Source: a virus
Virus record (IMG/VR): IMGVR_UViG_3300026483_000035
Span: 1 to 24,951 of that record
Strand: one strand, 5' to 3'
Length of the DNA stretch: 24,951 bases
In this document: positions 1 to 24,951 of the stretch, piece by piece
How the letters are laid out: each line of letters starts with the position of its first letter
Position numbering within the stretch: the stretch's first letter is position 1
The notes under the pieces: model-generated
The model's input: the letters and a program-made list of their open reading frames with translations, nothing else
Databases searched by the model: none
What the model was told of the DNA's origin: nothing
Program-made: the position numbers and the translations under genes

Positions 1-384
1 AGAAGTGCAGCTCAGTCGAGATTGAGATGGTTATGGGCTGGACAGGCGGCAAAGGATTTAGCTGGTGTAGGTAAGGGCCGGAATAAAGAGCAGTGGAATT
101 TATATTGGAAGCATCGTTTTATGAAGCCGTTGCTAATTGCACAGGATGAGGATTATGCTATGTTCTTTGAAGACTATGATGACCATTGCGAGTTAATTAA
201 AGATCATCCTGCTGTACTCCAGCAATATCAAACTCACTTCTGGGAGCTTATAGCTCAAACTGAAAAGATGAATATAAAAACGTTTGGTGAATTTTTAGAC
301 ACAATAGATAGGTTCATGCTGCATGAATATGGTTTAAGACTAGATACGCCAGCAGACCTTAAATATATAATTAACGGGGAATAG
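1..384 (+). CDS. NinB-like recombination protein, 5'-truncated
   Basis: The reading frame is open from base 1, so this is the C-terminal part of a gene that starts upstream; a TTG at 22 is an internal codon, not a convincing start. The visible 127 codons begin with RSAAQSRLRWLW, followed by a KEQWNLYWKHRFMKP segment and, near the end, TFGEFLDTIDRFMLHEYGLRL. The layout (RSxxQxxLxxLW, then W/F-rich helices, then a GEFLxxI helix) resembles phage NinB-type proteins, which assist recombination mediated by single-strand binding and annealing proteins. That is recognition by pattern, not a search. It lies first in a run of DNA-metabolism genes, which fits. It could also be an unrelated phage protein sharing the RSxxQ pattern. 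Confidence 0.45.
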   Translation, partial: RSAAQSRLRWLWAGQAAKDLAGVGKGRNKEQWNLYWKHRFMKPLLIAQDEDYAMFFEDYDDHCELIKDHPAVLQQYQTHFWELIAQTEKMNIKTFGEFLDTIDRFMLHEYGLRLDTPADLKYIINGE

Positions 385-386
385 AT

Positions 387-707
387 ATGATTAGTAATGA
401 AATAAAAGCAGAAGTGCTTTATAACTCTAAAAAGAAAAGTATGTGGACTTCGTACCTTCTAGGCGCGTTCTTAGGCGGTATAGGTGCTCACTACTTTTAT
501 CTTGGAAAAAAAGAGTTTGCGTTTATTATGATTGCCAACACTGTAATGATGGTGGCATCATCAGTGTCAGCTAATACCGGGATCGCCGCTGTCGGGGCGG
601 TTGTTTACTTTTTAGTGGTTGGTGGTAGCTTTGTTCATACCTATTACGCTTGCAACGCGGTCAATAAGCAGATTCAAGATGAATGTGCAATTCTGGCGGA
701 GAAATAA
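387..707 (+). CDS. TM2-domain small membrane protein
   Basis: A 106-aa protein. Residues about 17-45 carry the TM2 signature: a charged KKKS run, a hydrophobic segment with GAFLGGIGAHYFYLGK, then a second hydrophobic segment (FAFIMIANTVMMVASS). A further hydrophobic stretch at about 65-85 (IAAVGAVVYFLVVGGSFV) suggests a third membrane pass. The TM2 family is known from bacteria and eukaryotes, generally without a firm biochemical role; the short polar turn holding GxHxFYLGK is its hallmark. The protein should sit in the host inner membrane. Its position two bases after a recombination-like gene and before nucleotide-metabolism genes suggests early expression. Function in the phage is unknown. 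Confidence 0.75.
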   Translation: MISNEIKAEVLYNSKKKSMWTSYLLGAFLGGIGAHYFYLGKKEFAFIMIANTVMMVASSVSANTGIAAVGAVVYFLVVGGSFVHTYYACNAVNKQIQDECAILAEK

Positions 708-708
708 T

Positions 709-1029
709 ATGACAGGAATAAACGATATCACGCAAGAAGAATGGGATGAGATAGCAAGGCTGGCATTGGACGAGGAAAATGCGCTCGGCTCTGATGATAT
801 GGTAAACAACCCTGCTCACTATAATGAAGGTGAGATTGAAACTATTGACTACATTGTCGATGTGATGGGTGAATGGAATAGTATTCACTACTGTCACGGG
901 AACATCATCAAGTATTTAGGGACTCGACTATGGGCAAAAGGTAATCCGTTGCAGGATGCTCAGAAAGCCCGTTGGTATCTGAACAAGATGATTGAATTAA
1001 TGGAACAAACAGAAGGGGAACACTGGTGA
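709..1029 (+). CDS. DUF3310 family protein (phage nucleotide kinase-like)
   Basis: A 106-aa protein when started at the ATG at 709, two bases after the TM2 gene stop and preceded by a GGCGGAGA ribosome-binding sequence. The same frame is open to an earlier start at 619, but that would overlap the TM2 gene by about 90 bases. Residues 32-38 are VNNPAHY, followed by an E..TIDYI segment, then HGNIIKYLGTRLWAKG, and a C-terminal KARWYLNKMIELME helix. This is the full DUF3310 pattern (NPxHY, then GNxIKYL, then AxWYLxxLI). Members are common in tailed phages and are often labelled nucleotide kinase without strong proof. It overlaps the following MazG gene by four bases, so the two are probably translated together. 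Confidence 0.85.
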   Translation: MTGINDITQEEWDEIARLALDEENALGSDDMVNNPAHYNEGEIETIDYIVDVMGEWNSIHYCHGNIIKYLGTRLWAKGNPLQDAQKARWYLNKMIELMEQTEGEHW

Positions 1030-1340
1030 GATTAAATACATTAGAAATGCTTATCGAACGATGGGGCCATGAAAAAGGCATCCTTCCGTATGCTGTACCT
1101 ACAGCTCAACTTGAAAAGACTGAAGAAGAAGTAGCTGAACTACGTCAAGCTATCGAAGACCGGGATGTCGAGGAAATAGCAGATGCTATCGGAGACATCT
1201 TTGTGACCTTGGTTATGCAGACACGAGCATGGGGCTTGGACATGGAGACATGTGTTGAGCAAGCGTACCAAACAATCAGCAAGCGAACAGGTGTAATGGT
1301 TGATGGTAAGTTTGTTAAGGATGACGACAATGGGTGTTGA
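1026..1340 (+). CDS. MazG-like nucleotide pyrophosphohydrolase
   Basis: A 104-aa protein starting at a GTG that overlaps the stop of the DUF3310 gene (GTGA). The MazG fold signature is visible: EEEVAEL around residues 33-39 and EEIADAIGD around 49-57, the acidic residues that bind magnesium in all-alpha NTP pyrophosphohydrolases. MazG-type enzymes hydrolyse NTPs or dNTPs to the monophosphate and pyrophosphate. Phage versions are proposed to adjust the nucleotide pool or (p)ppGpp-like alarm signals. The length is that of a single-domain phage MazG. An internal ATG at 1047 could be an alternative start but would remove part of the first helix. The 3' end overlaps the next gene. Confidence 0.8.
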   Translation: MRLNTLEMLIERWGHEKGILPYAVPTAQLEKTEEEVAELRQAIEDRDVEEIADAIGDIFVTLVMQTRAWGLDMETCVEQAYQTISKRTGVMVDGKFVKDDDNGC

Positions 1341-1755
1341 GGTTCTGCTCGAACGGTTAGATAAGGTTAGAGCTAACGGTGGTGATACGTGGCGGGCGCA
1401 ATGCCCGTGCGGTCACGCATCGCCGGGTCAGATGTCAATAAAGCTCTTATCATCAGGAAGTATTTTAATTCATTGTCATGCAGGCCATTCTCCTGCGGAG
1501 ATTGTTGAAGCCATAGGTCTGAACATGAGCGACTTGTTCGAAAAGCCTCTGGACCAGCAAGTAAGGCCTTTATATATGGCGCAGGTTGAAAAGATCCAGC
1601 AGGGCAAGTTTAACGATAAAATAAAAAGCCATGATCTAAGACTAGACATGGTGGCGGACGCAAGAAGCCGAGGCATAAAGCTATCAGCAAAAGACCTTAA
1701 AACTGAGAGAGATGCTTGGATTGAGAAAAGAAAACTAAAACAATCATTGCAATAA
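1330..1755 (+). CDS. CHC2-type zinc-binding primase-like protein
   Basis: A 141-aa protein from the ATG at 1330, which has TAAGG nine bases upstream; in-frame starts at 1303 and 1321 are possible. It overlaps the MazG stop by 11 bases. Residues 25-53 contain CPCGH, then a strand-rich SIKLLSSGSILIHC segment and CHAGH, followed by PAEIVEAIGLNMSDLF. This is the layout of the CHC2 zinc-binding domain of DNA primases (C-x-C/H, strands, C-x-C/H, then a helix ending in the GL..DLF motif). No TOPRIM or helicase domain follows; the remaining 70 residues are charged and helical. It may be a stand-alone primase zinc module or a degenerate remnant acting with the helicase downstream. No polymerase domain is present to show activity. 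Confidence 0.65.
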   Translation: MGVEVLLERLDKVRANGGDTWRAQCPCGHASPGQMSIKLLSSGSILIHCHAGHSPAEIVEAIGLNMSDLFEKPLDQQVRPLYMAQVEKIQQGKFNDKIKSHDLRLDMVADARSRGIKLSAKDLKTERDAWIEKRKLKQSLQ

Positions 1756-1776
1756 CCTAAAATTATAGGTTAAAAT
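1747..1776 (+). promoter_or_regulatory. Candidate promoter with palindromic operator
   Basis: The 49-base gap before the HTH gene contains a perfect 7-bp inverted repeat, TAACCTA (1753-1759) and TAGGTTA (1766-1772), separated by six AT bases. It lies between a weak -35 candidate TTGCAA (1747-1752) and a -10 candidate TAAAAT (1771-1776), an 18-base spacer. This is the classic position for an operator that blocks RNA polymerase. The next gene encodes a small HTH protein, so autoregulation is a reasonable inference. A 7-bp stem with a 6-base loop could also act as an RNA hairpin, but no T-tract follows, so it is not an intrinsic terminator. Confidence 0.4.
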
Positions 1777-1804
1777 AAACAAAACTAACAAACGGAGAGG
1801 CAAA

Positions 1805-1993
1805 ATGTTACTAAGCAATAAAAAAGTTATGTCATTTATGAGAGCTGCAAATCACGCAGTTATACTCAGAGAAACAGGCCTAACATATCCTACGCTCAAA
1901 AGAATAATGAATGGCGGGTATGACGCATCAAGATTATCTACGCGAGAAAAGCTGTCCAGTTTTATAACTAAAGTACAGTCAGGTAAGTACTAA
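1805..1993 (+). CDS. Small XRE-like helix-turn-helix DNA-binding protein
   Basis: A 62-aa protein with a strong GGAGAGG ribosome-binding site just before the ATG. Residues about 17-53 read as a helix-turn-helix: AVILRETGLTYPTLKRIMNGG, followed by the TREKLSSFI helix typical of Cro/XRE-type regulators (the TGLSYPTLxxI pattern of the recognition helix). It is too short for a dimerisation or cleavage domain, so it looks Cro-like rather than a full CI repressor. It sits alone after an intergenic region with a palindrome and directly before the replication initiator, overlapping it by one base (TAATG). A role as a control protein for the replication operon is inferred from position. Confidence 0.6.
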   Translation: MLLSNKKVMSFMRAANHAVILRETGLTYPTLKRIMNGGYDASRLSTREKLSSFITKVQSGKY

Positions 1994-2586
1994 TGATTAT
2001 ACGAAGCCAAAAGCCAGAGCATAGCTTCACTATCGTCAGCAATCAAGTTATAGATGATGACAATTTAGATTGGAAGGATCTTGGCTTGTTGATCTACCTA
2101 CTGTCAAAACCTGATAACTGGCAGGTATCTTTGGCTCACCTAGCAAAGCAAAAGCGTACAGGTCAGGATGGTGTAGCGACAGCTATAAAAAACCTAAAAC
2201 AAGCAGGCTATATCAAAATGAAAAGGCACAGTACAGGTCACGTTGATTGGTACGTTTATGATAGGCCTCAAATTGATAGCCCTAAACTGGATAATCCTCA
2301 AAGGGAAAATAAGGCACTAACAAGTACTGATAATAAACAAGTACTGAATAATAACAATAGCAAGCGTTTTGTTAAGCCTTCTGTTGATGATGTTGCTGAG
2401 TATTGTCTATCGCGTCAAAACACAATAGATGCAGAAGTCTTTATTGATTATTACGAGAGTGTTGGTTGGACTGTTGGCAAATCGAAGATGAAGGACTGGA
2501 AGGCAGCTATAAGGACGTGGGAGAGAAGAAGGAAAGCAGAGGCCTCGCCTAGTGTTGACTTTGACCAGTACGAAGGTGTCTCATGA
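1993..2586 (+). CDS. O-like phage replication initiator (winged helix)
   Basis: A 197-aa protein with two conserved parts. Residues about 10-80 (FTIVSNQVIDD, LGLLIYLLSKPDNWQV, then a VATAIKNLKQAGYIKM winged-helix wing) match the N-terminal DNA-binding domain of phage replication proteins of the lambda O/DnaD-like type. Residues about 130-180 (VDDVAEYCLSR, FIDYYESVGWTVGK, MKDWKAAIRTWERR) match the short C-terminal domain found in the same proteins. The two are joined by a low-complexity N/K/Q/T linker at about 95-128. The DNA for that linker carries direct repeats, as lambda ori does inside gene O. The stop overlaps the helicase start (ATGA). The inferred role is to bind the origin and help recruit the helicase. 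Confidence 0.75.
   Translation: MIIRSQKPEHSFTIVSNQVIDDDNLDWKDLGLLIYLLSKPDNWQVSLAHLAKQKRTGQDGVATAIKNLKQAGYIKMKRHSTGHVDWYVYDRPQIDSPKLDNPQRENKALTSTDNKQVLNNNNSKRFVKPSVDDVAEYCLSRQNTIDAEVFIDYYESVGWTVGKSKMKDWKAAIRTWERRRKAEASPSVDFDQYEGVS
2286..2356 (+). other. Candidate replication origin: iteron-like repeats
   Basis: Within the linker part of the initiator gene, ACAAGTACTGA occurs exactly twice, at 2320-2330 and 2337-2347 (17-base period). Each copy is followed by an AT run (ATAATAA-like), and a weaker relative, ACTGGATAAT, lies at 2286-2295. The core AGTACT is self-complementary. The sequence just after the second repeat is AT-rich. An origin with iterons and an AT-rich unwinding element inside the initiator gene is the known arrangement in lambda-like phages. 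The repeats encode different amino acids in different frames, so they are not explained by a protein repeat. Confidence 0.45.
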
Positions 2587-3533
2587 AGACTTTAAATAGC
2601 ATCGACCTTCTGAAGGATCCTGAATACATAGAGTTTACCGGGGTGCAAGAAAGCCAAAACATACTGTCTGCAACTGAGCTTGCCGATGTAGCAGTCGAGT
2701 CGTTTAGTCAAGAGGATGCTAATACAGGCCTGAAACTGCCATTCCCTAAAACGCACGATGACTTTGCTTTAAGGCCCGGAGAGGTAACACTGTGGACCGG
2801 TATCAATGGCCACGGTAAGTCTCAAATACTAAACCAGATATGCGCGCTGACAATGCCTATAAGCAAATGGCTCATAGCTTCGCTAGAGATGCCTTTAAGG
2901 TCAACTGTAAACAGGATGGTAAAGCAGATGGGTGGATTGGCAAATCCATCAGAAGACTACATCCGCAAGTTGATCAAGAAAACGGATGGACAGGTTTGGC
3001 TTTACGATCAGATTGACACAGTTGAGTCTAGCAGGATTCTAGGTTTAGTCGATTACGCAGCAAACAAACTAGGTGTTAATCATATTATTATTGATTCACT
3101 TGTTAAATGTGGGCTAGGGCTTGATGACTACAATGCACAAAAGAATTTTGTTGATAGGCTTGCGTGGTCGGCAAGAAGAAATAACGTGCATATACATCTA
3201 GTTCACCATATCAGAAAGTCAGAAAGAGAAGGCAAGATGCCAGACAAGTTTGACGTTAAGGGTGCTGGAGAGATTGTTGACCTTGTGGATAACTTAGTTA
3301 TATTTCACAGGAACAAAGATAAAGAGGATCAGTGCAGGATTCTTACGGCCAAACATGACAAGACGGATAGTGATGTTAAGCAACTAAAGAAGCTAGAGGG
3401 CATCCCTGACAATGTTATCTACATTGCAAAGCAGCGTCACGGAACAGGAAAAGAAGGAAAGTATGGCGTTTATCACGAGCCAAACTCATTACAGTACCTT
3501 TCATCACCAAAAGCTAGGCCATTTAACTTATGA
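2583..3533 (+). CDS. DnaB-like replicative helicase (SF4 RecA-fold ATPase)
   Basis: A 316-aa protein. Walker A is GINGHGKS at residues 73-80, preceded by LRPGEVTLWTG, the usual lead-in for DnaB/gp4 family helicases. SLEMP at about 100-104 holds the catalytic glutamate, and Walker B is HIIIDS at 167-172. The H4-like segment HLVHHIRK at 205-212 and DVKGAGEIVDLVDNLVIFHR at 224-243 complete the SF4 pattern; in DnaB the latter region is KxSGxIxQDADxV. A full DnaB N-terminal domain or a gp4-type primase domain is missing: only about 60 residues precede the ATPase. It should unwind DNA 5' to 3' at the fork, loaded by or with the initiator encoded just upstream. Start and stop overlap neighbouring genes. 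Confidence 0.85.
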   Translation: MKTLNSIDLLKDPEYIEFTGVQESQNILSATELADVAVESFSQEDANTGLKLPFPKTHDDFALRPGEVTLWTGINGHGKSQILNQICALTMPISKWLIASLEMPLRSTVNRMVKQMGGLANPSEDYIRKLIKKTDGQVWLYDQIDTVESSRILGLVDYAANKLGVNHIIIDSLVKCGLGLDDYNAQKNFVDRLAWSARRNNVHIHLVHHIRKSEREGKMPDKFDVKGAGEIVDLVDNLVIFHRNKDKEDQCRILTAKHDKTDSDVKQLKKLEGIPDNVIYIAKQRHGTGKEGKYGVYHEPNSLQYLSSPKARPFNL

Positions 3534-3820
3534 GTAAAATCACTAAAAGCGCAAAAGGTGAAGACTGCACGGTCAGGCTTCCAGCGATATGCAACGGCAA
3601 TCCAGAGACAACAGTGTTCGCGCACATTAACGGTGGCGGAATGGGTAGAAAATACAGCGACCTGCACGGTGCTTATGCTTGCTCGGACTGTCATGCTTGG
3701 CTTGATGGTGGTTACGCAAACGATCCAAACGCAAACAGAGATAAAAGAGATTATGAGCATCTGTATGCAATGTTTAGGACGCAAATTAAACTGCTAGAGA
3801 AAGGGTTGGTGAAAATATGA
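3530..3820 (+). CDS. YbcO/DUF1364 family putative nuclease
   Basis: A 96-aa protein overlapping the helicase stop (ATGA). It shows the DUF1364 pattern: KGEDCTVRLPAICNGNPETTV, FAHINGGGMGRKYSDLHGAYACSDCHAWLDG, and a C-terminal RTQIKLLEKGLV helix. Conserved metal ligand candidates are C13, C21, H32, C51, C54 and H55. The family includes the YbcO protein of the E. coli DLP12 prophage and is regarded as an HNH-like nuclease of phage recombination regions (the lambda nin neighbourhood). Recombination or Holliday-junction-type processing is inferred from family and position. The protein is full length for the family. Confidence 0.8.
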   Translation: MSKITKSAKGEDCTVRLPAICNGNPETTVFAHINGGGMGRKYSDLHGAYACSDCHAWLDGGYANDPNANRDKRDYEHLYAMFRTQIKLLEKGLVKI

Positions 3821-3960
3821 AGACTACAAGTCCATGTTGCAAAGCGCCATTCTCACTGTTTGTTAGTTTGAACAAAAAGAAGTGCAGTGAGTGCGGGAAG
3901 TGGTATGAGTGGAAGCTAAACGAAAAACAAAAACCAATTTTTGATGGGAAGCACGAATGA
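3817..3960 (+). CDS. Small zinc-ribbon protein (47 aa)
   Basis: A short gene whose ATG overlaps the previous stop (ATGA) and whose stop overlaps the next start in the same way, so it fills the space exactly. The 47-aa product begins MKTTSPCCKAPFSLFVSL and continues KKKCSECGKWYEWKL. Two cysteine pairs (C7-C8 and C23/C26) separated by a strand-rich 14-residue segment form a rubredoxin-like zinc ribbon. The end, EKQKPIF, resembles a tail seen in other small phage zinc-ribbon proteins. Function is not known; such proteins are often accessory nucleic-acid or protein binders. The precise coupling to both neighbours is the main evidence that it is real. Confidence 0.65.
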   Translation: MKTTSPCCKAPFSLFVSLNKKKCSECGKWYEWKLNEKQKPIFDGKHE

Positions 3961-4229
3961 TAAGCAAAGAAAGAGTCCAGCAGTTATTCAATTACAATAG
4001 ACTGAATGGCGAAATAAGATGGAAAGTAAACTTCAATCCTAGAGCAAAGAAAGGTAGTGTAGCAGGCTATATTGATCAAAAAGGCTATCGACAGATAACT
4101 ATTTTAGGTAAAAAGTACACGGCACAAAAAATTGCATGGACATTTATAAACGGAAGGTATAAAGGCCGGATTCAAAATATAGATGGAAATATACTCAACA
4201 ATGCAATTCAAAACTTAAAAATTAAATAA
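3957..4229 (+). CDS. Degenerate HNH-endonuclease-like protein
   Basis: A 90-aa protein with the layout of phage HNH endonucleases: LFNYNRLNGEIRWK at the N-terminus, KKGSVAGYIDQKGYRQITILGKKYTAQKIAWTFINGRY in the middle, then the position of the catalytic motif. Active members usually have an AHRLAW histidine and a DHINGxxxDNR core. Here these read AQKIAW, and QNIDGNILNNAIQNL at about 73-87. The histidines and aspartates expected to bind metal are therefore absent, and the protein stops soon after. It is likely a catalytically dead remnant or a DNA-binding derivative. It overlaps the zinc-ribbon gene (ATGA) and is followed by a 39-base gap. Confidence 0.6.
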   Translation: MISKERVQQLFNYNRLNGEIRWKVNFNPRAKKGSVAGYIDQKGYRQITILGKKYTAQKIAWTFINGRYKGRIQNIDGNILNNAIQNLKIK

Positions 4230-4268
4230 ATGTTAATATACATAAGGTTATTAGCTAAGGTTTAGGTT
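4230..4268 (+). promoter_or_regulatory. Short gap with three AGGTT repeats
   Basis: This 39-base gap holds AGGTTA (4245-4250), AGGTTT (4258-4263) and AGGTTA (4264-4269); the last one overlaps the ATG of the next gene. The motif equals the right half of the palindrome at 1766-1772. AAGG within the repeats can serve as a ribosome-binding site, and TATACA at 4237-4242 is a weak -10 candidate. A regulatory role is possible but not shown. Confidence 0.25.
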
Positions 4269-5444
4269 ATGGATAAAAAAATCGAGTACATAAAGCTGTT
4301 GGATTTTTGCAAAACAGATCGACAGAGGCAGGTGGTGAACGCGCTGCACGAAGAAGGAAGTCAAAGGCTGGCAGGCATTTCACTAGGCATAAGCAAAAGC
4401 ACAGTGTCAACAGTGGTCGAAAGGTTACAGACAGTTGCGGCTAGACGAGGATGGTCGCCTGATCATGATATGACTAAGACAGTGCCTGAGGGGTTTCACC
4501 TTAAAGGTACATCAACGCTTTACGATAAAGAAGGGAAGCAAGTTTTACAGTGGTCAAAAACAAACATAGACCACAAAAGACAGCAAGAGTTAATGGAAGA
4601 AGCCATAAAAGCACTGGCAGAAGAAATACCAAAAGCAAAAAAAACGAAAGCACCTGAAGCATCACAAGAAAACCTTATAAACGTTTACACAATAACTGAC
4701 TATCATTTCGGAATGTTATCATGGGGCGAAGAAGCAGGTGAAGACTGGGACACGGATATAGCCGAGCAAACACTACTGGCATGGTTCTCACAGGCCATTA
4801 AATTGTCACCTGATACAAACAAAGCAGTGTTTGCCAACATAGGCGACTTTTTGCACTGGGATGGCTTTGATGCGGTAACGCCTGCCAGTAAGCACGTTCT
4901 GGATGCCGACACTAGGTTCCAAAAGCTGGTCAGAGTTGTTATTAGGGTTATCAGGCAAGTTGTTAGTATGCTTTTACATAAGCATCAAGAGCTTCACATA
5001 ATCATGGCTGATGCCAATCACGATCCAGCAAGCGGCGTATGGCTTAGAGAGTTCTTGAGTGCTTTTTACGACAACGAGCCGAGAATAACTGTCGACAACA
5101 CAGCAGATAGTTACTACTGCCATGTATTTGGTAAGGTCTCATTGTTCTGGCATCATGGTCACAAGAAGAAGCCAGAGAGTATTGACGATGTTTTTGTATC
5201 AAAGTTTAGGTCTGTCTTTGGCGATACCAAGTTTTCTTACGCGCACATGGGTCACATGCACCATGATAAGTTGCTAGAGACAAATCTTATGACAGTAGAG
5301 CAGCATCGAACACTAGCAGCAAACGATGCTTATGCTAGTAGAGGCGGCTGGATGAGCGGGAGAGGTGCAAAAGTTATAACCTATCATAGCAGCTACGGGG
5401 AAGTTAGCAGGGTATCTATTACACCTGACATGTTAAAGGGGTAG
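4269..5444 (+). CDS. Winged-helix plus metallophosphoesterase protein
   Basis: A 391-aa protein with two domains. Residues about 15-60 form a HTH (RQRQVVNALHEEGSQRLAG, ISKSTVSTVVERL). After a charged linker, residues about 138-390 carry calcineurin-like phosphoesterase motifs: DYH at 144-146, GDFLHWDG from 192, ANHDP at 249-253, WHHGH at 294-298 and GHMHHD at 328-333. These match the D-x-H, GD, NHE/D and GHxH metal-ligand motifs. Such enzymes include nucleases (SbcD/Mre11-like) and phosphodiesterases; the true substrate is not visible. Several podoviruses carry this fused arrangement among their replication and recombination genes. The HTH suggests DNA binding or self-regulation. The gene ends three bases before the next start. 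Confidence 0.75.
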   Translation: MDKKIEYIKLLDFCKTDRQRQVVNALHEEGSQRLAGISLGISKSTVSTVVERLQTVAARRGWSPDHDMTKTVPEGFHLKGTSTLYDKEGKQVLQWSKTNIDHKRQQELMEEAIKALAEEIPKAKKTKAPEASQENLINVYTITDYHFGMLSWGEEAGEDWDTDIAEQTLLAWFSQAIKLSPDTNKAVFANIGDFLHWDGFDAVTPASKHVLDADTRFQKLVRVVIRVIRQVVSMLLHKHQELHIIMADANHDPASGVWLREFLSAFYDNEPRITVDNTADSYYCHVFGKVSLFWHHGHKKKPESIDDVFVSKFRSVFGDTKFSYAHMGHMHHDKLLETNLMTVEQHRTLAANDAYASRGGWMSGRGAKVITYHSSYGEVSRVSITPDMLKG

Positions 5445-5447
5445 GCA

Positions 5448-5849
5448 ATGTTTAAGAGAAGCAAGTACGGGGCGAAAAAACACATCCTGACTATTGACGG
5501 TCAAGAAGAAAAGTTCGATTCAAAACTAGAAGCTGATAGGTATATGTTTTTGCTTGGCCAAGAATTTAGAGGAGAAATATCTGCGCTAAGCCGTCAGCCT
5601 AAGTTCACTCTGCAAGAAAAGTTTAAGGCTGGGAAGAAGTCAATAAGAGCAATTCATTATGTTGCTGACTTTATTTACACCAAAAACAATGAACAAGTTG
5701 TTGAAGACGCGAAAGGCTGGCGAACAACAGATTACAAGCTAAAGATGAAAATGTTTCTCAACACACATAAGCATTACAAGTTTGTTGAGGTTGAAAAGAA
5801 ACGTAAAGAATTTATAGAGGTGGAATATGAGCGTAGAGATTCAAATTGA
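5448..5849 (+). CDS. DUF1064 PD-(D/E)XK-like endonuclease
   Basis: A 133-aa protein with the DUF1064 pattern: KYGAKK at the N-terminus, FDSKLEADRY (E28), then ISALSRQPKFTLQEKF, YVADFIY (D74), VVEDAKGW (D87-x-K89) and YKLKMKMF. The E, D and D/E-x-K arrangement is that of the PD-(D/E)XK nuclease fold; family members in phages are usually predicted Holliday-junction resolvases or endonucleases. All the key residues are present, so it is probably active. Its position at the end of the recombination and nuclease cluster supports a role in resolving replication or recombination intermediates before packaging. The last 23 bases overlap the next gene. Confidence 0.75.
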   Translation: MFKRSKYGAKKHILTIDGQEEKFDSKLEADRYMFLLGQEFRGEISALSRQPKFTLQEKFKAGKKSIRAIHYVADFIYTKNNEQVVEDAKGWRTTDYKLKMKMFLNTHKHYKFVEVEKKRKEFIEVEYERRDSN

Positions 5850-6120
5850 AAAGCTAGATTTAGATGGCGTATTGCAGACCGTCAATGAGCTTAAAAAGGA
5901 AGGGCTTTTGACTGAGCAAGAGATAGGCGATGTAGCTATTGTTGCTCATCCTTATGAAATAAGAACGCTATGTGAAGAAATAAACGAGGCTGCGGGTACG
6001 GGTCCGTATTCAATATCCAAGTCAGATATTATGGATCTTATGTCTGGCAACTCGTTCTTTTCGCTCTTGGGTGTTACAATAAAGCCAATTCTATCAAAGG
6101 TACAAACACATGAGCACTAG
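5827..6120 (+). CDS. Hypothetical protein (97 aa)
   Basis: Not recognised. The ATG at 5827 lies inside the end of the endonuclease gene, with AGAGGTGGA just upstream as the ribosome-binding site. The protein is acidic to neutral and predicted mostly helical (DLDGVLQTVNELKKEGLLTEQEIGDVAIVAH, EIRTLCEEINEA), with a hydrophobic SFFSLLGVTIKPIL near the end. No cysteine pairs, nucleotide-binding loop or signal peptide are visible. The end overlaps the following structural gene by 11 bases. It sits at the junction between replication and virion genes. Confidence 0.6.
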   Translation: MSVEIQIEKLDLDGVLQTVNELKKEGLLTEQEIGDVAIVAHPYEIRTLCEEINEAAGTGPYSISKSDIMDLMSGNSFFSLLGVTIKPILSKVQTHEH

Positions 6121-7087
6121 CACTATTGCCTTGTCAGTTAATGAATACGTCAAGGTTAATCAAGGTTTAAATAGACTTGTAATTGAAGCTAGAGAAGGCG
6201 AAATAAGAGTAGCTGTTACGCATAATCAGCCAGCACCAAGCAACAAGGCCTATCACCGAGTAATTGACGGTGAGAAATTGGAGTTGATAGATATAGATCA
6301 TGACGTATGGGTGTTTACTGCTTTTAAGGGTGCGAAAGCAGTAGTTACTGAATTACCAGCTACGCTATCAAGTGACTTTGACATTTTTGTTTCCGCAGGG
6401 CTTTCTGAGCACACAAAAGTGGTGGACGTTTTCGGTGTCAACGAGGATGTAGGTACAGCACAAGAAGATGTCTGGGGCGGTGGTGGTACATACCAATTCT
6501 TAGATACAGCTTCCACATTGACTATCTCATCAACTTCTGCAAACGATGCCGTATTAGGATCGGGTGCAACGTCTGCAAAGATAACAGGGCTTGATGCTTC
6601 TTATGCTGAGATAAGCGAAGAAATCAATTTGGCGGGCACTGCCAATGTAACAACACAAAACAGCTACCTAAGAGTAAACGAGTTTGAGGTTACTGCTGCT
6701 GGCTCTTATGGTGGTGCAGAAGGAAATATAACGGCTTACGCTGGAAGTAACTTGCAGTCTATAATTCAAAATGGCCATAATACGTGCTTATCATCAGCTT
6801 ACACAGTTCCAGCGGGATACGTTGCTTTAATTTTTTCTATTGAGGTTTCAGTAGGGAAAAACAGAGAGGTACTTGCGACACTAAGGGCAAGAGAATACGG
6901 TGGTGTATTCCGTGCCGAGTCTGCTTCTAAAATATATCAACAGTCATTTATGCAAAATAAAAAATTTGGCATGTTCTTAGATGAGAAAGCAGATATAAAA
7001 ATGTCAGTAATAGCTGATAATCCAAACGCTTATTGCTCTACAGAGTGTCAACTTATATTGCTAGACAAAGATCATTACGGGGCATAA
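6110..7087 (+). CDS. Putative virion structural protein
   Basis: A 325-aa protein. After about 110 N-terminal residues comes a beta-rich stretch, VWGGGGTYQFLD, ASTLTISSTSANDAVLGSGATSAKITGLDASY and YLRVNEFEVTAAGSYGGAEGNITAY. This pattern (phage VWGxGGxY followed by S/T/G-rich strands) appears in structural proteins of marine podoviruses such as pelagiphages. It is followed by a domain with YTVPAGYVALIFSIEVSVGK and YQQSFMQNKK. The role in the particle (head decoration, fibre or adaptor) cannot be read from sequence. It lies immediately upstream of the terminase genes. The call as virion component is by resemblance; the function is unknown. Confidence 0.6.
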   Translation: MSTSTIALSVNEYVKVNQGLNRLVIEAREGEIRVAVTHNQPAPSNKAYHRVIDGEKLELIDIDHDVWVFTAFKGAKAVVTELPATLSSDFDIFVSAGLSEHTKVVDVFGVNEDVGTAQEDVWGGGGTYQFLDTASTLTISSTSANDAVLGSGATSAKITGLDASYAEISEEINLAGTANVTTQNSYLRVNEFEVTAAGSYGGAEGNITAYAGSNLQSIIQNGHNTCLSSAYTVPAGYVALIFSIEVSVGKNREVLATLRAREYGGVFRAESASKIYQQSFMQNKKFGMFLDEKADIKMSVIADNPNAYCSTECQLILLDKDHYGA

Positions 7088-7088
7088 C

Positions 7089-7499
7089 ATGGCAAACATA
7101 GCGCCTAATAGCAGGCAAGGAAGACCAAACAAAAATAAAAAGTTTTTACTAGCTAGACTGCAAGATGAGTATGGAGAGCAATTTCATCCTATAATGCAGA
7201 TGGCTAAAAACGCACATCAGATGCAGTCTTTGCTTGAAAACTTACCTGAAGATACAAGTGTAGAAACGCTGTTTATTGCTCTTAAGCAAGCAATCGACTC
7301 GTGGGAAAAAATTGCACAATACACAGAGCCTAAGCTAAAGGCTATGGAAGTTAAGCATACAACAATGCCTAAAGTTAAAACAATAGACTTGGGTGGCAAG
7401 CCTGCGCTTAGTGCAAGTGTTATTAACGGGGAGATAACAGATGAGCGAACAACCAACGATACAGATACAGACGAAGCCGCAAGGCAAAGTATTATCTAA
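7089..7499 (+). CDS. Putative terminase small subunit
   Basis: A 136-aa protein directly upstream of the large terminase gene. The N-terminus SRQGRPNKNKKFLLARLQDEYG is basic and helical, followed by HPIMQMAKNAHQMQSLL and WEKIAQYTEPKLKAMEVKH. The combination GRPNKNK, then HPIxxMAxxAH, then IAQYxxPKLKAxE is common to small-terminase-like proteins encoded just before terL in podoviruses and siphoviruses. In such systems the small subunit recognises the packaging site and passes DNA to the motor. No classical HTH is obvious. The last 59 bases overlap the terL gene. Confidence rests on motif memory and gene order. Confidence 0.6.
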   Translation: MANIAPNSRQGRPNKNKKFLLARLQDEYGEQFHPIMQMAKNAHQMQSLLENLPEDTSVETLFIALKQAIDSWEKIAQYTEPKLKAMEVKHTTMPKVKTIDLGGKPALSASVINGEITDERTTNDTDTDEAARQSII

Positions 7500-8907
7500 C
7501 TACAGGTACTCGACTGCTCGCGTACAAATGATTAGAGGGCCGTTAGGGTCAGGCAAGACAATGGAATCTTGTCAGAAAATCTTTGCGTTTATGTGTAACC
7601 AACAGCCCAATGAGGAAGGTATAAGGCCATCTAGGTTTGTTGCTATCCGTAATACATTTCCTGATTTAGCCAATACAACGATAAAGGACTGGTTAGAGCT
7701 GTATAGAGACTTAGGTCACTACACGCAGGGCGGTGTTGAGCCACCACACCAAAATCTTGAGTTCGAGCTAGATGACGGCACAATAGTAAACTCTGAAATT
7801 ATATTTTTAGCACTAGACAGGGAAGATAGTGTCAAGAAATTAAGGGGTACGCAGGTCACAGGCTTCTGGCTAAACGAGGCCAAAGAGCTTCCAAAGTCGA
7901 TTATAGATATGGCTGATTTACGTCACGGTCGTTATCCGTCGAAGGCCGCCGGTGGTATTGATTGCACTTGGCATGGCATGATTGGTGATTATAACTCGCC
8001 AGATGAAGATCACTGGATTTATAAGCTATCGGAGATAACAAAGCCCAAAGGATGGGAGTTCTTTCATCAACCCGGCGGTTTGATCAGAGAAGGCGAAAAG
8101 TTTAAGGAAAACCTTGACGCAGAAAACGTGCATAACTTACCTGAGGGCTACTATGTCAGAGGTATGGAAGGTAAAGACTTTGAATGGATCAAGGTAAACC
8201 TTGCAAATGAATATGGTTTTGTCATGGACGGTAAGCCTGTTTATCCTGAATATGTTGACAGCACGCATTGCTTGGCTGATGTTTACGAGCCTGACCAGTC
8301 ACTACCATTAACACTTGGCATTGACTTTGGTAGAACACCTGCTTGCGCGATATTTCAGTTTGTTCCCGTGATGGGTAGATGGGTGGCTGTAGACGAGTTT
8401 GTTACAGAAGACATGTCTGCGACGTCTTTTGCTCCAGAGCTAAAAAGGTATCTCGATAGAGAGTACCCCAACTTCAAGTTTGCAAGAGGTGGTGGGGATC
8501 CGTCGGGGATGAACAGAGGGCAAGCCACAGACGATGTTGCTTTTTCAATCCTGCGCAAGCATGGCATTAACTGCGTATTTCCTACAAACACAAACAAACC
8601 GGCAGTTAGGCGAGCCGCTATTATAGATCCAATGAAGCGATTATGTATGGATGGCAAGCCCGCATTTATGATATCACCTAAAGCCAAAAACCTGCGCAAA
8701 GGTTTGATGGGCGGATTCTGTTACAGAAGAATACAAGTGGCAGGTGATGCAAGATATAGTGATGAGCCAGATAAAAATCAATACTCACACATCTGCGAAG
8801 CAGCAGAGTACGCTTTAATGGCTGGCGGGGAAGGAAGAAAAGCCATTACAACAACAAACAATAACTTTTCAAAACCAATCAAAATATCAGATTGGTCTGT
8901 TTTCTAA
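7441..8907 (+). CDS. terL: Terminase large subunit
   Basis: A 488-aa protein with both activities of a packaging motor. The ATPase has Walker A GPLGSGKT at residues 33-40 and a Walker-B-like GFWLNEAKE at about 141-149, where asparagine replaces the usual aspartate before the catalytic glutamate. The RNase-H-like nuclease has GIDFGRT (D295), GGDPSG (D353) and SHICEAAEYALM, with E453 as third acid. It cuts concatemers and drives DNA through the portal. The ATG at 7441 has GGGGAG a few bases upstream; a later ATG at residue 30 would remove the strand before Walker A, so the long overlap with the upstream gene appears real. Length is typical. Confidence 0.92.
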   Translation: MSEQPTIQIQTKPQGKVLSNYRYSTARVQMIRGPLGSGKTMESCQKIFAFMCNQQPNEEGIRPSRFVAIRNTFPDLANTTIKDWLELYRDLGHYTQGGVEPPHQNLEFELDDGTIVNSEIIFLALDREDSVKKLRGTQVTGFWLNEAKELPKSIIDMADLRHGRYPSKAAGGIDCTWHGMIGDYNSPDEDHWIYKLSEITKPKGWEFFHQPGGLIREGEKFKENLDAENVHNLPEGYYVRGMEGKDFEWIKVNLANEYGFVMDGKPVYPEYVDSTHCLADVYEPDQSLPLTLGIDFGRTPACAIFQFVPVMGRWVAVDEFVTEDMSATSFAPELKRYLDREYPNFKFARGGGDPSGMNRGQATDDVAFSILRKHGINCVFPTNTNKPAVRRAAIIDPMKRLCMDGKPAFMISPKAKNLRKGLMGGFCYRRIQVAGDARYSDEPDKNQYSHICEAAEYALMAGGEGRKAITTTNNNFSKPIKISDWSVF

Positions 8908-8917
8908 GGGGAAAAAT

Positions 8918-9181
8918 ATGCAATTCAAATGTAATATCGGTAAGCTAGGAGTGCAGCAATTAGCTTTGGCCAGCGTAGTAAATTCACTGTTTGCAAAGCA
9001 GTCTATGGATTGCGTTATAACTTGGCTAGAGCCAATGACTTTTGAGCTAAAAAATAATATGCCAGAGATGGTTGCAAAAAGGTTATTGGCAGACAAAGTA
9101 CAAAAAGCTATACCCGGCTATATTGGCGAGATAAAGGAAGGCAAACTTGTTGTATCGAAAAAGTCAAAAGAGTCTGATTAA
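8918..9181 (+). CDS. Hypothetical protein (87 aa)
   Basis: Not recognised. An AAGGGG ribosome-binding site precedes the ATG. The protein has a first part with LGVQQLALASVVNSLFAKQSMDCVITWLEP, a central helix with VAKRLLADKVQKAIPGYIGEI, and a basic C-terminus (VSKKSKESD). It lies between terL and other small genes leading to the portal, in the late morphogenesis cluster, but nothing in the sequence marks it as a virion protein. The next gene appears to start inside its end. Confidence 0.55.
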   Translation: MQFKCNIGKLGVQQLALASVVNSLFAKQSMDCVITWLEPMTFELKNNMPEMVAKRLLADKVQKAIPGYIGEIKEGKLVVSKKSKESD

Positions 9182-9551
9182 AGCAGAAAACATAGGCAAG
9201 GAAGAAGTAACCTACACGCTTATATTTAGCAAGGCTAACAGGCTTGTCTGGTTAAACAAATTCCTAAAGAAAGATTTTGCCCATGTCAAGATACTTATCC
9301 ATAAAAAAGGCTATATTGTTTTAATTGATCCAAGAATGTCATATAATGAAGTTACTTGTTTCTCTGACAAAATGAACTATCAACCGTTAGAAGGGGAAAC
9401 CATCATTAAAGGCAAGGCTATGGTTGACGTGTATAAAATCCGTAGATATATAGGCCTGCTTAATTGTGTTGAGACAGCGAAAGCATTTATCGGGGATAGG
9501 TCTTTTTGGTGTTTAACGCCTTACCAGTTATATAAAAAATTGGAGAAATAG
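9147..9551 (+). CDS. Conserved phage protein of unknown function (TTG start)
   Basis: A protein of about 134 aa with no ATG near its beginning. Candidate starts are TTG at 9147 or 9150, with AAAGGAAGG at 9133-9141 as a well-placed ribosome-binding site, overlapping the previous gene by 35 bases. The frame is intact to 9551. The C-terminal part, YIGLLNCVETAKAFIGDRSFWCLTPYQLYKKLEK, resembles a conserved end seen in small proteins near podovirus portal genes: a CVE helix followed by an LTPYQLYK segment. An invariant-looking cysteine before a helix is reminiscent of NlpC/papain-like folds, but no catalytic histidine can be assigned with confidence. Function unknown. Confidence 0.6.
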   Translation: MLYRKSQKSLIKAENIGKEEVTYTLIFSKANRLVWLNKFLKKDFAHVKILIHKKGYIVLIDPRMSYNEVTCFSDKMNYQPLEGETIIKGKAMVDVYKIRRYIGLLNCVETAKAFIGDRSFWCLTPYQLYKKLEK

Positions 9552-9553
9552 TC

Positions 9554-9970
9554 ATGGGTATGCTCGGGATGAGAACGAAATCAAAAAAAGAAAGGCGCGC
9601 AGAATTAGACCGTGAGGACTATCAACAGATAGCTAATCAAGCAGGGAACACTAAACAAACCGGCGCGCAGATACAAAAACAAGACAAAGTTTACGGCATA
9701 AGTAAAGAAGAATACACGCTCAAGCGTAGGAATAGCGTTCAACTGGGCGGAAACCCTGTTAAGTACTATGGTGACGTAAGAGAGTCACTAATGCGTAATG
9801 TAGAGATGCGAAAGCAGTCAGAGGAAATTGACCTAAGGAAAGAAAGTGAGAAAAACATTGCAGGTGTAACATCGCAAAAAGTCAGGGCTGGGCGAAAAAT
9901 AGGTACTGGCAGGTCAGCATCACTGATGGCCGCATTAGAAGGCAAATCAACTAGATATAGAGGGATATAA
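9554..9970 (+). CDS. Hypothetical charged protein (138 aa)
   Basis: Not recognised. The ATG at 9554 has GGAG eight bases upstream; a second in-frame ATG lies two codons later. The product is highly basic and hydrophilic, with K/R/E/Q-rich helices (SKKERRAELDREDYQQIANQ, KQSEEIDLRKESEKN) and a C-terminal VRAGRKIGTGRSASLMAAL. It has no cysteine, membrane segment or signal peptide. A small disordered or helical late protein upstream of the portal is common in podoviruses, but no role can be assigned. Confidence 0.6.
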   Translation: MGMLGMRTKSKKERRAELDREDYQQIANQAGNTKQTGAQIQKQDKVYGISKEEYTLKRRNSVQLGGNPVKYYGDVRESLMRNVEMRKQSEEIDLRKESEKNIAGVTSQKVRAGRKIGTGRSASLMAALEGKSTRYRGI

Positions 9971-9971
9971 A

Positions 9972-10208
9972 ATGGGTGGATTATTTGGTGGTGGCCCTAA
10001 GTCGCCTGAGCCTTTCAAGCCAACTCAAGAGCAGCTTGAAGCGGAGAAACAGACATTGGAGCGAGGCTATCAACAGAAGTCAGAGATAGCTGAAAGAGAA
10101 GCAAGATCTAAAAGAAGAATGTCTGGTTCGCGTTCATCTTTATTAAGAGGATCTGCTCTTGGTGTTATGGATGACGAAAGTAAGGGTAGCAAGGAAACTC
10201 TAGGATGA
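9972..10208 (+). CDS. Small conserved protein upstream of portal (78 aa)
   Basis: A 78-aa protein beginning MGGLFGGGPKSPEPFKP, followed by a charged helix (EQLEAEKQTLERGYQQKSEIAEREARSKRRM) and an SGSRSSLLRGSALG end. Glycine-rich MGGLFGG starts followed by an E/K/R helix are seen in small proteins next to portal or internal virion genes of T7-like phages; several become minor virion proteins. The stop overlaps the portal start (ATGA), so it is probably translated with the portal. The function is unknown. Confidence 0.55.
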   Translation: MGGLFGGGPKSPEPFKPTQEQLEAEKQTLERGYQQKSEIAEREARSKRRMSGSRSSLLRGSALGVMDDESKGSKETLG

Positions 10209-11767
10209 GTGCTAAGGCTGTGTTAAAAAGGTTTGATAAGGCCAAGAAGCGCAAGATGTCGTCTTGGTACTCGCACATGCGTGAGTGCTATGAGTATGCT
10301 GTTCCGCAGAGAGAGACTTTTACAAAGCATAGTCCCGGACAAAAAAAGAATACTCATATTTATGACTCTACTGCAATTATAGCTACGCCTATATATGCCA
10401 ACCGAATACAGCAATCTATCATGCCTGCTGGCAGTCAGTGGGCCAAGCTAACGCCCGGAAGACGTGTCAATGGTCAAGAGATGATTGACTATGCAGGTGA
10501 AAGAGTCACGATGCAAAACGCATTGGAAAAAATCACCGATATTGTTTTTGAATATATAAACAGGTCTAACTTTAACGCCAGATGTCATGAGTCACTTATT
10601 GACTTAGCCGTATCAACAGCGGTAATGATATGTGAGTATGATGAAGATCAAGGCGAAATAGTGTTTGATGCTATCCCGCTTAGCAATGTATATCTTGAGT
10701 CTGGGCCTAAAGGAAAAGTAACAGGCGTATTCTGGGAAAGAAAAGACAACATAAGAAACATTCTTGCACAGTACCCTGATGCAGTCTTGCCCGAAAAACT
10801 TAAAGACATAGAAAAAACAAAACCTGAAACAGAACTAGATATTGTTGAGGCTATGCTGCCAGATAAAGATGGCGAGTATGCCTTAAATGTCATGATTGGC
10901 GACGACGTTATTTATGAAGAAGGTTTTGGTGAGTCAACTCCATTTATAGTAGGCAGAACAACTGTTATTCCGGGTGAGGTATATGGCAGGGGTCCGCTTA
11001 TGCGAGTCTTACCAGATATTAAGACGCTCAACAAAATGGCAGAAAACAGCCTAAAATCCGCAGCTTTGGCTGTTGCTGGTGTATGGACAGCTACAGATGA
11101 TGGTGTAATCAATCCTTACTCGATCACCTTAGCTCCGGGAGTGGTTATTCCTGTAGGCTCCAACAGTGACGAGAATCCTACATTAAGACCATTAGATGTT
11201 GGTGGTAGATTAGACTTTCATGAGATGGAATACAATCGCAGAGTTGATAACGTCAACAGGGCCTTATTTGCTAAACCTATTGGTGACATTGATGACGCAA
11301 CTAAGTCAGCGACAGAGATACAGGCTAGGATGCAGTTGGACCTACAAGACGCTGGTGCAGACTTTAGCCGTCTAGTTAATGAGCTAGCTGGTGGCGTTAT
11401 TGAAAGGGTTATGTACTTATTAAGTAGGGAAGGCATAATTCCTCCGCTAAAAATTGACGGCGAAAACATTAAGTTAAAATTTACTTCACCAGTATCACAG
11501 CAACATGATAAAGATGAGGCGGCAAACCTTATGAATATCTTGCAAACTGCTGTAGGTATGGGTGCTCCGTTAGAAATGCTAAACGAGACTATACGGGTAG
11601 AAGCTATACCTACGTTCTTAATGGATAAGATGTCTGGTCCTGCTGAGCTTAAGAGAACGCCGGAAGAAATTGAGGCTATGCAGCAGCAAAAGCAACAAGC
11701 GGCACAGGCTCAAGCTGAGCTAGCTATGATGCAGCAAGAAGAGCAAGGCGGTCAAGGTGCGGGCTAG
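10205..11767 (+). CDS. Portal protein (podovirus head-tail connector)
   Basis: A 520-aa protein of the T7 gp8-like connector family. The N-terminus shows KAVLKRFDKAKKRKMSSWYSHMRECYEYAVPQR, then IYDSTAIIATPIYANRIQQSIMPAGSQWAKLTPG, the hallmark of this family. Further conserved parts are IPLSNVYLESGPKG, VYGRGPLMRVLPDIKTLNKM and ATEIQARMQ. The C-terminus is a glutamine-rich tail (MQQQKQQAAQAQAELAMMQQ). Twelve copies form the ring at the capsid vertex through which DNA is packed and ejected. The length is normal for the family. It starts with an overlap to the upstream small gene and is followed by a 32-base gap. Confidence 0.9.
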   Translation: MSAKAVLKRFDKAKKRKMSSWYSHMRECYEYAVPQRETFTKHSPGQKKNTHIYDSTAIIATPIYANRIQQSIMPAGSQWAKLTPGRRVNGQEMIDYAGERVTMQNALEKITDIVFEYINRSNFNARCHESLIDLAVSTAVMICEYDEDQGEIVFDAIPLSNVYLESGPKGKVTGVFWERKDNIRNILAQYPDAVLPEKLKDIEKTKPETELDIVEAMLPDKDGEYALNVMIGDDVIYEEGFGESTPFIVGRTTVIPGEVYGRGPLMRVLPDIKTLNKMAENSLKSAALAVAGVWTATDDGVINPYSITLAPGVVIPVGSNSDENPTLRPLDVGGRLDFHEMEYNRRVDNVNRALFAKPIGDIDDATKSATEIQARMQLDLQDAGADFSRLVNELAGGVIERVMYLLSREGIIPPLKIDGENIKLKFTSPVSQQHDKDEAANLMNILQTAVGMGAPLEMLNETIRVEAIPTFLMDKMSGPAELKRTPEEIEAMQQQKQQAAQAQAELAMMQQEEQGGQGAG

Positions 11768-11799
11768 GCGAATAAGCTAAGACAATACGGGGAAGCAGT

Positions 11800-12099
11800 A
11801 TGAGTGAAGATTTAGACTTTGATAGTCCTGAATACCTTAATTGGGAAAGTCAGGATGAAAATATCCAGAAAGAACAGGATAAGGTAGTAGCGGCAAAAAG
11901 GCGTAGGGCTGCTGCTTATCATGATGTTTTTTCTAAAACTGAAGCTGGCAGAAACATTCTTACGGAATGGGTGCAATCTTTTTGTACCAGCAAACCAGCA
12001 GGCTACAATGCAACAGAAAGAGAAGTTCATATGAATGACGGCAAGCGAGAGCTTGTAAGTGAAATTTTAATTCAAATCCAAATCGGGGAAAAATTATGA
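11800..12099 (+). CDS. Bbp19-like protein
   Basis: A 99-aa protein. The central and C-terminal parts, AYHDVFSKTEAGRNILTEWVQSFC and TEREVHMNDGKRELVSEILIQIQ, fit the Bbp19 pattern: an F-x-T-xxGR-xxL helix, then a G-K/R-R-xx-xxI helix. The family was named after a protein of the Bordetella phage BPP-1, where it lies in the head gene cluster. Position between portal and scaffold agrees with a head assembly or virion role, which is not defined. A GGGGAAGC ribosome-binding sequence precedes the ATG, and the stop overlaps the scaffold start (ATGA). Confidence 0.65.
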   Translation: MSEDLDFDSPEYLNWESQDENIQKEQDKVVAAKRRRAAAYHDVFSKTEAGRNILTEWVQSFCTSKPAGYNATEREVHMNDGKRELVSEILIQIQIGEKL

Positions 12100-12827
12100 G
12101 TGAAAGTTTAACGGCAGAAGCAACGGAAAGTAACGAAGACTTGCAAGGTGTAGATCAATCTACTACTGAGGCAGTAAGCGATGATAACAATGGTCCAGCT
12201 ATTGAGCGGCCTGAGTGGCTTTTAGACAAGTATGCAACAGGCGAAAGGTCGCAGGATGAGGCAATCATAGAGCAGGCCAAGGCATATAAAGAAGCTGAAA
12301 AAAGATTGGGTGCTTTTGTAGGCGCGCCTGATGAATACGACTTAGCGTTGCCAGAGGGTATTGAAGGCGAGGTTGATACTGAGTTGGTTGCATACCAAGA
12401 GTTCATGGAGGTGGCCAAAGAAAGTAACATGAACAACGATACCGCTCAAAGGTTGTTTGAAATCTTTGTTGGTTATCAGCAAAGCATGGTGGGGCAATTA
12501 GAGACTGATTATACCGAGCAAAGAAAACTGCTTGGTGAAAATGCTGATGATCGCATAAGAGGATTGGTTTCGTGGGCAGGCAACAACCTTAGTGAAGAGC
12601 AAGTTGAAGTCATGCACACAATGACAATGACGGCTGATCAAGTTGAAGTTTTAGAGGCTATGATTTCTAAAACAAGAAACAGTAAGTTGCCGGGAAGTCA
12701 GCAAGCCCCTACACTGCAAGAGAGCTATACTTGGGATGACTATCATAAAGCTGTAGGAGATCCAAAATATAAAACAGATAAAGTGTTCAGAGAGAGACAC
12801 AAAAGGCTTGCATCACAACTAGGTTAG
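12096..12827 (+). CDS. Capsid assembly scaffolding protein
   Basis: A 243-aa acidic, helical protein between portal and major capsid genes, the usual place of scaffolding genes in podoviruses. The N-terminus is low complexity and acidic; the middle holds GAPDEYDLALPEGIEGEVDTEL followed by FMEVAKESNMNNDTAQRLFEIFVGYQ, a motif set typical of phage scaffolds. The C-terminus has YTWDDYHKAVGDPKYKTDKVFRERHKRLASQLG; the basic, helical end is where scaffolds contact the capsid shell. It directs procapsid assembly and is then lost. An intrinsic terminator follows 20 bases after the stop. Confidence 0.85.
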   Translation: MSESLTAEATESNEDLQGVDQSTTEAVSDDNNGPAIERPEWLLDKYATGERSQDEAIIEQAKAYKEAEKRLGAFVGAPDEYDLALPEGIEGEVDTELVAYQEFMEVAKESNMNNDTAQRLFEIFVGYQQSMVGQLETDYTEQRKLLGENADDRIRGLVSWAGNNLSEEQVEVMHTMTMTADQVEVLEAMISKTRNSKLPGSQQAPTLQESYTWDDYHKAVGDPKYKTDKVFRERHKRLASQLG

Positions 12828-12847
12828 AGTTATTATTTAACCTTCAT

Positions 12848-12888
12848 GCCCTTTCGCGTATCTGCCTCACGTGTTAGGGCTTTTTTTT
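12848..12888 (+). terminator. Intrinsic terminator after the scaffold gene
   Basis: GCCCT (12848-12852) pairs with AGGGC (12876-12880). Inside it, after a TT/TT internal loop, CGCGT (12855-12859) pairs with ACGTG (12869-12873) with one G-U pair, leaving a nine-base loop. Eight T residues follow directly (12881-12888). Stem plus T-tract is the form of a Rho-independent terminator. It separates the packaging/head operon from the capsid gene. Confidence 0.8.
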
Positions 12889-12909
12889 AACTAAAATTTA
12901 GCTTATAAT
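12881..12909 (+). promoter_or_regulatory. Candidate promoter for the capsid unit
   Basis: TATAAT at 12904-12909 is a perfect sigma-70 -10 hexamer. Seventeen bases upstream the -35 position falls in the T-tract of the terminator (TTTTTT at 12881-12886), a weak -35 match. A promoter is needed here because the terminator precedes the most highly expressed gene. Transcription would begin near 12915. A phage-specific promoter cannot be excluded. Confidence 0.5.
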
Positions 12910-12914
12910 AATTT

Positions 12915-13077
12915 CACGCCATGAAATAATGTATTGGCGCCCCATCTAACGATACCCTGCTTCAAGTAGGCCGTGATACGAAGGGATTAGCGAGTGCTGG
13001 TCTACCCGTAAACGGTCACTAGGTCAGAGACGAGCAAAACGTTTTTGATTTTTTTTAATTACTTGGAGACAAAGATC
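12915..13077 (+). ncRNA. Structured leader of the major capsid mRNA (candidate)
   Basis: About 160 bases without an open frame lie between the -10 box and the capsid ATG, which is unusual in a genome where most gaps are under 50. Several hairpins can be drawn: CGCCA (12917-12921) with TGGCG (12935-12939); CCTGC with GTAGG around a TTCAA loop (12956-12970); GGG-ATTAGC with GCTGGT-CTA-CCC around a GAGT tetraloop (12983-13007); and CCG-TAAA-CGG (13005-13014). GGTCA is repeated at 13014-13018 and 13022-13026. The 3' end has T-runs and then the ribosome-binding GGAG at 13065-13068. It could stabilise the mRNA, control translation or act as a regulatory RNA. No known riboswitch or ribozyme was recognised. 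Confidence 0.45.
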
Positions 13078-13926
13078 ATGAGTAAAACTCTATCTTCTGT
13101 TGCTCAACAAGAGTTCGATTCTTTAGTTAAACACGCATACCAATCTGGTGGTAAATTGCGTGATTGCCTAACGTTACGAACTGATGTTGTTGGCGACATT
13201 TACAAATTCCGTCGCATGGGCAAAGGCCTTGCTAACCAAAAAGCAAGCCAAGCTGATGTTACACCTATGGACATTTCACACGCGTTAATTCCAGCTACTT
13301 TGGAAAACTGGTTAGCTCCAGAGTACACTGATATTTTTGACGCTGCTGAAGTAAACTTTGACGAGCAACAAGAGCTTGCAATGGTAATCGCTATGGCAAT
13401 GGGCCGTCGTGAAGACCAGTTAGCTATTGACGCTTTAGGTAGTATTCCTGCTGCCGCTGGTACAGCATTAAGCAACATTGCTGTTGGTGGTGCTGGCTTT
13501 ACTGTTGATAAAGTACGCGAAGCTGGTGCTGCTTTTGATGCTGAAGGTATGGGCATGGACGGTCGTTACATCGCTTTCACTGCAACACAGAAGCAACAAC
13601 TTCTAGGTTCAACTGAAGCTACAAGCTCTGACTACATGAACGTCAAAGCTTTAGTAAACGGCGACATTGACACTTTCTACGGTTTCAGATTCAAGTTAAT
13701 TGAAACTCGTGATGAGGGTGGTTTGCCGGGTGCTGGTTCTTCTGATGCTACTGCTTACGCTTTCCATCGTGATGCGTTAGGTATGGCTATCGGTATTGAC
13801 CAGAAAACAACTGTTGACTGGATCGCTGAGAAAACATCTTGGTTGGCCAACGGTATTCTAAAAGCTGGTGCTGTAGTTCGTGACGCTCGTGGCGTTGTTG
13901 AAATTCACACTGACGAAACTGCATAA
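13078..13926 (+). CDS. Major capsid protein
   Basis: A 282-aa protein starting at the ATG at 13078, with GGAG nine bases upstream; the frame is open further upstream but only into T-rich leader. It begins MSKTLSSVAQQEFDSLVKHAYQSGGKL, then VGDIYKFRRMGKGLANQKASQADVTPMD, a long central part including the DEQQELAMVIAMAMGRREDQLAIDAL helix (the long spine helix of HK97-fold shells), and ATAYAFHRDALGMAIGIDQKTTVDWIAEKTSWL near the C-terminus. This is the compact podovirus capsid type also seen in marine podoviruses. Of 13 arginines, 11 are CGT/CGC, unlike the AGA/AGG bias of neighbouring genes, consistent with strong translation. It forms the icosahedral shell with the scaffold. Confidence 0.88.
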   Translation: MSKTLSSVAQQEFDSLVKHAYQSGGKLRDCLTLRTDVVGDIYKFRRMGKGLANQKASQADVTPMDISHALIPATLENWLAPEYTDIFDAAEVNFDEQQELAMVIAMAMGRREDQLAIDALGSIPAAAGTALSNIAVGGAGFTVDKVREAGAAFDAEGMGMDGRYIAFTATQKQQLLGSTEATSSDYMNVKALVNGDIDTFYGFRFKLIETRDEGGLPGAGSSDATAYAFHRDALGMAIGIDQKTTVDWIAEKTSWLANGILKAGAVVRDARGVVEIHTDETA

Positions 13927-13937
13927 GGAGAATAATC

Positions 13938-14204
13938 ATGGCATTTAGTCGAGATGGTTTATACCAAGTAGGTCCGGGCGGTGGAAGTCCTCGCTTATGG
14001 GTTTACTCAAGCGAAGATCCAATCGCTGACGTTAATACTTCTGGTTACTTTAACGGCGCATCAAGTGAGCTTGGTGTTCGTGACGTAATCGTTGCTATTG
14101 ACACTGCGACACCTACAACTAACCTTGTAAACGTTCTTAGTAACGCTTCAGGTGTTGTTGATGTTTCTGACGGTACTGTTATCGCCGAAACAGATGGTGA
14201 CTAA
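13938..14204 (+). CDS. Small virion protein next to capsid (possible decoration)
   Basis: An 88-aa protein with AAGGAG before the ATG, 11 bases after the capsid stop. It begins MAFSRDGLYQVGPGGGSPRLWVYSSEDPIADVNTSGYFNGA and continues with beta-rich GVRDVIVAIDTATPTTNLVNVLSNASGVVDVSDG. Small proteins of this form (short, beta-rich, LWxYxTxDxIAxVNTxGYF) follow the capsid gene in many podoviruses and are considered virion components, perhaps decoration or fibre-like. It shares the favoured codon style of the capsid gene, so abundant synthesis is likely. The exact role is not known. Confidence 0.6.
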   Translation: MAFSRDGLYQVGPGGGSPRLWVYSSEDPIADVNTSGYFNGASSELGVRDVIVAIDTATPTTNLVNVLSNASGVVDVSDGTVIAETDGD

Positions 14205-14205
14205 T

Positions 14206-14260
14206 TAACAGTTCCCCGCTGTTATAGGGGTGGGGTTTCGGCCCTGCCCCGACTTTATTT
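14206..14260 (+). terminator. Tandem hairpins after the capsid unit
   Basis: Two adjacent hairpins fill the gap. The first pairs TAACAG (14206-14211) with CTGTTA (14219-14224). The second is a ten-pair stem between 14227-14236 and 14241-14250 with three G-U pairs, closed by a TTCG tetraloop. The trailing GACTTTATTT is only moderately T-rich, so termination may be partial. It would reduce readthrough from the capsid genes to the tail genes or protect the capsid mRNA 3' end. Confidence 0.6.
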
Positions 14261-14271
14261 AGGAGATTTCA

Positions 14272-14823
14272 ATGTCAACAGATGTTCAGGTCGCTAGTAA
14301 TGCTTTAGTAAGGATAGGTGCTAGTCCAATATCATCCTTTTCTGAAGGTGGAGCATCAGGCATTGCAGCTTCAAATCTATACGAGATAACTGTAAAGGCT
14401 GTACTCAGCGAGTATCCTTGGTCTTGCAGTAAAGCAAAAAGGCAACTGGCTAGATTAACAGCAGTTCCATTAAACGATTACCAATACGCGTTCCAAATAC
14501 CTTCTGGCACATTGAAGATCAACAGGGTATATGGCACGAGTAATTATAAGATATTTCAAGATGCAATTTACGCCGACACAAGCGAGATGTATGTTGATTA
14601 TCAATTCAGAGCAGGAGAAGAAACTTGGCCTGCCTACTTGCAGATACTTATGGAATATAAGTTGGCAAGCGAGTTCGCGCTTATTGTTACAAACAATGAA
14701 GAGCAGAACATGATTTACGATACCAAGTACGAAAGATATATTAAAAAAGCAAAATACCTAGATGCTCAGCAAGCTCCAAATGACGCAATAGAGTCTAATC
14801 CTTACAGGGATGTTCGTTCATGA
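14272..14823 (+). CDS. Tail tubular protein A-like (head-tail adaptor)
   Basis: A 183-aa protein with AGGAG before the ATG. It begins MSTDVQVASNALVRIGASPISSF, then VKAVLSEYPWSCSKAKRQLARL, LNDYQYAFQIPSGTLKINRVYG and YQFRAGEETWPAYLQILMEYKLASEFAL. The pattern (N-terminal ANxALxxIG, then PWxxAxxRxxLA, then YxYAYxLPxD, then LP..l..ala..lA..la) matches the T7 gp11 family of gatekeeper or tail tubular A proteins. It joins the portal to the nozzle. It overlaps the next gene (ATGA), which encodes its tail partner. Full length for the family. Confidence 0.85.
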   Translation: MSTDVQVASNALVRIGASPISSFSEGGASGIAASNLYEITVKAVLSEYPWSCSKAKRQLARLTAVPLNDYQYAFQIPSGTLKINRVYGTSNYKIFQDAIYADTSEMYVDYQFRAGEETWPAYLQILMEYKLASEFALIVTNNEEQNMIYDTKYERYIKKAKYLDAQQAPNDAIESNPYRDVRS

Positions 14824-16832
14824 AGTATTACCAGTATCAGTCTGCATTTAACTCAGGGGTATTAGACACTAGGATACTGGGCCGAGTTGATGTAAGCCAA
14901 TACTATAACGGCATGATAACTGGCAACAACGTTGTCTGTTTGCCGCAGGGCGGCGTGAAACGTAGACCCGGCCTAAAATATGTTGCTGATGGAGTTAGCT
15001 CAGAGGCTAGGGTAATTCCTTTTGTTTTTAATGTAGATCAAACTTACTTATTAGTGTTCAGAGAAAACGCTATTGATGTTTACAGGGACGATGTATTTAA
15101 GGCTACTGTAACGACAACATACGCAGCAGCCGATATACCTAACATCAGGTTTGCGCAGTCTGCCGATACGATGATTTTAGTTGATGAAAATTACGCGCCC
15201 AAGCTCTTCCAAAGAGACGGCAGTGATACGTCATGGCTGTTTAATGATCTAGCTTTTGTACAGAAGCCTTTGTATGATTTCAATGACGCATCTAGCCCCA
15301 CTGCTGTTGATGAGATACAGGTTATAACATTTAGCAGTGTTGTAACGGGAGCACCTATCAAGCTAACTCTTGAAGGTATAGACACTGACGAGTTTAGTTA
15401 TCAGGACAATGCTTCTGGTGCTGTTGACATGCAGAAAGCTTTGTTAGATTTACCTAATACGGGCAACTCTGGCGTGTCTGTGTCAAGGACCGCCAGTAAT
15501 CAGTTTACTGTTACTTTCTCAGGTGCTTCTGCTGATGCTTGGACACAGATGACTGGCCGAGTTACTAACGTGTCTGGTGGTAACATATCTGTATCTACGA
15601 CGCAAAACGGTACAAGCAGGTCAGAGGATGTATGGTCTAACACTAGAGGTTGGCCAAAAACAATAACATTCCATGAAGGTCGATTATGGTTTGGCGGCTC
15701 AACTCAAAAACCTATAACTATATGGGGCAGCAGGGTAAACGACTTGTTTAACTTTGACCCCGGCAAACTAAGAGACGATCAATCACTTGATGTAACTTTA
15801 GACGTTGATCAGTTTGATGAAATTAGAGCCATCTTCTCTAACCGCGACTTGCAAGTATTTACTTCTGGCGCTGAGTTCTATGTTAATGAGTCACCAATAA
15901 CTCCAAGCAATGTTGCATTTAAGAGACAAACTGGCTATGGTTCATCAAAAATACAACCTAAAGTAATTGATGGGGCAACAATATATGTTCAGCGAACAGG
16001 CAAGGCTCTTAGAGAGTTTGTATTTAGCTTTGCTGAAGAAGCATATCTATCACAAACAACGTCACTGTTATCGCCTTCAGTTCTTAATCAGCCTGTTGAC
16101 ATGGCTGTATCTGTAGGTACATCAAGCGAGGATGCCAACTACGTTTATATCGTAAACAACGACGGCACAATGGCAGTATTTAATACTCTTAGAGCACAAG
16201 AAGTAGCTGGCTGGACAACATGGGATACTGACGGTTTATTCCTTAATGTATGCAGGCTTGTCGATGATATTTATTTTGTTATAAAAAGAAACATAGACGG
16301 CGTAGATAAGTACTATGTAGAAAAGCTAGATAGCGACTCTGTAATGGACTCTTCTGTTAATTATGATAGCCCTGCGTCAGCAACACTAACTGGGCTAGGC
16401 CACCTAAACGGCAAAGAGTGCAGAGTACGGGCTGACGGTAATGTCTTATCTAACGCTACACCTAGTGGCGGAAGTATAACGTTATCAAGAGTGGCGGAAA
16501 ACTCTGCTGAGGTAGGATTGTTCTTCACGCCAACAGTCAAGACGATGCCCGTCGAAAAAGATGTTGGTGTAGGCTACGATTTAAGTTCCAATAAAAGAAT
16601 AGTTAAATGTAGTGCTTTTGTTCAAGACACAACAGCTTTGACTATAAATGGTAATATAGTCCCATTTAGGGCTTTTGGTGAGAACGTTTTGGACAACACT
16701 GTTCAACCATACACAGGCAAAAAAGACATGTATCTATTAGGCTGGACTAAAGAGGCTCAGGTAACACTGACGCAAGAAGTTCCTGCGCCTATGACGATAT
16801 TATCATTAACAATAGAGATGGAGTTAGCGTAA
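14820..16832 (+). CDS. Tail tubular protein B-like (nozzle)
   Basis: A 670-aa protein. The start, YYQYQSAFNSGVLDTRILGRVDVSQYYNG, and CLPQGGVKRRPGLKYV are the signature of T7 gp12-like nozzle proteins (F..G.ls..l.gR.D...Y..g.....n....p.GG...RpG..y). Later parts include IRFAQSADTMILVDENYAPKLF, PKTITFHEGRLWFGGSTQKP and IWGSRVNDLFNF, matching the beta-propeller-like repeats of this family. Six copies form the tail tip through which DNA leaves. The length is somewhat below that of T7 gp12. Its start overlaps the adaptor stop, and its stop overlaps the next gene (TAATG). Confidence 0.88.
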   Translation: MKYYQYQSAFNSGVLDTRILGRVDVSQYYNGMITGNNVVCLPQGGVKRRPGLKYVADGVSSEARVIPFVFNVDQTYLLVFRENAIDVYRDDVFKATVTTTYAAADIPNIRFAQSADTMILVDENYAPKLFQRDGSDTSWLFNDLAFVQKPLYDFNDASSPTAVDEIQVITFSSVVTGAPIKLTLEGIDTDEFSYQDNASGAVDMQKALLDLPNTGNSGVSVSRTASNQFTVTFSGASADAWTQMTGRVTNVSGGNISVSTTQNGTSRSEDVWSNTRGWPKTITFHEGRLWFGGSTQKPITIWGSRVNDLFNFDPGKLRDDQSLDVTLDVDQFDEIRAIFSNRDLQVFTSGAEFYVNESPITPSNVAFKRQTGYGSSKIQPKVIDGATIYVQRTGKALREFVFSFAEEAYLSQTTSLLSPSVLNQPVDMAVSVGTSSEDANYVYIVNNDGTMAVFNTLRAQEVAGWTTWDTDGLFLNVCRLVDDIYFVIKRNIDGVDKYYVEKLDSDSVMDSSVNYDSPASATLTGLGHLNGKECRVRADGNVLSNATPSGGSITLSRVAENSAEVGLFFTPTVKTMPVEKDVGVGYDLSSNKRIVKCSAFVQDTTALTINGNIVPFRAFGENVLDNTVQPYTGKKDMYLLGWTKEAQVTLTQEVPAPMTILSLTIEMELA

Positions 16833-17416
16833 TGGAGATACTAGCGACAACGTTTACAGTGGGTGGCGTTACGGTGTCAGTAGGTACAACTCTTGCTGTA
16901 GCTACGGCAGCATATTCATTGTCTCAATCAGCTAAGGCATCAGCTCAGCAGGAAGCGGCTATGGAGGCCGCAGAAGAAGGCGTTAAAGAGCAACAGTACA
17001 TTGAGAAGCTGAAGTCTAAAGAAGAGTCCAACATAAGACGAGAGAGGTTGCTAACGGCTCTTGCAGCTCAAACTGCTGGTGCAGGTGCGGCTGGCGTTAG
17101 AGGTACAACTGTAGAGGCTTTGCAGTTGAAGTCTATGGACGATTACCGCAGAGACCAATTACAGTCAGATGCTATCGGAGCATCTATTCAGAAAGGTTTT
17201 CAGAGACAAAGGGAAGCGTTTAAGTTTAGGGCTGAGTCTGCCAAGTATCAAGGTGTTGCAGATATGGCTATGACATTGGCTCAAACAGGGTTTTCTATGG
17301 GTAGTCCTGCTCAGAAGCCGGGCTTGGGTTCTACGCAAAATATAACAACATCTGCTGGCACTATAAGTCCGGGCACTACTTTTTCTTCTGGCAACGTTAG
17401 ATTCGATTACATATAG
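16832..17416 (+). CDS. Internal virion protein, small (gp14-like)
   Basis: A 194-aa protein at the position of the first internal core gene of T7-like phages. The N-terminus has a hydrophobic stretch (FTVGGVTVSVGTTLAVATAAYSLSQSA, about residues 8-34) that can cross a membrane. A helical, A/Q/E/K-rich part follows (SAKASAQQEAAMEAAEEGVKEQQ, ERLLTALAAQTAGAGAAGVRGTTVEAL), typical of the smallest ejection protein. The C-terminal 40 residues are S/T/G-rich. Such proteins are packed in the capsid and ejected to form a channel in the host outer membrane in T7. Assignment rests on order and composition, not on strong motif identity. Confidence 0.65.
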   Translation: MEILATTFTVGGVTVSVGTTLAVATAAYSLSQSAKASAQQEAAMEAAEEGVKEQQYIEKLKSKEESNIRRERLLTALAAQTAGAGAAGVRGTTVEALQLKSMDDYRRDQLQSDAIGASIQKGFQRQREAFKFRAESAKYQGVADMAMTLAQTGFSMGSPAQKPGLGSTQNITTSAGTISPGTTFSSGNVRFDYI

Positions 17417-17425
17417 GACACATAG

Positions 17426-20065
17426 ATGGAATATAAAGAAGAAGCTAACATAAGAAGCATCGGTAATCTTAGAGCTGCTGAAGCTGAAGCATTACAGACG
17501 AGCGCCGCTACTATACAGAAGTGGGCTAATCGTGGTGCCAGCGTGTACGAGAAACTGGTTACAGATAATGCGATTATGGAGGCTAACAAGGTTGATGTTA
17601 CTGCTCAAGCTCCAGAGTTAAAAAGCTCTTGGACAAAAGTTGGGCAAGTGTACAACGACATTGTGTTAGAAGGGCATAAGTCTGCTGCTATAAACCAGTT
17701 CAGAAGTCAGATAGACAAAGCAGAGATTGACTCAAACCTTGATGTTGAGGGTTTCCAGAAATCTCTTAGTACGATGAAAGGCAAGGCTTTAGAGCTGGCT
17801 GACCCATCAATCAGATCTTACCTTGCTAATGAGTTTGACAGCTATGCTGTTCCGCGCGTAGGTAAGAAGCAAATAGAAAAAGACTCGGCTGAGCTTGGTG
17901 TCGCCGTGTCCAATATACAGCAAAAAGTTCAAGCAGACATTAACACTGCTATGGAGGCAGTAGCTAATGGAGATGAAGAAGTACTAGCTAAAGCTGAAGA
18001 GTCAATCTATTCGGCGGCAGATCAGATAGGCCAGTACGATCCAGAAATGGCAGACAATTTTATCAAAAACTATCAAACAAAAAGACTGACAGCAGGATAT
18101 GTTGGCGGCTTTAGAGAGGCTTACGCTCAAGGGCGAGGCGATGCTTATATTGCGGAGATAGCGACTAAGGCTCAAAACATAACTACAGTTGACAAGAACG
18201 GCAACAAGACGACTGTTGGTCTTACAGATGATGTGGTTGAAAGTATAACTGAAAGACTCAAAGCAGAGAACACAATTCTTAATGCAAAAAAAGACGAAGA
18301 CAGGGTTAATCTGTTAAACCAAACATCTAGGCAAGTTATAGCCATTGAGTTACAAGCCGACAGAGTGCAGGAGGATTATGACGCATGGGAATCTAGTGTT
18401 GACTCTGCTTACAATGCTGGTCTTTTTGGTGATCTTTCTACTGCAAAGGGAGCGATGCAGGCGCGAAACAAATATAGATCTTTAATAGATAAACAAATGA
18501 CCGCCATTGAAAAGAAAGCTAAAGATGCGGGAGAAGAACTAAAGGAACAACGGGAAACTGATCAAAGCAATGCAAACATTACTAGCATTTTAAATGGCAC
18601 AATTGTTGTGGACGAAAACAATGTTCCAGTCAAGCCTTCGCAAGAAGATGTCGACGTCTATTTTGGTCAATCAGTGGAGCAGATAGATCAGCAACAACAG
18701 ATTGAGCTAGCTAAAAACTTGTTTACTAAAACGGGAAAATTCCCATCATTAACAACTAACATCCTAAGTAACAAGTTAGTTAATAAAAATCCTGCTGAGG
18801 CCGCTGAGACAGCCAAAATAATTACAGACCTAAGCAAAGGCCTTAACGGTTACGACGTAGTCAAGGGAGACCAGCTCGCTTATGCCTCACAAATAGTAGC
18901 CAACATAGAGGCCGGAGAGCCGCCTCAAAAAGCGATTGATTACGCAAGAAAATCTACAGTAAAAGATGATGCGGCCATCGACTATAGAGGCAAGCAATAC
19001 TCAAGCGACAAAACAGCCGACGACAATCGTGACTGGATTAAGGGTAACATGGATGGGGCGTTAATTGACGAGGCAATAATTACACAAAGGTTCGAGACAT
19101 TAGTTCGCAACCGTGTCGTCAATGATGGTGCAACTTTAGATTTCGCAAGAGATAACGCTTTACAGAAAATTAACTCAGAATATGCAGAGTTTAATGGCAA
19201 TGTTATGTATCAAGCTCCTAGTGCTGTTGCCGCCTACACATCCATTGACGGCACTGGTGACTGGGTACAAAAAGACTTTATGAAAGGGCTTTATGATTTA
19301 GGTCAAATTGATACTCCTACTGACGCTGCTGGGGCTAGAAACTTTATTCTAGTGCCGATACCCGGTGAGGATAATGAGTTTTTCCCTATAAGTGGTGCGC
19401 CAGTATATCAAATTATGAAGCTTACTGATGAGGGGCCGGTTTCTTTGGTGGCTGATTACGGCTACAGAGAGGATGGCACACCTAAAGGTGAGGGCTGGCT
19501 AGGCTTAATAGACTTGCCTAGTGGCAAAGTAATGTCTGAAGTTTCTGCCGGTTTTGAGATTAATGGTAGGGATGTCTTAATTCCGCTAATTGTTCCCGGA
19601 TTGAACGAGAAAGAGTTAGATGTTTTAGCTCAAGTTGCAGAAGGTGAAATGTCAGTAGGCAAACTCCCTAAAGACATTAAAGATAAAGCGATAGCACACG
19701 CTAGAGAGCAGATGCAAAAAGGCGAGTCTCCATTCAAAGACAGCAATGAAGCGGTAACATACAAACCATCACTGACATCTGAAATAAGACAAAGCCAATT
19801 TTTAAGCGCAGAGGCGAAAGAAAGAATTGATGAAAAAATTATACAAACACTCACTGATGTGATTGCAAAAGACAATGCTGGCAGTAAGGTTGGCCCGTTA
19901 GGCATAACTAATAAAGCAGGCATAGAGCAGGAAGCTGAATCAGAAGCAAGAAGAATGCTTAACGCTGGAGAGGTTTCTGAAGAAATGATTAAGCAAACAT
20001 TAACAAAGCAAGAGTATGAGCTATATGCGCTTGAGTCTGACAATCCGCTTCTAGGTACCCAATAA
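17426..20065 (+). CDS. Internal virion protein, middle (gp15-like ejection protein)
   Basis: An 879-aa protein, mostly predicted helical and acidic, in the position of T7 gp15. The first 450 residues are charged helices with no obvious motifs (NLRAAEAEALQTSAATIQKWANRG, ARNKYRSLIDKQM). From about residue 610 the style changes: DGTGDWVQKDFMKGL, PTDAAGARNFILVPIPGEDNEFFPISGAPVYQIMKLTDEGPV. At about 680-745 a module with DGTPKGEGWLG, SGKVMSEVSAGFEINGRDV and IPLIVPGLNEKELDVLA follows. That module recurs in internal or tail proteins of other phages. The protein is expected to be ejected and span the periplasm. It starts soon after the gp14-like gene and overlaps the next start (TAATG). Confidence 0.7.
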   Translation: MEYKEEANIRSIGNLRAAEAEALQTSAATIQKWANRGASVYEKLVTDNAIMEANKVDVTAQAPELKSSWTKVGQVYNDIVLEGHKSAAINQFRSQIDKAEIDSNLDVEGFQKSLSTMKGKALELADPSIRSYLANEFDSYAVPRVGKKQIEKDSAELGVAVSNIQQKVQADINTAMEAVANGDEEVLAKAEESIYSAADQIGQYDPEMADNFIKNYQTKRLTAGYVGGFREAYAQGRGDAYIAEIATKAQNITTVDKNGNKTTVGLTDDVVESITERLKAENTILNAKKDEDRVNLLNQTSRQVIAIELQADRVQEDYDAWESSVDSAYNAGLFGDLSTAKGAMQARNKYRSLIDKQMTAIEKKAKDAGEELKEQRETDQSNANITSILNGTIVVDENNVPVKPSQEDVDVYFGQSVEQIDQQQQIELAKNLFTKTGKFPSLTTNILSNKLVNKNPAEAAETAKIITDLSKGLNGYDVVKGDQLAYASQIVANIEAGEPPQKAIDYARKSTVKDDAAIDYRGKQYSSDKTADDNRDWIKGNMDGALIDEAIITQRFETLVRNRVVNDGATLDFARDNALQKINSEYAEFNGNVMYQAPSAVAAYTSIDGTGDWVQKDFMKGLYDLGQIDTPTDAAGARNFILVPIPGEDNEFFPISGAPVYQIMKLTDEGPVSLVADYGYREDGTPKGEGWLGLIDLPSGKVMSEVSAGFEINGRDVLIPLIVPGLNEKELDVLAQVAEGEMSVGKLPKDIKDKAIAHAREQMQKGESPFKDSNEAVTYKPSLTSEIRQSQFLSAEAKERIDEKIIQTLTDVIAKDNAGSKVGPLGITNKAGIEQEAESEARRMLNAGEVSEEMIKQTLTKQEYELYALESDNPLLGTQ

Positions 20066-23000
20066 TGCCTATCGTTACAAAAAATAATAAGCAAGTTCCA
20101 AAGGTAGCGGATCTACCTTTTGCTAAGGGCGGCCCTGACTTTGCCACAGTTGTGGGAGCGTCTATTAGGCAAGACACAACACTAGGAAACTTTTTTTCTA
20201 AGAATACAGGTCTTGGTGAAGGGGAAAGGGATGAGGGTTATAACGCATTTAAGGAGATGACTAAGGCTGAGGCTGAGAATGACTCTTTTAGAAAGCGAGC
20301 AATAACAGGCACAAACAATGTCACTGAGCTTAACCTTCTTAGAGAAAACTTTGCAATGGAGCAAAGAGACAGAGAGATATTAAATGCCAGCCCCGGTTAT
20401 GCCTTTACTGCGACATTAATATCACAAACATTGCTGGAGCCAATAAACCTTGTCCCAATACTGGGAGCAAGCAAGGTCTTGCGGGCTGCTAACATTGGAA
20501 AGTCATACCTAAAAGGTGCTGGTGTTATAGCCGGGCTGGAGGCTGGGGTTATCGGTGCTCAGGAATCAATCTTGCTAAACCAGCAAATAACTAGGACTGG
20601 TCAAGAAGCAGCGTTAAATGTTGCTGCTGGTGGATTACTTGGTGGCGTTCTTGGTATTCCTTTTGCGAGGGCGCATGTTAAACAAGTAGAGAGGTTTGAG
20701 AAAGAGCTTACTGACACAATGAATTTTCATGAGAAAGGTGAGCTAAGCATACTGAGCACGGACCAGATAAAGGATGCCGGTGCAGCAGAGACAAGAATAG
20801 TAACCGATCCAACACAAACATTCGCTAGTGGTGGCGAGGTAAAAGGCAAGGTTGTTAAATGGATATTGAGTAAGATGCCTTTTGATCCATACTCAAGAAC
20901 AGCCGTATCAGAATCAAAATCCGTAAGAAAGTTACAGCAAGAGTTAGTTGATAGTATTCTTGAGGTTGATGGCGGAAGCGTCATATCAGTAGAAAATAAA
21001 ATACAACAATATAACGTCTTGTTCTTTAATGCAGCAAAAGCACATAAGGACATTTACACTCAGTACCTTGAGCGTGAAGGCAAGGGGCTATCTGACAGAA
21101 TACTTGGTGAGAGAGAGTTTGACGAGCTGGTAGGTAGAGCTGTATCTCAAGGCTCAGATGATGACCTTATCGAGAAAGCAGCAAGCGCATGGAGACAGCA
21201 ATTCTATGAGCCATTAAAAAAGGCTGGCATAAAGGCTGAGCTTCTGGACGAAGATGTAATAACTGAAACATCTAAGTATTACCGCAACAGAGTTTACAAT
21301 GTTGAAGCTATAATGGGTCAAACAAATGCTGCCGGCGAAACGTTTACTGATGTTGTAACTAAATTCTTGCAGGCTGAGAACGACAAGAAGTTAAATTACC
21401 AATCTCAACTTGCTCTTGTTGTCGATGAGGCAGAGGGCGTGACCAAGGCCTTAGAGTCAAACCAAAAAACCTTAGACTCAAAGACGGCTAAACTGAAGAA
21501 AGCTGAAGGTGACTTACAGCGGCTACGCAATGAAAATGAATCCCAATACAATAGAGCAATAGAGCTTAGAAAACAAAGACAGGGTGATGTTCCCAAGCTA
21601 GAGGCAGAGAAGGTCAAAATAAAAGGTCAAATAGAGACGCTTCGGGCTGAACAACAGAAGACCAGAAAACGAGGTGGCATCAAGCCGCTGCAAGATAAGC
21701 TAAAAGAAATAAATAGAAAGCTCACCGAGGAAAAGAAAAAGCTAAGAGGTACAGAGAAAGGCAAGAAGGGGCAGCAACGTGAAGCAGGTAGCTTTAATGT
21801 TAAAACTAGAAACCAGTTAAACGCAGCAGCAGATAAAGTTAGCGGCCTAAAAGCCGAAATAGAAAAGCTGGAGATTGACTTGCAAGCTAGAGTTGATAGA
21901 GAGGCTTCTCTTAACTTTAAGATTGATGAAGTTATAGCTGCGTTACCGTCTAAGATTGGTAATCAGATCAGAGGTCAGCTCAAGACTAGAGACGGTGCTA
22001 CTCCAAAGGAAAGGAAAAAAGCTATCAAGGCTATACTTGATGCCAAGTACGGCGACTTTGACGACCTTGAGTTTCAGGCTAGGGCTGAAGAAATAAAAAA
22101 CAGAATCATATCTAGCCCTGACGCAACGCTTGAATACTCTGACAAAAGCAGACTTGGAGATGGGTTTGATCCTAAACCTGAGAACAGAGGCAAGTCAGCA
22201 CCATTCAGAGCTAGAACGTTCACGATACCTGACGAGCTAATTCAGGACTTCTTAGAGAATGACATTAACTTGTTAGCTCAAAGACATCTAATGAATATGG
22301 CCCCTGACATTGAGATCAAAGCTCAATTCGGTTCTCTTGACTTAGAAGACCAGTTCAGAGCAATCAATGATGACTATGCGATCTTAATCAAAAATGCACC
22401 TAATGAGAAAGCAAGGGCTAAGCTGGAAAAATCTAAAGCCAAAGACCTTCGGGACCTAAAAGCTATGGTTGACCGTATGCGTAATGTGCATGGCAACTTT
22501 GACCCTAACAATATGTGGCATAGAGTAGGCAAGGCATCGAGAGATCTAAACTACATGAGGCTAATGGGTGGCGTTGTTGCGTCATCTGTCCCTGACCTTG
22601 CAAGAATAATCATGTCAAATGGGTTAGGCAAGGCGTTTGGCAATGCTGACAAGTTTGCTTATGCAATGGAAAAAAACAAACCGTTACTAGGAGAAATCCA
22701 ATCTTACGGTATAGCTATAGACTCACTTATTAATGGTAGAGGCAGCCTGATTGCTGACATACAAGATGTTACTAGGGGCGGTACTAAGTTTGAAAGAGCA
22801 CTAAGTACTGGGGCTAGAAAGTTCTCCAACATTAACTTAATGAATCAATGGACTACTGCGGTTAAATTTGTCCAAGCCATATCTATGCAGTCAAGATTAG
22901 CAGATGACTTAGTAGCAGGCGGAATACCTAAAGAGCTGAAAAGACTTGGTATCAATGACGAGCAAGCAAAAAGAATAGGCTCATTAATCAAAGAGCATGG

Positions 23001-23679
23001 AACAAAAAGTGAAGGTAACTGGCTTGCAAACCGTCACTTATGGGATGACCCTGAGTTGGAACAGTTGTGGGCTGGCGCATTGAGACAAGAGACTAACCGA
23101 GTTATTGTTACACCCGGACAAGAAAAGCCAATAGTCATGTCAACACAGATGGGGCAAACGCTTTTCCAGTTCAAGTCTTTCATCATGTCGGCGCAAAACA
23201 GAATCATGCTTGCCGGGCTTCAGAAGCAAGATGCGAATTTATATCAAGGCTTGGTTACTATGATGGGTCTGGGCATGATGACGTATATCTTTAAGCAATG
23301 GAACGCTGGCAGGGAAGTAAACTATGATATTGAAAACTTAATCATAGAAGGTATTGATAGAACTGGCGTGCTTGGTGTTTTAATGGAAGTAAACAATACA
23401 TTAGAAAAAGTATCAGGTAATAACTTCGGTCTTAGATCGTTAGCTGATGTAACGACAACATCAAGTCGGCAGGCAGGAAGAAGTGTTATTGAGAGCCTCG
23501 TAGGGCCGAGCTTTGGTACAGCAGGGAATCTGGCTAAAACTCTATCAGGCCTTACGGGTGAGGGAGAGATGACCGAGTCAGACAAGAAAGCATTTATGAG
23601 ACTGTTACCCGGTCAGAATCTTTTTTATCTTAGACGCGGAAGTGATAAACTTGTTAAACAGATTACTGGAGAAGACTAA
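20065..23679 (+). CDS. Internal virion protein, large (gp16-like, no visible transglycosylase)
   Basis: A 1204-aa protein, the largest of the cluster, in the position of T7 gp16. Hydrophobic segments near residues 112-206 (YAFTATLISQTLLEPINLVPILGA, GVIAGLEAGVIGAQ, AALNVAAGGLLGGVLGIPFA) could insert in the inner membrane. A coiled coil lies at about 452-612 (many K/E/L heptads). More hydrophobic parts are at about 834-860 and 1062-1080. The lytic transglycosylase domain found at the N-terminus of T7 gp16 (E..S motif) is not visible in the first 200 residues. It would help DNA translocation during ejection. Family assignment is by order and size; marine podoviruses have similar proteins. Confidence 0.65.
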   Translation: MPIVTKNNKQVPKVADLPFAKGGPDFATVVGASIRQDTTLGNFFSKNTGLGEGERDEGYNAFKEMTKAEAENDSFRKRAITGTNNVTELNLLRENFAMEQRDREILNASPGYAFTATLISQTLLEPINLVPILGASKVLRAANIGKSYLKGAGVIAGLEAGVIGAQESILLNQQITRTGQEAALNVAAGGLLGGVLGIPFARAHVKQVERFEKELTDTMNFHEKGELSILSTDQIKDAGAAETRIVTDPTQTFASGGEVKGKVVKWILSKMPFDPYSRTAVSESKSVRKLQQELVDSILEVDGGSVISVENKIQQYNVLFFNAAKAHKDIYTQYLEREGKGLSDRILGEREFDELVGRAVSQGSDDDLIEKAASAWRQQFYEPLKKAGIKAELLDEDVITETSKYYRNRVYNVEAIMGQTNAAGETFTDVVTKFLQAENDKKLNYQSQLALVVDEAEGVTKALESNQKTLDSKTAKLKKAEGDLQRLRNENESQYNRAIELRKQRQGDVPKLEAEKVKIKGQIETLRAEQQKTRKRGGIKPLQDKLKEINRKLTEEKKKLRGTEKGKKGQQREAGSFNVKTRNQLNAAADKVSGLKAEIEKLEIDLQARVDREASLNFKIDEVIAALPSKIGNQIRGQLKTRDGATPKERKKAIKAILDAKYGDFDDLEFQARAEEIKNRIISSPDATLEYSDKSRLGDGFDPKPENRGKSAPFRARTFTIPDELIQDFLENDINLLAQRHLMNMAPDIEIKAQFGSLDLEDQFRAINDDYAILIKNAPNEKARAKLEKSKAKDLRDLKAMVDRMRNVHGNFDPNNMWHRVGKASRDLNYMRLMGGVVASSVPDLARIIMSNGLGKAFGNADKFAYAMEKNKPLLGEIQSYGIAIDSLINGRGSLIADIQDVTRGGTKFERALSTGARKFSNINLMNQWTTAVKFVQAISMQSRLADDLVAGGIPKELKRLGINDEQAKRIGSLIKEHGTKSEGNWLANRHLWDDPELEQLWAGALRQETNRVIVTPGQEKPIVMSTQMGQTLFQFKSFIMSAQNRIMLAGLQKQDANLYQGLVTMMGLGMMTYIFKQWNAGREVNYDIENLIIEGIDRTGVLGVLMEVNNTLEKVSGNNFGLRSLADVTTTSSRQAGRSVIESLVGPSFGTAGNLAKTLSGLTGEGEMTESDKKAFMRLLPGQNLFYLRRGSDKLVKQITGED

Positions 23680-24951
23680 ATGTCTGCAACAACAATTATA
23701 GTTAATGATGTAGAGCCTAGACGGCAATATACTGCAACAAGCGGTCAGACTGTCTTTGACTTTCCTATTCCTTTCTTTGAGGATGTAGACTTGCAGGTGT
23801 ACCTTACTCCAGCAGGTCAACAGTCTAACGATACAGCAGACATTCTCACACTAACAACTGATTACAGTGTAGCAGGCGCAAACACACAAGATAGCGGCGC
23901 TATAACACTTGTTACTGGCGCATCAACTGGCGACATCATTACCATTGAAAGGGTAGTGAGCATTGCTAGAACAGCAGACTATCAAACGTCTGGTGACTTA
24001 CTTGCCGAGACAGTAAACCGTGAACAAGATACAGAGATATTTATTTCTCAACAATTAAGAGCCGACATTAATCGCTCATTCCGGTTTCCGATTACTGACT
24101 CATCTGGTGCATCACTTGTTCTACCATCACCAACAGCAAACTATGTTATCGGTTGGAACAGTGATGGAGACTCTATTACAAATTTCCAAGAGATTGGTCA
24201 GTATCAAGGAACAGATGCCACGGTAACAACAATAAGTTATTCCGTTCGAGATCTGGTCAAGTCAACAAGTGCAGGCCAACTAGACAATGTCTATATTTGT
24301 ACACAGGCATCGCCAGCAGGCACATCTTTAACCAATACAGCCTACTGGTCCCTAATAGTTGACTCTGTATCAGCGGCTACATCAGAGACTAACGCGGCAG
24401 CATCAGCTAGTGCAGCGGCTACATCTGCTAGTAACGCATCAACCAGCGAAACTAATGCAGCAACCAGTGAAACTAATGCAGGAAACAGCGCAACAAGCGC
24501 GGCAACTTCTGCTACAAACGCAGCTAACAGCGCATCAACTGCATCAACAGCAGCAAGCAATGCCTCTACTTCAGAGTCCAATGCCAGCACAAGTGAAACT
24601 AATGCAGCGGCTTCGGCTGTATCTGCAAGCTCATCTGCTAGCTCTGCATCCTCTAGTGCTAGTAGTGCATCAAGTAGTGCAACAACTGCAACTACAAAGG
24701 CTTCTGAGGCGGCTACAAGCGCATCTAATGCTGCTACATCAGAAACCAATGCGGCTAACTCTGCAAGCGCAGCTAGTACATCTGCTACTAATGCTGCAAC
24801 AAGTGAGAGTAACGCAGCTACATCAGCTACTAATGCAGAGACAGCTTACGATAACTTTGATGATAGATACTTAGGTGCTAAGGCAAGTGATCCTACATTA
24901 GATAATGATGGTGACGCGCTTATAACTGGTGCACTGTATTTTAATACTACT
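23680..24951 (+). CDS. Tail fibre protein, 3'-truncated by window end
   Basis: The ATG directly follows the previous stop, and the frame stays open for 424 codons to the last base, so this is the N-terminal part of a longer gene. Residues 1-110 (VNDVEPRRQYTATSGQTVFDFPIPFF, DLQVYLTPAGQ, ITIERVVSIARTADYQTSGDL) match the T7 gp17-like N-terminal domain that attaches fibres to the tail. Residues about 231-390 are a long A/S/T/N-rich shaft of seven-residue repeats (ATSETNA, ATSATNA, NSASAAS), as in lambda side tail fibre proteins, expected to form a trimeric coiled shaft. It is followed by FDDRYLGAKASDP and GDALITGALYFNTT, a conserved junction to the distal part. The receptor-binding tip is not in the window. 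Confidence 0.9.
   Translation, partial: MSATTIIVNDVEPRRQYTATSGQTVFDFPIPFFEDVDLQVYLTPAGQQSNDTADILTLTTDYSVAGANTQDSGAITLVTGASTGDIITIERVVSIARTADYQTSGDLLAETVNREQDTEIFISQQLRADINRSFRFPITDSSGASLVLPSPTANYVIGWNSDGDSITNFQEIGQYQGTDATVTTISYSVRDLVKSTSAGQLDNVYICTQASPAGTSLTNTAYWSLIVDSVSAATSETNAAASASAAATSASNASTSETNAATSETNAGNSATSAATSATNAANSASTASTAASNASTSESNASTSETNAAASAVSASSSASSASSSASSASSSATTATTKASEAATSASNAATSETNAANSASAASTSATNAATSESNAATSATNAETAYDNFDDRYLGAKASDPTLDNDGDALITGALYFNTT
24373..24840 (+). repeat. Heptad-coding repeat array in tail fibre shaft
   Basis: About 160 codons made of imperfect 21-base units coding for A/S/T/N heptads such as ATSETNA, with many near-identical DNA copies (GCA/GCT, AGT/ACA and ACTAATGCA runs). 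It is within the tail fibre frame and stays in frame. Such arrays can gain or lose units by recombination. Long ORFs seen here in other frames are by-products of the low-complexity composition. Confidence 0.8.

Follow-up and report, generated by a model that had tools for sequence, protein, structure and literature searches.

A capsid-gene leader with two alternative folds as a candidate translational switch in podovirus-like phages

The riboswitches that control translation are 5' UTR elements with two mutually exclusive folds, in one of which an anti-SD segment pairs with the SD. The leader described here shares that arrangement, but it has no known aptamer, ligand or Rfam match, it carries two tiny identical loops, and its target is a phage capsid gene. 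The coat protein operator of the RNA phages (the MS2/R17 hairpin) is another precedent for a small hairpin motif controlling the translation of a phage gene, with a structural protein as a possible binder; that operator is one hairpin with a bulged A, whereas our leader is found in dsDNA tailed phages, has a pair of internal loops and precedes the capsid gene itself. In the guanidine-II (mini-ykkC) and glycine riboswitches the same recognition motif also occurs twice in one leader, but the loop sequence and topology of the capsid leader differ from theirs, and it was not found before metabolic genes and had no Rfam match. Kinetic control of an mRNA leader is familiar from the maturation leader of MS2 and from hok mRNA, in which translation takes place from a metastable early fold and not from the stable one. 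The capsid leader would resemble these two, with the difference that its metastable fold carries two conserved loops, which implies recognition. A cis-regulatory RNA of marine phages has been described in the phage-borne glutamine riboswitch (Melnitz, PMC9004378), which is associated with the phage tmRNA gene and not with the capsid, and which is a separate RNA without sequence match to the capsid leader; the phage riboswitches known from the literature concern genes other than capsid (PMC9004378).

By analogy, the capsid leader would work like an SD-sequestering riboswitch or a translational operator, and we do not file it as a riboswitch, a name that presupposes a demonstrated ligand. Comparison of many related leaders makes it probable, in our judgment, that the leader acts in cis to switch capsid translation by strand exchange, from its place at the 5' end of the mRNA. 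We found no earlier report of this leader RNA in the open literature searched, and the leader together with the capsid start had no DNA match among GenBank phages.

The capsid leader and its relatives

The window, a contig of 24,951 bases from a marine phage, encodes podovirus-type structural proteins: a portal/head-tail adaptor, a capsid-assembly/protease-like protein, a major head protein of PHROG 3437, and tail proteins. The leader (12915-13077; this and the following features are on the + strand) lies between a terminator-like stem at 12848-12888 and the ATG at 13078 of the major capsid protein gene (13078-13926, 282 aa; PHROG 3437 major head protein, E = 7e-54). That stem, GCCCT..AGGGC with an inner CGCGU/ACGUG and then T8, is a probable intrinsic terminator of the upstream capsid-assembly gene and probably separates the capsid transcript from the genes upstream; a simple scanner missed it because of the scanner's loop length limit, and its inner stem is compensatorily changed in the related contig L010 (CGCAU/AUGCG). 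The best-scoring terminator-like hairpin of the window, GGGGTGGGGTTTCGGCCCTGCCCC, is at 14227-14250, after a small ORF (13938-14204). The predicted -10 box of the capsid promoter, TATAAT, is present as the consensus at 12904-12909, with no consensus -35 upstream of it.

The original prediction, that the major capsid gene is preceded by a structured RNA leader, has held up well: the leader is conserved at 50-58% capsid identity, it shows covariation, and it folds better than shuffled sequence. For 12915-13077 the folding z was -3.57, and for 12946-13077 it was -4.08, with 0 of 200 shuffles as good; 13 related leaders fold with z from -1.7 to -6.7. The leader also matches no Rfam family: the whole window had no match at the gathering threshold, a relaxed search of 12780-13130 gave only chance-level matches at E<=10, and the covariance models of Rfam 15 found nothing above threshold over the leader element in 17 related loci. 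Upstream of the leader, stretches of two relatives, L209 (1158-1220) and L226 (1249-1334), resemble the Rfam families Betaproteobacteria_toxic_sRNA and anti-hemB with scores below threshold; they are probably terminator-like hairpins. The repeated GGTCA occurs at 13014 and 13022, and each of the hairpins named from the letters exists, i.e., CGCCA/TGGCG (12917-12921/12935-12939), CCUGCU/AGUAGG (12956-12961/12965-12970), a stem with a GAGT tetraloop (12984-12991/12996-13003) and CCG-TAAA-CGG (13006-13015), but they cannot all form together, the GAGT stem and the CCG-TAAA-CGG hairpin being alternative conformations. The first of them, a 5'-terminal hairpin (12917-12939), is confined to the window's own clade; in L009, L010, L013, L014 and L206 it has the same position and entirely different paired sequences. 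What the original prediction did not contain were a paired internal loop, a second conformation, and pairing between the SD and the hairpin that we call H1.

Capsid-protein searches reaching down to ~50% identity gave 59 and then 80 viral contigs (partly overlapping sets), and the leaders upstream of these capsid relatives have a motif in common, though most of the remaining leader sequence differs. With few odd exceptions, the capsid leaders examined (50-100% capsid identity) contain two hairpins, H1 and H2, and each of these has a copy of the same asymmetric internal loop, in which G-AYA(C/A) faces a single C. H1 is laid out as outer stem-G-AYAM-C..inner..G-C-outer stem (M = C or A) and is followed by a spacer and then by H2, laid out as outer-C-CC..GG-NYAM-outer; the two strands of H1 recur in H2 in swapped order, and H2 therefore presents the same internal loop in circular permutation. 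In the window, H1 is ACG-[AUAC]-CCUGCU-UCA-AGUAGG-[C]-CGU at 12949-12974 (strand A1 12949-12961, strand B1 12965-12974), with the first AYAM/C copy, and H2 is CUGGUCUA-[C]-CCG-UAAA-CGG-[UCAC]-UAGGUCAG at 12997-13027, with the second copy and with strand B2 preceding A2; both hairpins match the descriptor and are supported by covariation. Exactly one match to the two-hairpin descriptor was found when both strands of the window were searched, and it was at the leader; the rate in random sequence of matched composition is 0.005 per strand. In the relatives, sigma70-type promoters lie directly 5' of H1 (a mean of 8.6 of 12 matches versus 6.7 in shuffled sequence), which places the element at the very start of the capsid mRNA.

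When 2.9 million viral contigs were scanned with the H2 sequence, without recourse to proteins, at least 120 loci were recovered, and in 109 of the 120 listed the next reading frame, directly downstream, is a capsid gene by HMM. Among the matches listed, a few further loci have an apparent truncated capsid or are interrupted by the contig end, and some have capsids beyond the reach of the original protein search (L299, L372 and L378). A loose H1 pattern (CCGATACC N4-16 GGCCGG) was swamped by chance matches in viral contigs and was discarded.

The same two loops, in another arrangement, are found in E. coli prophages and in YeP5, a cultured phage of Yersinia. The YeP5-type E. coli prophages L412 and L413 (NZ_CP091026, and NZ_CM180093 of strain 23GD11002) bear the element, and matches were rare, occurring in 3 of the 5426 complete genomes of E. 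coli. The Manatee Spring podoviruses L404 and L405 (MW202898, MW202510) have the loop variants ACAA, AUAA and GCAA, and fit the A-type class. No clear copy of the motif was seen in the relatives HTVC010P, HTVC034P, Greip, Skadi and Baldr or in Vibrio phages. At ~9238 of L303, where the reverse strand copy was read, a T7-like capsid gene has upstream of it a sequence resembling a tRNA, and also one perfect hairpin of the motif, UGUCGGCCC-GUUC-GGAUACCCGACA. Judged by these comparisons, the structured RNA to which the window's leader belongs is widespread.

Covarying hairpins and a second fold

Covariation was counted on hairpins anchored on the loop, 50 distinct ones for H1 and 26 of the H2 type. 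In H1, 91.1% of cells are paired versus 69.3% in shuffled data, with a covariation score of 0.638 versus 0.213; the corresponding values for H2 are 96.2% versus 62.8%, and 0.862 versus 0.187 (0 of 500 shuffles in each case). The anchored register leans somewhat towards structure, so that the fair comparison is with the shuffles and with a one-base slide of the partner strand, which cuts the pairing of H1 and H2 to 42-57%. Whole H1-H2 regions aligned by MAFFT had the B1 strand out of place, and anchored half-sites with permutation tests were used instead. Homologous capsid leaders, whose collection was suggested at the outset, have hairpins that covary relative to shuffled controls, and the element has what is looked for in a riboswitch class, a conserved covarying structure in a 5' UTR. 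AT-rich intergenic regions fold readily, and an ordinary 5' UTR with chance hairpins might be supposed, but the covariation, the protein-free recovery of loci before capsid genes and the rarity of the descriptor leave that explanation hardly credible.

The MFE structure is not the pair of hairpins but a nested fold: part of H1 is base-paired to the ribosome-binding site, and this pairing encloses a B1:A2 helix, a hairpin of spacer with B2, and a further stem, P4. In the window the MFE structure pairs an anti-SD segment within H1, CUUCAAGUA (12960-12968), with UACUUGGAG (13060-13068), and so sequesters the ribosome-binding region UACUUGGAGA (13060-13069), whose SD is GGAG. The B1 strand GGCCGU (12969-12974) has as its partner ACGGUC (13012-13017) in the A2/H2 loop; the hairpin GGAUUAGC-GAGU-GCUGGUCU takes up 12984-13003, its 3' strand being the 5' strand of H2 in the other fold; and P4 (13021-13051, as 13021-13032 paired with 13040-13051, then a T-run to 13056) is the partner of the outer strand of A2. 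These segments overlap those of H1 and H2, and the two folds, which we call OFF (nested) and ON (two hairpins), are therefore mutually exclusive.

Support for the OFF helices came from a test in which the duplex energy of two segments from the same leader was set against that of segments from different leaders, with 20,000 permutations. H1 with the SD gave -10.2 for own pairs and -7.3 for crossed pairs (z = -8.6, 0 of 20,000), and B1 plus its flank with the H2 loop/A2 gave -15.0 and -10.4 (z = -10.2, 0 of 20,000); the outer A2 strand with the P4 strand reached z = -5.9 (0 of 20,000), and the spacer with B2 z = -3.2 (24 of 20,000). Eight control segment pairs had z from -2.1 to +2.7, most of them near zero. 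On this comparative evidence all four helices of the OFF fold co-evolve within leaders, with a strong signal in three. In the subgroups L026, L246, L249 and L270 the pairing of H1 with the SD is poor, and a segment after H2 appears to substitute for it.

Averaged across leaders, 0.29 of the 4 SD bases are unpaired in the MFE structure versus 1.45 of 4 with H1 and H2 enforced, and the MFE structure hides the SD in nearly all leaders; in the leader of the window, enforcing H1 and H2 does not free the SD, which another local helix then keeps paired. The leader thus has, by comparative support, the other property of a riboswitch class, an alternative fold that would control the SD or a terminator. 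The OFF fold is predicted to lie 1-24 kcal/mol below the two-hairpin fold (21.7 in the window), and this far greater stability makes a simple equilibrium switch unlikely and calls for a kinetic account.

In the window clade P4 and its T-run (13021-13056) resemble a weak terminator that is mutually exclusive with H2. One could ask, then, whether the transcript ends there (~13051) as a stand-alone small RNA acting in trans, or as a transcription attenuator limiting readthrough, and such a product would fit with the leader's own promoter, the terminator upstream of it and the terminator-like P4 and T-run of the window. We regard this as quite improbable: relatives do not generally share the T-run (L014, L018, L045), the pairing to the capsid gene's SD co-evolves, and terminator-like sites, at 21 versus 14.8 +/- 3.5, are barely above chance.

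For the strand-exchanging translational switch that we prefer, comparative sequence supplies both sets of helices, the identity of the loops and the context of the capsid gene. H1 and H2 are transcribed first, and co-transcriptional folding into ON is therefore likely. With both hairpins formed, each with the same small internal loop, the ribosome-binding site would be more accessible and the RNA competent for translation, and this fold would be held by whatever recognises the paired loops. Failing such recognition, the RNA would rearrange to the more stable, silent OFF fold, in which the 5'/loop strand of H1 would pair with the ribosome-binding site, B1 with A2, B2 with the spacer, and the outer A2 strand with P4; in the window clade, P4 and the T-run could make the silent state terminate transcription as well. 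We infer that the folds control translation, that they do so in this direction, and that one partner reads both loops. The role first suggested for the leader, to stabilise or time the capsid mRNA, appears in this way to be narrowed to a specific mechanism, in which alternative folds hide or free the ribosome-binding site.

The paired loops and their reader

Position 4 of the loop is identical in both copies in all 48 leaders read (37 C/C, 11 A/A, none mixed; Fisher p 4e-11), with some loop assignments made by eye and the register uncertain, notably for H2 of L017, L018 and L026; position 2 has no association between the copies (p = 0.28). On a tree of 63 capsid proteins the state at position 4 changes at least 4 times on supported branches, with 7 changes as the overall minimum, and a further concerted switch separates two E. 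coli prophages whose capsids are 93% identical, AUAC+AUAC versus AUAA+ACAA. The topology also varies, from A-B + B-A in the window and in L416 (a gammaproteobacterial genome), to B-A + B-A in YeP5 and the E. coli prophages, to a nested B[B-A]A in L282 and L299. That a matched pair of loops is kept across these changing topologies suggests that a single partner reads both loops, or that the loops touch each other. A simple RNA thermometer was set aside, as invariant loop bases and concordance of the two copies are not expected of one, and the resemblances of GAUACC to the theophylline aptamer, the MS2 operator and 16S h24 were rejected, as the opposite strand differs.

Our leading guess, by a slight preference, is that the partner is a protein, phage- or host-encoded, that binds the pair; it may instead be a small molecule, or the loops may contact one another directly. 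A particular form of the first idea is autoregulation, in which the phage's own capsid or scaffold protein would adjust capsid translation by binding the two loops. The element is found almost only before capsid genes, very diverged ones included, two identical small loops would suit a dimeric or repeated protein, and loop base 4 changes in concert; yet nearly the same loop accompanies capsids of <= ~30% identity, a poor fit to co-evolving protein-RNA recognition, no capsid residue convincingly tracked the C/A state of position 4, and a protein bound to the two-hairpin fold would be an activator and not a repressor. We consider autoregulation unlikely, without being far-fetched.

The concerted single-base change in both copies resembles specificity switching of aptamers, and alternative folds that sequester the SD are typical expression platforms, so that the loops could be tandem aptamers for one metabolite with loop base 4 setting the specificity. 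This small-molecule riboswitch is doubtful, the loop being only ~5 nucleotides and the target nearly always a capsid gene and not metabolism; moreover, a slightly looser H2 pattern matched 28 times in 369 gammaproteobacterial genomes, and the 20 loci inspected were chance matches, none before a host gene. A ligand-free timer made of RNA only, in which the loops dock by tertiary contact and the metastable ON fold of the young mRNA decays to OFF, would account for the far greater stability of OFF, for loops that are always a matched pair whatever the topology, and for a position 4 that differs between close relatives of the same host species. It also seems to us unlikely, the loop-loop contact being conjectural and the strand exchange perhaps too slow or too fast.

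Beyond the strand-exchanging switch itself, we put forward tentatively, at somewhat less than even confidence, that these leaders are a previously undescribed class of viral sensor RNA, in which paired identical loops would read one cellular or phage signal and license capsid translation via complete strand exchange, in a very large group of podovirus-like dsDNA phages and with concerted single-base switching of the loops. The motif also serves as a DNA signature by which capsid genes can be located without protein similarity. The capsid protein is typically the most abundant product of a phage, and to our knowledge little is known of how its translation is timed and tuned in dsDNA phages. If the proposal is true, it may bring with it a new RNA-ligand or RNA-protein pair, and an RNA switch before hundreds of capsid genes, those of an isolated Yersinia phage and of E. 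coli prophages included, would be a general and testable answer to the question of capsid timing.
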